Below, piece after piece: positions 1-64,000 of a stretch of DNA of 64,000 nucleotides (the first letter of the stretch is position 1; each line of letters starts with the position of its first letter). The stretch lies in contig NZ_SMAF01000001.1 in assembly GCF_004343305.1 (NCBI RefSeq), forward strand, positions 124,001 to 188,000. Reading direction: 5' to 3'. A program made the position numbers and the translations under genes. The DNA comes from Pseudofulvimonas gallinarii (GTDB taxonomy: Bacteria > Pseudomonadota > Gammaproteobacteria > Xanthomonadales > UBA2363). The notes beneath the pieces are model-generated. The model ran no database searches, was not told the DNA's origin, and saw only the letters and a list, made by a program, of their open reading frames with translations.

Positions 1-76
1 AGTACTGGTCGCGCGCCGCCAGCTCACCGCGAAGCAGGAAATTCAGGTAGTCGACGACTTCAGGGTGACCTTTCAC
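1..76 (-). CDS. bfr: bacterioferritin, N-terminal 25 residues (runs off the window)
   Basis: Read leftwards from a GTG at 76, the first 25 codons match the start of bacterioferritin: MKGHPEVVDYLNFLLRGE, followed by LAARDQY. This is the 24-subunit iron store that oxidises Fe(II) at a di-iron centre. Glu18 and Tyr25, which belong to the family's ferroxidase region, are both at the expected positions. A GGAG lies about 9 nt before the GTG, which supports this start. The upstream ATG (near 97) is in another frame and stops at once. The gene is divergent from a ferric iron importer, which fits iron storage. The rest lies outside the window, so only the identity of the N-terminus is supported. Confidence 0.82.
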   Translation of the reverse strand, partial: MKGHPEVVDYLNFLLRGELAARDQY

Positions 77-250
77 TTGCCTTGGCTCCGGACCATGTCT
101 GCGCTGGAGTTTGCCTGATTGGACGCCGGCGTGGCGTGATGCGAACGCTTCCGTTTCCGCTTCTCAGATCGCGCCGCCGGATGAACAGCCGGCCAACCAG
201 CATCAAGGTTAGGGTGCCGCAGGCTACCGCGAATGCGTGTGATTCCCGGT

Positions 251-256
251 TACAAT
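251..256 (+). promoter_or_regulatory. possible -10 element ahead of the ferric importer operon
   Basis: TACAAT sits 84 nt before the first importer gene in an otherwise GC-rich 263-bp divergent region. No convincing -35 lies 16-18 nt upstream, and I could not find a recognisable Fur box anywhere in the region. It is a plausible promoter only. Confidence 0.3.
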
Positions 257-339
257 ATGCCGCCCTGCTCCCGTCTTGATCCAGCCGTCGCCCGAACAGG
301 CACGAGTGGGACTTCCCAGCCTTCCACGAGGAGATCCCG

Positions 340-1371
340 ATGCGCGTTTCCGCACTCATCAAGTGGCCGTTCCTGGCCAGCCTTGCCCTGGCCGCTGTGC
401 CCGCCCTGGCCGCCGACGAAGTCAACCTCTACACCACGCGCGAGCCGGGCCTGATCCAGCCGCTGCTGGACAGTTTCAGCCGCGATACGGGCATCAAGGT
501 CAACACCGTTTTCGTTGCCGACGGCCTGCTCGAGCGCGTCCGCGCCGAGGGCGGGCGTTCGCCGGCGGACGTGTTGATGACGGTGGACTCCGGCAACCTG
601 CTCGACCTGGTCGGTAATGGCCTGACACAGGGCATCGAATCGGCGACGCTGGAGTCCGTCGTGCCGGCACACCTGCGTGGCGCCGATGGCAGCTGGTTCA
701 CGCTGTCGCTGCGCGACCGTGTTCTGTACGCGCACAAGGACCTGGAACTGGACAGCTTCAACTACGAGGACCTTGCCGATCCGAAGTGGAAAGGCAAGGT
801 TTGCATCCGTTCCGGCCAGCATCCGTACAACATCAGCCTGATCGCCGCGATGATCGCCCACGACGGCGTCGAGGCCACGGAAAACTGGCTGCGTGGTGTC
901 AAGGCCAACCTGGCGCGCAAGGCCGCGGGCGGCGATCGCGACGTGGCCCGCGACATCCTCGCCGGCATCTGTGACCTTGGGCTGGCCAATGCCTATTACG
1001 TCGGCCGCATGAAAAACGAGCCGGCAGGTTCGGAGCAGCGCCGGTGGGGCGACGCGATCAAGGTGATCCGTCCGCATTTCGCCTACGGGAGCGAAGGCGG
1101 CACGCACGTCAACATCAGCGGTGCGGCAGTCGCGCGCCACGCACCGAACCGTGGCAACGCGGTCCGCCTGCTGGAATATCTGGTCGGTGACCAGGCCCAG
1201 AGCCTGTACGCGAAGGCGAACTACGAATACCCGGTCAAGGCCGGCGTCGAGCTCGATCCGGTGGTCGCCAGCTTCGGCGCGCTCAAGGTCGATCCCCTTC
1301 CGATGACCGAGATCGCCCGCTTCCGCAAGCAGGCCAGCGAACTGGTCGACCGCGTCGGATTCGACAACTGA
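340..1371 (+). CDS. fbpA: ferric iron ABC transporter, periplasmic substrate-binding protein
   Basis: A 343-residue class II periplasmic binding protein of the FbpA/FutA/AfuA type, which binds Fe(3+) in the periplasm and hands it to the inner-membrane permease. It has a Sec signal peptide (basic start, hydrophobic 10-20, cleavage after about Ala24). The mature protein opens with VNLYTTREPGL, typical of the family, and the adjacent Tyr219-Tyr220 in GLANAYYVGRM are the tyrosine pair that ligates iron in relatives. An SD-like GAGGAGA lies 7-8 nt before the ATG. It is the first gene of a three-gene operon with the permease 6 nt downstream. Transport of another metal or a ferric chelate cannot be excluded, but the tyrosine pair and the divergent bacterioferritin favour iron. 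Confidence 0.9.
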   Translation: MRVSALIKWPFLASLALAAVPALAADEVNLYTTREPGLIQPLLDSFSRDTGIKVNTVFVADGLLERVRAEGGRSPADVLMTVDSGNLLDLVGNGLTQGIESATLESVVPAHLRGADGSWFTLSLRDRVLYAHKDLELDSFNYEDLADPKWKGKVCIRSGQHPYNISLIAAMIAHDGVEATENWLRGVKANLARKAAGGDRDVARDILAGICDLGLANAYYVGRMKNEPAGSEQRRWGDAIKVIRPHFAYGSEGGTHVNISGAAVARHAPNRGNAVRLLEYLVGDQAQSLYAKANYEYPVKAGVELDPVVASFGALKVDPLPMTEIARFRKQASELVDRVGFDN

Positions 1372-1377
1372 TCCGAC

Positions 1378-3063
1378 GTGGCGGCGCACGCACTGACCCT
1401 GCGCCAGCGCGTGCGCCTGCCCCTTCCCTGGCTGTCCCTCGCGGCACTGCTCGCCGCGGTGGTGATCCTGCCGGTCATCGTGCTGGCCGCGACCGCGGCA
1501 CAGGGCAGCGAAGGGCTCTGGTCCCATGTCGGCCGCCACGTGCTGCCGCAGGCCAGCCTGAACACTTTGTGGCTGCTGTTGGGCGTCGGCATTGTTGTCG
1601 GCGTCATCGGCACCGGCTGCGCCTGGCTGGTCAGCGCGTATGAATTCCCCGGCCGGCGCTGGCTGTCATGGGCGTTGCTGCTGCCGCTGGCCGTGCCCAC
1701 GTATGTGGTCGCCTATGCCTATCTTGACCTGCTGCATCCGCTGGGGCCGGTGCAATCACTGGTCCGCGACCTGCTCGGCTATGACAGCCCGCGCCAGTTC
1801 CGGCTGCCGGACATCCGCTCGCTGGCGGGTTGCATAGGCCTCCTCGGCCTGGTCCTCTATCCGTATGTGTATGCGACGGTTCGCGCGATGTTCGCGACGC
1901 AGGCGGCCAGCGTGCTGGAATCCGCGCGCAGCCTCGGCGCCGGCCCGGTCGCCGTGTTCACGCGCGTTGCACTGCCGCTGGCGCGTCCGGCCATCGCAGT
2001 GGGCATGTCGCTCGCACTGCTGGAGACGCTCAACGACATCGGCGCCTCGCAGTTCCTCGGCATCCAGACGCTGACCGTATCGGTCTATACCACCTGGGTC
2101 ACGCGCAGCGATCTGGCCGGCGCGGCGCAGATCGCGCTGTCGATGCTGGTGCTCGTGGTCCTGCTGGTCGTGCTCGAGCGCTACAGCCGCCGCCGCCAGC
2201 GGTACGCCAGTTCCGCCCGGTCACGTCCGCTGCCGCCCGCCCGGCTGCGTGGCGGCAAGGCCTGGCTGGCGACCGCACTGGTCAGCCTGCCAGTGCTTCT
2301 GGGTTTCGTCGCACCTTTCGCCTTCCTTGCCTGGGAAAGCTGGAAGCGGATGGGCGCGCACGGCATTCCGGCCGCAGTACTGGATGCGACCTGGAATACC
2401 TTCACGATCGCAGTGATCGCCACCGGGGTCACCGTCGCCGCCGGACTGCTGTTGGCATGGTCGCTCCGACTGGCGCAGTACCGCGGTACCGGCGAGCGCT
2501 TCGCTGCCGTGACACTGCGCGTCGGCAGCCTGGGCTACGCGCTGCCGGGGACCGTCCTCGCCATCGGGTTGCTGACGCCGATGGCGTGGTTTGATGCCGG
2601 CGTCGCCCGCGTGGCCGGCGCGATCGGACTGGACTCCGGCATGGTCCTGATGGCATCCGGAGGCGCGCTGGTGCTGGCCTACACACTGCGATTCCTGGCG
2701 ATCACGGCGGGTGGCATCGATGCCGGCTTCGGGCGCGTCCCGGTTTCGATGGACCACGCGGCAGGCAGTCTGGGTCACACCCCCGGCGCGATCCTGCGCC
2801 GCGTGCATTGGCCGCTGCTGCGACCGGCGCTGGCGGGGGGCGCGCTGCTGGTGTTCGTCGATACCATGAAGGAACTGCCTGCGACATTGCTGCTGCGACC
2901 GATGAATTTCGAAACCCTGGCCACCTGGCTTTATGCCGATGCCGCTCGTGGCGCCTACGAGGATGGCGCGATGGCCGCGCTGCTGATCGTCCTGGTCGGC
3001 CTGCTTCCGGTCATCCTGCTTGCACGCACGCGACGCGGCGCGGTCGTCGAGGTTCCGGCATGA
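1378..3063 (+). CDS. fbpB: ferric iron ABC transporter, fused permease
   Basis: A 561-residue inner-membrane permease made of two consecutive binding-protein-dependent transport domains (about residues 55-270 and 330-545), with roughly twelve hydrophobic segments, as in FbpB/SfuB. Each half carries an EAA-like cytoplasmic loop that contacts the ATPase, for example ESARSLGAGPVAVFTRVALP and DHAAGSLGHTPGAILRRVHW. The start is a GTG six bases after the fbpA stop with only a weak ribosome site, suggesting translational coupling. The end overlaps the ATPase start by four bases (ATGA). The family couples ATP hydrolysis by FbpC to Fe(3+) entry. Length and domain order are normal. Confidence 0.9.
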   Translation: MAAHALTLRQRVRLPLPWLSLAALLAAVVILPVIVLAATAAQGSEGLWSHVGRHVLPQASLNTLWLLLGVGIVVGVIGTGCAWLVSAYEFPGRRWLSWALLLPLAVPTYVVAYAYLDLLHPLGPVQSLVRDLLGYDSPRQFRLPDIRSLAGCIGLLGLVLYPYVYATVRAMFATQAASVLESARSLGAGPVAVFTRVALPLARPAIAVGMSLALLETLNDIGASQFLGIQTLTVSVYTTWVTRSDLAGAAQIALSMLVLVVLLVVLERYSRRRQRYASSARSRPLPPARLRGGKAWLATALVSLPVLLGFVAPFAFLAWESWKRMGAHGIPAAVLDATWNTFTIAVIATGVTVAAGLLLAWSLRLAQYRGTGERFAAVTLRVGSLGYALPGTVLAIGLLTPMAWFDAGVARVAGAIGLDSGMVLMASGGALVLAYTLRFLAITAGGIDAGFGRVPVSMDHAAGSLGHTPGAILRRVHWPLLRPALAGGALLVFVDTMKELPATLLLRPMNFETLATWLYADAARGAYEDGAMAALLIVLVGLLPVILLARTRRGAVVEVPA

Positions 3064-4055
3064 GCACACCGGCGCTGGAACTGACCGCCCTGCACCTGGG
3101 GTATGTGGTACGCGGCGAACTGCGTACGGTGGTCCGCGACCTGTCGCTGGCGCTGGCGCCGGGGGAGATCGGCTGTCTTCTTGGTGCTTCGGGATGCGGC
3201 AAGAGCACGGTCCTGCGGGCGGTCGCCGGTTTCGAGCCGGTACGCGGCGGAACGATCCGCGTGCAGGGCGAGTGCCTGGTCTCACCGGGGAAATCGATTC
3301 CGCCGGAACGGCGGCGCATCGGCCTGATGTTCCAGGATTACGCGCTGTTCCCGCATCTCGACGTCAGCGCCAACGTCGCCTTCGGCCTGCGCGACCTGGC
3401 GAAGGAACAGCGCCGGCAGCGCGTGGCCCGCATGCTTGAACTGGTCGGCCTGCCGACGTCGGGATCGGCCTATCCGCACGAACTGTCCGGCGGCCAGCAG
3501 CAGCGCATCGCGCTCGCCCGGGCGTTGGCGCCCTCGCCTCGCCTGCTGCTGCTCGACGAACCGTTCTCGAACCTCGATGCCGGCACGCGTGAACACCTGG
3601 CCGGCGAAGTGCGCGCCCTGCTCAGGGAAACCGGCACGACCGCGCTGATGGTGACGCATGACCAGGGCGAGGCCTTCGCGATGGCGGACTCGGTCGGCGT
3701 CATGGTCGACGGCCGCATCCGCCAGTGGGATCGCGCCGAGGTCCTCTACCGGCGACCTGCCGACCGCGCTGTCGCCGCTTTCGTCGGGCGCGGCAGCGTC
3801 CTGCCCGCGGCCGCCTTGAAGCTGGACGGCGACGGCTTTGTGCTCCTGCGCCCGGAACAGGTAGTGGTCGATCCGTCGGGACCCATTCCTGCGACGGTGG
3901 TAATGAGCCGCTTCGTGGGTCCAGGCCACGTCTGCCGGCTGCGGCTGGACGGCGGCGAGCTGGTGGACGCCGATCTGCCCGCAGGGCCGGTTCCGGGGCC
4001 GGATGCCCGCATCGCCTTCCGGCTTGCCGATGCCGGACCCGTGCGGCTACCCTGA
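3060..4055 (+). CDS. fbpC: ferric iron ABC transporter, ATP-binding protein
   Basis: A 331-residue ATPase of the FbpC/PotA class that energises the adjacent importer from the cytoplasmic side. Visible motifs are Walker [10 protein letters not shown] (42-50), the signature [15 protein letters not shown], Walker [13 protein letters not shown], and a switch histidine in MVTHDQGEA. About 90 C-terminal residues after the nucleotide-binding domain form a TOBE-like regulatory region. I chose the ATG at 3060 because it overlaps the permease stop as ATGA and the protein then begins like its family. The open frame extends further upstream only inside the permease gene. Third gene of the operon. Confidence 0.9.
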
Positions 4056-4176
4056 ACAGGCCCGACCCGCCCTACCCGGCACCATCGGCAATCCGGTTCA
4101 TGCAGGGGGTTTCCTTTTCCGGGACAAGCCCTTAAACTACTGCGCTTTGCTCGCCCCCGGCCAGAGGTTTCGTGTC

Positions 4177-4302
4177 ATGAAGGTTCTTTCTTCGCTCAAG
4201 TCCGCCAAGACCCGGCATCGCGACTGCAAGGTCGTGCGTCGTCGTGGCAAGGTTTTCGTGATCTGCAAGAGCAACCCGAAGTTCAAGGCGCGCCAGCGCT
4301 GA
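4177..4302 (+). CDS. rpmJ: 50S ribosomal protein L36, type B
   Basis: A 41-residue basic protein starting [18 protein letters not shown] and ending NPKFKARQR, the Xanthomonad form of L36 in the large ribosomal subunit. Canonical L36 binds zinc with three cysteines and a histidine. Here only Cys17 and Cys30 remain, and the first Cys and the His positions are His14 and Phe36. It is therefore the variant with an incomplete zinc ribbon, which in other bacteria tends to serve when zinc is scarce. It stands alone, with a strong hairpin 24 nt after its stop. The identification is firm; zinc independence is inference. Confidence 0.93.
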
Positions 4303-4326
4303 GGATCAGGTTGTCCTGGTGATCAC

Positions 4327-4354
4327 TCGAGGCCGGCTTCCATGCCGGCCTCGA
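4327..4354 (+). terminator. hairpin terminator after rpmJ
   Basis: An 11-bp perfect inverted repeat (TCGAGGCCGGC and GCCGGCCTCGA) with a 6-nt loop lies just after rpmJ and is followed by CCGTTTCC. The U-run is short, so termination is probable but not certain. Confidence 0.6.
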
Positions 4355-4440
4355 CCGTTTCCGGGCCTCGAAGCGCGCAGCCATGGCATCCGCATCTCGC
4401 ATCTGCTAAAACTGGCCTGCTATCCAACAGGGGGTGGGCA

Positions 4441-4755
4441 ATGTCCAAGTCGAGCATGATGCTGGCGGCTGCGCTGGCCATGGTGGTTCCGACGATGGCA
4501 GCGGCGGACGTGCTGCTGATCGAACGTGCTGAACAGGCGCAGCGGGCTTCGCTGCCGAAGAACGGCCAGACCATGAACCAGGTACGCGCCGAATTCGGCA
4601 TTCCGGAGCAGGAACTGGCCCCGGTCGCCGGCAACAAACCGCAACACCCGGCGATCACGCGCTGGCGTTATCCCGGCTACACCGTGTACTTCGAAAACCA
4701 GCGCGTGATCAATGCGGTGCTCAACTCACCGACACCGGTCGCGCGCACCGACTGA
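4441..4755 (+). CDS. small exported BamE/SmpA-like protein
   Basis: A 104-residue protein with a signal peptide (MSKSSMMLAAALAMVVPTMA, then AADV). The mature part contains GQTMNQVRAEFGIPEQE and later ITRWRYPGYTVYFEN. This resembles the small alpha/beta fold of BamE/SmpA/OmlA, in which a short helix 'G.t..qV...lG.P' precedes strands carrying Trp and Tyr. There is no lipobox cysteine, so it is likely a soluble periplasmic protein rather than the BamE lipoprotein itself. The ATG at 4441 is preceded by a strong G-rich ribosome site (AGGGGGTGGG); an earlier in-frame ATG lacks one. No precise function can be assigned. Confidence 0.7.
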   Translation: MSKSSMMLAAALAMVVPTMAAADVLLIERAEQAQRASLPKNGQTMNQVRAEFGIPEQELAPVAGNKPQHPAITRWRYPGYTVYFENQRVINAVLNSPTPVARTD

Positions 4756-4769
4756 GCCAACGCCGAACG

Positions 4770-5810
4770 ATGAAAGCTTCTCCGTTCTGGCCGGCGGAAT
4801 GGGCGGCCCAGGACGGCGTCTTGATCGCCTGGCCCCACGCCGGCACCGACTGGGCCGACAACCTCGCCGATGTCGAGCGTACGTATGCCGCGCTGGCGAC
4901 GGCCATCAGCCGCCGCCAGCGTCTGCTCATCTGCGTCGCCGATGGCGAGGTCGAGGCGCGGATGCGGCAGCTTGCGACCGCCGCCGGGGCCGACCTGGAC
5001 CGGATCCAGGCCGTCCGCATCGACTATGACGACACCTGGCTGCGCGATAGCGGGCCGATCAGCCTGGTCGACGGCAACGGTTTCCTGCTGCTCGATTTCC
5101 GCTTCACCGGCTGGGGCGGCAAGTTCGAGGCCAGCCGCGACGACGCCCTGGTCACCGGTCTGTTCGAACGCGGCGTCTTCAGCCTCGCCTGCCGGCACGA
5201 ATCGGTGGATTTCGCCCTCGAGGGTGGCGCCGTCGAAACCGATGGCCAGGGCAGCCTGCTGTCCACCTGGCACTGCCTGGCGACGCGTCATCCCGACAAG
5301 ACGCGCGAGCAGGTCGAGAAGGTGCTGGCCCGGCAGCTGCGCATCCAGCGCTTCCTGTGGCTGGAGAACGGTGCGCTGCAGGGTGACGATACCGACGCGC
5401 ACATCGACACGCTGGCGCGCTTCGTCAGCCCCGACACCATCGTCTTCCAGGGTTGCGACGACCCGATGGATCCGCATCACGCCGGGCTGGCGGCCATGGC
5501 GGACGAGCTGGCGAGTCTGCGGCGTCCGGATGGCCAGCCCTACCGGCTGTTCGCCCTGCCTTGGGCACAGCCCATCCATGCCGCCGAAGGCCGTCGCCTT
5601 GCCGCGTCCTATGCCAATTTCCTGATCGTCAACGGCGCCATCCTGATGCCGGGCTATGGCGACCAGGCCGACGCGGCTGCCGCGCGTGTCCTGCAGGAAG
5701 CATCCGGCCTGGACGTGGAGATCGTCCCCTGCCGCCCGTTGATCGAACAGAACGGCAGCCTGCATTGCATCACCATGCAGTTGCCAAGAGGAGTGCTTGC
5801 CGATGTCTGA
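4770..5810 (+). CDS. aguA: agmatine deiminase
   Basis: A 346-residue enzyme that hydrolyses agmatine to N-carbamoylputrescine and ammonia, the first step of the agmatine route to putrescine. The guanidino-group-modifying fold is recognisable from FWPAEWAAQDGVLIAWPH at the start, the substrate-binding DDTWLRDSGP, the catalytic GDDTDAHIDTLARF block and the nucleophile Cys333 in NGSLHCITMQLP. The length is normal. The stop overlaps the next gene, which encodes the enzyme for the following step, so the two are translated together. Peptidyl-arginine deiminase is the related alternative, but the partner gene makes agmatine the substrate. Confidence 0.95.
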   Translation: MKASPFWPAEWAAQDGVLIAWPHAGTDWADNLADVERTYAALATAISRRQRLLICVADGEVEARMRQLATAAGADLDRIQAVRIDYDDTWLRDSGPISLVDGNGFLLLDFRFTGWGGKFEASRDDALVTGLFERGVFSLACRHESVDFALEGGAVETDGQGSLLSTWHCLATRHPDKTREQVEKVLARQLRIQRFLWLENGALQGDDTDAHIDTLARFVSPDTIVFQGCDDPMDPHHAGLAAMADELASLRRPDGQPYRLFALPWAQPIHAAEGRRLAASYANFLIVNGAILMPGYGDQADAAAARVLQEASGLDVEIVPCRPLIEQNGSLHCITMQLPRGVLADV

Positions 5811-6687
5811 GCTTGTCGTCGCCCTCATCCAGGAACGCAACCACGGCGATGCGTCGGCGAATCTGGCGGTGATCGAAACCCGCGTGCGCGAGGCTGCCGC
5901 AGCCGGCGCGCAGCTTGTCGTCCTGCAGGAGCTGCACAACGGTCCGTATTTCTGCCAGCGTGAAGCGGCGGACGAGTTCGACCTGGCCGAACCGATTCCC
6001 GGTCCGAGCACGGAACGGCTGTCCGCGCTCGCCCGCGAAACCGGCGTGGTGCTGGTGTCGTCGCTGTTCGAACGGCGCGCGCCCGGCCTGTACCACAACA
6101 CTGCAGTGGTGTTCGAACGCGACGGCAGCATCGCCGGCCGTTATCGCAAGATGCACATCCCGGATGATCCGGGTTACTACGAGAAGTTCTACTTCACGCC
6201 CGGTGACCTCGGCTTCGAACCCGTCGACACCTCGGTCGGCCGCCTCGGCGTCCTCGTCTGCTGGGACCAGTGGTATCCGGAAGCCGCGCGCCTGATGGCG
6301 CTGGCCGGTGCCGAGCTGCTGATCTATCCGACGGCGATCGGCTGGGACCCCGGCGATGAACGGGCCGAGCAGGAACGCCAGCGCGAAGCCTGGATCACCG
6401 TGCAGCGCGGACACGCCGTGGCGAACGGATTGCCCGTGCTGTCCTGCAACCGCGTCGGCTTCGAAGCCGATCCGAGCGGCGTCGGCAAGGGCGCGCAGTT
6501 CTGGGGATCAAGCTTCATCGCCGGACCGCAGGGCGAGTTCCTGGCCCGCGCCGGAGAAGCGGATCCCGAAGTCCTGCTGGTGCGCATCGACCGCGCACGC
6601 ACCGACGCCGTGCGACGTATCTGGCCGTTCCTGAGGGATCGTCGCATCGACGCCTACGGTGACCTCGTCAAGCGCTACCGCGACTGA
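5803..6687 (+). CDS. aguB: N-carbamoylputrescine amidase
   Basis: A 294-residue nitrilase-superfamily amidase that hydrolyses N-carbamoylputrescine to putrescine, CO2 and ammonia. The catalytic triad is complete: Glu43 in VLQELHNG, Lys116 in YRKMHIPDD and Cys153 in VCWDQWYPE. The ATG at 5803 has AAGAGGAG about 9 nt upstream and overlaps the aguA stop by 8 bp; a TTG two codons earlier is less likely. Together aguA and aguB form a complete agmatine-to-putrescine pathway. The arginine decarboxylase that would supply agmatine is not in this window. Confidence 0.95.
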   Translation: MSELVVALIQERNHGDASANLAVIETRVREAAAAGAQLVVLQELHNGPYFCQREAADEFDLAEPIPGPSTERLSALARETGVVLVSSLFERRAPGLYHNTAVVFERDGSIAGRYRKMHIPDDPGYYEKFYFTPGDLGFEPVDTSVGRLGVLVCWDQWYPEAARLMALAGAELLIYPTAIGWDPGDERAEQERQREAWITVQRGHAVANGLPVLSCNRVGFEADPSGVGKGAQFWGSSFIAGPQGEFLARAGEADPEVLLVRIDRARTDAVRRIWPFLRDRRIDAYGDLVKRYRD

Positions 6688-6771
6688 CCGCCCCTCCTGC
6701 AAAACTCCGGCAGGCGTGGCGGGGCGGCCGTCGCGACGCGGCTGCCGGCGCATCCCCATCCCGCCTGTCCA

Positions 6772-8004
6772 ATGACCACCGCAGCGACTCTCCCTGTCGA
6801 TCTCCCCGCCCTTGAAGGCCAACCCGTCGAAACCGTCGAACGGGATGGCGTGCGCTTCACGCTGCTGGGTACCGCACATGTCTCGCATGCCAGTGTCGAA
6901 GCAGTGCGCGCAGCCATCGCGTCCGGGCGTTTCGATGCCGTTGCCGTCGAGCTGTGCGACAGCCGGCACCAGGCGCTGATCGCGCCCGAGCGCCTGCAGC
7001 AGCTCGACCTCTTCCAGGTCCTCAGGGATGGCAAGGCCGGCATGGTGGCCGCGCAGCTGCTGCTGGCCTCCTACCAGGCGCGACTTGCCGAGCAGCTCGG
7101 CATCGAACCCGGCGCCGAGCTCAGGACTGCGGTCAAGGACGCCGGTGAGCGTGGGCTGCCGGTCTGGCTGATCGATCGCGAGATCGGCGTGACGGTCGGG
7201 CGCGCCTACCGTTCCGTGGGGTTCTGGCAGCGCATGGGCCTGGCGAGTGGCCTGATCGCGAGCCTGCTCAGCAACGACCACATCGGTGAGGACGAGATCG
7301 AGAAGCTCAAGGAAGGGGACATGCTGGACAGCGCCTTCCGCGAATTCGCCATGCAGTCGCAGCCGCTGTACACGGCGCTGATCGCCGAGCGTGATGCCTT
7401 CATGGCTGCGCGGCTGCGCCAGCAGGTCGGGCAGGATGCCAGGCCGCGCGAAGTCCTGGTCGTCATCGGTGCCGGCCACCTGCAGGGCCTGGGCCGGGCA
7501 TTGGCCGGACAGACCGGTTCGCCCGTCGAACAGGTCGCGGAACTTCAGCGCCCACCACCGCCCCGTCGATGGCCGAAGTGGCTGGGTTATGGCCTCGTCG
7601 CCTTCCTGCTCGGCGGCTTCGCCTGGGGTTTCAGCCAGGGACGTGACGTCGGCGCCGAATTGCTGATCTTCTGGGTGCTGGCCACCGGCGGCCTCGGCGC
7701 CATCGGCTGCATCGCCGCTGGCGGCCACCCGGCGAGCGTGGCCGCCGCCTTCGTTGCCTCGCCACTGACGCCACTGCATCCCGCCCTGGGCTCCGGCACC
7801 ATCAGTGCTGCCGTCGAACTGTGGGCACGCAAACCCACCGTGGCCGATTTCGGGCAATTGCGCCATGATCTGAAAGGGTGGCGAGGCTGGTGGCGCAATC
7901 GTGTCGCACGCGTCCTCGTCAATTTCTTCCTCACTTCGCTTGGCACGGCCATCGGCGTCTGGCTGGCCGGCGCCAAAATGATCAAGGCGTTGTTTTCCGC
8001 ATGA
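6772..8004 (+). CDS. TraB/PrgY family membrane protein
   Basis: A 410-residue protein. The first two thirds match the TraB/PrgY/GumN domain, with its conserved GTAHVS (33-38), AVELCDSRH, and ERDAFMA plus GAGHLQGL blocks. The last third has three hydrophobic segments (around residues 275-300, 310-335 and 375-400) that should anchor it in the inner membrane. PrgY of this family lowers pheromone activity in Enterococcus and the domain is thought to be a metal-dependent protease-like fold, but the bacterial substrate is unknown. It overlaps the next gene, a DUF349 protein, by four bases, so the two are probably made together. Confidence 0.85.
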   Translation: MTTAATLPVDLPALEGQPVETVERDGVRFTLLGTAHVSHASVEAVRAAIASGRFDAVAVELCDSRHQALIAPERLQQLDLFQVLRDGKAGMVAAQLLLASYQARLAEQLGIEPGAELRTAVKDAGERGLPVWLIDREIGVTVGRAYRSVGFWQRMGLASGLIASLLSNDHIGEDEIEKLKEGDMLDSAFREFAMQSQPLYTALIAERDAFMAARLRQQVGQDARPREVLVVIGAGHLQGLGRALAGQTGSPVEQVAELQRPPPPRRWPKWLGYGLVAFLLGGFAWGFSQGRDVGAELLIFWVLATGGLGAIGCIAAGGHPASVAAAFVASPLTPLHPALGSGTISAAVELWARKPTVADFGQLRHDLKGWRGWWRNRVARVLVNFFLTSLGTAIGVWLAGAKMIKALFSA

Positions 8005-10388
8005 GTCTGTTCTCCGCGTTCCGTAAACCCGCCTGGCAGTCCTCCAATCCCGCGCGCAGGCTGGCCGCCGTTTCCGCCGGCAATGATCCCGACCTCCGCG
8101 CCGCGCTGCCGCGCCTTGCGTTGGAAGACCCGGATGCATCCATCCGACGTGAAGCCCTGCGCCGTTGCGACGATTTGGCGCTGTTCGCCAGCGCGATGAA
8201 GAACGACGGCGATGGCGGCATCCGGCACTGGGCGCGCGAACGCTGGCTGGCGGCGGTTTCCGATGGCCGGATCGAAGCCGACGACGGCGTCCTGTCGCTG
8301 CTTGAGGGTGACGAACTAGAACAGCTGGCCATCCGGCATGGATCGGCTGCACTGCGCCAGCGGCTGCTGCAGCGGATCAACCGGCAGGGCTTCATCAACG
8401 AGCGCGCGCTCGCCGATCCCGATGCGGGTATCCGCCTGGCACTTGTCGAGCGCATCGACACGGTGGCGGTGCTGGAGCGGATCGCCGACAAGGCACGCCG
8501 CTTCGACAAGCGCCTGGCGCGTGCGGCCCGCGATCGCGCGGACGCGCTGCGCCTGGCCTCCGGCGACAACGCTGCGCAGGCTCGCCGCGCTCTCGCCCTG
8601 TGCCAGTCACTCGAACAGGTGATGCGTGAACCGATGGAGCTGGACGCGCGTCGCGCCCGCCTGGCCAGCCACGAGGAGGAGTGGCGGTCGCTGGATGCCG
8701 AAGCGCTGTCGTCCGAACTGCATGCCCGCTTCGCCGGTGCGCGCGAGGTGATCCTGGCGCAGTTGCAGCCGCCGCCTGCGCCCTCGCCGGAAGCCGCCGG
8801 TGACCACAGTCCGGAGGAGTCCGGGCCCGGCGTCGTTGAAGAGCCGCCTCCGCCAAGCCTGGAGGAGATCGCCGCACAGACGCGCCTGCAGGCCGAACTC
8901 GCCGCCCTGGCCGAACAGCGCGCCCGTGAGAAGGCCGAGCAGGAAGCGCAGCAGAAGCGTGTGGCCGAACGGCGCGCCGGGCAGCACGCGCTCCTGCAGT
9001 CGCTCGAAAAGGCCCTCGACGATGGCGACATGGCCGCCGCAGGCAAGTCGCTGGCCGATATCGACCCTGCCCTGCTGGCGCAGTCCGACCAGCGCCAGTG
9101 GCAATCCCTGCAGCCCCGGTTGCGCGAACTGCGCGCGTGGCAACGCTGGGCCAGCCAGGGTGCCAGGCAACGCCTGTGCGAAGACGTCGAGGCGCTCGAA
9201 GGTCGTGGGTTGCATCCGGATGCGCTTGCGACACGCGTGCGGGAACTGCAACAGCAGTGGCGACAGATCCATGTCGACGGTACCGATGGGCTCGACCGGC
9301 GCTTCCACGCCGCCTGCACGCGTGTACTGAAACCGGCGCGCGGGTTCTTCGAAAAACGAGACGCCCTGCGTGACGGTTACCGGCAGACGCTGGACCGCTT
9401 CTTCGCCGACGCCCATGGTGCCCTGGGTGCAGCACGCCCAGCTGGCGACGTGGAAGGAAACGACGCCACAAGCGCCGGCGAGATCGAAACGGAGCGCCTG
9501 CTCGCCCTGCAGTCCGATGCCACGGGTCATCTCCGGCAGCTGGACCGGCTTGCTCCCGGCGACCGCCGCGAAGCGGCCGATCGTCTCCGCGGGCTGCTCG
9601 ATCGCATCAGGCCCGTTCTCGAATCGCGCTTTGCCAGCGTCGAAAAAGAGCGCGACCGGCTGATCGAGGCGGCCACGCGCCTCTCCGGCGAAACGAACGG
9701 CAAGCGTCTGGGCGTCGAGGCGCGCAGCCTGAACCAGCGCTGGCAGGCACTCGGCAAGGGCCGCCGCGGCCGCGACCAGCAGCAATGGCGCCGTTTCCGC
9801 GCCGCGCTTGACCAGGCCTTCGCCAACCTCGATGCGGCCCGGCGCGAGAATGCGGCCGCGGCCGAGGCCCTGCACGCGCAGGCCGAGGCGTTGGTCGCAG
9901 CCATCGAGGAGGCTGTGGCAGGCAGCGAAGAACAGGCCGCCGACGCGGCTGCCCGCGTGCGCGAACTGCGCGAGCGGTGGCAGGCCATGAACATCCGGGA
10001 TGCGGCGCTGGGTAAACGCTACGACGACGCCATGACCCGCCACCGCCTGGCGCTGGAACGGGTAAAGGCACGCCAGCAGCGCGAACAGCTGCTGGCCCTG
10101 ATCGAGCAGGCGCCGGCCGCAGGCAGCGGTACCGACGAAGGTCGTGTTGCGGCACGGGCGCTGGTGTTCGAGGCCGAATCACTGGCCGGCATCGATCCGC
10201 CTGACGACGAGCGCGAAGCCCGCAGGCAGTGGCAGCTTGAGCGACTGCAGGCCCGCCTGGGCGGCGGCGCGGGGGTCGTCGACCTGGCCGGGCTGCTGGC
10301 GCGGTGGCGTGATCTTGCCGGCGTGGACGCAGAGGATCGCCGGCGTTTCGGCGAACGCCTCACGCGCGTGGTCGAGCGCAGCGCCTGA
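8001..10388 (+). CDS. DUF349 domain protein, long coiled-coil/helical
   Basis: A 795-residue, highly charged, mostly helical protein. The first 230 residues look like short helical repeats (HEAT-like, with recurring R-A-L-A-D spacing). A coiled-coil rich in Ala, Glu, Arg and Gln follows at about 280-340. The C-terminal half holds several DUF349-type units with repeated R..W (LRELRAWQRW, ELQQQWRQI, LNQRWQALGKG, LRERWQAMN). The ATG at 8001 overlaps the TraB-family stop as ATGA, so the longer upstream frame is rejected. The biochemical role of DUF349 is not established. There is no signal peptide or membrane segment, so it is cytoplasmic. Confidence 0.8.
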   Translation: MSLFSAFRKPAWQSSNPARRLAAVSAGNDPDLRAALPRLALEDPDASIRREALRRCDDLALFASAMKNDGDGGIRHWARERWLAAVSDGRIEADDGVLSLLEGDELEQLAIRHGSAALRQRLLQRINRQGFINERALADPDAGIRLALVERIDTVAVLERIADKARRFDKRLARAARDRADALRLASGDNAAQARRALALCQSLEQVMREPMELDARRARLASHEEEWRSLDAEALSSELHARFAGAREVILAQLQPPPAPSPEAAGDHSPEESGPGVVEEPPPPSLEEIAAQTRLQAELAALAEQRAREKAEQEAQQKRVAERRAGQHALLQSLEKALDDGDMAAAGKSLADIDPALLAQSDQRQWQSLQPRLRELRAWQRWASQGARQRLCEDVEALEGRGLHPDALATRVRELQQQWRQIHVDGTDGLDRRFHAACTRVLKPARGFFEKRDALRDGYRQTLDRFFADAHGALGAARPAGDVEGNDATSAGEIETERLLALQSDATGHLRQLDRLAPGDRREAADRLRGLLDRIRPVLESRFASVEKERDRLIEAATRLSGETNGKRLGVEARSLNQRWQALGKGRRGRDQQQWRRFRAALDQAFANLDAARRENAAAAEALHAQAEALVAAIEEAVAGSEEQAADAAARVRELRERWQAMNIRDAALGKRYDDAMTRHRLALERVKARQQREQLLALIEQAPAAGSGTDEGRVAARALVFEAESLAGIDPPDDEREARRQWQLERLQARLGGGAGVVDLAGLLARWRDLAGVDAEDRRRFGERLTRVVERSA

Positions 10389-10406
10389 GCGGCGCTGCGC
10401 GGGGGC

Positions 10407-11030
10407 TCAGGCGGCCTTGCCGCGTTTGCGCAGCACGTACACCGATGCCGGCGGCAGATTGCGCAGCGTGAAACCCGAGCGCTCGCCCTGCAGGCCGAGC
10501 TCCGCCATCACGTCAGGATGCACGGGGACTTTCGGACCGTAGGTGAACTGCACGAACGCGCCGTCCTCACCCATCAACTCGAACGCGCCTGCAAGGATCG
10601 CTTGCTGCGTCTCCCGGTCCATGGCCAGCAGGCCGAGTCCACTGACGATGGCATGGACCGCGCCTTCGTCCAGGAAGCGTCGGACCTCGGGATTGCCCGG
10701 CAGGTCGCGCGCATCGCCCAGCACCACCCGGATCGATGGCAGCTGTTCGCGGAGATAGGACTGCAGTTCCGGGTTGTACTCCAGTGCCAGCAGGTCGTTG
10801 CCGGCGATGCCATGCTCCAGCATCGCCCGGGTGAAGGCGCCAGTCCCCGGACCCAGTTCGATGACCCGTCTGGTTCCGGCCGGCAGCGCCTCGATGATCC
10901 GGCGCGCCAGGAAACGGCTGCTCGGCGAAATCGCGGCGATGCTCAACGGCCGACGCAACCACTGGCGGAAGAACATCCACAGCTCGGCACGGTTGGATCG
11001 GCTGGTTGAAGTCGGACTCTTGGCTTCCAC
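10407..11030 (-). CDS. SAM-dependent methyltransferase, phospholipid N-methyltransferase-like
   Basis: A 207-residue class I methyltransferase. The S-adenosylmethionine motif I is ELGPGTGAF (58-66), followed by the acidic motif II (LLALEYNPEL) and a motif III-like LGDARDLP. An amphipathic N-terminus with FFRQWLRRP precedes it, like the Rhodobacter-type PmtA that methylates phosphatidylethanolamine at the membrane surface. KsgA-like rRNA methyltransferases share the same motif, but the short length and the final QFTYGPKVPVHPDV favour the phospholipid group. The start is a GTG at 11030 with AGGGA about 7 nt upstream. It converges with the DUF349 gene, 18 nt away. Confidence 0.65.
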   Translation of the reverse strand: MEAKSPTSTSRSNRAELWMFFRQWLRRPLSIAAISPSSRFLARRIIEALPAGTRRVIELGPGTGAFTRAMLEHGIAGNDLLALEYNPELQSYLREQLPSIRVVLGDARDLPGNPEVRRFLDEGAVHAIVSGLGLLAMDRETQQAILAGAFELMGEDGAFVQFTYGPKVPVHPDVMAELGLQGERSGFTLRNLPPASVYVLRKRGKAA

Positions 11031-11170
11031 GGAACATCCCTGTCAGGCAGGGACCGATCATAGCCAGCCGCGGGTCCACTGGCGATATGCCATCAGGCCT
11101 AGACCGGCGCATCCAGAGACTCCTTGCCACGGCAAGTTGTCGACGCGCCGTGCTCGGGGTTACCCGGTGC

Positions 11171-11211
11171 AAAAAAAAAGCCCCGCGTCGGAGGGAGGGC
11201 CGTCGCGGGGC
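11171..11211 (-). terminator. intrinsic terminator with nine-U tail
   Basis: GCCCCGCG (11180-11187 on the plus strand) and CGCGGGGC (11204-11211) pair, with an inner CGG/CCG extension. Nine consecutive A on the plus strand (11171-11179) give the U-tail of a leftward transcript. It would end either rlmKL transcription or the small RNA above. Confidence 0.88.
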
Positions 11212-11271
11212 GGTCGAGACCACGATGAGGGAGGGATCGTGATCTGCTGTCAGGCGGATTGCCCGTCTGAC
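11171..11271 (-). ncRNA. candidate C-rich-loop small RNA (sX13-like)
   Basis: This leftward segment folds into three successive hairpins and ends in nine U. SL1 (11271-11249) pairs GTCAG with CTGAC around a CGG/CCG core. SL2 (11244-11218) has a 9-bp stem and exposes CCCUCCCUC. SL3 (11211-11180) has an 8-bp GC stem plus CGG/CCG and exposes CCCUCCCU, then the U-run. Two loops presenting the same C-rich, anti-Shine-Dalgarno-like motif above an intrinsic terminator is the architecture of sX13, a Xanthomonadaceae riboregulator that binds G-rich mRNA stretches. No long open frame occupies it. The 5' end is unmapped and probably lies near 11275-11290. It could instead be a processed 3' end of the rlmKL mRNA, which stops at 11355. 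Confidence 0.6.
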
Positions 11272-11354
11272 GGCGCCTACTCTGCCACCGTGCCACTGAA
11301 TTACGGCTGAGCAAAACAGTGCGCTTTTGCCGGTGGTTTGGGCCGTCCCGGGGG

Positions 11355-13496
11355 TCAGTCGCGACGTGGACGCAGCAGAAAGACCTGATGGATGCGGGGG
11401 TCGCGGGCGAAGTCGAATGGCAGCATCGCCGCACTGCGATCCTCGATGTGGAACCGCGATGCCAATGCGTCGTGGTCCAGGCGGAAACGCCGGAAATGGT
11501 TCGAGAACACGATCTCGCCACCAGGCGTCAGCAGGTTCCCGCAGGCATGCAGCAGTTCGACGTGCTGGCGCTGTACGTCGAAATCGTCGGCGCCCTTGGA
11601 ATTCGAGAAGGTCGGCGGATCGACATAGACCAGGTCATAGCGTCCCGGCCGCGCGTCCAGCCAGCGCATCACGTCCGCCTGCACCAGCCGGTGCCGCGGA
11701 CCGGTGAAGCCGTTGAGCTCGAGATTGCGTTGCGCCCAGGCCAGGTAGGTCGTCGACAGGTCGACGCTGGTCGTGGTGCGGGCACCGCCGGCGGCGGCGT
11801 GGACGGTGCCGGCGCCGGTGTAGCAGAACAGGTTGAGCATGTCGCGGTCGCGCGCATGGTCGCGCAACCAGGCACGCACGGGCCGATGATCCAGGTACAG
11901 GCCGGTGTCGAGGTAATCGCGCAGACGGACTTCGAAGCGCAGGCCCTGCTCCTGCGCGATGAGCACCGTGTCACCCCGTCCGGTGGGCAGGTACTGGTCG
12001 CCCTGGTCCTGGTGCTGGCGCCGCCGTGTCTTCACGGTGACGCGCTCACGCGGCATGGCCAGGACGTCGCGCACGGCACGGATCAGTTCACCCAGCCTTC
12101 GACGCGCGGTTTCCGCGGGAATCTGTGCCGGCGCCTGGTATTCCTGGACGACGGCATGGTCCTCGTAGATGTCGACGGCCGCGGCGTATTCCGGCAGGTC
12201 CGCGTCGTACAGGCGGTAACAGGTGATGCCCTCGCGCTGCAGGCGCTTGCGCATCCGGTCCTGGTTCTTTCGCAGCCGGTTGGCGACCATCTGCGCGCCG
12301 GCGCTCAGGGGTGCTTCGACGACCGGTGCCCGTTCGGCTTCCCGCACCGGCTCGATCAGCAGCAGTTCGCAGGCCAGTCGGCCGTTGCTCAGCGCGTAGC
12401 GTTTGCGGGCGCGCAGGCCCAGTGCGCGGCCGCGGCCATCCGCCAGGGTCAGCAGCGCAAGTCGGCTGTCCGGGAAATGTTCGCGCACGCTCTGGCCAAA
12501 CCGCTGGTACAGATCTCGGGTCGAACGGTCATCACCCAGACGCGCGCCATAAGGCAGGTTCGACACCAGCAACGGCGGACGGGGCGAAGGCGTGGGCCGC
12601 GCCAGCGCATTGCCGTGGCGGAAGCTCACCAGCTCTCCGACGCCGGCGGTCTGCGCGTGCCGTTTCGCCAGATCGACGACGCGCGGGTCGAGATCGACGC
12701 CTTCTATGGCGACGGTGGTTGCGGCCAGTCCCTTTTCGCGCCGCTGGAACGCCTCCTCGCGCAGCGCGTTCCACGCCGCGGCATCGAACCCGGGCCAGCC
12801 GGCGCAACCGGGAAGCGCACGAAGGATGCCGGGCGCGATGTCCGCCGCCATCCAGGCCGCTTCGATGGCGATGGTTCCAATGCCGCAGAACGGGTCAAGC
12901 AGGTGTGCGCCTGACGCCGCGTCGGCGGGCCACCCGGCGCGAAGGAGCATGGCGGCGGCGAGGGTTTCCTTGAGCGGTGCCTCGCCCTGCCCCTGTCGCC
13001 AGCCGCGCCGGTGCAGGGGCTCGCCGGAAAGGTCCAGGCCAAGGACGGCCCTGTTCTTCACCAGCCTGAGATTGAGGCGCACGTCGGGGTTGTCCGGATC
13101 GACGTCCGGGCGGTGTCCGTCGCGCGCGCGCAGCTGGTCGACGATCGCGTCCTTGGCGCGCTGGCCGGCGAACATGCCCTGGTTGATCGTCGAGGCGCGC
13201 GCCGTGGCGTCGATGGCGAAACTGCGGCCGGCGTCGAGGTGGCGCGACCAGTCCACCGCCATGACGCCCTCGTACAGCGCGTCCGGACCGTCGGCATCGA
13301 ACTCCGCCAGCGGCAGGAGCACGCGGCTGGCCAGCCGCGACCAAAGACAGGCGCGAAGCCCCAGATCCCCGGCACCGGAGAAATGGACGCCGGCCAGCGC
13401 CTCGTGTGCGTCGACGGCGCCAATGGATTTCAGCTCGTCGACGAGCAGGTATTCCAGGCCCTTCGCGCAGGTCGCGAAATAACGGACCGCGCTCAC
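11355..13496 (-). CDS. rlmL: bifunctional 23S rRNA methyltransferase RlmKL
   Basis: A 713-residue fusion of two rRNA methyltransferases. The N-terminal half has a THUMP RNA-binding region (about 50-160) and the RlmL domain with the NLPYG catalytic motif, which makes m2G2445. The C-terminal half is RlmK, which makes m7G2069, with CYTGAGTVHAAAGGA as its SAM-binding region and YVDPPTFSNSK as the catalytic motif. Length and order match E. coli RlmKL. It starts with GTG at 13496 and overlaps the upstream hydrolase stop by four bases (GTGA), so the hydrolase and RlmKL form an operon. Confidence 0.95.
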   Translation of the reverse strand: MSAVRYFATCAKGLEYLLVDELKSIGAVDAHEALAGVHFSGAGDLGLRACLWSRLASRVLLPLAEFDADGPDALYEGVMAVDWSRHLDAGRSFAIDATARASTINQGMFAGQRAKDAIVDQLRARDGHRPDVDPDNPDVRLNLRLVKNRAVLGLDLSGEPLHRRGWRQGQGEAPLKETLAAAMLLRAGWPADAASGAHLLDPFCGIGTIAIEAAWMAADIAPGILRALPGCAGWPGFDAAAWNALREEAFQRREKGLAATTVAIEGVDLDPRVVDLAKRHAQTAGVGELVSFRHGNALARPTPSPRPPLLVSNLPYGARLGDDRSTRDLYQRFGQSVREHFPDSRLALLTLADGRGRALGLRARKRYALSNGRLACELLLIEPVREAERAPVVEAPLSAGAQMVANRLRKNQDRMRKRLQREGITCYRLYDADLPEYAAAVDIYEDHAVVQEYQAPAQIPAETARRRLGELIRAVRDVLAMPRERVTVKTRRRQHQDQGDQYLPTGRGDTVLIAQEQGLRFEVRLRDYLDTGLYLDHRPVRAWLRDHARDRDMLNLFCYTGAGTVHAAAGGARTTTSVDLSTTYLAWAQRNLELNGFTGPRHRLVQADVMRWLDARPGRYDLVYVDPPTFSNSKGADDFDVQRQHVELLHACGNLLTPGGEIVFSNHFRRFRLDHDALASRFHIEDRSAAMLPFDFARDPRIHQVFLLRPRRD

Positions 13497-14005
13497 TCGC
13501 AGGATCCCAGGAAGCGGTCGAACAGCGCGGCGATCACATCGACATGGGCTTCTAGACGATGGTTGTCATCGAGCAGGTGCAGCGGCAGGCGCCGCCGCGA
13601 AGCGAAGGCGACGACGTCAGCGGCCGGGATCAATTCATCACCCCAGGCATGCACGATCTCGGCGCGGACAGCGGGAAGGTCCAGCGACAGCGGGAAGCCG
13701 GGGATGCCCAGCGGCGGCGCGATCAGGAAGACGCCCCTGCAGGGAACGCTCAGCGAGGCCCGCGCCGAACAGAAGGCACCCAGGCTGGATCCGGCCAGCA
13801 CCAGCGGTTGGCCCGGCTCGACCGACGCCAGCAGGCGTTCGATGCGCGATTCAAGCCGGCGGACATCGCGTGTCGCATCAAGATCGCGGAAATCGGGACG
13901 GCTGCTGCGCCAGCCACGCGCCTCCGCAACGGCCGCCAGGGCACTCACCTTGTTCGCCTGCGGGCCGGACTCCATCCCGTGCGAAAGCAGTACCTGTCCC
14001 TTCAT
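13493..14005 (-). CDS. small alpha/beta hydrolase (YqiA/YcfP-like)
   Basis: A 170-residue hydrolase starting MKGQVLLSHGMESGPQANKV. The nucleophile elbow is GSSLGAF, an acidic residue occurs in HAWGDELIP, and the terminal histidine is probably in LLDDNHRLE, giving a Ser-Asp-His triad. It is short for alpha/beta hydrolases but typical of the YqiA/YcfP esterase-like group. The long open frame extends far upstream, but the homologous part begins at the ATG at 14005. The substrate is unknown. It is translationally coupled to rlmKL and divergent from the amidase gene with 90 nt between. Confidence 0.75.
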   Translation of the reverse strand: MKGQVLLSHGMESGPQANKVSALAAVAEARGWRSSRPDFRDLDATRDVRRLESRIERLLASVEPGQPLVLAGSSLGAFCSARASLSVPCRGVFLIAPPLGIPGFPLSLDLPAVRAEIVHAWGDELIPAADVVAFASRRRLPLHLLDDNHRLEAHVDVIAALFDRFLGSCE

Positions 14006-14095
14006 TGTCGACCATCGCGTTTCTGCAGCCGGCCATGCTATCAGACGACGCATGATGCGCAGACCCGCCGGCCAGCCGGCTGTTAGCATTCGTCC

Positions 14096-14713
14096 ATGTC
14101 GCACGCCCCCCCGAATCCCACGTTGAGCCCGGTCATCGACCGTCGGCTCCCCTACGCGCAGAAACTGGCCACGCGCGCGACGTCCGACATCGACCTGGCG
14201 GTCATCCATTGCACGGAGTTGCCCGACCTGGCGACGGCACGCGAGTTCGGCGAGCGGGTACATTACGACAGCGGCACCGGCAACAGCGGCCACTACTACA
14301 TCGACCGCGACGGCCGCATCGAGCGCTGGGTTCCCGAGGATCACGTCGCGCACCATGTCCGCGGCTGGAACACGCGCAGCATCGGCATCGAACTGGTGCA
14401 CACGGGCCGTTGGCCGGACTGGTACCATTCGCGCCGGCAGGTGCCCACCGAGCCCTACCCCGACGTCCAGATCGATGCGCTGACCGCGTTGCTCCGGGGC
14501 CTGCGCGAGTCGCTGCCGTCCTTGCGCTGGATCGCGGGCCACGATGATCTCGACCGCGAACAGGTTGCCGCCAGTGACGCGCCGGACCAGTCCGTCCGGC
14601 GCAAGATCGATCCGGGTCCCGGCTTTCCGTGGCCGCGCGTGGTTGCGGCCTCCGGGCTGGCGCGCCTGGACCCTGATTCCCCGCTCCCATTTCCTGCAAA
14701 GTCCGACGAATGA
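14096..14713 (+). CDS. N-acetylmuramoyl-L-alanine amidase, AmpD-like
   Basis: A 205-residue amidase_2 domain enzyme that cleaves the bond between muramic acid and the stem peptide. Zinc ligand positions are recognisable: His in AVIHCTE, His near ARWVPEDHVAHHV, and an acidic DPGPGFPW motif at the end, which is characteristic of AmpD. No signal peptide is evident, so it is probably cytoplasmic and recycles anhydro-muropeptides, although an AmiD-like role is possible. The stop overlaps the tesB start as ATGA. The usual ampE partner is absent. Confidence 0.8.
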   Translation: MSHAPPNPTLSPVIDRRLPYAQKLATRATSDIDLAVIHCTELPDLATAREFGERVHYDSGTGNSGHYYIDRDGRIERWVPEDHVAHHVRGWNTRSIGIELVHTGRWPDWYHSRRQVPTEPYPDVQIDALTALLRGLRESLPSLRWIAGHDDLDREQVAASDAPDQSVRRKIDPGPGFPWPRVVAASGLARLDPDSPLPFPAKSDE

Positions 14714-15597
14714 ACCAGGCTGTCGTTTCCGAACTCACCGAACTGCTGCGCCTGGAGCGACTGGAAGACAACCTGTTCCGCGGCCAGAGCCGCGACATCG
14801 GCACGAAATACGTGTTTGGCGGACAGGTGCTCGGCCAGGCACTGTCCGCTGCGCAGCAGACCATCGATGGCCCGCGCTTCGCACATTCGATGCATGCCTA
14901 CTTCCTGCGCGCCGGCGACAACGAGCGCCCGATCGTCTACACGGTCGACCACACCCGCGACGGCGGCAGCTTCTCGGTCCGCCGCATCACGGCCGTCCAG
15001 CACGGCAAGCCGATCTTCGTCTCCACGGTGTCGTTCCAGATCGACGAAGGGGGCGCCGAACACCAGGTCGCGATGCCCGAGGTGCCGCGTCCCGAAGACC
15101 TCTCTCCGCCGGAGCCGCTGTCGGAACAGGCGCTGGCCAACGTGCCGGTCAAGCTGCGTCGCTGGCTGATGCGCGCCGGTCCGTTCGAATTCCGCCACGT
15201 CTGGCCGCGGGACGAGGTCAATCCGCCGAAGCGGCCGCCGCTGCAGCATGTGTGGTTCCGGCTCACGCATCCGGTCGAGGATGATCCGGTGCTGCACCGC
15301 AGCCTGCTGGCCTACGCCTCCGACTTCCATCTCATCGGTACCGCCACCCTGCCGCACGGCATTTCCTATCTGCATCCGAACGTGCAGATGGCCAGTCTCG
15401 ACCACGCCATCTGGTTCCATCGCCCGTTCCGAGCCGACGAATGGCTGCTGTATTCCTGCGACAGCCCGAGCGCTCAGGGTGCGCGTGGCCTGGCGCGCGG
15501 CAGCATCTACAGCCGTGACGGTGCGCTGGTGGCATCCACCGCGCAGGAAGGGTTGATCCGCCTCGTCAATTTGCACGAACAAAGGGATAGATCATGA
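14710..15597 (+). CDS. tesB: acyl-CoA thioesterase II
   Basis: A 295-residue double-hotdog thioesterase that hydrolyses medium- to long-chain acyl-CoA in the cytoplasm. The family hallmarks are GGQVLGQALSAA, HSMHAYFLRAGD, the catalytic aspartate in YTVDHTRDGGSFSVRR, and the C-terminal LDHAIWFHRPFRADEWLLY block. The length is normal for TesB (about 286). It overlaps the amidase upstream and the lipoprotein downstream by four bases each, so the three are likely one transcript. Confidence 0.95.
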   Translation: MNQAVVSELTELLRLERLEDNLFRGQSRDIGTKYVFGGQVLGQALSAAQQTIDGPRFAHSMHAYFLRAGDNERPIVYTVDHTRDGGSFSVRRITAVQHGKPIFVSTVSFQIDEGGAEHQVAMPEVPRPEDLSPPEPLSEQALANVPVKLRRWLMRAGPFEFRHVWPRDEVNPPKRPPLQHVWFRLTHPVEDDPVLHRSLLAYASDFHLIGTATLPHGISYLHPNVQMASLDHAIWFHRPFRADEWLLYSCDSPSAQGARGLARGSIYSRDGALVASTAQEGLIRLVNLHEQRDRS

Positions 15598-16175
15598 AGC
15601 ATTTCATTACCGTGACATTCTGTGTCTGGATACTCTGTGCATGCACCCAGCGCGCTGAACGCACGCCCGAGGAAACCTCATCGCCACCCTCCACCGACAG
15701 CGCCGCGCTCATCCAGAATCCAGGATTCGAATCTGGAACGATCGAGCCATGGGGCACAGCCATTCATGCCAACCCGCAATCCTACGACTTTCAAATTGTC
15801 ACGGATGCCATCCGTAGTGGAAGACACACGCTCAAGATCCAGGGCGACGGACGCGAGCCTTGGGGCGGTATCATCCAGAATGCCGGAAGTGGTGATCTGG
15901 CCGGCAAACGAATGCGCCTGACTGCCTGGGCCAAGGGGACCGGGCTGGTCGAGGGTGTTCAGTTCATTGTCGTATTCAAGGACACGATGGCCATGCCTGT
16001 GGATCACGTATTCAGCAATCTGGGCGCCTCGTTCGATTGGCAGGAGTTGCACCACGAGTTTGATGTTCCCGATCAGAAAACCCGCGTGGAAATCGGCGTC
16101 ATGCTCCTTGGTGCCGGCACGCTGTGGCTGGACGACATCAGCCTCGAAGTGATACAGCCTTCGCAGCACCACTGA
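15594..16175 (+). CDS. lipoprotein with a carbohydrate-binding-like beta-sandwich
   Basis: A 193-residue protein with a lipoprotein signal (TVTFCVWILCACTQR; lipid attachment at the last Cys). The mature part starts with a Ser/Pro/Thr linker and then LIQNPGFESGTIEPWG. This opening, together with the pattern ending LWLDDISLEVI, is typical of CBM4/9 or CIA30-like galactose-binding jelly-rolls that bind sugars or ligands. No enzyme motif is seen. It overlaps tesB by four bases, yet its base composition is visibly more AT-rich than its neighbours, which suggests recent acquisition behind an older operon. The ligand is unknown. Confidence 0.65.
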   Translation: MKHFITVTFCVWILCACTQRAERTPEETSSPPSTDSAALIQNPGFESGTIEPWGTAIHANPQSYDFQIVTDAIRSGRHTLKIQGDGREPWGGIIQNAGSGDLAGKRMRLTAWAKGTGLVEGVQFIVVFKDTMAMPVDHVFSNLGASFDWQELHHEFDVPDQKTRVEIGVMLLGAGTLWLDDISLEVIQPSQHH

Positions 16176-16229
16176 ATGGCAGCGCCGAACAACCTGGACG
16201 GACCGAACACAGGGATGACCAGAACGCAT

Positions 16230-16251
16230 CATGCGCCCTGATGGGCGCATG
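16230..16251. terminator. convergent hairpin between the lipoprotein gene and clpA
   Basis: A 9-bp perfect inverted repeat (CATGCGCCC and GGGCGCATG) with a four-base loop lies between two genes that end towards each other. There is no U-run on either strand, so it is only a probable bidirectional terminator. Confidence 0.45.
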
Positions 16252-16283
16252 CTGCGGCAGTGACGCATCCGGTTGCGTTGGCG

Positions 16284-18554
16284 TCAGACGCCGACCGGCT
16301 CGGCCGGCACCTCTTCCTCGACGTCGACTTTCAGGGTCCCGTCGACCACGTCCACCAGCACCTTGCCGCCGTTCACCAGACGGCCGAACAGCAGTTCGTC
16401 CGCCAGCGCGCGCTTGACATGGTCCTGGATGATCCGCGACATCGGTCGCGCACCCATCTGCGGATCAAAGCCATGCTCGGCCAGCCAGCGGCGGGCATCC
16501 GGGGTCACGGTCAGCACCACCTGGCGCTCGGCCAGCTGTGCTTCCAGCTCGATGATGAACTTGTCGACCACGCGCAGGATGTGTTCGAAATCCAGCGGGG
16601 CGAACTGGATGATCGCATCCAGGCGGTTGCGGAACTCCGGCGTGAACACCCGGCGGATGACTTCCATCGCGTCGGTGGCGTGGTTCTGGTCGATGAAGCC
16701 GATGCTGCGCCGTGCCGCGATCGCCGCACCCGCGTTCGTGGTCATGACCAGCACCACGTTGCGGAAGTTGGCTTCGCGACCGTTGCTGTCGGTGAGCGCG
16801 CCACGGTCCATGATCTGCAGCAGGATGTTGTACACATCCGGATGCGCCTTCTCGATCTCGTCCAGCAGGATCACAGCGTGTGGATGCTTGGTCACCGCTT
16901 CGGTGAGCTGCCCGCCCTGGTCGAAGCCGACGTAGCCCGGCGGCGCGCCGATCAGGCGCGATACCGAATGCGGTTCCATGTACTCGGACATGTCGAAGCG
17001 GATCAGCTCGATGCCGAGCTGCATCGCCAGCTGGCGCGTCACCTCGGTCTTGCCGACGCCGGTCGGCCCGGCGAACAGGAAGCTGCCGATCGGTTTGGCC
17101 GGATTGCCCAGACCCGAACGCGCCATCTTGATCGCGGCCGCCAAGGTGTCGATGGCCGGGTCCTGCCCGAACACCACCATCTTCAGGTTGCGGTCGAGGT
17201 TGCGCAGCACGTCGCGGTCCGATGCCGAGACCTGCTTCTCGGGAATGCGCGCCATGCGCGCCACGACGTATTCGATGTCGTCGACGTCGACCTTTCCGTC
17301 GCGTTCGGCTTCAGGCAGCAGGCGCTGCCGGGCACCCGCCTCGTCGATGACATCGATGGCCTTGTCCGGCAACAGGCGGTCGCCGATGTGCCGGACGGAC
17401 AGATCCACCGCCGCCTGCAGCGCATCGGGGCTGTATTCGACCTGATGGTGTTCCTCGAACTTGCCCTTCAGGCCCTTGAGGATCTCCACGGCCTCGGCCA
17501 CCGACGGCTCGACGACGTCGATCTTCTGGAAACGACGCGCCAGCGCCCGGTCCTTCTCGAAGACCGCGCGGTATTCCTGGAACGTGGTCGACCCGATGCA
17601 GCGCAGTTCGCCGTTCGACAGCACCGGCTTGATGAGGTTGGAGGCATCCATGGTGCCACCGGAGGCGGAGCCGGCGCCGATCACCGTGTGGATCTCGTCG
17701 ATGAACAGGATCGCGTTCGGGCGCTTCTTCAGCTCGGCGAGCACGCCCTTCAGGCGCTTCTCGAAATCGCCGCGATACTTGGTCCCGGCGACCAGCGCGC
17801 CGAGGTCGAGCGAATAGATCACCGCATCGGCGAGCACGTCCGGCACCTCGCCGGCGACGATGCGCATCGCCAGGCCCTCGGCCAGCGCGGTCTTGCCGAC
17901 GCCGGCGTCACCGACGTACAAGGGATTGTTCTTGCGGCGCCGGCACAGCACCTGCACGGTCCGCTCGATCTCGGCGGCACGGCCAATCAGAGGATCGATC
18001 CGGCCAGACTCGGCGAGTTCATTGAGGTTGCTGGCAAATTCCGCCAGCGGGTCACGGCGGGACTCGCCGTCGCCGGCCTCGCCTTCCTGCTTCGCATCAG
18101 GAGTCTCGGCCGGCTCATGGCCGATCTTGGCGACACCGTGCGACAGGTAGTTGACCACGTCGAGGCGGCCGACATCCTGCTGGTTGAGGAAGTAGACGGC
18201 GTGCGAGTCCTTTTCGCCGAAGATCGCCACCAGCACGTTGGCGCCGGTCACTTCCTTCCGGCCCGACGACTGCACGTGGTACACGGCCCGCTGCAGGACG
18301 CGCTGGAAGGCCAGCGTCGGCTGCGTGTCGCGGGTGTCACTCTCGGGCAGGACGGGCACGGTTTCGCTGATGACGCCGCGCAGGTCGCTGGCCAGCCGCT
18401 TGAGATCACCGCCGCAGGCCTGCAGAACCGGCGCTGCCGACGGATTGTCGACCAGCGCCAGCAGCAGATGCTCCACGGTCATGAACTCGTGACGCTGTTC
18501 GCGGGCGCTCTTGTAGCACTGGCCGATGGTGAGTTCGAGGTCTTTGCTGAACAT
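16284..18554 (-). CDS. clpA: ATP-dependent Clp protease ATP-binding subunit ClpA
   Basis: A 756-residue AAA+ unfoldase that feeds substrates into ClpP. In order: a Clp N-terminal repeat domain (about 1-145), a first ATPase with Walker [14 protein letters not shown] and Walker [10 protein letters not shown], and a second ATPase with [12 protein letters not shown] and [13 protein letters not shown], then the D2-small domain. The ClpB-type middle coiled-coil is missing, which identifies ClpA. The start at MFSKDLEL (18554) has an AGGAA site just upstream; the longer frame is rejected. clpS lies 69 nt upstream in the same direction, and clpP is in this window at 62.9 kb. Confidence 0.96.
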
Positions 18555-18623
18555 GTGGGTTCCTGGCGTTGACCTGACTATGCGTCCGGGGCGGGCAGTT
18601 TTCAATCCGTCGCCGACGGCGGT

Positions 18624-18953
18624 TCAGCCGTCGCTGATCCTCTCCAGCGTACACAGGAGCGGGTGCTGGTGCTTGCGCGAGAACTCGTTGACCTGGGTGA
18701 CCTTGGTTTCCGCCACTTCCCGCGTAAAGACGCCGCAGATGCCCTTGCCCCGGGTATGCACGTGCAGCATGACCTGGGTGGCGCGTTCCCGGTTCATCGA
18801 GAAGAACAGCTGCAGCACGCTGACCACGAAATCCATGGGTGTGTAGTCGTCGTTGAGCAGCACCACCTGGTACATCGGCGGTCGGGCGACCTCGGGCGGT
18901 GCGGTTTCCACGGCGACGCCGTGGTCAGGGTCCTTGTCCGGGTGGGTTGCCAT
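18624..18953 (-). CDS. clpS: ClpS adaptor protein
   Basis: A 109-residue adaptor that binds the ClpA N-domain and delivers N-end-rule substrates. The fold is evident from [17 protein letters not shown], the helix [18 protein letters not shown], and [16 protein letters not shown]. The N-terminal 30 residues are acidic and flexible, as expected for the segment that enters the ClpA pore. The ATG at 18953 begins [11 protein letters not shown]; the longer frame would add an arginine-rich stretch not found in ClpS. It precedes clpA as in E. coli. Confidence 0.95.
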
Positions 18954-19072
18954 CGTGAAGGAAGAATCTGGCTGCAATGCCGCGATTTTACGCTGTCCTG
19001 CGCGGAGCCGTCGCCCTGGCCGCGCAAGGCGCGCCGCGATCAGGGCGCGTCCACGCGGTAACATGCGGCCCG

Positions 19073-19558
19073 ATGAAGGATTCGATTGCCCCCGTCCCGC
19101 GTCCGGACGTCTCCGCCCTGCCCCGCATCACCGTCGCCGCCGTCGTCCCCGATGGCGACCGCTTCCTGTACGTGGAGGAGTCGGTCGCCGGTGCGCTCGT
19201 GATCAACCAGCCCGCCGGCCACCTCGAGCCGGGAGAAACCCTGGTCGAGGCAGCCGTCCGCGAAACACTGGAGGAAACCGGCTGGCAGGTCGAAGTGACC
19301 GGTCTGGTGGCGGTGTACCACTGGCCGGATCCCCCTGACCGCAAGCCCGTCCTGCGTTTCACCTTCGCCGCACGCCCCCTCTCCCACGATCCTGGTCGCC
19401 CGCTCGACACGGGTATCGTGCGCGCCGTATGGCTGCGCCAGGACGAGCTGCTTGGCGGCGGGCACAGGCTGCGCAGCCCGCTGGTCGCCCGCAGCCTGCA
19501 TGATTTCCTGAATGGACAGCCTGCGCCGCTGTCATTGCTGCCGTCGATTGGCGGCTGA
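19073..19558 (+). CDS. nudJ: Nudix hydrolase, NudJ-like
   Basis: A 161-residue Nudix phosphohydrolase. The Nudix box runs from [16 protein letters not shown] to TLEETGW and contains the required Glu and Arg residues. E. coli NudJ (YmfB) acts on nucleoside di- and triphosphates and on the HMP-PP thiamine intermediate. The gene order nudJ-mnmA-hflD is the same here as in E. coli, which supports the assignment over other Nudix enzymes. I start at MKDSIAPVP (19073), because the longer frame runs back into the clpS promoter region. Confidence 0.85.
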
Positions 19559-19577
19559 ACGTCCCCATCAACTGTCC

Positions 19578-20702
19578 ATGACTCCGGATCCGATCATCAT
19601 CGGCCTTTCGGGCGGCGTCGATTCGTCGGTCGCCGCGCTGCGCCTGCGCCAGTCCGGCCGCGATGTCGCCGCCCTGTTCATGAAGAACTGGGAGGAGGAC
19701 GACGTCAGCGGTACCTGCTCCGCCGAAGCCGACGCGGCCGATGCACAGGCGGTCGCCGACCATCTCGGCATGGTCCTGCACACGCGCAACTTTGCCGCCG
19801 AATACTGGGACGGCGTGTTCGAGCAGTTCCTCGCCGAACACCGGGCCGGTCGCACGCCGAATCCCGACGTGCTCTGCAACCGCGAAATCAAGTTCAAAAC
19901 CTTCCTCGACCACGCCCACGACCTCGGCGCTGCCCGGATCGCGACGGGTCACTACGCCCGCGTCGGCCGCGCTGCCGACGGCCAATGGCTGCTGCTTCGC
20001 GCCGCCGACCAGAACAAGGACCAGACCTACTTCCTGTACACGTTGGGCCAGGCGCAACTGGCGGTCACCGAGTTCCCGATCGGCGACCTGCCGAAACCAC
20101 AGGTGCGCGAACTGGCCACGGGTGCCGGCCTGGCAACGGCGCGGAAGAAGGACTCGACCGGGATCTGCTTCATCGGCGAACGCGATTTCGCCGGCTTCCT
20201 TGCGCGCTACCTGCCGCCGTGCAGCGGCGAGATCCGCAGCGTCCGCGGCACGAAGCTGGGCGAACATCCGGGCGTGCACTTCTTCACGCTGGGACAACGC
20301 CAGGGTCTGGGCATCGGAGGACGGGCGGATGGCAACGGCGAGCCGTGGTTCGTGGTCGGCAAGGATCCAGCCTCGAACACCGTCTGGGTCGACCAGGGCG
20401 ACAGCCCCCTGCTGTATTCCGATCGCCTCGAAGCCTGCCAGCTCAGCTGGGTGGCGGGTGCCGTCCCGGCTGCCGCTTTCGAGTGCACCGCGAAGACCCG
20501 CTACCGCCAGCCCGACCAGGCCTGCACGGTCACGATGCTCGGGGGCGGTCGCTGCAGCGTGCGGTTCGCGCAGCCGCAGCGCGCCGTGACTCCGGGGCAA
20601 TCGGTGGTGTTCTACCAGGGCGAGCGTTGCCTCGGTGGCGGCGTCATCGAGGCCACCAACGCCGCCTACGGCGGACTCAAAGACAGATTAGGAGAGCACT
20701 GA
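19578..20702 (+). CDS. mnmA: tRNA 2-thiouridylase MnmA
   Basis: A 374-residue enzyme that thiolates U34 of tRNA-Lys, -Glu and -Gln using ATP and sulfur relayed from IscS/Tus. The PP-loop SGGVDSSV lies at about 10-17. The two catalytic cysteines are in [11 protein letters not shown] and [13 protein letters not shown], and the C-terminal part forms the usual beta domains ending [15 protein letters not shown]. The start at MTPDPIIIG follows nudJ by 19 nt. hflD begins 2 nt after its stop, so translation of the pair is likely coupled. Confidence 0.95.
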
Positions 20703-20704
20703 GC

Positions 20705-21346
20705 ATGGATCGTGCGCTGGACCGTTTCGAAGCCCAGACCCTGGCGCTGGCCGGTGTCGTCCAGGCCGTCCACCAGGCGCTGCTCGTCGCCCGTCGCGGC
20801 GAAGCGGAACCTGAACCCCGCGACGCCAGCCTGGCCAGCATCCTGCGCCTGTCGGTGGATTCGCCCGACGCGGTCTATGGCGGACTGGGCGGCGTGCGCA
20901 GCGGGCTCCGCCTGCTGGTCAGCCAGCTGCGCGGCGAGCAGCGCGATGCCGACCTGCTGCGCGTGGCCGGTACCGTGCTCCAGGTCGAACGCCGCTACAG
21001 CCGCCATGACGCCATGCAGGGCGAGCTGCGCCGGCGGCTGCTGACCCTGGCGAACCTTCACGGTCCCGACGACGCGTCTTCGCCGGAGGCGGTCACCGGG
21101 CTGGCCGCCGCCTATCTGGCAACGATTTCAACGCTCACGCCGCGGGTAAAAATACCCGGCAACCCATTGATATTGAAAGAGCCGTCAAATATCGCACAGA
21201 TCCGCGCCTGCCTGTTGGCGGCACTGCGCAGCGCCAGCCTCTGGCGACAGCTGGGCGGCAAGGGCTGGCATCTCATCCTGCGCCGCGGCCGGCTGGTGGA
21301 AACGGCCCAGCGACTGCTCGGTCGCAGCCTCGCGACCGTGCAATAG
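20705..21346 (+). CDS. hflD: high-frequency lysogenization protein HflD homologue
   Basis: A 213-residue, mainly helical, membrane-associated protein of the HflD/YcfC family. E. coli HflD binds phage lambda CII and its cellular role is unsettled. Family features are QTLALAGVVQAVHQALLVAR near the start and the central LANLH, YLATISTLTPRVKIPGNP stretch. The position directly after mnmA matches E. coli, where purB follows; here it is followed instead by convergent genes. The stop is 41 nt from the HIT gene on the other strand. Confidence 0.88.
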   Translation: MDRALDRFEAQTLALAGVVQAVHQALLVARRGEAEPEPRDASLASILRLSVDSPDAVYGGLGGVRSGLRLLVSQLRGEQRDADLLRVAGTVLQVERRYSRHDAMQGELRRRLLTLANLHGPDDASSPEAVTGLAAAYLATISTLTPRVKIPGNPLILKEPSNIAQIRACLLAALRSASLWRQLGGKGWHLILRRGRLVETAQRLLGRSLATVQ

Positions 21347-21387
21347 CCAGCGGGCCCCACCTGCCCGCGCTTGCCCTCGCCTGCCGC

Positions 21388-21732
21388 TCAGCCTGGCGGC
21401 CAGGCCAGACGGCGTCCCGCCAGCAGGTGCAGGTGGATGTGGTACACGCTCTGCCCGCCATCGTCACGGCAGTTCATCACCACCCGGTAGCCGTTTTCCG
21501 CGAAGCCCTGCTCGCGTGCATAGCGCGCAGCCGCCAGCATCAGCTGGCCGAGCAGCCCGGCGTGCTTGTCGGTAGCGTCGTCGAGCGTCTCGATCGGCTG
21601 TTTCGGAATGAACAGCACATGCACCGGCGCCTGCGGGTTGATGTCACGGAACGCCAGCACGTCGTCGTCCTCGTAGACGATGTCTGCGGGAATCTCGCGG
21701 CGGATGATCTTGGTGAACAGGGTGTCGGACAT
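21388..21732 (-). CDS. hinT: HIT family hydrolase (HinT-like)
   Basis: A 114-residue histidine-triad protein. It opens SDTLFTKIIRREIPADIVYE and carries the triad HIHLHLL (98-104). HinT enzymes cleave phosphoramidates of AMP, such as those in aminoacyl-adenylate by-products. The length and the N-terminal signature fit HinT (119 residues in E. coli). It lies downstream of recR on the same strand, with 25 nt between the recR stop and its start, so it may be the last gene of the dnaX-ybaB-recR transcript. Confidence 0.88.
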   Translation of the reverse strand: MSDTLFTKIIRREIPADIVYEDDDVLAFRDINPQAPVHVLFIPKQPIETLDDATDKHAGLLGQLMLAAARYAREQGFAENGYRVVMNCRDDGGQSVYHIHLHLLAGRRLAWPPG

Positions 21733-21757
21733 CGGGTTCGTCCTGTGCGTCATGGAA

Positions 21758-22348
21758 TCAGAGGGATTGCCGGCTGCCGAAGGCCAGCGCCAGCGTGCCG
21801 CGATCGACGAACTCCAGTTCGCCGCCCAACGGGACGCCGTGCGCCAGGCGCGTGGCACGCACATCGGCGCTGCGCGCCAGTTCGGCCAGGTAGTGCGCGG
21901 TGGCCTCGCCTTCGACGGTGGCATTGGTGGCGATGATCAGCTCCTGGACGCCTTCCTCCAGCAGCCTGTTGGCCAGCAAGTCCAGGCCCAGTTCACGCGG
22001 GCCGCGGCCGTCGATGGCACTGAGCCGGCCATGCATCACGAAATAGTTGCCGCGGTAGCCGGTGGCCTGCTCGATGGCGGCCAGGTCGATCGGGCTTTCG
22101 ACGATGCACAGCAGCTGCTGGTCGCGATTGCCGCCCAGGCAGATCGCACACAGCTCGTTCTCGCTATAGTCACGGCAGCGCCGGCAATGCCCGATGCCTG
22201 TCATCGCCTCGGCCAGCGTCGCCGCCAGCCGCCGGCCGCCGTCACGGTCACGCTCCAGCAGCTGGTAGGCCATGCGTTGCGCCGACTTCGGGCCGACCCC
22301 CGGCAGGCAGCGCAGGTCGTCGATCAGGCGCCTGAGCAGGGCACTCAT
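21758..22348 (-). CDS. recR: recombination mediator RecR
   Basis: A 196-residue protein that, with RecO and RecF, helps load RecA at single-strand gaps. It shows a helix-hairpin-helix (CLPGVGPKSAQRMAYQLLE), a zinc finger (CRRCRDYSENELCAIC), and a Toprim domain starting CIVESPIDLAAIE. The arrangement dnaX-ybaB-recR on the leftward strand is conserved widely, including E. coli. Confidence 0.96.
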   Translation of the reverse strand: MSALLRRLIDDLRCLPGVGPKSAQRMAYQLLERDRDGGRRLAATLAEAMTGIGHCRRCRDYSENELCAICLGGNRDQQLLCIVESPIDLAAIEQATGYRGNYFVMHGRLSAIDGRGPRELGLDLLANRLLEEGVQELIIATNATVEGEATAHYLAELARSADVRATRLAHGVPLGGELEFVDRGTLALAFGSRQSL

Positions 22349-22373
22349 CGTCGCGGACCGTTCCGGGACGCGC

Positions 22374-22706
22374 TCAGAACAGGCCCGGGATCTTCATGCC
22401 GGGAGGAATCGGCATGCCCTGAGTGGCTTCCGCCATGCTCTTTTCGGTCAATGCCGTCACCTTGTTGACGGCATCATTGACCGCCGCGGCGACCAGGTCC
22501 TCGGCCATGTCCGGATCGTCGGCGAGGATCTGCCGGTCGATGCGCACGCGACGTACCTGGTGCTTGCCGGTCATCACCACTTCGACCATGCCGCCGCCGG
22601 CACTGCCGGTGACCTCGGTTTGCGCCAGCTGCTCCTGCGCTTTCTGGATGTCTTCCTGGGCCTTCTGCACTTTCTGCATCAGGCCGGCGATCTGGTTCTT
22701 GAACAT
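22374..22706 (-). CDS. ybaB: nucleoid-associated protein YbaB/EbfC
   Basis: A 110-residue DNA-binding protein starting MFKNQIAGLMQKVQKAQED. It has the glycine-rich hinge TGSAGGGMVEV and the conserved VRIDRQIL segment, and forms a tweezer-like dimer. I chose the ATG at 22706; the open frame extends upstream only inside dnaX. It lies between dnaX and recR in the usual order. Confidence 0.95.
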   Translation of the reverse strand: MFKNQIAGLMQKVQKAQEDIQKAQEQLAQTEVTGSAGGGMVEVVMTGKHQVRRVRIDRQILADDPDMAEDLVAAAVNDAVNKVTALTEKSMAEATQGMPIPPGMKIPGLF

Positions 22707-22737
22707 GTCGGGTTCCTGGGAGTGGGTGGAAATGGCC

Positions 22738-24468
22738 TCAGAGCGGCCGCACCGATCCGGGTGCCAGCTCGGCATCGAAGGCGGCCATCGCCGCCTGCAC
22801 ACCCGGATGCGTGGAAAAGTCGTTGCTCGCCTGCTGCTGCCGGGCCTGCTGCTGCGCAGCGCTTCGTTGCGCGGGCGTGTCGCCCGCTTCGGCAACGAAT
22901 TCGATGGCGATGCGCACCGGCCGGGCGACCGCCGCCGACAGCGCCTGCTCAAGTTCCTGGCGGATGCCTGGCGTGCACAGGGCATCGAGGGCGCGCGGCA
23001 GACCGAGGCGAAGGGCATCACCTTCGCAGCCGAGCACAGTGCAGTGATCGGCCACCTGCCGCGTCGAGGCGCGCAGGCCCATCTGTTCGATCGCCGACAT
23101 CCAGCTCGAGGTATCGGCGGGCAGCGCGATCGGATCGGGGATGACGTGCTCGCTCGCCGGGATACGCGCCGGGATCGGATCAGGAACACCCGGCGCCGCG
23201 ACGGCACGCGCCGGCATCGAAGGCGCGGCCGGCGCCGTCGTAGTCGGTGCGGCCACCTTGGCAGAAGGCGCGGCGATGCGTGGTGCCGGCCCTGCAGACG
23301 CCGAACGCGCCGCCGGGACCGCCGCCGCGGTGGTCACCGCACTGCGCTGTGCCTGTGAACCGCTGTCGCCGCCCGGTTCAGCCTCGGGCCTGAAGGCCAG
23401 CATGCGCAGCAGGCTCATCTCGAAACCGATGCGCGGCGACGGTGCCAGCGACAGGTCGCGGGCGCCCTGCGTGGCGATCTGGTAGTACAGCTGCACATCC
23501 TCGGGCGCCAGGCGTTCCGCCAGCGTCCGGGTGCGCGCGACATCGAAGCGGTCGGCCGCCTCACCCGCCGCTGGCAGCAACTGGCAGACCTGCACCCGAT
23601 GCAGCGCGACTGCCATGTCGCCAAGAACGCTGCCGTAGTCGACAACGAAGCCGGCCACCGCTTCGACCGCCGCGTAAAGTGCCGCCGCGTCGCCGTCGGC
23701 AACCGCTTCGAGCAGGCGCAGCACGATGTCCTGGTCGAGCGTGCCCAGCATGGCGCGGACTTCCGATTCGGCCAGCTGTCCACCGCCATGGGCGATCGCC
23801 TGGTCAAGCAGGCTCAGGCCGTCGCGCAGGCTGCCGTCGGCGGCGTGCGCGATCAGCGCCAGCGATGACGGTTCCGATGCGATGCCTTCGGCGGCCAGGA
23901 TGTGCGCGAACTGGCCGGCGATTTCATCCTCGCGCAGGCGCCGCAGGCTGAACTGCAGGCAGCGCGACAGGACGGTGACCGGCAGCTTCTGCGGGTCCGT
24001 CGTCGCAAGCAGGAAACGGACGTGTTCGGGCGGCTCTTCCAGCGTCTTCAACAGCGCGTTGAAGGCGTTCTTCGACAGCATGTGCACTTCGTCGATCAGG
24101 AAGACCTTGTAGCGGCCGCGCGACGGCGCGTACTGCGCGCTGTCGATCAGCTCGCGCACGTCGTCGACGCCGGTGTGCGAAGCAGCGTCGATCTCGATCA
24201 GGTCGACGAAGCGGCCGGCATCGACTTCCAGGCAGACCGGACACTGGCCGCAGGGTTCGCTGGACACCCCGCTCTCGCAGTTCAGCGACTTGGCGAAGAT
24301 GCGCGCGATCGTCGTCTTGCCGACGCCGCGCGTACCGGTGAACAGGAAGGCATGGTGCACGCGGCCGGTGTCGAGCGCGTTGCGCAAGGCCTTGACCACG
24401 TGTTCCTGGCCAACCAGTTCGGTGAATGTCCGCGGCCGCCATTTGCGGGCCAGGGCGAGATAACTCAT
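22738..24468 (-). CDS. dnaX: DNA polymerase III subunit gamma/tau
   Basis: A 576-residue clamp-loader ATPase. Walker A is GTRGVGKTTIAR, the zinc module has CPVCLEV, Walker B/sensor is IDEVHMLSKNAFNALLK, and a middle lid and collar follow up to about residue 360. The Ala/Pro-rich linker (370-450) and the last 120 residues are the tau part that contacts DnaB and the polymerase. It is shorter than E. coli tau (643). I saw no A-rich slippery sequence like the one used in E. coli to make gamma, so one tau-type product seems likely. Confidence 0.95.
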   Translation of the reverse strand: MSYLALARKWRPRTFTELVGQEHVVKALRNALDTGRVHHAFLFTGTRGVGKTTIARIFAKSLNCESGVSSEPCGQCPVCLEVDAGRFVDLIEIDAASHTGVDDVRELIDSAQYAPSRGRYKVFLIDEVHMLSKNAFNALLKTLEEPPEHVRFLLATTDPQKLPVTVLSRCLQFSLRRLREDEIAGQFAHILAAEGIASEPSSLALIAHAADGSLRDGLSLLDQAIAHGGGQLAESEVRAMLGTLDQDIVLRLLEAVADGDAAALYAAVEAVAGFVVDYGSVLGDMAVALHRVQVCQLLPAAGEAADRFDVARTRTLAERLAPEDVQLYYQIATQGARDLSLAPSPRIGFEMSLLRMLAFRPEAEPGGDSGSQAQRSAVTTAAAVPAARSASAGPAPRIAAPSAKVAAPTTTAPAAPSMPARAVAAPGVPDPIPARIPASEHVIPDPIALPADTSSWMSAIEQMGLRASTRQVADHCTVLGCEGDALRLGLPRALDALCTPGIRQELEQALSAAVARPVRIAIEFVAEAGDTPAQRSAAQQQARQQQASNDFSTHPGVQAAMAAFDAELAPGSVRPL

Positions 24469-24581
24469 GGGCGGGATCGGTCCTGTGCGCGGATGTCGCC
24501 TTTCGGCGCATCACGGGGGAGGTCGATTCTGCCAGACTGCGGGCGAACTGGCCCGCGGATGGGGCGCCGTCGCGGTTTGGC

Positions 24582-24611
24582 TTGTCGGTATGCCCTGCCC
24601 TCCGGTATGCT
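24582..24611 (+). promoter_or_regulatory. sigma70-type promoter for tRNA-Ser
   Basis: TTGTCG (24582-24587) and TATGCT (24606-24611) are separated by 18 bp and point towards the tRNA-Ser gene 45 nt downstream. The -35 matches the consensus in four of six positions and the -10 in four of six. Confidence 0.5.
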
Positions 24612-24656
24612 TGCGCGCTCGCTGCGAAGGCTTCACCGCCTTGTGCCGCGTGACCC

Positions 24657-24749
24657 GGAGAGATGGCCGAGTGGTTGAAGGCGCACGCCTGGAAAGTGTG
24701 TATACGGCTTAACACCGTATCGAGGGTTCGAATCCCTCTCTCTCCGCCA
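24657..24749 (+). tRNA. tRNA-Ser (anticodon GGA), long variable arm
   Basis: The acceptor GGAGAGA pairs with TCTCTCC, the anticodon loop centres on GGA, the T-arm contains GGTTCGAATCC, and CCA is encoded. The long variable arm (GTATACGGCTTAACACCGTAT region) marks it as a class II tRNA. It reads Ser codons UCC/UCU. Confidence 0.95.
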
Positions 24750-24805
24750 GATTCCGCAGTTCCGCATCGCGCGACGTCCAACGCGCCCGGCCTGCAATGC
24801 TCTAT

Positions 24806-24917
24806 GGTGGCCTCCGTCGGCCCCCGCGGCGATAGATGGTGAACTCGGCCAGGTCCGGAAGGAAGCAACCGTAATCATCGATTCGGGCGACGGGATCCGT
24901 CGGCGGAGGCTGCCACC
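24806..24917 (+). ncRNA. ffs: signal recognition particle RNA (4.5S)
   Basis: The hallmark SRP hairpin is present: GGTCCGGAAGGAAGCAAC at 24852-24869, with the asymmetric loop recognised by the Ffh M-domain. The 5' end (GGTGGCCTCCG) pairs with the 3' end (CGGAGG then GCCACC), giving the long closing stem of about 112 nt. It sits between tRNA-Ser and the beta-helix genes. The RNA guides co-translational membrane targeting with Ffh. Ends are set from pairing and may be off by a few bases. Confidence 0.93.
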
Positions 24918-25083
24918 CTTCCCGCCCCGATCCTTCCGGACCTGGCTGTTGCCCGGCCCGGCTCGTGCCTCGCCTCGGCAACGCCGGACCGGGCCACGTG
25001 GGTCCGCGATGCCTTGCCGGGCCTGGCGGCACGACGGGACCGGTGGGGGATCCTCCGGCCCGGCTCCAGTACGCGCCACGGGG

Positions 25084-26922
25084 TCAGGGTTCGAAATCGT
25101 CGGCGAAAATCCGGTCACCAGCGCCCGCAGGCGCCATCCCGAATCCGGCGCGGAGCCAGTCGTTGATCGCGCCCGCGGTCAGGGCGGGATTCCAGTTTGC
25201 GCGCGACTGACCGTGGACCGCCGTCAGGAAGTCGTCGAAATCCGTTCCCAGGCCGAGGTGCTGCACGTAGCCTTCGATATCGCGGCCGGGTTCCGGGAAC
25301 TGGGGCAGTTCGACACTGGCCTGGCTGTCGCCGCTACCGGCGATCCACTGCGCGAGGCTGGCATTGGCGCCATTGATGCGGAACAAGGCGTTCGCCGGCG
25401 CCAGCGAGTGGTAGCGGTTCCGTCCTGCAAAGCCGTAGCCACCGGTAGACAGGCTGACCAGTGGCGTAGCCGTGGGTGACTGCACGATATTCCCGGCGAA
25501 CAGGACATCGTCGACGGCACCGCCGTTGCGGAAGTCGATCAAGGGCGAGCTTCCGCTGCGGATGTTGGCGATCACGTTGCCATAGACAAGGATGGTGCCG
25601 ATGGCGTCGGCCGTGTGCACCTTGAGCATCCATGTATTGGTGATCGGCGTACGCTGGTGGATCATCAAGTTTCGGCTGATGCTGCCGCTGTGCCAGTCGA
25701 TCACTTCGATCCCCCAGGCCAGGGAACGGTTCGTCGGCCTCGACCGGCCGGGGTCGATGATCACGTTGTCGCGCAGCGTGACATCCGCGAACCGCTTCGG
25801 ACCGAATGGCGCATTGCCCCCCAGGCTGATGGCCTGCTCGCTGTCGGCAAACAGGTTGTCTTCGACCAGCAGCGATGTCGACATCCTTTCCGGCGCGTCC
25901 TCCGCCGTCCACTTGTTGCCGATCGAGGAGGGACGCAGGAAAAGGTTGCGCTGGAAGACGACGTTCCGCGAGCCGCCGAAATAGGTGTTGTGGTTGTAGA
26001 TGGTCGCCTGTCCCCCTTCCGGATCATCGTTGCCGGATTGCGACTGGATCCGCCAGCCGTTGTGATCGAACAGGTTTTCCTGCAGCAGTATGCCGCCCAG
26101 ATTGTGCGGCGCATGTCCGGAGCTCTTGAACCAGAGGCCCTGCGAGTGGCCCGAAGACTTGTAGTTGCCGGAGATGATGCTGCGGCGGATCACCACGCGC
26201 ACCGCCGGCTCGTTCGGCGCGTTGCCATTGATGTCGTTGACGGCATAGCTTCGGAATACACAGTCTTCGATCAGGAGGTCGCGCACCTGGCGCGGATCGC
26301 CGGCGAACGAGGTGGTGAAGGAGAAGCCCGACGATCCTTCGTAACCGGTAAAGAACGCGCCATCGGTATCGCGCGTATGTGCCCAGAATTTCAGGCCGAC
26401 AACCGCCTGGTTCACCGGCTGGTAAGTGGCCAGTCCCCTGTTGGCGCCCGTTCGCAGCTCGGGCCGCGGCCCCTCGTCCCATGCCGTGGCGACCATGCGT
26501 TCGGAGGGCGATCGTCCGCGACGTGTGGGCAATGATTCCTCCCAGACCCCGCCAGCCCGCAGCAGCAGCCAATCCGGCGCATCCTGGCGCAGCTGCGCCT
26601 GGGCAGCGGCCAGCGTACGGAAGGCACGGACATTTCCGGCCGGCCGCGTCGGATCCGGACCGACGAGGGGACTGGATGGCAGGTGGTACTCGCCGGTGGC
26701 ATCGTTGCCCGCTGTCGAATCGACGTAGATGAGGCGACTGTCGGACGCGGGGACCAGGATCGACCAGCCTTCACTGTCCTGGTCTGGCAGATGGAAGTCG
26801 GCGACCGACACGGCGAGGGCATTGCCGCTGGCCAGGCCAGACAAGGCAAGCACGAGGGCGACGAGGGATCGACCACCTGGGGTGGGTGAAGCCTCGCCGG
26901 CATTGCGAACAATGGCAAACAT
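25084..26922 (-). CDS. secreted right-handed beta-helix protein, paralogue 1
   Basis: A 612-residue exported protein with a signal peptide up to about residue 37 (cleavage after NALAVS). The N-terminal block (DSRLIYVDSTAGND, then PSSPLVGPDPTRPAG) matches the opening seen in parallel beta-helix enzymes. Repeated short strands ending in N follow (ENLFDHNGWRI, NHNTYFGGSRNVVFQRN, DNLFADSEQ, DNVIIDPGRSRP), typical of right-handed beta-helix coils. The C-terminus carries a conserved block (GQSRANWNPALTAGAIN) and ends RIFADDFEP. It is the most divergent of three tandem paralogues. A pectate-lyase-like or adhesive role is possible; no catalytic residue can be identified. Confidence 0.82.
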   Translation of the reverse strand: MFAIVRNAGEASPTPGGRSLVALVLALSGLASGNALAVSVADFHLPDQDSEGWSILVPASDSRLIYVDSTAGNDATGEYHLPSSPLVGPDPTRPAGNVRAFRTLAAAQAQLRQDAPDWLLLRAGGVWEESLPTRRGRSPSERMVATAWDEGPRPELRTGANRGLATYQPVNQAVVGLKFWAHTRDTDGAFFTGYEGSSGFSFTTSFAGDPRQVRDLLIEDCVFRSYAVNDINGNAPNEPAVRVVIRRSIISGNYKSSGHSQGLWFKSSGHAPHNLGGILLQENLFDHNGWRIQSQSGNDDPEGGQATIYNHNTYFGGSRNVVFQRNLFLRPSSIGNKWTAEDAPERMSTSLLVEDNLFADSEQAISLGGNAPFGPKRFADVTLRDNVIIDPGRSRPTNRSLAWGIEVIDWHSGSISRNLMIHQRTPITNTWMLKVHTADAIGTILVYGNVIANIRSGSSPLIDFRNGGAVDDVLFAGNIVQSPTATPLVSLSTGGYGFAGRNRYHSLAPANALFRINGANASLAQWIAGSGDSQASVELPQFPEPGRDIEGYVQHLGLGTDFDDFLTAVHGQSRANWNPALTAGAINDWLRAGFGMAPAGAGDRIFADDFEP

Positions 26923-27126
26923 GAGATCAGGTTCCTTTTCGTGCCCGTTGCGAAAGACCGGCCGGACCGGCCACTGATCGGGCGCCGCAGCGTCCAGGTC
27001 GAGCGATTCGCAGCTTGCAGATGAAAGACCGGCCTGCAGCCGCCAACAGTCCGGCCAACGATTCCACGCCAGATTCAGGACCCTGCCTGTTCCTGCGTCC
27101 TTTACAGGACACGGTCCAGCGCGGAA

Positions 27127-27154
27127 GCGTTCGCCACTGGGCCGTGGCGAACGC
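27127..27154 (-). terminator. hairpin between beta-helix paralogues 2 and 1
   Basis: An 11-bp perfect inverted repeat (GCGTTCGCCAC and GTGGCGAACGC) with a 6-nt loop lies 20 nt after the stop of paralogue 2 and upstream of paralogue 1. It lacks a U-run, so it may attenuate rather than end transcription, and paralogue 1 may have its own promoter in the remaining 200 bp. Confidence 0.5.
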
Positions 27155-27174
27155 TCAAGGTCGATTCGGGTGGT

Positions 27175-29040
27175 TCAAGGCTGGAAGCCGTCCGCGAAGA
27201 TCACGTCACCGCCCGTCTGCGGCATGCCGAACCCAGCGCGCAGCCAGTCGTTGATGACGCCGGCGGTCAGGGCCGGATTCCAGCTCGACCGCGACTGGCC
27301 ATACACCGCCGTCAGGAAATCCTCGAATCCGGATCCCAGTCCGACATGGGCCACGTAGGTTTCCAGATCGCGCTCAGGGGCCGGAAATCCGATCGGGGCG
27401 ACTGTCGCGCCGGTGTCCCCGCTGGCAGCGATCCACTCCGGAAGGCCGACGCGGTCGCCATTCACACGGAACATGCGCTCCTCGTCGGAAGTGGAGTGGT
27501 AGAGGTTGTTGCCACTGAACACATAGCCGCCCGGCTGCAGTGCCACGAGCGGCGTGGCCGTGGGTGACTGCACGACGTTGTTGTGGAACAGCACGTTTTC
27601 GACGTTGTTGCCGTTGAGCAGGCGGACGATGCCGTCGCTACCCCCGCGCATGTTTCCGAAGACGTTGTTCTCCACCAGGATGGTTCCGGCCTGGCCGATG
27701 GCCACCACGGCCAGGCCGTAGACGTTGCTCATCGCCGCGCGCTGGTGGATGAACAGATTGCCGGTGATCTCGCCGGTATGCCAGTCCTTGGCCTCGACGC
27801 TCCAGGACAGCGAGCGATTGGTCGGTCGTGTCCGGCCAATGTCGGTGAACACGTTGTTGCGGATGCCGATGCGATCGAAGCGGAAGGGTTCGTCCTCATT
27901 GCCGCCGATACTGATGCCGATTTCACCTTCGGCATAGAGGTTGTCCTCGATGACGATGTTTTCGCTCAGGGAGCCGTCATCGTGGTAGGCCGTCCACTTG
28001 TTGCCGATGGATGAGGCGCGCAGGAACAGGTTGCGCTGGAAGAGGATGTTCCGGGTGCTGGAGAAGTAGGTGTTGTGGTTGAAGATGGTGGCCTGCCCAT
28101 CTTCCTTGCCGTTGTTGCTGGTCGACTGGATGCGCCAGCCATTATGGTCGAACAGGTTTTCCTGCAGCATGAGGACGGGTACCGCGGTCGTCTGGCCACG
28201 GCCGGTGTGGTACAGCCCCTGCGAATGCCCCTCTCCCGCGGATTTGAAGTTGCGCGAGATGATGCTGCGTCGGATCACGATGCGCTCGACCGGTTCACGC
28301 GGCAGTGCGCCGTTGATGCCGTTGCTCTCATACGAACGGAAGAAGCAGTCCTCGATCAGCACATTGCGCACCTTGCCACTCTGGCCGGGCGGCGTACTGA
28401 TGAAACTGAATCCGTCGCTGCCGTCATAGCTGGTGAAGAACGGGCCCTCAGGGTCGCGGGTGTGCGCCCAGAACCGGAGACCGATGATGGCCAGGTTCTC
28501 CGGGTAATTGCCGCTGATGCCCCGCCCCGTTCCTGTCCGCAGTTCAGGACGCGCCCCGTCGCCCCAGGATGTGATTACCGAGCGTTCGGCTGGAGAGCGG
28601 CCCCGCCGGATGGGCAGGGACTCCTGCCAGACCCGGCCGGCACGCAGGAGCATCCAGTCCGGCTGCCCGTTGCGAACCTGCTGGATCGCCGCGGAAAGTG
28701 TCCGGAACGCCTGCACCTGGCCCACCGGCCGGGTCGGATCCGGTCCGATCTGCGGGCTGGAAGGGCTGTAGACCTGGCCGTTGCCATCGCTGCCGTTCGT
28801 GGAATCGACGTAGATCAGCCGGCTGTCGACCGAGGGCGTGAGGACGGACCAGCCCTGCGCGTCCTGCGGCGGCAGGTTGAAGTCGGCAGCGGTCAGCTCC
28901 CCGCCTCCGGCCCAGGCCGTGCCAGCGGACAGGACGAAGAGACCGAAGAACAGGGCAAGCAGATGGCGTACGGCACGCGCCGGCTGCGGGCCAAGAGGCG
29001 CCCGGACCCGTTCCGGCATGGACGATGTCTTGCTGGTCAT
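27175..29040 (-). CDS. secreted right-handed beta-helix protein, paralogue 2
   Basis: A 621-residue exported protein. The longer frame back to 29106 is rejected because GAGGAAAG stands just before the ATG at 29040 (MTSKTSSMPERV). A basic N-terminus is followed by a hydrophobic core and cleavage near TAWAGG. It has the same three-part layout as its neighbours: an N-terminal DSRLIYVDSTNGSDG motif, about fourteen short N-rich beta-helix turns, and the C-terminal GQSRSSWNPALTAGVIN block ending VIFADGFQP. It is most similar to paralogue 3 along its whole length. The product should be outside the inner membrane; its ligand or substrate is unknown. Confidence 0.82.
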   Translation of the reverse strand: MTSKTSSMPERVRAPLGPQPARAVRHLLALFFGLFVLSAGTAWAGGGELTAADFNLPPQDAQGWSVLTPSVDSRLIYVDSTNGSDGNGQVYSPSSPQIGPDPTRPVGQVQAFRTLSAAIQQVRNGQPDWMLLRAGRVWQESLPIRRGRSPAERSVITSWGDGARPELRTGTGRGISGNYPENLAIIGLRFWAHTRDPEGPFFTSYDGSDGFSFISTPPGQSGKVRNVLIEDCFFRSYESNGINGALPREPVERIVIRRSIISRNFKSAGEGHSQGLYHTGRGQTTAVPVLMLQENLFDHNGWRIQSTSNNGKEDGQATIFNHNTYFSSTRNILFQRNLFLRASSIGNKWTAYHDDGSLSENIVIEDNLYAEGEIGISIGGNEDEPFRFDRIGIRNNVFTDIGRTRPTNRSLSWSVEAKDWHTGEITGNLFIHQRAAMSNVYGLAVVAIGQAGTILVENNVFGNMRGGSDGIVRLLNGNNVENVLFHNNVVQSPTATPLVALQPGGYVFSGNNLYHSTSDEERMFRVNGDRVGLPEWIAASGDTGATVAPIGFPAPERDLETYVAHVGLGSGFEDFLTAVYGQSRSSWNPALTAGVINDWLRAGFGMPQTGGDVIFADGFQP

Positions 29041-29102
29041 TGTGCTTTCCTCGCACGAAGTTTTCGCGGAAATGCAGAGCCCGAAGGCACTGCATTGCGG
29101 GA

Positions 29103-30944
29103 TCAATGCTGGAAGCCGTGCGCGAAGATACGGTCACCTGCGCCAGCGGGCGGCATGCCGAAACCTCCACGCAGCCAGTCGTTGATCACGCCTGCGGTCA
29201 GTGCCGGGTTCCAGTTCGCGCGTGACTGTCCGTAGATGGCGGCAAGGAAATCGTCAAAGCCGGAGCCCATGCCGACGTGTTCGACGTAGGTTTCCAGGTC
29301 GCGCTGCGGTGCCGGGAACTCGATCGCAGCGGTGGTCGCCCCGGTATCGCCAGTAGCCGTGATCCACTGAGCCAGGCTCGTGTTGGTGCCGTTGATGCGG
29401 AACACCCGGTCCGCCGCAGCCGCGGTGTGGTAGCGGTTCGGGCCCGAAAAGGAATAACCGCCAGGTGTCAGTGAGACCACCGCGGAACTGGTCGGTGTCT
29501 GCACGGTATTGCCCTGGAACAGCACGTCGTCGATGACGCTGCCGTGCTGCAACTGGACGATACCGCCGCCCGTTCCGGCCCGGATGTTGGCCATCACGTT
29601 GTCCTGGATCAGGATCGTGCCGGTCTCGTCCGGTGACCTCACCTGGATCGCCCAGGTGTTGGTGATCGGCGTTCGCTGGTGGATCAGCAGGTTGCGCTGG
29701 ATCGTACCGCTTTCCCAGTCGATGGCCTCGATGCCCCAGGACAGCGAACGGTTGGTAGGACGGCTGCGACCGATGTCGGTAAACACGTTGTCATGGATGT
29801 GGATGTCCTTGAATCGGCGCGGACCGGCGGTGTTTCCGCCCATGCTGATACCGATCTCGCCCTCGGCGTAGAGGTTGTCCTCGAGGACGATGTTCGTGGC
29901 GACGTAATCCGGCGTCGGACCCCCCGTCCACTTGGTGCCGATGGACGAGGCACGCAGGAACATGTTGCGCTGGAACAGCACGTTGCGCGGTTCGGAGAAG
30001 TAGGTGTTGTGGTTGAAGATCGTCGCCTGGCCGTGATCGATCTGGTTGTTGGCGTTGATCGACTGGATGCGCCAGCCGTTGTGGTCGAACAGGTTCTCCT
30101 GCAGCAGGATCGTCGCCACCGTGTTGCCTTCATGGCTGCCGCCGGCGTGGTATAGGCCCTGGGAATGGCCGTCGGTGTGCTTGAAGTTGCGGGAGACGAT
30201 GCTGCGGCGGAGGACGAAGCGGACGATGGGTTCGCGCCCTGCCCCACCGGTCAGGACGTTGTTGGTATAGGAACGGAAGAAGCAGTCCTCGATCAGCACG
30301 TCGCGCACCTGGTTGGCGTTCCCGGGCGCAGAGGTGATGAAGTCGAATCCGGTGCTGCCGGCGTAATCGGTGAAGTGTGGCCCTTCCGGGTCGCGGGTAT
30401 GGGCCCAGAAGCGCAGGCCGATGATCGCCTGGTTTTCCGGATTGCGTGCCGTGATGCCGCGTTGGGCACCGGTGCGCAGTTCCGGCCTGGGCCCCTCGCC
30501 CCAAGACGTCGCGACCATGCGCTCGGAGGGCGATCGGCCACGACGGGTGGGCAGGGATTCCTGCCAGACCCGACCGGCCCGCAGGAGCAGCCAGTCCGGC
30601 TCGCGGTCGCGCAGATGCTGGGCGGCCGCGGACAGCGTGCGGAACGCCTGCACCTGACCGACCGGACGCGTCGGGTCCGGCCCGATCTGCGGGCTCGAAG
30701 GGGAATAGACCTGTCCGTTGCCGTCATTGCCGCCGGTGGAATCAACGTAGACCAGGCGGCTGTCTGTCGAGGGCGTGAGGATCGACCAGCCCTGGCTGTC
30801 CTGCGGTGGAAGATTGAAGTCGGCGACCGAAATCACGTCGCCGGCATGGGCGAGGCCCGTGGCCGCCAGCACCAGCGCCAGACCGGCCAGCTGGCGCCGG
30901 ATCGACTGCAATGCCTTCCGGGTAGAACGATGGATATGAGTCAT
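29103..30944 (-). CDS. secreted right-handed beta-helix protein, paralogue 3 (operon-proximal)
   Basis: A 613-residue exported protein whose signal peptide ends near GLAHAGD. It is the first of the three paralogues downstream of the regulator. A strong AGGGGG lies about 10 nt before the ATG. Features match the others: DSRLVYVDSTGGNDGNG, a run of beta-helix coils (ENLFDHNGWRI, NHNTYFSEPRNVLFQRN, EDNLYAEGEIGIS), and the C-terminal block GQSRANWNPALTAGVIN with RIFAHGFQH. Paralogue 2 follows after 62 nt, so they are probably cotranscribed. The family is not one I can name more precisely than right-handed beta-helix. Confidence 0.82.
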   Translation of the reverse strand: MTHIHRSTRKALQSIRRQLAGLALVLAATGLAHAGDVISVADFNLPPQDSQGWSILTPSTDSRLVYVDSTGGNDGNGQVYSPSSPQIGPDPTRPVGQVQAFRTLSAAAQHLRDREPDWLLLRAGRVWQESLPTRRGRSPSERMVATSWGEGPRPELRTGAQRGITARNPENQAIIGLRFWAHTRDPEGPHFTDYAGSTGFDFITSAPGNANQVRDVLIEDCFFRSYTNNVLTGGAGREPIVRFVLRRSIVSRNFKHTDGHSQGLYHAGGSHEGNTVATILLQENLFDHNGWRIQSINANNQIDHGQATIFNHNTYFSEPRNVLFQRNMFLRASSIGTKWTGGPTPDYVATNIVLEDNLYAEGEIGISMGGNTAGPRRFKDIHIHDNVFTDIGRSRPTNRSLSWGIEAIDWESGTIQRNLLIHQRTPITNTWAIQVRSPDETGTILIQDNVMANIRAGTGGGIVQLQHGSVIDDVLFQGNTVQTPTSSAVVSLTPGGYSFSGPNRYHTAAAADRVFRINGTNTSLAQWITATGDTGATTAAIEFPAPQRDLETYVEHVGMGSGFDDFLAAIYGQSRANWNPALTAGVINDWLRGGFGMPPAGAGDRIFAHGFQH

Positions 30945-31118
30945 GGTGCGTGATCCCCCTGATTACGCGGTGTGGTGTCGGCAGCGGGTTGGGGCGCACG
31001 GAGCCCGGGTGCGAGCCAGCCCCCACGGCTGCGGTCGCATCACGGGACAGCCCGGATGGCTCCGGTGTCGTCTCCAACCCGGGACGAGACTGGCCCGGCC
31101 ATGCCACCACTGCTTGAG

Positions 31119-31151
31119 GGTTGCATCAGGTAAGAATCAGGAATTGATCAG
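31119..31151 (-). promoter_or_regulatory. three CTGAT repeats at exact 11-bp spacing (array 1)
   Basis: On the minus strand the repeats read CTGATCAATTC, CTGATTCTTAC and CTGATGCAACC in succession without a gap. They lie about 175 bp upstream of the first beta-helix gene. Direct repeats with an 11-bp period are the known target form of OmpR/PhoB and ToxR/TcpP-type winged-helix regulators (TcpP uses TGTAA-N6-TGTAA), and such a regulator is encoded next door. The repeats are plain in the sequence; binding is inferred. Confidence 0.65.
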
Positions 31152-31255
31152 CAACACGCCCTCATGGGCGCCGCTCAGCCATCGCCGGTTTGCAGGAGAC
31201 GCGGGAGTGGCCAGCCGGATATCCGGTTGCGCTGCGGCCGAGCCGGAGCACGGTG

Positions 31256-31288
31256 CGACACATCAGTTGGCGATCAGGATTCGATCAG
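31256..31288 (-). promoter_or_regulatory. three CTGAT repeats at exact 11-bp spacing (array 2)
   Basis: On the minus strand: CTGATCGAATC, CTGATCGCCAA, CTGATGTGTCG. The first repeat overlaps the stop codon of the regulator gene (31285-31287). It is a second triad with the same period and core as array 1, and the two are 137 bp apart, about 13 helical turns. That spacing would suit cooperative or looped binding. Confidence 0.6.
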
Positions 31289-33786
31289 TCGGCGCTTGCC
31301 ATTTCGCCCGACCGCGCTGGGCCAAGGCGGGAAGCCGGGACCAGATCGGCCGGAAGCGCCCGTTCGCCAGCGAGCGCGCGGGCCCGGGCGACCGCCGCCG
31401 GGCGGGCACTGTCCGGACCCAGTTCATCGAGCAGGCGTACGCGTGCGCAGGCCGCCCCGAAATGATGCGATGCCGACGGTGCCAGCCGCTGCGCGAGACG
31501 GAGCAGCTGCGATTCGTGGTCCGGCCGGCTGGCGGGAAGCGGAAGCATGCCTTCGGCGACCACCAGCCAATGCCACGGACTGGCTGCATCGTCCAGCAGT
31601 GTCCATGCCAGTGCAATGTCACGTGCGACCGCATCATGGTCCCCTGCTTGCCGGGCCACGGCGACGTTCGCCATCAGCGCCCGCAGGCGGACACCCCGGA
31701 GCTCGACCGCCTCCGCCCAGTCGAGGAAGGCGCCCGACACGTCCTTCGCGACGGCAGCATCGCCGCTCTCCAGGGTGGCCTTGACCAGCAGGTGCCAGGC
31801 TTCCGCCTGGAATGCGCGCAGATTGCGGTGCGGCGCCAGCAACTGGCGGGCACGTTCCGCCTGGACTGCCCGTTGGCCGGCCGATGCGCCGGTAGCAACC
31901 AGCCATCTCAGGCGCAGCAGGGCCTCGACTGCTTCATAGGCGGTCAGGCCCGGTTGCCCCGCGCTTGCGGCATGCAGCGTATCGATCGCGGCCGCCGCTT
32001 CCCGCAGGCGACCCTGTTCAAGCAGGGCCATGGCCTGTGCGGTCCTGGCATAGGTCCGGGCCAGCAGGCTCTCACTGCCGTCCGGCTGCAGGCGTGCAGC
32101 CGACGCCGTCGCGGCGGACACGTCCAGTCTGGCCAGTTCCAGCTCCAGTTTCGACGCCAGCACGTGCAGACGGCCGGAGCGGTCGGCCAGCGCCTCGAAG
32201 CCGGCGAGCGCCCGGTCAAGCTCGCTGCCGGCTTCCGCCAGCCGTTCACTGCGCAGCGCATGGACGCCGAGGTTGCTGGCCAGCACGGACTGCCGTTGCA
32301 GGTCGCCCACCCCTTCAAGCAACTGGCGCGCTCGCGCCAGATGCAGGTCGGCTTCGGCAAGATCGCCACGCTCCTGCGCCAGCAGCCCGAGGTTCATTTG
32401 CACGATGCCAAGCAGATCGGTATCAACGGCCGCGTCGAGGCGGGTGGCCAGTCCTTCCAGCAGTCGTCGCGTTTCTTCCGGCCGCCCCAGCAGCGCGTTG
32501 ACACTCGCCAGCGTCGTGAGCGCCTGTGCGGAAAGACGGCGGTCAAGTTCCGGGTCCAGCGTCTCCACCAGCGACTCGAAACGGGACCTGGCGTGATCCA
32601 GCTTCATGCCATGGAAAGCGACCATGGCGTCGGCCATTCGCAGGCGCGGATGCTCGCGGACCTCCGGTGCGGCCGCAGCGATCAGTCGCGTGGCGCGCTC
32701 CAGGTCACGCTCGAGCAGTGCGGCATCGACCTGCTGCAGCAGCGCCAGTACCTGCGTGGATTCACCGGGCACCGGCGCCGGCACGTGGTCCAGCGCGAGT
32801 GCCAGCCGATCGGCAGCCTCGCGGGCAGCGGCGACGGCATCGGCCGATTCGGCCATGACGCGTACATCCGCATCATCGCCCTGCAGCGCCTCGACATGGA
32901 CGACCCACACGCCGTTGGCGTGGCTGATGCGCGTCACCACCACCCGCGCGCCGGTGGCCGCGGACCAGCGCGCATAACGGTCGCCCTCGCCCGATCCCGA
33001 GCGGTCGAGCAACAGCGCGGTTTCAACCGGCACGGTCGTCGCCCCAGCGGCGCGCAATCGGGCGGCGACCAGGTCCATCAGCCCCAGGCGCATCCATGTC
33101 GTATCGGCGCCATCCGGGGCCACCACGGGCAGCACCAGCAGTGCTCGGCCGTCCGTGACCACGGCATCGCTTGCCGCCGTGCCCGGAATGACGCGATGGG
33201 CGGGCTGGTCCTGCAACAGCCAGGATGCCAGCGCCATCAGCACGAACAGCGCAGCCGCGCCCAGTGCGAAGGTTGCGCCGGCAAGGCGCCTGGCGGGCGC
33301 CTGCGGCACCCCGGCCGGCGCGTCGGCCACTGCGCCGGTATGGCGCGCGTTTGCCGGTTCGGCCACCGCGGCAGAAGGGCCTGTCGCCGGCCCTTCTGCC
33401 GTCGTCCCGGATGGGGGTGGTGAAAGGACACGTTCCGCCTCGCTGCAGACTTCCACCGGCGTGATCCAGCGATAGCCGAAGCCGCGGATTGACCGGATCG
33501 GTCCGTCGCTGACACCGCCCGCGAGTAGGCCGCGCAACTGGAAGATCGTCTGCGCCAGCACGCCATCACTGAGGTGGGCATGTCCCCAGACCGCGTTGAT
33601 GAGTTCATCGCGACCGAGCGCGCGATGATGGTGTGCGACCAGGTAGATCAGGCACGACAGCGCCTTCGGCGGCACCGGTACTTCTTCGCCGTTGCGGTAA
33701 AGGGCGCGGGCGGCGGCATCGACGAGCCAGGGGCCGCTGCGCCAGGCTCGGCCATCCACAAGCATGTCGAATCGCGGATCAGGCAC
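31285..33786 (-). CDS. membrane-anchored winged-helix/TPR regulator (CadC/ToxR-like)
   Basis: An 833-residue one-component regulator. Residues about 15-108 form an OmpR-type winged helix, with the wing ending RSIRGFGYRW. A Pro/Ala linker follows, then one membrane span at about 170-191. The large periplasmic part has an alpha/beta domain (about 205-330) and then TPR-like helical repeats to the C-terminus (for example NLGLLAQERGDLAEADLHLARA). This is the CadC/ToxR layout: a sensor outside the membrane and direct DNA binding inside, without phosphorylation. It lies upstream of and parallel to the beta-helix genes, and two CTGAT triads sit between them. The signal is unknown. Confidence 0.85.
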   Translation of the reverse strand: MPDPRFDMLVDGRAWRSGPWLVDAAARALYRNGEEVPVPPKALSCLIYLVAHHHRALGRDELINAVWGHAHLSDGVLAQTIFQLRGLLAGGVSDGPIRSIRGFGYRWITPVEVCSEAERVLSPPPSGTTAEGPATGPSAAVAEPANARHTGAVADAPAGVPQAPARRLAGATFALGAAALFVLMALASWLLQDQPAHRVIPGTAASDAVVTDGRALLVLPVVAPDGADTTWMRLGLMDLVAARLRAAGATTVPVETALLLDRSGSGEGDRYARWSAATGARVVVTRISHANGVWVVHVEALQGDDADVRVMAESADAVAAAREAADRLALALDHVPAPVPGESTQVLALLQQVDAALLERDLERATRLIAAAAPEVREHPRLRMADAMVAFHGMKLDHARSRFESLVETLDPELDRRLSAQALTTLASVNALLGRPEETRRLLEGLATRLDAAVDTDLLGIVQMNLGLLAQERGDLAEADLHLARARQLLEGVGDLQRQSVLASNLGVHALRSERLAEAGSELDRALAGFEALADRSGRLHVLASKLELELARLDVSAATASAARLQPDGSESLLARTYARTAQAMALLEQGRLREAAAAIDTLHAASAGQPGLTAYEAVEALLRLRWLVATGASAGQRAVQAERARQLLAPHRNLRAFQAEAWHLLVKATLESGDAAVAKDVSGAFLDWAEAVELRGVRLRALMANVAVARQAGDHDAVARDIALAWTLLDDAASPWHWLVVAEGMLPLPASRPDHESQLLRLAQRLAPSASHHFGAACARVRLLDELGPDSARPAAVARARALAGERALPADLVPASRLGPARSGEMASAD

Positions 33787-33882
33787 AGGTGGAGATCGCC
33801 AACATGGAAGACAGCCATTCTGTCATGACGGCGTGCCGAAGGCAGGGCTGGCAAGTGCGCAGGGGTTGCGTGCGCCCCGCGG

Positions 33883-34662
33883 TCAGGAGATCGTGCGACG
33901 GACGGCAGCGTCCGCGGACTGCGGCATGGGCGCGGGCACCGCGATGGCGGCGTCGCGGGTGGCCACGCGATAACCGGCCTGCCGCAGGGCGTCGGCTTCG
34001 GCCTCATTGCCGAAGTGATACAGCACGAACCGTTCACGCAATGCCGCGGGATATTCACGCGACAGGTCATCCAGCCCGGTGTGCGAGGGATTGCCCTGCA
34101 GTGCACAGTCGTGGAAAACCGTTTCGCCATCGGCGGCGTAATGCGACAGCATCTCGGGAACCGGGCGGGTGTCGCCGGTATAGACGAAGCTGCCGCGCAG
34201 GCCGAGCGCGTAGGCCGCGCCGACGGCGTGGTGGCGTACGGGAAAAATGTCGAACCACAGGCCGTCCAGCCAGAAGCCGCGATTGACCGGTACCAGCTGG
34301 AACGCCTGCCAGAAATTGACGTCGCCCTCGGCGAGGGCATTGGGATGGTCGGCGACCCGCTGGTGCAGCAGCGGCAGCACCGACACCGGCACGAAGACCG
34401 GCAGGCGGCCACGGCGTTCGCGGTCGAACCACTGTTCGACGAACAGTCGCTCGAATCCGCCGACATGGTCCAGATGCGTATGCGTCACGAACAGCGCGGG
34501 TGGCGGCGCGCCGAACTTTTCGCGGAAACGGGCCGGCACTTGCGGACCGCAATCGATCAGCAGCATCGGCCGGCCGTCGCGGAGGATGACCGCCGAGGAT
34601 TCCCCCAGGTCGACGGCGCCGGCATTACCCACACCCAGGAACTGCAGCGCAATCGATGCCAT
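33883..34662 (-). CDS. MBL-fold metallohydrolase
   Basis: A 259-residue metallo-beta-lactamase fold hydrolase. The metal motif HTHLDHVGG starts at His61; further ligands are probably in VRHHAVG, VYTGDTRPV and LYHFGNEAE. It starts with MASIALQFLGVGNAGAVDLG, as in RNase Z/phosphodiesterase-like members that act on phosphodiesters or nucleotides. The substrate cannot be told from sequence. It lies 15 nt downstream of kdkA on the same strand and may share its transcript. Confidence 0.82.
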   Translation of the reverse strand: MASIALQFLGVGNAGAVDLGESSAVILRDGRPMLLIDCGPQVPARFREKFGAPPPALFVTHTHLDHVGGFERLFVEQWFDRERRGRLPVFVPVSVLPLLHQRVADHPNALAEGDVNFWQAFQLVPVNRGFWLDGLWFDIFPVRHHAVGAAYALGLRGSFVYTGDTRPVPEMLSHYAADGETVFHDCALQGNPSHTGLDDLSREYPAALRERFVLYHFGNEAEADALRQAGYRVATRDAAIAVPAPMPQSADAAVRRTIS

Positions 34663-34677
34663 GGCGACTCCGGTCGA

Positions 34678-35403
34678 TCAGGTCGTAGCCAGTGCCCGCC
34701 GGTAGGAATCGATGAAGCGCGGCCAGACCGCTTCGACGTCGGCCAGGCGCTGCGGCGGCAGCAGCTTTCGCAGCGAGCGTAGCAGCCGGTGCAGGTTGCC
34801 GGCCAGCTGTACCGGCGATTCCACATGCTCACGGGCACGGTCGAAATCGATCAGCCACGCCCTGCCCTCGCGATCGACGAGGATGTTGTGGGCGTTGAGG
34901 TCGGCGTGCCAGACCTGGCGCGCATGCATCGCCGCGATCGACCGGGCCACGCTTTCCAGTGTGTTGTCCTGCCCACTGCCATCGTCAGCCAGAAGGACGG
35001 CCAGCGGCGTCGCGTCCGGGATCAGGCAAGTCAGCAGATCCGCCGTGTAGGCCAGGCCGCTGCGCTGGTAACGGGCCGCCACGGGCATCGGCACAGGCAA
35101 TCCAAGCGCATGCAGGCGCCGCATCAGCCGGAACTCCTGGAACGAGCGCGTGCGATCGGCGCCAAGCCAGAGATAGCGGTCCCGGATGAAGTGCCTGGGC
35201 AGGCCCCCACGCCGGTAGCCGCGATGCACAAGTGGACCGATGTCGGTATCGATTACGCGCACGTTCCCGCGCCCGCCCTGCAGTCCGCCTTGACCGGTGG
35301 CGGCCGGCGCGGCGAACCACTGCGGGCGGTAGGCTTCGACAGCAGCGGCGGCAAGCAGCACTTCGCCCCGGCCTTCGCTGTGGCGATGTTCGGCGACACT
35401 CAC
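34678..35403 (-). CDS. kdkA: 3-deoxy-D-manno-octulosonic acid kinase
   Basis: A 241-residue inner-core LPS kinase that phosphorylates O-4 of Kdo on lipid A. The kinase-like catalytic loop is WHADLNAHNILVD and the metal-binding aspartate is in WLIDFDRARE. The family opening GGLPRHFIRDRYLWLGADRTRSFQEF is also present. The GTG at 35403 (MSVAEHRHSEGRG) gives the usual length; the long upstream frame has no homology and covers the divergent glycosyltransferase. The single Kdo with a phosphate is a feature of some Xanthomonad and Haemophilus LPS. Confidence 0.9.
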   Translation of the reverse strand: MSVAEHRHSEGRGEVLLAAAAVEAYRPQWFAAPAATGQGGLQGGRGNVRVIDTDIGPLVHRGYRRGGLPRHFIRDRYLWLGADRTRSFQEFRLMRRLHALGLPVPMPVAARYQRSGLAYTADLLTCLIPDATPLAVLLADDGSGQDNTLESVARSIAAMHARQVWHADLNAHNILVDREGRAWLIDFDRAREHVESPVQLAGNLHRLLRSLRKLLPPQRLADVEAVWPRFIDSYRRALATT

Positions 35404-35460
35404 GCGGCGGCGGGACTCCCTGCTAGGCTGCGCCAGTCTAACAAGAGCCTGCGCGAACGC

Positions 35461-36516
35461 GTGATCGCCCCACCTGATTCCCTGTGCATCCTGCGTCTTT
35501 CGGCGCTCGGCGATGTCAGCCACGTCGTTCCCCTTGTCAGGACGGTCCAGCGCCATTGGCCGGCCACCCGCATCACCTGGATCGTCGGCCAGTTCGAGAG
35601 CAGGCTGGTCGGCGACATCGAGGGCGTCGAGTTCATTCCCTATGACAAGCGCAGTGGCTGGCGCGGCGTGTCCGGGCTCAGGCGACGCCTGAAAGGCCGG
35701 CGTTTCGATGCGCTGCTGCTGATGCAGCTGGCCCTTCGCGCCAATCTGGTATCGACCGCCATTCGTGCCGATGTCCGTGTCGGGTACGACCGAGCGCGCA
35801 GCAAGGAAGGACACGGCCTGTTCATCAACCGCCGTATCCCGCCGTGCGACGGACAACATGTGCTGGACGCGTTGGGCAGTTTCCTGCAGCCGCTGGGACT
35901 GCCCGCCGACGAACCGCCGCGGTGGTCGTTGCCGGTTCCGGACGAGGCGGTGGACTTCGCACGCAGCCACATTCCCGATGATGGCCAGCGCACCCTGGTC
36001 ATCAGTCCCTGCGCCAGCCACGCGCTCCGCAACTGGCGTCCGGAGCGCTATGCCGCGGTCGCGGATCATGCGATCCGCCGGCACGGCCTTCGCGTAGTGC
36101 TCTGCGGCGGCCCCAGCCCGGCCGAACGGACGATGGGCGACGCCATCCTCGCCCACTGCACGGAACCGGTCGTCGACCTGATCGGCAAGGACACCATCAA
36201 GCGCGCACTGGCCCTGCTGCAGCGGGCCGATCTGGTGGTAAGTCCGGACTCAGGCCCTGTGCACATGGCCAACGCAGTCGGCACTCCGGTGCTCGGGTTG
36301 TACGCCGCCACCGATCCCCGGCGCAGCGGGCCGTATTCCGACCGCCGCTGGACGGTGGACCGCTATGCCGCGGCGGCCGAACGCTTCCTGGGCAAGGGCA
36401 CCGACCAGCTGCCCTGGGGACGGAAGATCGAAGTGCCCGGCGTCATGGACCTGATCGAAACCGATGCCGTGATCGAACGGCTGGATGCCTGGGTGTCCGA
36501 CACGTCAAGGCCCTGA
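35461..36516 (+). CDS. glycosyltransferase family 9 (ADP-heptose:LPS heptosyltransferase-like)
   Basis: A 351-residue GT9 enzyme. It begins ILRLSALGDVSHVVPLVRTV, the hallmark start of WaaC/WaaF-type heptosyltransferases. The C-terminal nucleotide-sugar site includes DLIGKDTIKRALALLQRADLVVSPDSGPVHMA. It probably adds heptose or a related sugar to the LPS core, in keeping with kdkA, which it faces across a 57-bp divergent intergenic region. The start is a GTG at 35461 with AAGAG upstream; I could not choose between WaaC and WaaF. Confidence 0.88.
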   Translation: MIAPPDSLCILRLSALGDVSHVVPLVRTVQRHWPATRITWIVGQFESRLVGDIEGVEFIPYDKRSGWRGVSGLRRRLKGRRFDALLLMQLALRANLVSTAIRADVRVGYDRARSKEGHGLFINRRIPPCDGQHVLDALGSFLQPLGLPADEPPRWSLPVPDEAVDFARSHIPDDGQRTLVISPCASHALRNWRPERYAAVADHAIRRHGLRVVLCGGPSPAERTMGDAILAHCTEPVVDLIGKDTIKRALALLQRADLVVSPDSGPVHMANAVGTPVLGLYAATDPRRSGPYSDRRWTVDRYAAAAERFLGKGTDQLPWGRKIEVPGVMDLIETDAVIERLDAWVSDTSRP

Positions 36517-36592
36517 CTGCGGGGGCACCACGGTTGGACGCAGGCGGACACATCGGATAGGGTTCGCGCAATGGGAGAGAGTGATCGCGAGC

Positions 36593-38422
36593 ATGCCTGC
36601 ACGCACTGCATGGATGTGGCTGCTGTTTGGCCTGGTATTTCTGTGGACGCCGGCACCCGCCGTCGCGCAGTCGACCCTGACCCTTCATCCCGGCGTGCCC
36701 TCCTACGGGCTTGACGCCTGGCTGCGCTGGTACCACGACGACCAGGCCAGCCGTGATCCCGACAGTATCATGGCGAAGCTCGCGGAAGGGCTTTTCGACC
36801 CGCTGCCGAACGGAAACCCGACCTTCGGCTTCCGCCGGGGGGCCTTCTGGTTCCATGTCCGCATCGTGAACGGTGACCCGATGGAGCCGCGCTGGTTGCT
36901 GGTGCAGGAGTATCCGCTCAGCGACCACATCGACATCTATGTCCGCCCGACCGGCGGCTATTGGGTGCACCAGGCGTCCGGCGACCAGCTCCCGTTCCGG
37001 AATCGCGCCATCCGCTATCGGCACCCGAATTTCCGCATCGACCTGCCCCATGGCGAGCCGGTCGACCTGCTGGTGCGGGTCCAGAGTGAAAGCTCGATGC
37101 AGGTCCCGCTGCGCCTGTTCACGCAGGCCGCCTTCACCGAACAGGCGCGCGACGCGCAGCTGGGCATCGGTCTGTACTACGGCGTGCTGCTCGCGCTGTT
37201 CTTCTACAACCTGATCCTCTGGGCCAGCCTGCGCGACGCCAGCTATTTCTGGTACATGTTCCATATCGCCGGCTTCGGCATGGTGCTGTTCTGCCTGAAC
37301 GGGCTGGCGTTCGAATACCTTTGGCCCAATTCGACCTGGCTCCAGGATCGCTGCGTGCCGGTGTCGATCTGCATCGCGCAGGTCGGCATGCAGCAGTTCA
37401 CCCGCGACTTCCTCGGCCTGCGCAACCTCTGGCGCAGCGGTGACCGGCTGTGCCAGGGCATGATCGTGTTCTTCGTGCTGTGGGGCATCGCATCGCTGTT
37501 CATTCCCTACCGCATCGCGACGCCGGTTGCATCGGCCGGCGTGCTGCCGAGCGTGGCGCTGATTGTCGCCGTGTCGCTGGTCGCCAATCGTCGCGGCTAC
37601 GAGCCTGCGCGCATGTTCCTGTTCGCCTGGTTCATGTTCCTCGCCGGCACGACCGCCTTCACGCTGGTCGCCTTCGGCATCCTGCCCAAGCTTTTCTTCA
37701 CCGAGTACGGCGTCCAGATCGGCTCGGCGCTGGAGATGATCCTGCTTTCCTTCGCCCTGGCATACCGCTACGCGGCGCTGCGTAACGAGAACGAGCGCAT
37801 CGTCAAGGACGCCAACGAGCAGCTGGAGATCAAGGTCGAGGAACGCACTGCGGAACTGTCCCGGGCGCTGGACCAGCTGGCCAGCGCCAACACGCGCCTG
37901 CAGGAATCCAACCAGCGCGACAGCCTCACCGGCATCTACAACCGGCACTACTTCCACGAGCTGCTCGAGCGGCAGCTTTATGACGCGCGCGAGGACCTGC
38001 AGCACCTGGCGGTGCTGATGATCGACCTCGACCACTTCAAGCGCATCAACGACACCTACGGTCACCTGGTCGGCGACGAATGCCTGCGCGCCGCCGCCGC
38101 TCGCATGAGCGCGGTGGTCGCCGCCCACGGCGGCGTACTGGCCCGCTTCGGTGGCGAGGAATTCGTGGCCGCCCTGCCCGGCCTGGACGCCGCGCAGGCG
38201 GTCGCCGTAGCCGAGGAGGTCCGGGCCAGCGTCGCCGCCGAACCGGTCGCCGCCGGCGCGGATCTGGTGAAGGTGACCGTCAGCATCGGTGTGCACGCAC
38301 TCGACGCCTACCGCATCGCCGGTCCCGACGATGCGCTGCGGCGTGCCGACGAGGCGCTCTACAGCGCCAAGAGTGGCGGTCGCAACTGCGTGCGTCCGGT
38401 GCTGGCCGCCATGGACGCCTGA
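36593..38422 (+). CDS. 7TMR-DISM sensor diguanylate cyclase
   Basis: A 609-residue membrane sensor. A signal/anchor segment (WLLFGLVFLW) leads to a periplasmic 7TMR-DISMED2 domain (about 50-200), then seven membrane spans of the 7TMR-DISM type (about 215-400), a short coiled-coil, and a C-terminal GGDEF domain with an intact active site (RFGGEEF). The catalytic product would be cyclic-di-GMP. The usual inhibitory RxxD site five residues before the active site is absent. Periplasmic DISMED2 domains often bind carbohydrates. The ATG at 36593 is preferred over a GTG at 36581, which sits directly on the purine-rich ribosome site. Confidence 0.92.
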   Translation: MPARTAWMWLLFGLVFLWTPAPAVAQSTLTLHPGVPSYGLDAWLRWYHDDQASRDPDSIMAKLAEGLFDPLPNGNPTFGFRRGAFWFHVRIVNGDPMEPRWLLVQEYPLSDHIDIYVRPTGGYWVHQASGDQLPFRNRAIRYRHPNFRIDLPHGEPVDLLVRVQSESSMQVPLRLFTQAAFTEQARDAQLGIGLYYGVLLALFFYNLILWASLRDASYFWYMFHIAGFGMVLFCLNGLAFEYLWPNSTWLQDRCVPVSICIAQVGMQQFTRDFLGLRNLWRSGDRLCQGMIVFFVLWGIASLFIPYRIATPVASAGVLPSVALIVAVSLVANRRGYEPARMFLFAWFMFLAGTTAFTLVAFGILPKLFFTEYGVQIGSALEMILLSFALAYRYAALRNENERIVKDANEQLEIKVEERTAELSRALDQLASANTRLQESNQRDSLTGIYNRHYFHELLERQLYDAREDLQHLAVLMIDLDHFKRINDTYGHLVGDECLRAAAARMSAVVAAHGGVLARFGGEEFVAALPGLDAAQAVAVAEEVRASVAAEPVAAGADLVKVTVSIGVHALDAYRIAGPDDALRRADEALYSAKSGGRNCVRPVLAAMDA

Positions 38423-38428
38423 AAGGCG

Positions 38429-38836
38429 TCAGGACGCGTTGCTGTTGCGGTAGTCGCGGTACGACTTTTCCTCGACCAGGTCGGACCCCAGCACCTGGTT
38501 GATTTCGCGCTTGATGCGCGCGCGCTCGTCGTTGTTGATATACACCGAGCGCGCCAGCTCGATGAAGCCGGCGCCGAAGTTTCCGGCCGCCTCCTGCGCG
38601 CGCACGGCGTCCTCGATGTCCCAGAGCTTTTCGTTCACGGCCTTCAGGGCGGCCCACAGCCCAGCGATGTCCAGCGTGGATTCCGGCGCCGCGGACCAGG
38701 TCGCCTCGAGCGCGGCCAGCTCGGTGCGCACGTTTGCCAGTTTCGCCGGATCGCTCATCCGTTCCGACTTGATCTGGAGGATCGTGATCTTGTCGATCAG
38801 TTCGCCGAAGGACACCGGCACATGGACCTCGCTCAT
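38429..38836 (-). CDS. DUF6165 family protein
   Basis: A 135-residue small protein starting [20 protein letters not shown]. This is the conserved opening of a family of unknown function found in many proteobacteria, often near polysaccharide genes. It is mostly helical with the end [19 protein letters not shown]. The start overlaps the hutU stop as ATGA, so it is translated from the hutU mRNA. There is no signal peptide. The link to histidine breakdown, if any, is unknown. Confidence 0.7.
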
Positions 38837-40518
38837 GAGTCCTCCCGACCCAGCATGGGCAGGTCGAGGCCCTGTTCGCGCGCGCACTCGCGGGCGATGT
38901 CGTATCCGGAGTCGGCGTGGCGCATGACGCCGGTGCCGGGGTCGTTCCAGAGCACGCGCGCGATGCGACGGTCGGCGGCCTCGCTGCCGTCGCAGACGAT
39001 GACGACGCCGCTGTGCTGGCTGTAACCCATGCCGACGCCGCCGCCGTGGTGCAGCGACACCCAGGTGGCGCCACCGGCGACGTTGAGCATGGCGTTGAGC
39101 AGCGGCCAGTCGCTGACGGCGTCGCTGCCATCGAGCATCGCTTCCGTCTCACGGTTCGGCGACGCCACCGAGCCGGAATCCAGGTGGTCGCGGCCGATCA
39201 CCACCGGCGCCTTCAACTCACCGTTGCGGACCATTTCGTTGAAGGCCAGGCCCAGGCGGTGCCGCTGCCCCAGTCCCACCCAGCAGATGCGTGCCGGCAG
39301 GCCCTGGAAGGCGATGCGCTCGCGCGCATTGTCGAGCCAGTTGTGCAGGTGCGCGTCGTCGGGAATCAGTTCCTTGACCTTGGCGTCGGTCTTGTAGATG
39401 TCTTCCGGATCGCCCGACAGCGCGACCCAGCGGAACGGCCCGATGCCGCGGCAGAACAGCGGTCGCACATACGCCGGCACGAAGCCGGGGAAATCGAAGG
39501 CGTTGGCGCAGCCCTCGTCCTTGGCGACCTGGCGGATGTTGTTGCCATAGTCGAAGGTCGGGATGCCCTGCGCCTTGAACGCCAGCATCGCTTCCACATG
39601 CACGCGCATGGCCGCCTTCGCCGCCTTCGCCGTGCCGGCCGGATCGTCGCGACGTCGCTGGAACCACTGTTCCACCGTCCAGCCCAGCGGCAGGTATCCG
39701 TTGACCGGATCGTGGGCGCTGGTCTGGTCGGTGACCGCATCCGGCCGCACGCCACGGCGCACCAGCTCCGGCAGGATCTCCGCGGCGTTGCCAAGCAGGC
39801 CGACGCTGATGGCGCGACCGGCTGCCGTGTGCGCGGCAATGCGCGCCAGCGCGTCATCCAGGTCGGTGGCCTGTTCGTCCAGGTAGCGGGTGCGCAGGCG
39901 CATGTCGATGCGGCTCTGCTGGCATTCGATGTTGAGCGAGCAGGCGCCGGCCAGCGATGCCGCCAGTGGCTGTGCGCCACCCATGCCGCCCAGGCCGGCG
40001 GTCAGGATCCATTTGCCAGTGAGGTCGCCGCCGTAATGCTGGCGTCCCATTTCCACGAAGGTTTCGTAGGTGCCCTGCACGATGCCCTGCGAACCGATGT
40101 AGATCCATGAGCCGGCCGTCATCTGGCCGTACATCATCAGGCCCTTGCGATCGAGCTCGTGGAAGTGCTCCCAGTTCGCCCAGGCGGGCACGAGATTGGA
40201 GTTGGCGATCAGCACCCGTGGCGCGTCCGGATGCGACGGAAACACGCCGACCGGCTTGCCGGACTGTACCAGCAGCGTCTGGTCGTCGCCCAGTCGCTTC
40301 AGTGTGTCGAGGATCGCGTCGTAGCTGGCCCAGTCGCGGGCGGCGCGACCGATGCCGCCATAGACCACCAGTTCGGACGGGTTCTCCGCGACCTCGCCGT
40401 CGAGGTTGTTCTGGATCATCCGGTAGGCGGCTTCCGTCAGCCAACTGCGGCAGTTCAGCGTGCTGCCACGCGGCGCACGGATCTGCCGGCCCAGGTCGAC
40501 GCGCGTGTCTGCACCCAT
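38833..40518 (-). CDS. hutU: urocanate hydratase
   Basis: A 561-residue enzyme that converts urocanate to imidazolonepropionate, the second step of histidine degradation, using tightly bound NAD. Hallmarks are [19 protein letters not shown], the NAD region [19 protein letters not shown], the active-site block [16 protein letters not shown], and a C-terminal [16 protein letters not shown]. Length is normal. The ATG at 40518 follows a GGAG and a TATAAT promoter. hutH, hutI and hutG are not adjacent here; only a DUF6165 gene follows. Confidence 0.95.
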
Positions 40519-40546
40519 GTCGCGACTCCGATCAGGAAAGATCCAG

Positions 40547-40552
40547 ATTATA
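40547..40552 (-). promoter_or_regulatory. -10 element of the hutU promoter
   Basis: A perfect TATAAT on the minus strand lies 29-34 nt before the hutU ATG, in the only AT-rich patch of this region. The -35 is weak, suggesting an activator-dependent or regulated promoter. No recognisable HutC operator was seen. Confidence 0.55.
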
Positions 40553-40634
40553 TGCGTCGCCATCGTCCAGCTGCTCGCGCGATGTGCGCATCTGCTCGCG
40601 TCCGGCCAGCGGACTGTTGCATCGGAAATGGTGC

Positions 40635-40682
40635 ATGCACCCGCGAGCACGTGCGTGCGCATTCGCCGCCGTGCGGGTGCAT
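40635..40682 (-). promoter_or_regulatory. long inverted repeat between tRNA-Cys and hutU
   Basis: Two perfect 10-bp arms (ATGCACCCGC at 40635-40644 and GCGGGTGCAT at 40673-40682) enclose 28 nt that can pair again internally. It begins 11 nt after the tRNA-Cys 3' end. It may end the tRNA transcript, although no U-run follows, or it may serve as an operator for hutU. Confidence 0.35.
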
Positions 40683-40693
40683 CGTCTTGAAGA

Positions 40694-40767
40694 TGGAGGC
40701 CTGGGTCGGAATCGAACCGGCGTACACGGCTTTGCAGGCCGCTGCATGACCACTCTGCCACCAGGCC
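40694..40767 (-). tRNA. tRNA-Cys (anticodon GCA)
   Basis: The acceptor GGCCTGG pairs with CCAGGCC, the loop is CTGCAAA with GCA, the T-arm GGTTCGATTCC is present, and the CCA end is encoded. It lies downstream of tRNA-Gly and pgsA, as in E. coli (pgsA-glyW-cysT). Confidence 0.95.
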
Positions 40768-40855
40768 GGAGGCATCCAGCGACATCACGTCGCCGGGCCG
40801 GAAAGCTTAGCGCCCTCCGCTTCATCCGGGAAGTCCAGGCACTTCCCGGAAAAAC

Positions 40856-40881
40856 AAAACCCCGGCGATCACCGGGGTTTT
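40856..40881. terminator. bidirectional terminator after tRNA-Gly
   Basis: AAAACCCCGG and CCGGGGTTTT form a 10-bp palindrome with a 6-nt loop, giving a U-run in either direction. It separates tRNA-Gly from tRNA-Cys, which therefore needs readthrough or its own promoter. Confidence 0.8.
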
Positions 40882-40891
40882 GCCTTGAAAC

Positions 40892-40967
<76 letters not shown>

Positions 40968-41003
40968 CTGAGGACGCGCATCTTACGGATTGCTGAGCCG
41001 ATG

Positions 41004-41636
41004 TCAACTACCTGATGCAAACTTCTTTGCGGCCGTCGCGTCGACGACCGCCGCACGCGCGGCCGAATCCTCCTCGGCGGCACGGTCACGCATGTGTGGC
41101 CATGCCGCACGCATGTACACCCATGCCGACCACAGCGTCAGGACAGCAGCGGCGATCAGCATGCCGACGCCGATCTTGTAGATCGGCAGGCCGACGAAAT
41201 CGTGGCTGTACAGCAGCAGCGTCAAGGCCACCATCTGCACGATGGTCTTGATCTTGCCGATGCCGGCCACCCGGATCATCGCGCGCTGGCCGATGGTCGC
41301 CATCCACTCCCGCAACGCGGTGATCGAGATCTCCCGACCAACGATGATCGACGCGAGGATCGCCATCCATGCGGTCGGGTTCTGCTGCACCAGCAGGAAC
41401 AGCACGACGGTCACCGTGAGCTTGTCGGCCACCGGATCAAGGAATGCGCCGAAGCTCGACGTCAGTCCATAGCGCCGCGCCAGCCAGCCGTCCAGCCAGT
41501 CGGTGACAGCGATCACGATGAACAGCATCGCGGCCAGGAAATTGGTGCCGCGCATCGGCAGGTAGAAGCAGGCGACGAGTACCGGCACCAGTGCGATGCG
41601 CAGCAACGTGAGCCAGGTGGGCAAGGTGATGGCCAT
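41004..41636 (-). CDS. pgsA: phosphatidylglycerophosphate synthase
   Basis: A 210-residue inner-membrane enzyme that joins CDP-diacylglycerol and glycerol-3-phosphate, the first step to phosphatidylglycerol and cardiolipin. The CDP-alcohol phosphotransferase motif is complete: DGWLARRYGLTSSFGAF followed by LDPVADK. Four to five hydrophobic helices are visible. It lies 52 nt downstream of uvrC and ahead of tRNA-Gly, as in many gammaproteobacteria. The last 20 residues are Ala-rich and variable. Confidence 0.95.
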   Translation of the reverse strand: MAITLPTWLTLLRIALVPVLVACFYLPMRGTNFLAAMLFIVIAVTDWLDGWLARRYGLTSSFGAFLDPVADKLTVTVVLFLLVQQNPTAWMAILASIIVGREISITALREWMATIGQRAMIRVAGIGKIKTIVQMVALTLLLYSHDFVGLPIYKIGVGMLIAAAVLTLWSAWVYMRAAWPHMRDRAAEEDSAARAAVVDATAAKKFASGS

Positions 41637-41688
41637 GGCCGGGATGTTAGCTCAGCGTGGTGCGCCTGTGCCCCGGCCCGTTCAGCGC

Positions 41689-43537
<1,849 letters not shown>

Positions 43538-43545
<8 letters not shown>

Positions 43546-44053
43546 GCCCGCCGCCGGTGAACGCAGCGCACTTCGCCGCCATCCGCGCCGCCGCTCCGTC
43601 AAGCAGGTCGTGGACGGCGTCAAAGCCTTCCTGGCTGCCGTAATAGGGATCGGGCACGTCCGGGACACGCGCCGGTGCACCCGTCCATGGCAGGAACAGA
43701 TGCAGGCGGCCCTGGTCGGTAATGGCGATCATCCGCTTCAGGAAAGCCAGGTGACCGCTGTCCATAGCGAAGACCAGATCGGCCGCGCCGACCTGCGCAG
43801 CGGAGACCTGCCGCGCGCGATGCGTGGACAGGTCGATGCCACGGCGGGCGGCCGTCGCCACCGTGCGTGGGTCGGCGCCGTCACCGACGTGGTAGTCATG
43901 CGTACCGAAGGACTCGACGACGAACCGCGCGCCGATGCCGGCCCGATCGAGGTGGTGACGGGCCAAGGCCTCGGCCAGTGGCGAGCGGCAGATGTTGCCT
44001 GTGCAGACGAAGGCGATCCGCAGTGGCGACGGGTTGCCGTCCCGGCGACTCAT
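43538..44053 (-). CDS. low-molecular-weight protein tyrosine phosphatase
   Basis: A 171-residue phosphatase. The P-loop is CTGNICRS with Cys17 as nucleophile and Arg23, and the general acid is the aspartate in VPDPYYGSQEGFD. LMW-PTPs dephosphorylate tyrosine kinases of polysaccharide export (Etk/Wzc) and other targets; no kinase is nearby, so the partner is unknown. It overlaps kdsB by four bases upstream and uvrC by eight downstream, inside a tight operon. Confidence 0.9.
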
Positions 44054-44814
44054 ACCGCCTGCCCTGCCAGCGCCGCTTCCACGGCGGCGATATCGGCTTC
44101 GGAATCGACGCCCGGTGGCAGGCGTTCGGCAACGACCGCCACGGCGATGCGGAATCCGGCCGCCAGGATGCGCAGTTGTTCAAGCGATTCGGCCGTTTCC
44201 AGCGCGCTCGCCGGAAGTGCCGGGAAACCGCGGAGGAAGCCGGCCCGATAGCCGTAAAGACCAAGGTGGCGCAGGAAACCCGCTCCGTCGGGCAGCCGTT
44301 CGCGGTCGCGCGCAAAGGCGTCGCGCTGCCACGGAATCGGCGCGCGGCTGAAATAAAGCGCATGGCCGGCGCTGTCGCACACCACTTTGACCGCGTTGGG
44401 ATCGAACACCTCGGCCGCCTCGTGGATCGGTGTCGCCAGCGTTGCCACCGGCGCCGCGCTCCGGCGCAGCGTCTCGACCACGCGCTGGACGGCCGCGACC
44501 GGCACCAGCGGCTCGTCGCCCTGCAGGTTGATGACCAGGTCTTCTTCCGCCCAGCCGAACTCGCGCGCACACCAGGCGAGGCGGTCCGAACCGGTCGCAA
44601 GATCGGCCGGGGTCATGCATACGCGCACCGGCAGCGCGGACACCGCCTCGGCGATGCCTTCGTGGTCGGTTGCGACGACGACTTCGTCAGCGCCGCAGGC
44701 CAGCGCCCGTTCGGTGCTGTGCACGATCAGTGCCTTGCCGGCGATCAGGCGCAGGGGCTTGCCCGGCAGGCGCGTGGACGCGAAACGGGCGGGAATGGCG
44801 ATACGCAGGCTCAT
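44050..44814 (-). CDS. kdsB: 3-deoxy-manno-octulosonate cytidylyltransferase
   Basis: A 254-residue enzyme that activates Kdo as CMP-Kdo for lipid A assembly. It starts with the nucleotide-binding IPARFASTRLPGKPLR and has the conserved CGADEVVVATDHEGI and NLQGDEPLVP motifs. It follows lpxK by 73 nt and overlaps the phosphatase. Together with kdkA, lpxK and msbA in this window it covers much of inner-core lipid A synthesis. Confidence 0.95.
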   Translation of the reverse strand: MSLRIAIPARFASTRLPGKPLRLIAGKALIVHSTERALACGADEVVVATDHEGIAEAVSALPVRVCMTPADLATGSDRLAWCAREFGWAEEDLVINLQGDEPLVPVAAVQRVVETLRRSAAPVATLATPIHEAAEVFDPNAVKVVCDSAGHALYFSRAPIPWQRDAFARDRERLPDGAGFLRHLGLYGYRAGFLRGFPALPASALETAESLEQLRILAAGFRIAVAVVAERLPPGVDSEADIAAVEAALAGQAV

Positions 44815-44887
44815 GCGGCGATTCTAGCCAAGCACCGCGACAGTGCGTGTCACCGTCCGCACGGCGTTCAGGCGCAGCCGGCGTGTC

Positions 44888-45871
44888 TCAACCTCCGAAT
44901 CGCTCCAGGCGTTCGACAATGGCTTCGATGGACGGCGGTGGCAGCGACGCCGAGACCGGCACCGCGAACCAGCCCGCTTGGGCGAAGGAACGGCATTTGA
45001 CGGCATCCTTTTCCGTCATCAGTACCGCGCGGCCGTCGGCGAAGCCGAAATCGTCCGGCGTGAATGCATGGTGGTCGGGGAACGGATGCCCGATCACCTC
45101 GATCCCGGCGTCGCGCAAGGTGGCGAAGAATCGCGCCGGATGTCCGATGCCCGCCACCGCATGCACGATCTGTCCTGCGAAGGCAGCGAGCGGACGAGAT
45201 CCGCTGCCGTCCAGCGCCACCGCCTGGTCCGCGCGCAGGACGAAGCCGGCTTCATCGGCCGCCGTCGAACCGTTCACCAGCACGACGTCGACATCCGACA
45301 GCCGCGCCACCGGTTCTCGCAGCGGCCCGGCGGGCAGCAGCAGGCCGTTGCCGAACCGTCTCTGTGCGTCGACCACGGCGACCTCGACATCGCGATGCAG
45401 GCGGTAATGCTGCAGGCCGTCATCACTGACCAGCACATCGATTTCCGGATGCGCCGCGAGGAGCAACCGCGCAACTTCCGGGCGGTCCCTGCCGATCGCC
45501 ACCGGCGCCCGGCTGCGCAGCGCGATCAGCACCGGCTCGTCACCGAAGCGCGCCGGTGTCGCCTCGCCGGTCAACAGGAGCGGGCCGCGCTCGCTTCCGC
45601 CATGGCCGCGGCTGATCACGCCAGGCCTGCGGCCCATGGCGCGCAGCGCTTCCACCAGAGCGATCACCACCGGCGTCTTGCCAGTGCCACCGACACTGAT
45701 GTTGCCGACCACGATGACCGGCACCGGCAACCGCACGGCCCGCCGCACCCCTGACACGCGTCGCCGGCGGGCTAGCCAGCCGAACAGGCGCGCCAGCGAC
45801 CGCAACCAGGCCGGCACCGGTGCGCCGCCATACCAGCGCGCCTCCAGCCAGGCCTGTATACGTGCGCGCAT
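44888..45871 (-). CDS. lpxK: tetraacyldisaccharide 4'-kinase
   Basis: A 327-residue membrane-bound kinase that phosphorylates the 4' position of the lipid A precursor. The P-loop is VVGNISVGGTGKTP, with the later SDDGLQHYRL typical of LpxK. The N-terminus is amphipathic with WLRSLARLFGWLAR. The ATG at 45871 starts MRARIQAWLEARWYGG; the longer frame lies inside msbA. It begins 41 nt after msbA stops. Confidence 0.95.
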   Translation of the reverse strand: MRARIQAWLEARWYGGAPVPAWLRSLARLFGWLARRRRVSGVRRAVRLPVPVIVVGNISVGGTGKTPVVIALVEALRAMGRRPGVISRGHGGSERGPLLLTGEATPARFGDEPVLIALRSRAPVAIGRDRPEVARLLLAAHPEIDVLVSDDGLQHYRLHRDVEVAVVDAQRRFGNGLLLPAGPLREPVARLSDVDVVLVNGSTAADEAGFVLRADQAVALDGSGSRPLAAFAGQIVHAVAGIGHPARFFATLRDAGIEVIGHPFPDHHAFTPDDFGFADGRAVLMTEKDAVKCRSFAQAGWFAVPVSASLPPPSIEAIVERLERFGG

Positions 45872-45911
45872 GACTACGTTTCCCGGAACGGCGATCGCAT
45901 CTTGCCGCGAC

Positions 45912-47684
45912 TCAGCCGCCATCGGCGAACTGCATGCGGTGCAGCGACGCGTAGACGCCACCTGACGCGAGCAGTTCGCGATGGGTACCACGCTCGACGA
46001 TGCGCCCGTCGTCCATGACCAGCACCGTATCGGCATGTTCGATGGTGCTGAGACGGTGCGCGATGACGAAGGTGGTCCGATCGCGCATGACATGTGCCAG
46101 CGCGTCCTGGATCAGGCGTTCGGATTCGGTATCGAGCGCACTGGTCGCTTCGTCGAGGATAAGGATGGGCGCATCCTTGAGGATCGCCCGCGCGATGGCC
46201 AGTCTCTGCCGCTGGCCGCCGGACAGCGATGCCCCGCCTTCGCCTATCCGGGTCTGGAAACCCTGCGGCAGCGCCCCGATGAATTCCAGCGCATTCGCGG
46301 CGCGGGCCGCGGCACGGATCTGTTCGTCGTCGCGGTCGGCAAGCCCGCCAAAGGCGATGTTGGCGGCGACCGTGTCGTCGAACAGCACGATCTGCTGCGA
46401 CACCCAGGCGATCTGGCGACGCAGGTCGGTGAGCGAATAGTCCGACAGCGGACGGCCATCGAGCAGGACGGTGCCGGTGCCGGGCTCGAGCAGGCGTGGC
46501 AGCAGCCGGACCAGCGAACTCTTGCCGCTCCCCGACCGACCGACGATCGCCGTCACGGTGCCGGGCTCGGCGACGAGATCGATGTCGAGCAGCGCGTCGC
46601 GGGCAGCACCGGCATAGCGCAGGCCGACGCCACGGAATTCGACGCGGCCGGTCGCGCGCGCGATGGCGATGCCGCCCTGGTCGGCTTCCACCGGCACATC
46701 GAGGATCTCGAACAGGCTTTCAGCTGCGACCAGGCCCTTCTGCATCGTATCCTGCACGGTGGTCAGGCGTTTCAGCGAAGGCAGCATCGCCGACATGGCC
46801 AGCATCATGGAAATGAAGGTGCCCGCCGTCACCGTGCCCTGCATGGCACCGCGACCGGCGATCCAGATCAGGATCGCCAGGGCGATCGCGGCGGTCAGCT
46901 GCACCAGCGCCGTGCTCAGCGATTTGGCCGCGCTGCCCTTCAGGTGCAGGCGACGCCGCTGCGCCGACAGTACGCGGTAGCGTTCCTCCGCCGCCGCTTC
47001 GCCGCCGAAGACCTTGACCGCATCCAGCCCGGCCAGCGTCTCGCCGGCGACGCGCGTGGAATCGCTGACGGTGCCGAGCATGCGCCGGCTGATGCTGCGG
47101 AAGCGCTTGCCCGCCGCCCAGACCACCAGGGCGATCAGCGGGACCATGAAGACCAGTGTGAGCGTCAGGCTGACGCTGTTGTAGAGCATCACGCAGAACA
47201 GCGCGAGCACCGTCAAGGTGTCCGTGACGATCACCTTCAGCGATTCGGCGCAGGCGTCGGCGACCTGCTCGGCATTGAAGTTGAGGCGCGCGACCAGTCG
47301 CGCGGTGTTCTCGTCGGCGTAATAGCCGGTTGGCAGGCGGAGCAGGTGCGCGAAGGTCTGGCCGCGCAGCGTCTCGACCACCCGTCGGCCGACATAGGCC
47401 ATGCCGTAGCTGGACAGGAATACGCCGATGCCGCGAACCAGGAACAGCGCGACCACGACCATCGGCATCCAGGCCAAGACGCCGGGATCACGATCGACGA
47501 AGGTGCCGTCGATCAGCGGCCGCATCAGCCAGGTGAAGGCGCCAGCCGCCACCGCTTCGACCAGCATGCCGGTGACCGCCGCCAGCTGCACCGGCCAGAA
47601 CGGCCGCGTGTAGGCGAACAGGCGGCCGTATCCGTGGGCCGAACCGCCGTGACCCGCGGCCGGCGTTGCGCGAGCGGCGGTCAA
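45912..47684 (-). CDS. msbA: lipid A export ATP-binding/permease protein MsbA
   Basis: A 590-residue ABC half-transporter that flips lipid A-core across the inner membrane. Six membrane spans occupy about residues 25-310, followed by Walker A VGRSGSGKSSL, the signature LSGGQRQRLAIARAIL, Walker B ILILDEATSALD and an H-loop IAHRLSTI. It is followed by lpxK as in E. coli. Its start overlaps exbD by four bases, so expression is coupled to the proton-channel pair. Confidence 0.95.
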   Translation of the reverse strand: MTAARATPAAGHGGSAHGYGRLFAYTRPFWPVQLAAVTGMLVEAVAAGAFTWLMRPLIDGTFVDRDPGVLAWMPMVVVALFLVRGIGVFLSSYGMAYVGRRVVETLRGQTFAHLLRLPTGYYADENTARLVARLNFNAEQVADACAESLKVIVTDTLTVLALFCVMLYNSVSLTLTLVFMVPLIALVVWAAGKRFRSISRRMLGTVSDSTRVAGETLAGLDAVKVFGGEAAAEERYRVLSAQRRRLHLKGSAAKSLSTALVQLTAAIALAILIWIAGRGAMQGTVTAGTFISMMLAMSAMLPSLKRLTTVQDTMQKGLVAAESLFEILDVPVEADQGGIAIARATGRVEFRGVGLRYAGAARDALLDIDLVAEPGTVTAIVGRSGSGKSSLVRLLPRLLEPGTGTVLLDGRPLSDYSLTDLRRQIAWVSQQIVLFDDTVAANIAFGGLADRDDEQIRAAARAANALEFIGALPQGFQTRIGEGGASLSGGQRQRLAIARAILKDAPILILDEATSALDTESERLIQDALAHVMRDRTTFVIAHRLSTIEHADTVLVMDDGRIVERGTHRELLASGGVYASLHRMQFADGG

Positions 47685-48112
47685 CCGCCCTCCCCGCTCC
47701 GCACGGTGGCCAGCGAGATGCGGCTGAAGCCGAGCTGGCCGAGGACGTCCATGGCGGTGATCACGGCCTGGTGCGGCGTCTGCGCATCGGCGCGGACAGT
47801 CACCGGCTGCTCGCGCGAGGCGTCCGCCGCGTAGGCCTGCACCGCTTCGCGAAGCGAAGCCGGATCCGACTGCAGGACCTCGAGCTGGTTGAGGTAGAAG
47901 CGACCGTTGGCGTCGATCAGGATTTCCAGCGAATCGCTGTTCATCGTGGTGGCGTCGGCGCTGGCTTCCGGCAGGTCGATCCTGACCAGCGCCTGCTGCT
48001 GGAACGTGGTGGTGACGACGAAGAAGATCAGCAGGCAGAGGATGACGTCGATCAACGGGATCAGGTTGAACTCGATGTCGTCATGGGCATCCTGCTGGCC
48101 GCCGAAATTCAT
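47681..48112 (-). CDS. exbD: ExbD/TolR family biopolymer transporter
   Basis: A 143-residue protein with one N-terminal membrane span (IPLIDVILCLLIFFVVTTTF) that contains the conserved aspartate used in proton flow, and a periplasmic domain. It pairs with the upstream ExbB homologue to energise outer-membrane processes. There is no pal, tolB or tonB nearby. Overlaps with both neighbours by four bases. Confidence 0.9.
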   Translation of the reverse strand: MNFGGQQDAHDDIEFNLIPLIDVILCLLIFFVVTTTFQQQALVRIDLPEASADATTMNSDSLEILIDANGRFYLNQLEVLQSDPASLREAVQAYAADASREQPVTVRADAQTPHQAVITAMDVLGQLGFSRISLATVRSGEGG

Positions 48113-48795
48113 CGCGTCGTCCTCGCCGGTGCGGGCGTGACGGGCGCCGCGGCGCGGACAGCGGGTGCCGCCGCCGTGGCGGCGCGATCGGCAGCCGGCG
48201 TCTCCAGCGCATCGACGACCTGGCTGGCGTCGCGCGCCATCTCCAGGGCGAACGCCTGCACCAGGCCGCGGAAATAGCGGTGGAAGATGTAGGCGGGGAT
48301 GGCGACGACCAGGCCGAACGCGGTCGCCATCAGCGCTTCGCCGATGCCGCCGGCAAGCCGGGTCGCGTCGCCGGTGCCGACATCGGTGATCACCAGGAAC
48401 ATGCGGATCATGCCGATGACCGTGCCGAGCAGCCCCATCATCGGGCCGATGATGGCGATGGTGCCCAGCGTGTTCAGCCAGCGCGACAGCCCATGCACCA
48501 CTTCACGGCCGGTGTTCTCCACGCGTGCAACCAGCTTTTCGTGCGGGCGATGGCGCTCGGCCAGTGCCGTGGCCAGCACCTTGCCCAGCGGCGAGTGCTG
48601 GCGGAGTGCGTCGATGTGGCTGGATTCGATCCGGCGGCCGCGAACCAGCGTCAGCACTTCGGCCGTGAGGTTGGGCGGCAGCACCGTCTTGCGGCGCAGG
48701 GTCCAGAAGCGTTCAAGGATGATCCCGACCGCCAGGGCCGACAGGGCCAGCAGCGGCCACATGACCACGCCGCCAACTCGAAACAGTTCCAACAC
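48109..48795 (-). CDS. exbB: MotA/TolQ/ExbB proton channel family protein
   Basis: A 228-residue inner-membrane protein with three hydrophobic segments (WPLLALSALAVGIILERF; IAIIGPMMGLLGTVIGMI; GIGEALMATAFGLVVAIPAY). The last two hold the Gly/Ala-rich channel core typical of the family. I chose the GTG at 48795 (MLELFRVGGVVMW), with AGGGG about 9 nt upstream, because the longer frame is hydrophilic and lies in comEC. It heads the exbB-exbD-msbA-lpxK run. TolQ is the alternative, but the tol partner genes are missing. Confidence 0.9.
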   Translation of the reverse strand: MLELFRVGGVVMWPLLALSALAVGIILERFWTLRRKTVLPPNLTAEVLTLVRGRRIESSHIDALRQHSPLGKVLATALAERHRPHEKLVARVENTGREVVHGLSRWLNTLGTIAIIGPMMGLLGTVIGMIRMFLVITDVGTGDATRLAGGIGEALMATAFGLVVAIPAYIFHRYFRGLVQAFALEMARDASQVVDALETPAADRAATAAAPAVRAAAPVTPAPARTTR

Positions 48796-48865
48796 GTTGC
48801 AGCACCCCTGTTGAGCGAAGCGCGAATCATAGCAGCGGGCCGCGGCAGCGCCGCGACGAACCCGG

Positions 48866-51277
48866 TCACGGTTCGTGCCAGAGCTGGCGACGGGAGCGCG
48901 AGGCGGTCCACGTCGGGTTTTCGCCGCCGAGGTGGACATGGACGGCACCGGTCCGCCATGTGGTCGCGACTTCGACACCACGCCAGTCCAGGCGCCGGAG
49001 CACATCGATGTGCGGATGCCCGAACCGGTTCCGGTAGCCGGCGCTGGCAATCGCCAGGGATGCCCCGACGGCGTCCAGGAAGGCGGTGGAGGACGAAGTC
49101 GTCGAGCCATGGTGGCCGAGGACCAGCACCCGGCTCGACAGCGCAGGACGATGCAGTGCCAGCATGCGCAGTTCGGCCAGTTCGCCGGCATCGCCGGTCA
49201 GCAGCGCCGCCTCGCCATTCGCGGCCCGAACCGAGAGCACGCAGGAGATTTCGTTGCCGCGGGCCGGGTAGCGCGGTGGCGGATGCAGCAACTCGAACGC
49301 GACGCCGTCCCAGTGCCAGCGGTGCCCGGCCAGGCATGACTCGGCCTCCGGCGCAGTGGCCTGTACGCCCTGCGGCAGGCGCTCGCCGGCAAGAAGTCGA
49401 AGTACCGGCACTTCGCGCAGCACGCTTTCGGCACCGCCGGCATGGTCGCTGTCGGCATGGCTGACCACCAGCGCATCGAGGCGCCCGACCGCCAGCGCGC
49501 GCAATGCCGGCACGATCACCGCTTCACCAGCGTCGTAGCCGTTCGGATAGCGGGCACCGGTGTCGAACAGCAATGCGTGGTGGCGGGTGCGGACCAGGAC
49601 AGCCGTTCCCTGTCCGACGTCGAGGACATCGAGCTGGAACTGCCCGAACGACGGCCTCAAGGGTGTGGCGAGGAACAGCGGCAGCAACAGGGGCACCGCC
49701 AGCCAGCGCAGGCGACGCTGGACCGGCAGCAGGACCACCACGGCGGCCACGGTGGCCGAAGCCAGGCCAAGGGCCGACGGCTCGGCCAGCCAGGATGCCG
49801 CCAATGGCCACGCCGCCACCGCATCCAGTGCCGACATCAGGGGTGCAAGCAGCCGCGCCGCCAGATCGATCAGCACATGCCCGGCCGGTGCCCACACCGC
49901 AAGCAGACCGACACCGAGAAGCAGGACCGGCACAACCAGCAGCGTCACCCACGGAATCGCAATCAGGTTGACCAGCGGCGAGATCCAGCTCGCCTGCGCA
50001 AAGAAGCCGATTCCGACGGGAAGCAGGCCGATACTCACCGCCCATTGCGCCTGTGTCGCCGACCGCCACCACGCCTGGCGGGCACGTCCCTGCCCCGCCA
50101 GCAGCAGCCAGGCGACGCCCAGGAACGAGAGCCAGAACCCGATGCTGAGAACCGCGAGCGGATCCAGCAACAGCACCGCCGCCATCGCCAGACACCAGCC
50201 CTGCCACAGGCTGCCGCGCCGGCGCGCCAGCAGGATCATCGCCGCGACGGCGATCATCAGCGCACTGCGTCGCGTCGGCACCTCGAACCCCGCCAGCCAG
50301 GCATAGCCAGTGGCCGCGACGACCGCCGGCGGCAGCGCCCAGACCCGTCGAGGCGCCCAGCGCAGCAGCGCCGGGAAACACCAGGCCAGTCCGGCCATGA
50401 GCATCGCCACGAATACCCCGACCATGCCGACATGCAGGCCGGAGATCGAAAACAGATGCGTGGTACCGGTCATGCGCAGGCTCGCCCAGTCAGCTGCCTC
50501 GAAACCGCGCCGGTCGCCCACAGCCAATCCGCGCAGCAGCGCCGCCATGCGCGGCTGCGCCGGAAAAATGCCATCCACATGCGATGCGATGTGCTCGCGC
50601 AGGCGATTGATGCCGGCGGTATCGTCCAGCCGTACCTGCGGACTGCCGGTCCGGACGTAGCCGTAGGCGCCCAGCCCCGTCTCCAGCGCCTTGCGTTCGC
50701 TGTCGAATCCGCCCGGATTGGACAGGCCGCGTGGCCGTCGCAACCGGACGTGCAGTCGCCACTGCTGGTCGGCGCGCATATCCGGCAGTTCCTCCATTGC
50801 GCCGGGGACGGGCTCGCGCACCTCGCCGAAACCGTGCCGCGCGTACCACGCCATTCGCCAGCAGCCGGAAACCGCGACCGCCTCGCCGGTATCCGCCCGC
50901 CAGGCCTGGCGCGGACAGAAACGGAAGCGTACGGCGTCGCTGTCGCGCCGCGGCAGGTCAGCGACGAGCCCCTCGACGCGCAGATCGACGCCTTCCAGCG
51001 CCGGATCCAAGCGCGATGCCATCCCGGAAGCCGCCACCCAGAATGCCCAGCAGGCGCCGAACAGGCCGGCAAGCAATGGCCGGCGCCACGGTCGTGGAAG
51101 GACCCCGGCAACGGCTGCCACGACCGCGACCGGCACCAGCCATTCCATGACGCCCTCCGGCGTGCGTGGCCACAGCCACAGCTGCGCCACGCCCAGCGAA
51201 AATGCCAGCAGGACTGTCGTATCCAGCCCGCGCTGCGCGTTCGGGCCGCGGCTGGTCGTTGGTGGCAAAGACCCCAT
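48866..51277 (-). CDS. comEC: DNA internalization competence protein ComEC/Rec2
   Basis: An 803-residue polytopic membrane protein forming the inner-membrane channel for DNA uptake. About ten membrane spans include the competence-domain motif HLFSISGLHVGMVGVF. An N-terminal OB-like DUF4131 region precedes them. A C-terminal metallo-beta-lactamase domain keeps the metal motif VSHADSDHAGG and VLVLGHHGSTTS, so it may cleave one DNA strand. The start is set at MGSLPPTTSRG (51277), though no strong ribosome site is visible there and a start 37 codons earlier is possible. Confidence 0.93.
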   Translation of the reverse strand: MGSLPPTTSRGPNAQRGLDTTVLLAFSLGVAQLWLWPRTPEGVMEWLVPVAVVAAVAGVLPRPWRRPLLAGLFGACWAFWVAASGMASRLDPALEGVDLRVEGLVADLPRRDSDAVRFRFCPRQAWRADTGEAVAVSGCWRMAWYARHGFGEVREPVPGAMEELPDMRADQQWRLHVRLRRPRGLSNPGGFDSERKALETGLGAYGYVRTGSPQVRLDDTAGINRLREHIASHVDGIFPAQPRMAALLRGLAVGDRRGFEAADWASLRMTGTTHLFSISGLHVGMVGVFVAMLMAGLAWCFPALLRWAPRRVWALPPAVVAATGYAWLAGFEVPTRRSALMIAVAAMILLARRRGSLWQGWCLAMAAVLLLDPLAVLSIGFWLSFLGVAWLLLAGQGRARQAWWRSATQAQWAVSIGLLPVGIGFFAQASWISPLVNLIAIPWVTLLVVPVLLLGVGLLAVWAPAGHVLIDLAARLLAPLMSALDAVAAWPLAASWLAEPSALGLASATVAAVVVLLPVQRRLRWLAVPLLLPLFLATPLRPSFGQFQLDVLDVGQGTAVLVRTRHHALLFDTGARYPNGYDAGEAVIVPALRALAVGRLDALVVSHADSDHAGGAESVLREVPVLRLLAGERLPQGVQATAPEAESCLAGHRWHWDGVAFELLHPPPRYPARGNEISCVLSVRAANGEAALLTGDAGELAELRMLALHRPALSSRVLVLGHHGSTTSSSTAFLDAVGASLAIASAGYRNRFGHPHIDVLRRLDWRGVEVATTWRTGAVHVHLGGENPTWTASRSRRQLWHEP

Positions 51278-51437
51278 GGCCGCAGCATGCAGCCCGGATC
51301 GGCAACGGGCTGCAGCAGGAAGCGGGTATTCCGGCGCGAAAATTCCGATTCGTCCAGATTCCGGCGAGTCGGACGCCCCGTCGGGCAACGGCGCACTGTT
51401 ACAGTTCCGGCCTTGCCGATTTTACCGTGGTGCAGCC

Positions 51438-52364
51438 ATGACCCAGGAACGATTCCATCCCATCGGTACACCCGGCCAACACTGGGGCGATGCCGAGAAG
51501 GCGCAATGGCTGGCAGCCCAGTCGATCAAGCGGCGCTATGCCGACGAGGTCGAAAGCCGCATCGACGCGCTTCGTGGACGCTTCGAGGTGATCGAATACG
51601 GGCGGCTCGACTATGCGCCGGACCACTACCCCCTGTATGCGCTGAGATCACGCGACTGGAGTGACGCGCTGCCCGTCGCGCTGGTGACCGGTGGCGTGCA
51701 CGGCTACGAAACCAGCGGCGTGCAGGGCGCACTGGATTTCGCCGCCGGGGCGGCGCAGGACTACGCCGGTCGGGTCAACCTGCTGATCGCGCCCTGCGTC
51801 AGTCCGTGGGCCTACGAGCGGATCCATCGCTGGAACCGGGACGCGATCGATCCCAACCGCTCATTCCGCACCGACAGTCCGTCGGGTGAAGCGGCGGCGT
51901 TGATGCGCCTGGTCGAACCCCTCCTGGGGCGCATCGCCCTGCACATCGACCTGCATGAAACGACGGACACCGACGAGACGGAGTTCCGCCCCGCCCTGGC
52001 GGCCCGGGATGGCAAGCCGTTCGAGCCCGGCGAGATCCCCGACGGCTTCTATCTGGTGGACGACACCGAGAACCCGCAGCCTGGATTCCAGCAGGCCGTG
52101 ATCGAAGCGGTGGCGGAGGTCACACATATCGCGCCAGCGGATGCCCATGGCGAAATCATCGGATCACCGGTGGTTGCCCCGGGCATCATCCGCTATCCGC
52201 TCAAGGCGCTCGGCCTGTGCGCCGGCATGACCGGCGCGCGCTATACCACCACCACCGAGGTGTATCCGGACAGCCCACGGGCGACGCCGGCGCAGTGCAA
52301 TGCCGCGCAGGTCGCCGCGGTCAGGGCGGCACTGGATTACCTGCTGGCGCATCCGGTGGCGTGA
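51438..52364 (+). CDS. M14-family zinc metallocarboxypeptidase-like protein
   Basis: A 308-residue peptidase of the M14 group. The zinc ligands are likely His and Glu in VTGGVHGYETSG and His in ALHIDLHETTD, and a catalytic Glu occurs in TTTTEVYPDS. There is no signal peptide, so it should be cytoplasmic, unlike most digestive carboxypeptidases. Related bacterial enzymes cleave murein tripeptides or small peptides; the substrate here is unknown. The true ATG is at 51438; the longer frame reads through the comEC 5' end. Confidence 0.85.
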   Translation: MTQERFHPIGTPGQHWGDAEKAQWLAAQSIKRRYADEVESRIDALRGRFEVIEYGRLDYAPDHYPLYALRSRDWSDALPVALVTGGVHGYETSGVQGALDFAAGAAQDYAGRVNLLIAPCVSPWAYERIHRWNRDAIDPNRSFRTDSPSGEAAALMRLVEPLLGRIALHIDLHETTDTDETEFRPALAARDGKPFEPGEIPDGFYLVDDTENPQPGFQQAVIEAVAEVTHIAPADAHGEIIGSPVVAPGIIRYPLKALGLCAGMTGARYTTTTEVYPDSPRATPAQCNAAQVAAVRAALDYLLAHPVA

Positions 52365-52474
52365 CGGCTTCGGACGCCCGCCGCCGCGCGGGCGGTCGAC
52401 CGGGGCGCGTTCGCGCAGTCACGCTCGCACGCTGCCCCTTCGCCCCGGCAGCGGTGCGCTGGAGCCAAATGTAC

Positions 52475-53122
52475 TCACAGCAGCCAGGACGGCAGGTAAT
52501 CCTTAAGCCATTCGAAGGCCTGCATGCCGACGAAATACAGTATCCAGCCGATCACTGCGAAGTACACCAGCGTCACGATCAGCCAGAACAGGGCGAACAG
52601 CAGCATCAGCCCGTCGCGCTCGAGCAGTGCGACGCAGGCGAAGATGATCGAGAGTGCGGGAATGGTGTTGGTCAATGGCAGACCGGGGAGCGGCACCGCG
52701 ATCAGGATGCCGCCCAGCACGATCAGCCAGCCTGCGAATGCCAGCCCCCGCCGGCCCTCGACCCAGGATTCCAGCCGCGGCCGCGAGATCTTGCGGCACC
52801 AGCGCAACACCCGTCGGCAGGCACCCAGCATCAGCTCCACCTGGCGCGGCCCCAGCGTCAGCGCGGCGATGCGCTGCGGCAGCCAGGGTGACTGGCGGCC
52901 TCGGATCATCTGCCAGCCCAGGATCAGGAAGGCGGCGCCGGCTGCCGTCGAGATCGGTCCCAGCGACACCGGGATCAGGAAGGGCAGCGAGATCAGCAGG
53001 CAGATGAAACCGTAGCCGCCGTCGCCGATGGCGGCCAGCATGTCTCCCAGCATGACGCGTTCGAGACGTGCCTTTTCGACGAACTCTTCCAGGACGCCGG
53101 TCAGGCGATCAACAGCAGTCAT
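52475..53122 (-). CDS. exoD: ExoD family membrane protein
   Basis: A 215-residue inner-membrane protein with about five hydrophobic helices. It matches the ExoD family from Sinorhizobium, which affects exopolysaccharide production and nodule invasion, through GDGGYGFICLLISLPFLIPVSL and the RPWxx-like WLVWLPGLPLTN region. How ExoD acts is not known. It converges with the M14 gene over a 110-nt gap. Confidence 0.85.
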   Translation of the reverse strand: MTAVDRLTGVLEEFVEKARLERVMLGDMLAAIGDGGYGFICLLISLPFLIPVSLGPISTAAGAAFLILGWQMIRGRQSPWLPQRIAALTLGPRQVELMLGACRRVLRWCRKISRPRLESWVEGRRGLAFAGWLIVLGGILIAVPLPGLPLTNTIPALSIIFACVALLERDGLMLLFALFWLIVTLVYFAVIGWILYFVGMQAFEWLKDYLPSWLL

Positions 53123-53371
53123 GGGCAAGGCGGACAGTAAGGGCGGCGCAGTGTAACAGCCCCTTTGCAGCGGTCCGCGACGCAGGCAAGGCCAGGAGGT
53201 GGCCCTTCACCACGACACGTCCGGGCGTGGTCGACGGCGAGGCAGACACCTGAACCGGATACCTCCGCTCCGGGCCCCGGTGCCGATTCTGGGCGATAAT
53301 GGGCGGCTCGGCGGGGACGCAGAGCGTCGCGGCCGCTCCCTATTCCACTGAATCCTGGACGCACAACGACC

Positions 53372-54898
53372 ATGACCCTACTCAAGCAGCTCGGCCTGGC
53401 CGACACGAATTCCGGCACTTATCTCGGCAACGGTGAATGGTCCACCACCACCGACGCCGGCGTGATCGAGTCCATCAATCCCACCAGCAACGAGCTGATC
53501 GCCCGCGTTCACGCGACGAGCACGGCGGACTACGAGACTGTCATGGCCCGGGCCCAGGCCGCCTTTGCGCAGTGGCGCACGACGCCTGCGCCACGCCGCG
53601 GCGAAGCCATCCGCCTGTGCGCCGAGGCGCTGCGCAGGCACAAGGATGCGCTGGGTTCCCTGGTTGCCCTTGAAATGGGCAAGTCCAAGGCCGAAGGTGA
53701 CGGCGAAGTACAGGAAATGATCGACATCGGCGATTTCGCCGTCGGCCTTTCGCGCCAGCTCTACGGCCTGACCATGCATTCGGAGCGTCCCGGCCACCGC
53801 ATGTACGAGCAGTGGCATCCGCTCGGCCTGGTCGGCATCATCTCGGCCTTCAATTTCCCGGTCGCCGTGTGGGCCTGGAACAGCTTCATCGCCGCCGTCT
53901 GCGGCGACATTTCGGTGTGGAAGCCGTCGCCGCGCACACCGCTGACCGCTGTCGCCTCGATGAAGATCTGCAATGAGGCGCTGCGTGCCGGCGGCTTCCC
54001 GGACATCTTCTTCCTGATCAACGACGCCGGCACCGACCTGGCGCAGGCCTTCGTCGATGACCACCGCGTGGCGCTGGTGAGCTTCACCGGTTCGACGCGC
54101 GTCGGCCGCATCGTCGGCGAACGTGTCGCCCGCCGCATGGGCCGCTCGCTGCTGGAGCTGGGCGGCAACAACGCCATCATCGTCGATGAGAGCGCCGACC
54201 TGAAGCTGGCCATCCCGGCCATCGTCTTCGGTGCGGTCGGCACCGCCGGCCAGCGCTGCACCACGACGCGACGCCTGTTCGTGCACGAGTCGATCTACGA
54301 GGACGTGCTGGCCAAGCTGGTCGCCGCCTATCAGCAGGTCGAGAAGCGCATCGGCGATCCGACCGATCCGGCCAATCTGATGGGCCCGCTGAACAGCCGT
54401 GACGCCGTCGCCGCCTACCTGGCGGCCGTCGAGAAGGCGAAGGCGCTGGGCGGCAACGTCGAAACCGGCGGCGCCGCCATCGATCGCCCCGGCAACTTCG
54501 TGCTGCCGACCCTTATTACCGGCCTGACCAACGACGCCGAGGTCGTGCAGACGGAGACCTTCGCGCCGATCCTGTACGTGATGAAGTTCAGCCAGCTGGA
54601 CGAGGCGATCGCGCTGCAGAATGCGGTGCCGCAGGGCCTGTCGTCTTCGATCTTCACGCAGAACCTCAAGGCGGCCGAAGCCTTCCTGTCCGCGGCCGGC
54701 TCGGACTGCGGCATCGCCAACGTCAACATCGGCACCAGCGGCGCCGAGATCGGTGGTGCCTTCGGTGGCGAGAAGGAAACCGGCGGTGGCCGCGAATCCG
54801 GTTCCGATGCCTGGCGCGCCTACATGCGTCGCCAGACCAACACCATCAACTACTCCGACGCGCTGCCGCTGGCGCAGGGCATCAAGTTCGACCTGTAA
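53372..54898 (+). CDS. aldehyde dehydrogenase, ALDH7 / piperidine-6-carboxylate dehydrogenase-like
   Basis: A 508-residue NAD-dependent aldehyde dehydrogenase. The catalytic nucleophile is Cys296 in [11 protein letters not shown] and the general base is Glu262 in LELGGNN. NAD-binding blocks FTGSTRVG and AFNFPVAVW are present. The pattern best fits ALDH7 (antiquitin, AmaB), which oxidises alpha-aminoadipate semialdehyde in lysine breakdown. The C-terminus keeps the family [18 protein letters not shown] 249-bp upstream gap would hold its promoter. pyrD follows after 59 nt. Confidence 0.9.
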
Positions 54899-54957
54899 GC
54901 GCGTTCCGCTGCCGGGGCCGGACACGACGTCCGGCCCTTCCTCCCGAGGCCGTTGCC

Positions 54958-55986
54958 GTGTTCTACGACCTGATCCGACCGCTGCTGTTCCGCATGGATG
55001 CCGAACGCGCACATCACGCCACGCTGCGCCTGCTGGCGCTTGGCCACAAGCTGGGCATGGTGCGGCAGAACGTTGCCGCCCTGCCGACACGGGCCATGGG
55101 CCTGGAATTCGCCAACCCGGTCGGCCTGGCCGCGGGACTGGACAAGAACGGCGCCTGCATCGACGCGCTGGCCGCGCTCGGCTTCGGCGCCATCGAGGTC
55201 GGTACGGTCACGCCGCGTCCGCAGCCCGGCAATCCGAAGCCGCGCATGTTCCGGTTGCCCGAACACCAGGCCGTCATCAATCGCCTGGGCTTCAACAACG
55301 ACGGCGTCGAGGCACTGCTGGCCAACGTCGAGCGCGCGCGCTGGCGCGGTGTCCTCGGCATCAACATCGGCCGCAACAAGGACACGCCGAACGAGCGCGC
55401 GGTGGGCGACTACCTGCACTGCCTGGAGCGGGTGTTTCCCCTGGCCAGCTACGTCACCGTCAACATATCCTCGCCCAACACCCAGGGCCTGCGGGACTTG
55501 CAGGAAGAAGAGCTGCTCAAGCGTTTTGTCGGCGGCCTGCGCGAGCGTCAGGAGCAGCTCTCCGGCCAGCACGGCCGCTACGTGCCGATGCTGATCAAGA
55601 TTGCCCCGGACCTGGACGAGCCGGCGCTCGACGGGATGGCGGCGGTCATGCTCGAAGCCCGGGTCGACGGCCTGATCTGCACCAATACAACCATCGCGCG
55701 CGATGCCGTCGCCGGACATCGCCATGGCAGTGAAACCGGTGGCCTGTCCGGACGCCCGCTGATGAAGCCGGCGACCAGCGTGCTGCGTGGACTGCGCGAC
55801 CGGATGGGTCCGGAGGTGACGCTCATCGGCGTCGGCGGCATCTGCAGTGGCCGCGACGCGGTGGCGAAGATCCAGGCCGGCGCCGATCTCGTGCAGTGCT
55901 ACAGCGGGCTGGTCTATCGCGGACCCCGGCTGGTCGCCGAATGCGTCGAGGCGATCGCTGCAAAACGTGCGCCCCGTCACCCTTGA
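54958..55986 (+). CDS. pyrD: dihydroorotate dehydrogenase (quinone), class 2
   Basis: A 342-residue membrane-attached flavoprotein that oxidises dihydroorotate to orotate in pyrimidine synthesis. The N-terminal helix extension ([19 protein letters not shown]) marks class 2. FMN and substrate motifs include [37 protein letters not shown], and [15 protein letters not shown]. It starts with GTG at 54958. It is followed by murB after 84 nt. Confidence 0.95.
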
Positions 55987-56070
55987 AAGCCGGCATCGAC
56001 AAGCAGCGCTTTTGCTGGCAGCTTGTCTGACGTTCCAGCCGGCATACCGACCGGCACAGGGGGAACATGA

Positions 56071-57102
56071 ATGACTCTGGATCTGCAGGTCGGCGTACCG
56101 CTGCGCGCCCTCAACACCTTCGGCGTCGACGTGGAAACGATGATGATGGCGCAGATCGATGCCATCGAGGACCTGCCTGAACTGTTCACGGCGATCGACG
56201 AGATCGGCCTGTCCTGGCTGCCGCTGGGCGAAGGCAGCAACGTGCTGTTCGTCGAGGACTACGACGGCATCGTCGTGCGGGCGAACCTGAAAGGCACCGA
56301 TTGGCAGGGCGATCACGACGGCCTTGCGCGTGTCCGCGTCGGCGCCGCCGAGAACTGGCACCGGCTGGTCGAGTGGACCCTGGACAACGGCATGCGCGGG
56401 CTGGAGAACCTGGCCCTGATTCCGGGCAGCGTCGGCGCCGCACCGGTCCAGAACATCGGCGCCTACGGCGTTGAACTTGATCGATTCATCGCCTTCGTCG
56501 AAGCCTATGACACCCGCGAACGTCGCCTGGTGCGGCTGCCGGCATCAGAGTGCGGCTTCGGCTATCGCGAGTCGCGCTTCAAGCGCGAGCCGGAGCGCTG
56601 GCTGGTCGCCGCGGTCGAGTTCGATCTGCCGCGCGACGCCCCGACCGTGACCGCCTACGCCGGCGTCCGCGAGGAAATCGCCGCGCAGGGCACCGATGGC
56701 ACCGATCCACGGGCGGTATTCGATGCCATCTGCGCCCTGCGCCGGCGCAAGCTGCCCGACCCGGCGCAGATCGGCAATGCCGGAAGTTTCTTCAAGAACC
56801 CTGTGGTGCCCGGGTTGCAGTACGCCCAGCTGCGCGATGCCTTCCCGGACCTGCCCGCCTGGCCGCAGGACGGCGGCGACCAGGTCAAGCTCAGCGCCGC
56901 CTGGCTGATCGAGCAGGCCGGCATGAAAGGCCATCGACTGGGCGATGCCGGCATCAGCGAGCGGCACGCCCTTGTTGTCGTGAATCATGGCCGCGCCAGC
57001 GGCAGGGAACTGTGGGCGCTCGCGCAGCAGGTGCGCAATGCGGTGGAAGCGCGCTTCGGTGTCCGACTCGAACCCGAGCCGAGGGTCATCGCCGCGCGCT
57101 GA
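56071..57102 (+). CDS. murB: UDP-N-acetylenolpyruvoylglucosamine reductase
   Basis: A 343-residue FAD enzyme that reduces the enolpyruvyl group to make UDP-N-acetylmuramic acid. FAD-binding features are WLPLGEGSNVLFVED and LIPGSVGAAPVQNIGAYG. The active-site block is IGNAGSFFKNP, in which the Ser acts as proton donor, and a C-terminal domain is present, which fits type I MurB. A strong AGGGGGAA precedes the ATG. The gap of 177 nt to the next gene holds a possible small gene. Confidence 0.96.
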   Translation: MTLDLQVGVPLRALNTFGVDVETMMMAQIDAIEDLPELFTAIDEIGLSWLPLGEGSNVLFVEDYDGIVVRANLKGTDWQGDHDGLARVRVGAAENWHRLVEWTLDNGMRGLENLALIPGSVGAAPVQNIGAYGVELDRFIAFVEAYDTRERRLVRLPASECGFGYRESRFKREPERWLVAAVEFDLPRDAPTVTAYAGVREEIAAQGTDGTDPRAVFDAICALRRRKLPDPAQIGNAGSFFKNPVVPGLQYAQLRDAFPDLPAWPQDGGDQVKLSAAWLIEQAGMKGHRLGDAGISERHALVVVNHGRASGRELWALAQQVRNAVEARFGVRLEPEPRVIAAR

Positions 57103-57200
57103 CGAGAGGGTGCGGGACGTGTTGTCGATCTGCGGCATTGCTCGCAGATTTGCGGCCCGCCACTGCGCTATCGTCATCCGTCCGACAAGGGGAGTCCTCC

Positions 57201-57293
57201 ATGGCCGAGACCATCGCCACCCTGCCCGGCTGCCACCCGGCACCATCCGACCATCCAGGGACCAGCCGGAGGCGCCGCCATGAGCCGACCTGA
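57201..57293 (+). CDS. possible 30-residue leader peptide ahead of the DUF1800 gene
   Basis: A short frame (MAETIATLPGCHPAPSDH, then TSRRRRHEPT) starts with ATG 7 nt after a strong GGGGAG and ends 14 nt into the DUF1800 gene. The DUF1800 start at 57280 has its own GGAGG. The overlap could couple translation, or this could be a spurious frame in GC-rich DNA. Nothing is known of such a peptide. Confidence 0.3.
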   Translation: MAETIATLPGCHPAPSDHPGTSRRRRHEPT

Positions 57294-59073
57294 TTCCGCG
57301 CTGCTCGACCTGGCCCGGCGCCGGCTGCTCGGCGTCCTGCCCGGCCTGTTTTCCGACCCTACGCCGCCGCCGATGCGACGTCCCGGCAAGCCACCGGTGT
57401 ACGCGGAGGCGGAACAGGACCCGGATCTGCAACCGGCCGCGGTCACGACGCCGCCGGCGCTGGTGCGCTGGCTCAATCGCGCCACGTTCGGCACCACGCC
57501 CGCCTTGCTGGCCGAGGTCAACGGACTGGGCGGGAACGACGATGCCCGCTGGCAGGCCTGGGTGGACCAGCAGCTCAATCCGGCTGCCATCAACGATCCC
57601 CAGGTCGATGCCCGGCTGACGGCGGCGAGCCATCCGACGCTGTTCAAGTCACTGAGCGAACTGTGGACGCAACACCATGCCGTGACGACGGACTATGGCG
57701 TGCGCATGCGCCCGATCACCGAAAGCGAATGCGCCAAGGTCGTGCGCGCCGTCTACAGCCGGCGGCAGCTCTACGAAGTCGTGGTCGATTTCTGGCACGA
57801 CCACTTCAGCACCTTCGGCTGGCACTACGACGGCGGGCCGGTGTTCCCGCATTACGACCGCGACATCATCCGTGCCCACGCTCTGGGCAACTTCCGGGCA
57901 ATGCTCGGCGGTGTCACCCGCGCGACGACGATGATGTACTTCCTCGACCTGCGTTCGAACCGTCGCGACGGGCCGAACGAGAACTACGCGCGCGAGCTGG
58001 TGGAGCTGCACACGCTGGGCGCCGAGAACTATGCCGGCGTGCTGCGTCCGGATGATCCGTCGCTGCCCAGCGGACAGGCCAATGACGGTGTCAACGTGCG
58101 ACTGAAGTACGTGGACGAGGATGTCTACAGCGCCACGCGCGCCTTCACCGGCTGGACCATACGCGATGGACACTGGCAGTTCCCCGCGGAAAACGACGGC
58201 CAGTTCACCTTCAGGCCGGGCTGGCACGACAACTACAGCAAGTGGTTTCTCAACCGCTTCATCCAGAGCTACAAGGGCGACGACGACGGCGAGATCGTGC
58301 TGAACACGCTGGCCGCGCACCCCGGCACGGCCACGCATGTATGCCGCAAGCTGTGCCGCCGGCTGGTTGGCGACAATCCCCCGGAAAGCCTGGTACAGAG
58401 CGCGGCACAGGTCTTCGGACAGCACTGGCAGGCGGCCGACCAGATCGCCCGCGTGATCCGGCACATCCTGCTGTCCAGCACCTTCAAGGCGGCGTTCAAC
58501 CAGAAGATGGCGCGGCCGTTCACCATCGCCATGGCCGCGTTGCGCGGCCTGCAGGCGGACTACACGCCGGTGTGGGACAACACCAGCAACTGGACGACGA
58601 CCGAAGAGTTCATCTCGCACCTGCGCGCGACCGGGCATGGACCGTTCTACTGGCCGGCGCCGAACGGCTACCCCGACCGCCAGGAGGCATGGTCGAGTTC
58701 CGGCGCGCTGGCGATGACCTGGAAGCTGCTGGCGCACTTCACGACCATGCGCCAGGTACGCGGCGACAACCAGTCGCCGCTGGTCGCCGATATCGTGGCG
58801 CAGACCATGACCGCACTGCCCAATGCCGCCCAGCGGACGGCGGGCGGCATCATCGATTACTGGCTCGGGCGCCTGTACGGATTCCAGCCGGAACCGGCGC
58901 GACGCGCCCAGCTCGTCGATTTCCTTCGCCAGAACGCGGCGGCCGATGCGCCGCTGGACATCACCACGGATGCCTGGGCGAACGCGAACAACCCGAGCGC
59001 GTTCTACACGCAGTCACGCCTGCGCTACGCGGTCGCGCTGATCCTGTGCGCGCCCGACTACTTCCGCCGCTGA
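57280..59073 (+). CDS. DUF1800 domain protein
   Basis: A 597-residue protein of the DUF1800 family, recognised from LVRWLNRATFGTTPALLAEV, the VDFWHDHFSTF core, and the NYARELVELHTLGAENYAG motif. No signal peptide is clear at its start; the first 40 residues are basic and Pro-rich. In many bacteria DUF1800 and DUF1501 genes occur side by side, and here DUF1501 follows after 10 nt. The activity is unknown, though the pair is thought to act on exported polymers or in the envelope. Confidence 0.85.
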   Translation: MSRPDSALLDLARRRLLGVLPGLFSDPTPPPMRRPGKPPVYAEAEQDPDLQPAAVTTPPALVRWLNRATFGTTPALLAEVNGLGGNDDARWQAWVDQQLNPAAINDPQVDARLTAASHPTLFKSLSELWTQHHAVTTDYGVRMRPITESECAKVVRAVYSRRQLYEVVVDFWHDHFSTFGWHYDGGPVFPHYDRDIIRAHALGNFRAMLGGVTRATTMMYFLDLRSNRRDGPNENYARELVELHTLGAENYAGVLRPDDPSLPSGQANDGVNVRLKYVDEDVYSATRAFTGWTIRDGHWQFPAENDGQFTFRPGWHDNYSKWFLNRFIQSYKGDDDGEIVLNTLAAHPGTATHVCRKLCRRLVGDNPPESLVQSAAQVFGQHWQAADQIARVIRHILLSSTFKAAFNQKMARPFTIAMAALRGLQADYTPVWDNTSNWTTTEEFISHLRATGHGPFYWPAPNGYPDRQEAWSSSGALAMTWKLLAHFTTMRQVRGDNQSPLVADIVAQTMTALPNAAQRTAGGIIDYWLGRLYGFQPEPARRAQLVDFLRQNAAADAPLDITTDAWANANNPSAFYTQSRLRYAVALILCAPDYFRR

Positions 59074-59083
59074 GGAGCGCGAC

Positions 59084-60454
59084 ATGAGCATGAATCGACG
59101 CGATTTCCTGCGCACCAGCTCGCTGGCGACCCTCGCCGTCGGCGCCGGCGCGCGCACCCGCGTGGCACTCGGCAATCCCGATGCGGCGACCAGCGATGTA
59201 CTGGTGTTCGTGTACTTGCGCGGTGGCATTGATGGCCTGAGCCTGGTGGCACCGGTCGCCGGCGAGCTCCGCACGCAATACGAACAGGCGCGCAGCGCAA
59301 CCCGCATTCCGGCCACCGGCGCGAACGCCGCGCTGCCGCTTGGCAGCAGCGGCTGGGGCCTGCATCCGCGTGCCAGCGGACTGCACGGCCTCTTCCAGGC
59401 CAGCCGGCTCGCCGTCGTGCATGCGGTCGGCATGCTGCACGAGCCGGTCACGCGCAGCCATTTCGAGGCCCAGGCCTTCATGGAATTCGGCCTCAACGGA
59501 CAGGCCGGTACGCAGGGCTGGTTGACCCGCCACCTGATCAGCGGTGGGCTGCCGGCCAATGTCTCCATTCCCTCGGTGAGCGCCGGTGCGATCACGGCGA
59601 CCAGCCTGCTGGCCAGCACCGAGACGATCACCATGGCGAACCTGCAACAGTTCCGCCTGAATACCGGCCCCTGGAACTGGAACCACAGCACGCAGGGCAC
59701 GCCGGCGGGCGCACTCGGCTTCGCGGAAGTGCTGCCGCAGCTCTGGCAGGGCAGCGACATCCTGGAGCGCAAGGGACAGCAGGCTCACGATGCGCTGGCG
59801 ATCATCCGGCCGATCGCTGGTGAAACGTATACACCCGGCAACGGCGCACAATATCCGAGCGGCACGCTCGGCGACCAGCTGCAGATGCTGGCCAACCTGA
59901 TCAAGCGCCAGGAACTCGGCCTGCGCGTGGCGACGGTGGATGTCGGCGGCTGGGACACCCACAACGGCCAGGGCAATCCGACGCAGAGCTACGATTACTT
60001 CGGCAACCAGGTGGAACCACTATCGCGCGCACTCACCGCGTTCTACACCGATCTGAACGGCAGCGGCGCCGGCAATCATGCCGGGCGCGTCAGCGTGGTC
60101 GTGATGAGCGAGTTCGGTCGCCGCGTGCTCGAGAACGACGCCGGTGGCACCGACCACGGCTACGGCAACGTCGCACTGGTCATGGGCGGCACCGTCAACG
60201 GGGGCGTCTACGGCACGTTCCCCGGCCTCGGCACCAACCAGCTGTTCGAGCGCGCCGATGTCGGCGTGACCACGGACTACCGGCAGATCCTCAGCGAATG
60301 CCTCCTGCGCCGCCTGGGCAATCCCTATCTCGGACACGTTTTCCCCGGCCTGAACAGCTACACGCCACTCGGGCTGTTCAGCGATGCCACTGGACTGGCC
60401 CCGAACTGGGGCGGCTTCGACCACCTTTTCGACAACGGCTTCGAAGCGGCCTGA
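59084..60454 (+). CDS. DUF1501 domain protein with a Tat signal
   Basis: A 456-residue exported protein. The N-terminus NRRDFLRTSSLATLAVGAGA is a twin-arginine signal, so the protein crosses the inner membrane folded. DUF1501 features are VFVYLRGGIDGLSLVAPV, FMEFGLNGQAGTQGWLTR, and MSEFGRRVLENDAGGTDHG, which resemble alkaline-phosphatase-superfamily metal sites. The tail ends HLFDNGFEAA, much like the beta-helix tails in this window. It follows DUF1800 with ATG 10 nt after the stop. Confidence 0.87.
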   Translation: MSMNRRDFLRTSSLATLAVGAGARTRVALGNPDAATSDVLVFVYLRGGIDGLSLVAPVAGELRTQYEQARSATRIPATGANAALPLGSSGWGLHPRASGLHGLFQASRLAVVHAVGMLHEPVTRSHFEAQAFMEFGLNGQAGTQGWLTRHLISGGLPANVSIPSVSAGAITATSLLASTETITMANLQQFRLNTGPWNWNHSTQGTPAGALGFAEVLPQLWQGSDILERKGQQAHDALAIIRPIAGETYTPGNGAQYPSGTLGDQLQMLANLIKRQELGLRVATVDVGGWDTHNGQGNPTQSYDYFGNQVEPLSRALTAFYTDLNGSGAGNHAGRVSVVVMSEFGRRVLENDAGGTDHGYGNVALVMGGTVNGGVYGTFPGLGTNQLFERADVGVTTDYRQILSECLLRRLGNPYLGHVFPGLNSYTPLGLFSDATGLAPNWGGFDHLFDNGFEAA

Positions 60455-60565
60455 GCCCGGCAGACGCAGGCCCGCGGCGCGACATGGCGTTTGCCGGACG
60501 AGGGGCCGGGCGCGGTCCAGCGCGTGAGCGCGGCACGCGCGGGATCACGCGCATTGCCGCGCGCA

Positions 60566-60594
60566 TTGACGTTGGCGCCGGCGCTGCTTACCAT
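60566..60594 (+). promoter_or_regulatory. strong sigma70-type promoter of tRNA-Pro
   Basis: TTGACG (60566-60571), a 17-bp spacer, and TACCAT (60589-60594) stand 16 nt before the tRNA. Spacing is optimal and five of six -35 bases match the consensus. Confidence 0.75.
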
Positions 60595-60609
60595 GCGTCG
60601 GCTGATCGT

Positions 60610-60686
60610 CGGGGTATAGCTCAGCCTGGTAGAGCGCCAGCTTTGGGAGCTGGATGTCGAGAGTTCGAATCCCTCTGCCCCGACCA
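60610..60686 (+). tRNA. tRNA-Pro (anticodon TGG)
   Basis: The acceptor CGGGGTA pairs with TGCCCCG, the loop is TTTGGGA with TGG, the T-arm GAGTTCGAATC is present, and the CCA end is encoded. It is first in a block of five tRNAs. Confidence 0.95.
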
Positions 60687-60772
60687 CTTTCTTCCGCGCC
60701 TCCGCGCACATCCGTCGCCGCAGGCGCGACGCGAACCCTTCCGATTGCGTCGTTGTATTCTCCCGGCCGTAC

Positions 60773-60849
60773 GCGCCCGTAGCTCAACAGGATAGAGCAC
60801 CGGCCTTCTAAGCCGGTGGTTGCAGGTTCGATTCCTGCCGGGCGCGCCA
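60773..60849 (+). tRNA. tRNA-Arg (anticodon TCT)
   Basis: The acceptor GCGCCCG pairs with CGGGCGC, the anticodon loop is CTTCTAA with TCT, the T-arm GGTTCGATTCC is present, and the CCA is encoded. A TATTCT at 60756-60761 could be the -10 of its own promoter, but the -35 is poor. Confidence 0.95.
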
Positions 60850-60888
60850 TCCACTTCGGACTACTGGCATTCCGCCGGCTGTGTGCAC

Positions 60889-60894
60889 TAGAAT
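60889..60894 (+). promoter_or_regulatory. -10 element before tRNA-His
   Basis: TAGAAT lies 13 nt before the tRNA, in a 57-nt spacer. The -35 is weak, so the call rests mainly on position and the five of six match. Confidence 0.45.
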
Positions 60895-60906
60895 GCGCGC
60901 CCCAGC

Positions 60907-60984
<78 letters not shown>

Positions 60985-61075
60985 CCTCGTTTGATGGCGT
61001 CGTCCGCTTCTGTCGACCACTCTGGCATCTCGACACGGACATCCAAAGACGCTGGATCGAGTGTGGTTCCGAGGC

Positions 61076-61104
61076 TTGCCAAGCCCGGAACAAGGCGGCA
61101 CAAT
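61076..61104 (+). promoter_or_regulatory. sigma70-type promoter of tRNA-Lys
   Basis: TTGCCA (61076-61081), a 17-bp spacer, and CACAAT (61099-61104) end 22 nt before tRNA-Lys. The match is good in both boxes. tRNA-Leu, 44 nt after tRNA-Lys, is probably cotranscribed. Confidence 0.65.
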
Positions 61105-61126
61105 TCCGCCTCTGCGCGTCATCGGC

Positions 61127-61201
61127 GGGCTGTTAGCTCAATGGTAGAGCAGCTGACTCTTAATCAGTAGGTTCGGGGTTCGAGTCCCTGACAGCCCACC
61201 A
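61127..61201 (+). tRNA. tRNA-Lys (anticodon CTT)
   Basis: The acceptor GGGCTGT pairs with ACAGCCC, the anticodon loop is CTCTTAA with CTT, the T-arm GGTTCGAGTCC is present, and the CCA is encoded. Confidence 0.95.
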
Positions 61202-61245
61202 ACCCAACCCGATTGCTCGCGCAATGTTCCAGAACGATGGCGCGG

Positions 61246-61330
61246 GCGAGAGTGGCGGAACTGGTAGACGCGCTGGATTTAGGTTCCAGTGGGGCAACCC
61301 GTGAGAGTTCGAGTCTCTCCTTTCGCACCA
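61246..61330 (+). tRNA. tRNA-Leu (anticodon TAG)
   Basis: A class II tRNA with acceptor GCGAGAG, the anticodon loop ATTTAGG with TAG, the variable arm TGGGGCAACCCG, and the CCA end. It lies 74 nt before tig. Confidence 0.95.
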
Positions 61331-61404
61331 CACCGCTGATCGTCGACTCCCCATTGTGACGCAGGCCATGAAGGCCGGCGCACGATTTCCTTGCAGGACC
61401 ACCC

Positions 61405-62724
61405 ATGCAGATTTCACTGGAAAACACCGGCACGTTCGAGCGCAAGCTCACCGTCACCCTTCCCTCCTCGCGCCTGGACGACGTCGTCCGCAGCCGCCTG
61501 CAGGATCTCAGCCGTGAAGTGCGTCTGAAGGGTTTCCGCCCCGGCAAAGTGCCGATGTCGGTGATCCAGAAGCGCTACGGCAACCAGGTGCGCGAGGAAG
61601 CCCTGGGTGAGCTGATCCGTGACAGCTTCGGCGAAGCGCTGCGCCAGGAAAACCTGCGCCCGGCGATGTCGCCGCGCATCACGCCGGTCGGCGACATCGG
61701 CGGCGAGCAGTTCGCCTATACCGCCGAATTCGAGGTGCTGCCGGAACTGGCCACGATCGATGTCAGCGGCCTCAGCATTGAACGCGTGCAGTCCAACGTC
61801 GAAGACGCCGACATCGATCGCATGATCGAAACCCTGCGCCTGCAGCGCCGCACATGGAATCCGGTCGAGCGTGGCGCCGGCAATGGCGACATGGTGCTGT
61901 TCGAGCATCACGCACAGGCCGGTGACGCACGCTTTCCGGTCGAGGGCAACGAGCGCGCCGGCACGATCCTGGGCTCCGGCGCCATGCTGCCGGCTTTCGA
62001 AACCGAACTGGCGGGACTGCAGGTCGGCGACGAGAAGACTTTCAAGGTCGAGTTCCCGGCCGACTGGCGTAACAACCCGGAACTGGCCGGCAAGACCGCT
62101 GATGTCACCGTCAAGGTGACCAAGGTGCACGAGTCGCGTGTTCCCGAGGTCGATGCCGATTTCATCAAGAGCTTCGGCATCGCCGACGGCAGCGTCGAGC
62201 AGTTCCGTTCCGACGTTCGCGCCAACCTGCAGCGCGAGCTGAACTCGGCCATCGCCGGTCGCCTGAAGCAGTCGGTCATCGACAAGCTGCTGGCGGCCTA
62301 TCCGGATCTCGAAGTGCCCAAGGGCATGGTGTCAATGGAAGCCGCCGCGCTGCACGCCGACGCCCAGCGCACTTTCGCGCAGGCGCAGCAGGCCGGCCGC
62401 CAGCTGCCGCCGGTGCCGGCCGTGGAAGCGTTCGAGGAAACGGCGCTGCGCCGCGTCCGTGCCGCCGTCCTCATCGGTGCGATCGCGCAGCAGAACGACA
62501 TCCGCCTGGAAGAGTCCCGCCTGCGCGAAGCGCTGGCGACGATCGCCTCGACCTACGAGGACCCGGAAGAGGTCATCCAGCTGTACTACAGCAACCAGCA
62601 GCTCATGGGCGGCCTGCAGCAGCGCGTCATGGAAGACCAGGTCGCCGAGTGGGTGGCGGAAAAGGCCAAGGTCGAAGTGCGCGAGATTCCGTTCACCGAG
62701 GTCATGAATCCGCAGACCGCCTGA
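61405..62724 (+). CDS. tig: trigger factor
   Basis: A 439-residue ribosome-bound chaperone and peptidyl-prolyl isomerase. The ribosome-docking signature is VRLKGFRPGKVPMSVIQKRYG, the FKBP-like domain starts near residue 160 with GDMVLFEHHA, and the rest forms the helical cradle. It precedes clpP as in most bacteria. A tRNA block upstream is usual in Xanthomonads. Confidence 0.96.
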   Translation: MQISLENTGTFERKLTVTLPSSRLDDVVRSRLQDLSREVRLKGFRPGKVPMSVIQKRYGNQVREEALGELIRDSFGEALRQENLRPAMSPRITPVGDIGGEQFAYTAEFEVLPELATIDVSGLSIERVQSNVEDADIDRMIETLRLQRRTWNPVERGAGNGDMVLFEHHAQAGDARFPVEGNERAGTILGSGAMLPAFETELAGLQVGDEKTFKVEFPADWRNNPELAGKTADVTVKVTKVHESRVPEVDADFIKSFGIADGSVEQFRSDVRANLQRELNSAIAGRLKQSVIDKLLAAYPDLEVPKGMVSMEAAALHADAQRTFAQAQQAGRQLPPVPAVEAFEETALRRVRAAVLIGAIAQQNDIRLEESRLREALATIASTYEDPEEVIQLYYSNQQLMGGLQQRVMEDQVAEWVAEKAKVEVREIPFTEVMNPQTA

Positions 62725-62746
62725 CGGCGGGCCGGTAGCGGTTCAG

Positions 62747-62774
62747 GACGACGCGGCCCACGGGCCGCGTCGTC
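62747..62774 (+). terminator. hairpin terminator after tig
   Basis: GACGACGCGGCCC and GGGCCGCGTCGTC are perfect 13-bp arms with two bases between. The very stable GC stem is followed by GTTTCC, a weak U-run. It would separate tig from clpP, which then needs its own promoter in the next 100 bp. Confidence 0.6.
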
Positions 62775-62879
62775 GTTTCCGGAACCACCCTGCCCGGCGC
62801 AAACCCGAACGCCTTGTGCGCGGCGACCCGCGCCCCCATCTGATCTGGCATGCTGTAGGCCTGAATCCGGAGACTCCCG

Positions 62880-63512
62880 ATGTACCCACCGTCCTTCAAT
62901 CCCCAGAACCTGAACCTGGTTCCGGTCGTCGTCGAACAGACCTCGCGTGGAGAGCGCGCCTATGACATCTACTCGCGCCTGCTGAAGGAACGCGTGGTGT
63001 TCATGGTCGGTCCGGTGGACGACTACATGGCCAACGTGGTCGTTGCCCAGTTGCTGTTCCTCGAGTCGGAGAATCCGGACAAGGACATCTCGCTGTACAT
63101 CAACTCGCCCGGCGGTTCGGTGAGCGCCGGCCTGGCGATCTATGACACCATGCAGTTCCTGAAGCCGGACGTCAGCACCATGTGCATTGGCCAGGCCGCG
63201 AGCATGGGCGCGCTGCTGCTCACCGCCGGTGCCAAGGGCAAGCGCTATTCACTGCCGCATTCGCGGATCATGATCCACCAGCCGTGGGCGGGGGGCATTT
63301 CCGGCCAGGCGACGGACATCTCGATCCACGCCAAGGAAATCCTCGACACCCGCGAGCGACTGAACCGCATCCTTGCCAAGCACACCGGCCAGGACGTGGA
63401 AACCATCGCCCGCGACACCGAGCGCGACAACTTCATGGCTGCGGACGTGGCGAAGAAGTACGGCCTTATCGACGAGGTGCTGGAGCGCCGCGCCGACGTC
63501 GCCGCGAGCTGA
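62880..63512 (+). CDS. clpP: ATP-dependent Clp protease proteolytic subunit
   Basis: A 210-residue serine protease that forms the double-heptamer chamber used by ClpA and ClpX. The active-site serine is in [11 protein letters not shown], the histidine in [11 protein letters not shown], and the aspartate in DTERDNF. A propeptide of about 10-15 residues precedes the mature start. The unfoldase gene clpX usually follows; here a CoA-binding gene follows and the window ends soon after. Confidence 0.96.
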
Positions 63513-63519
63513 TACAGGG

Positions 63520-63966
63520 ATGTCCACTTCACCGGGTCGCCTGATCGAGGACGACGCAGCACTGAAGGCGCTGCTCGACGGCACCCGGCGCATTGCCGTG
63601 CTGGGCATCAAGACCGAAGCCCAGCACGACCAGCCGGCGTTCTACGTGCCGGCTTACATGGCCGACGCCGGCTTCGACATGGTTCCCGTGCCGGTCTATT
63701 ACCCGGAGGTGCGCGAGATCCTCGGCCGGCCGGTCGTGCGCTCGTTGCGTGCCATCGAAGGCCCGGTGGACCTGGTCAACGTCTTTCGGCGTCCGTCCGA
63801 CCTGCCGGCGCATCTGGATGACCTGATCGCCCTCGCCCCCCGCGCCGTCTGGCTGCAGAGCGGCATCCGCGACGACGCATTCGCCGCCGCCCTGGTTGCC
63901 TCCGGGATCGACGTGGTGCAGGATCGCTGCCTCATGGTCGAGCACCGGCGCCTGCGCACCCGCTGA
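63520..63966 (+). CDS. CoA-binding (YccU-like) domain protein
   Basis: A 148-residue Rossmann-like CoA-binding domain protein. Motifs are [34 protein letters not shown] and the nucleotide-associated [13 protein letters not shown]. It lies 8 nt after clpP and its ATG has AGGGA just upstream, so it is cotranscribed. Proteins of this group bind CoA but have no assigned reaction. Confidence 0.85.
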
Positions 63967-64000
63967 TCGCCACCTGGGAACTCAATCCTCCGGCGGCGGC

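Follow-up and report, generated by a model that had tools for sequence, protein, structure and literature searches.

The sequence analysed here, called the window, is the whole 64-kb stretch of DNA, from a genome labelled G000 (families, genera, other genomes and loci carry f-, g-, G- and L-labels below). On its minus strand, the gene for a winged-helix regulator, P0001, is followed in tandem by the genes of three paralogous secreted proteins, P0002 to P0004, and a gap of 340 bp runs from the P0001 stop codon to the ATG of P0002, the first of these predicted beta-helix genes. The gap contains two arrays of the form CTGAT-N6-CTGAT-N6-CTGAT, letter for letter as the original prediction described them. 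Read on the minus strand, the units of array 1 are CTGATCAATTC-CTGATTCTTAC-CTGATGCAACC, with GCAACC after the last CTGAT core, and those of array 2 are CTGATCGAATC-CTGATCGCCAA-CTGATGTGTCG, with GTGTCG after the last core. The 137 bp said to separate the arrays is the distance between their starts, and their ends are 180 bp (array 1) and 317 bp (array 2) from the P0002 ATG. Beyond array 1, at 31114-31118, stands CTCAA, a weak fourth unit. A spacer A is common to both arrays and invariant in a hand-picked alignment of arrays. The overlap of array 2 with the end of the regulator gene is also real, since the TGA stop lies inside its first CTGAT core (31284-31288). Coordinates are collected in Table 1, together with the families of target proteins found next to arrays elsewhere.

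Table 1. Features of the window and protein families encoded beside arrays.
Feature	Position or locus	Strand	Description
Array 1	31125..31151	minus	three exact CTGAT cores, period 11
Array 2	31262..31288	minus	three exact CTGAT cores, period 11
P0001	31285..33786	minus	833 aa; winged helix, putative TM and TPR-like parts; proposed reader of the arrays
P0002	29103..30944	minus	613 aa secreted protein; first gene after the arrays; tail DRIFAHGFQH
P0003	27175..29106	minus	paralogue, 65% identical to P0002; tail DVIFADGFQP
P0004	25084..26922	minus	paralogue, 63% identical to P0002; tail DRIFADDFEP
Tail coding positions	25084-25100, 27175-27191, 29103-29120	minus	
DUF285 proteins	L052-L055, L129		array targets
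Esterases	L051, L119		array targets
Vps10/BNR proteins	L057, L059		array targets
G8/CEMIP beta-helix protein	L071		array target in the window's own genome

The regulator, the arrays and the secreted proteins

Residues 33-106 of P0001 match the Trans_reg_C winged helix (PF00486, E = 1.4 × 10−10), and among solved chains this domain is nearest to CadC (5ju7, E = 2.3 × 10−12) and then to PhoB, the PhoB chains including the PhoB-DNA complex 1gxp. The best NCBIfam match of the protein is the CadC model, at a score far below the curated cutoff. There is one clear hydrophobic stretch at about residues 167-190, taken by eye as a transmembrane (TM) helix, and the C-terminal part is TPR-like, with an RPN7 match below Pfam's cutoff; a Pfam domain search gave no match to a BTAD domain. 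The winged-helix regulator claimed for the position directly upstream of the gap is accordingly present, and by these matches P0001 appears to be a one-component regulator of the CadC/ToxR kind, whose C-terminal part we propose as a periplasmic sensor.

Exact CTGAT triads occur only twice in the whole 3.45-Mb genome, both times in this gap, and two of the three 5-mer triads of period 11 found within the window are these arrays. A pattern search of the window with up to 2 mismatches returned 3 matches against 0.06 expected. None of 20000 dinucleotide-preserving shuffles of the gap contained two triads of one core and period, while 109 of the 20000 contained any triad, in agreement with the claim that six phased repeats are very unlikely by chance. 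At up to 2 mismatches there is one further site in this genome, G000:C2:32538-32575 (L071), which lies 87 bp upstream of the gene for another secreted protein, a G8/CEMIP beta-helix, and which contains the unit CTGATCGAATC, identical to the first unit of array 2.

The three paralogues have no Pfam match. The P0002 model is rich in short strands, with a low-confidence mean pLDDT of 60, and Foldseek aligns it weakly with the surface adhesin PfbA and with polysaccharide-active beta-helices, so that P0002 is predicted, at low confidence, to be a right-handed beta-helix; an enzyme assignment was dropped because the mean pLDDT is only 60. The first ATG of P0003 is at about 29040. All three proteins end in IFA[DH][GD]F[QE], an ending found in no other open reading frame (ORF) of the window. 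The ending [IV]Fxx[GADS]F[EQ] is found in 8 of the 383 ORFs of the array loci, each of the 8 next to an array; outside the window, such IFxxGFE tails belong to secreted proteins at L071, L049 and L122-L126. The tail resembles an undescribed sorting or attachment signal. A separate observation concerns the 252-bp gap between P0003 and P0004, where no arrays were found: it holds a perfect 12-bp inverted repeat with a 6-nt loop and without a T run (27126-27155), possibly a processing site or terminator.

Recurrence by regulator type

Across 398 genomes of the order there are 26 exact triads, and a control with the pattern reversed gives 3. Class-wide, in 369 genomes almost all from other orders, there are 5 (the window's own two excluded) against 6 controls. 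Since the class-wide count is at background, the enrichment belongs to this order. The triads of G005, G287 and G376 are plain 11-bp tandem duplications and were set aside as background, as were the exact triads of f2, f4 and f9 and those found class-wide, which are tandem duplications or coding sequence. The arrays of f7, f8 and f11 have diverged spacers. Allowing one mismatch, the 33 genomes of f8 have 35 sites against 5 controls, and the 9 genomes of f11 have 7 against 0; arrays are missing from most f2 and f12 genomes.

Outside G000, 6 of the 20 loci fetched (L051, L054, L055, L056, L057 and L058) have a CadC/ToxR-like wHTH regulator ORF within 300 bp of the array, the sensors of these regulators being TPR or beta-propeller, and within 2 kb a regulator is found at L052 and at L067, of which the latter is a tandem duplicate. 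The P0001 winged helix shares only about 20-30% identity with the winged helices of other array-associated regulators. The beta-helix homologues of Luteimonas have neither a triad nor a winged-helix regulator gene within the flanks examined. In f2 and f12, the regulators that resemble P0001 (about 33%, mostly 29-37% identical) have no CTGAT triads, in a search whose upstream and downstream labels ignore locus orientation, and no general enrichment of 11-bp repeats. Because these f2 and f12 relatives and the Luteimonas loci are without triads, conservation is by regulator type and not by orthologous locus. The expectation that relatives would have triads near similar regulators was thus borne out in f7, f8 and f11 and failed at orthologous loci.

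A search that assumed no motif was made in family f8, where winged-helix domains were searched by protein, with an alignment drawn in part from loci first found by their triad, and the 600 bp upstream of 70 genes was taken. CTGAT triads with up to 2 mismatches stand before 11 of the 70, against a mean of 0.41 for 59 permuted cores, and with strands taken into account all 11 share the strand of the regulator and lie between −87 and −293; other periods give 0-2 triads. Five of these arrays (L170, L171, L172, L175 and L188) were found by protein similarity alone. Of the 1280 combinations of a four-letter core (256 in all) with a period of 9-13, CTGA at period 11 scores highest, at 15 of 70 genes against a mean of 0.44 for cores at that period, and exact CTGA arrays of period 11 stand before 8 of 70. 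The arrays are often of four units, and the fifth core base varies (T, A or C). The OmpR/PhoB-type geometry that had been proposed is supported both by the three exact 11-bp units occurring twice in the window and by the way period 11 stands out from 9-13 in f8.

Family f8 is also a large expansion of membrane-bound regulators, its genomes (about 2-4.7 Mb) having 4 to 28 winged-helix genes each, many with TPR or PD40 sensors. One winged-helix gene with an array upstream, L122:4159-5118, has a C-terminal histidine-phosphatase match (PF00300), an unusual domain pairing that is possibly a frame or assembly artefact.

Promoter phase and targets

Seen in target orientation, an f8 array has the sequence (ATCAG-N6)3 running toward whichever gene lies opposite the regulator. 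With a −10-like hexamer defined as T-A-N-N-N-T with at least 4/6 matches to TATAAT, 21 of 43 arrays have one 21-22 bp past the last ATCAG (16 at 21, 5 at 22), against a background of 0.66 per offset, and there is no peak in the CTGAT direction. The associated P of 1.6 × 10−18 overstates the number of independent events, as some of the f8 loci are mutually related, and nearly all arrays with a phased −10 are from f8. They comprise at least three unrelated groups, namely the DUF285 genes, the esterase genes next to PD40 regulators, and the genes of tail-bearing proteins at L122-L126. The five arrays found by protein similarity alone obey the phase, four at 21 and one at 32, which is one unit further. 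With the −10 at 21-22 bp, the last repeat falls at about −38 to −34, in place of the −35 box, and, judged from sequence, the arrangement in f8 and f11 matches promoters that depend on an activator such as PhoB or a SARP.

The targets of the arrays are mostly secreted proteins, often with the IFxxGFE tail; those outside the families of Table 1 are other proteins, of unknown family. Many arrays (L049, L053, L059, L123, L124 and L126) precede genes for secreted proteins where no regulator gene adjoins.

The window's own case differs from this arrangement. There and at L071, the target gene is on the strand that reads CTGAT, whereas the f8 and f11 targets are on the opposite one, and the window's regulator and targets are in tandem, as against divergent in f8. 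In the ATCAG direction, the window arrays and L071 lack a −10 at the 21-22 bp distance, and neither a sigma-70 promoter nor a terminator was found in the gap, in line with the original remark that no clear −10 follows the arrays. The operator is shared with other families; in this genome the window arrays may work from a more distant upstream position, present their other face to polymerase, or repress.

Reading of the arrays and comparison with known systems

Across the families, the repeat pattern is very probably the landing site of regulators of the CadC/ToxR kind that switch on secreted surface proteins. For the window, we consider it likely that the arrays are operators of a membrane-anchored regulator of this kind, with P0001 the best candidate, and that they serve to activate the three beta-helix genes. 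Several winged-helix domains would then bind head to tail along a single face of the helix, each taking one 11-bp unit, with the CTGA core in the major groove and the A/T-rich 3' half beneath the wing. The trigger would be activation of the periplasmic TPR-like sensor part, upon which the bound regulator would recruit RNA polymerase and the three secreted proteins would be expressed. Weighing against this reading are the reversed polarity and missing phased −10 of the window arrays, the low identity between the P0001 winged helix and those beside other arrays, and the lack of CTGAT triads at the closest relatives of P0001, in f2 and f12.

It is rather unlikely that the arrays, as operators of this type, are read by another winged-helix protein, either an OmpR/PhoB response regulator or a CadC-like paralogue, which would control a secreted-protein regulon and to which P0001 would be a mere neighbour. 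The many arrays before secreted proteins with no regulator gene alongside would fit such a reader, as would the single core shared by adjacent regulators that are of three or more types and whose winged helices resemble each other weakly, and the presence of several other winged-helix regulator genes in G000. Against it, the arrays are enriched upstream of CadC-like genes themselves, and a universal response regulator is disfavoured by the lack of arrays in most f2 and f12 genomes. Moreover, among the winged-helix regulator loci examined in G000 only that of P0001 has arrays, for which reason P0001 is favoured as the reader.

Repressor or autoregulatory sites, for example ones that block read-through from the regulator into the beta-helix genes, are an unlikely account of the arrays. 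They would agree with the position of array 2 on the stop codon and of both arrays in a possible read-through transcript, with the lack of a visible promoter, and with the polarity opposite to that of f8 targets. In f8 and f11, however, the last repeat takes the place of the −35 region as in activator-dependent promoters, and regulators of the CadC class are mainly activators (PMC5430869). Although some exact triads in the order are plain 11-bp duplications, a functionless tandem repeat, arisen by chance or mutation, is very improbable here, given that a single gap holds two arrays with the same core, the outcome of the shuffles, the recurrence of the same operator elsewhere at a fixed phase to the −10, and the differing spacers, which indicate that the window units are not recent duplications.

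In the Pho box, the direct repeats have a step of 11 bp and the core CTGTCAT, and each takes up one winged helix, arranged head to tail. The arrays share with it the period and the initial CTG, and the P0001 winged helix matches PhoB, but their core is CTGAT, the candidate regulators are predicted membrane-bound one-component proteins and not response regulators, and the f8 target repeats read ATCAG toward the −10. Tandem operator recognition is known for winged helices of the PhoB/OmpR type (PMC5430869). With CadC, ToxR and TcpP, the regulators have in common an N-terminal winged helix and, as predicted, a TM helix and a periplasmic sensor. The TcpP site, TGTAA-N6-TGTAA, has an 11-bp step and the ToxR site, TNAAA-N5-TNAAA, a 10-bp step (PMC4829181), while CadC has two sites with head-to-head TTAxxxxT (PMC5430869). 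The geometry attributed to TcpP is thus the same 11-bp step; the arrays were rejected as TcpP sites, only the step being equal and the core differing from TGTAA, and they have three to four CTGA repeats where the TcpP and ToxR sites have two A/T-rich ones. In SARP/AfsR promoters of Streptomyces, 11-bp direct repeats overlap the −35 element (PMC10936776). An OmpR-type winged helix and 11-bp direct repeats are found in both cases, and large SARP members also have TPR, but SARP repeats end 8 bp from the −10 as against 21-22 bp in f8, and SARPs are soluble, with a BTA domain, whereas the regulators here are predicted membrane proteins. P0001 was rejected as a SARP on the BTAD result and on this f8 distance.

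The arrays thus appear to be a tandem winged-helix operator whose core, and whose wide association with a known kind of regulator, seem to be new. The literature searched, which covered few subscription journals and is therefore weak evidence of novelty, gave no description of CTGA-N7 arrays or of the IFxxGFE tail. We tentatively entertain a broader scheme, in which CTGA-N7 arrays would be a family-level operator code for many membrane-bound winged-helix regulators, placing three or four domains at the −35 of surface-protein promoters, with the polarity reversed in the window's genus; the regulated set would be defined together with the IFxxGFE tail, which suggests one export or display programme.

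For membrane-tethered regulators of the ToxR/CadC kind, operators have been only poorly defined, well-studied species included. Three or four CTGA-N7 repeats at a fixed distance from the −10, standing beside many such regulators, make the sites, targets and cooperativity of the class directly testable, and in bacteria that are harmless. The arrays also join uncharacterised regulators to uncharacterised secreted surface proteins with a common C-terminal tail. In genus g54, two P0001-like regulators (L142 in G363 and L145 in G385) have next to them perfect 11-bp triads with a different core, GCGCGAAT in three copies, which are perhaps a different operator of the same geometry.
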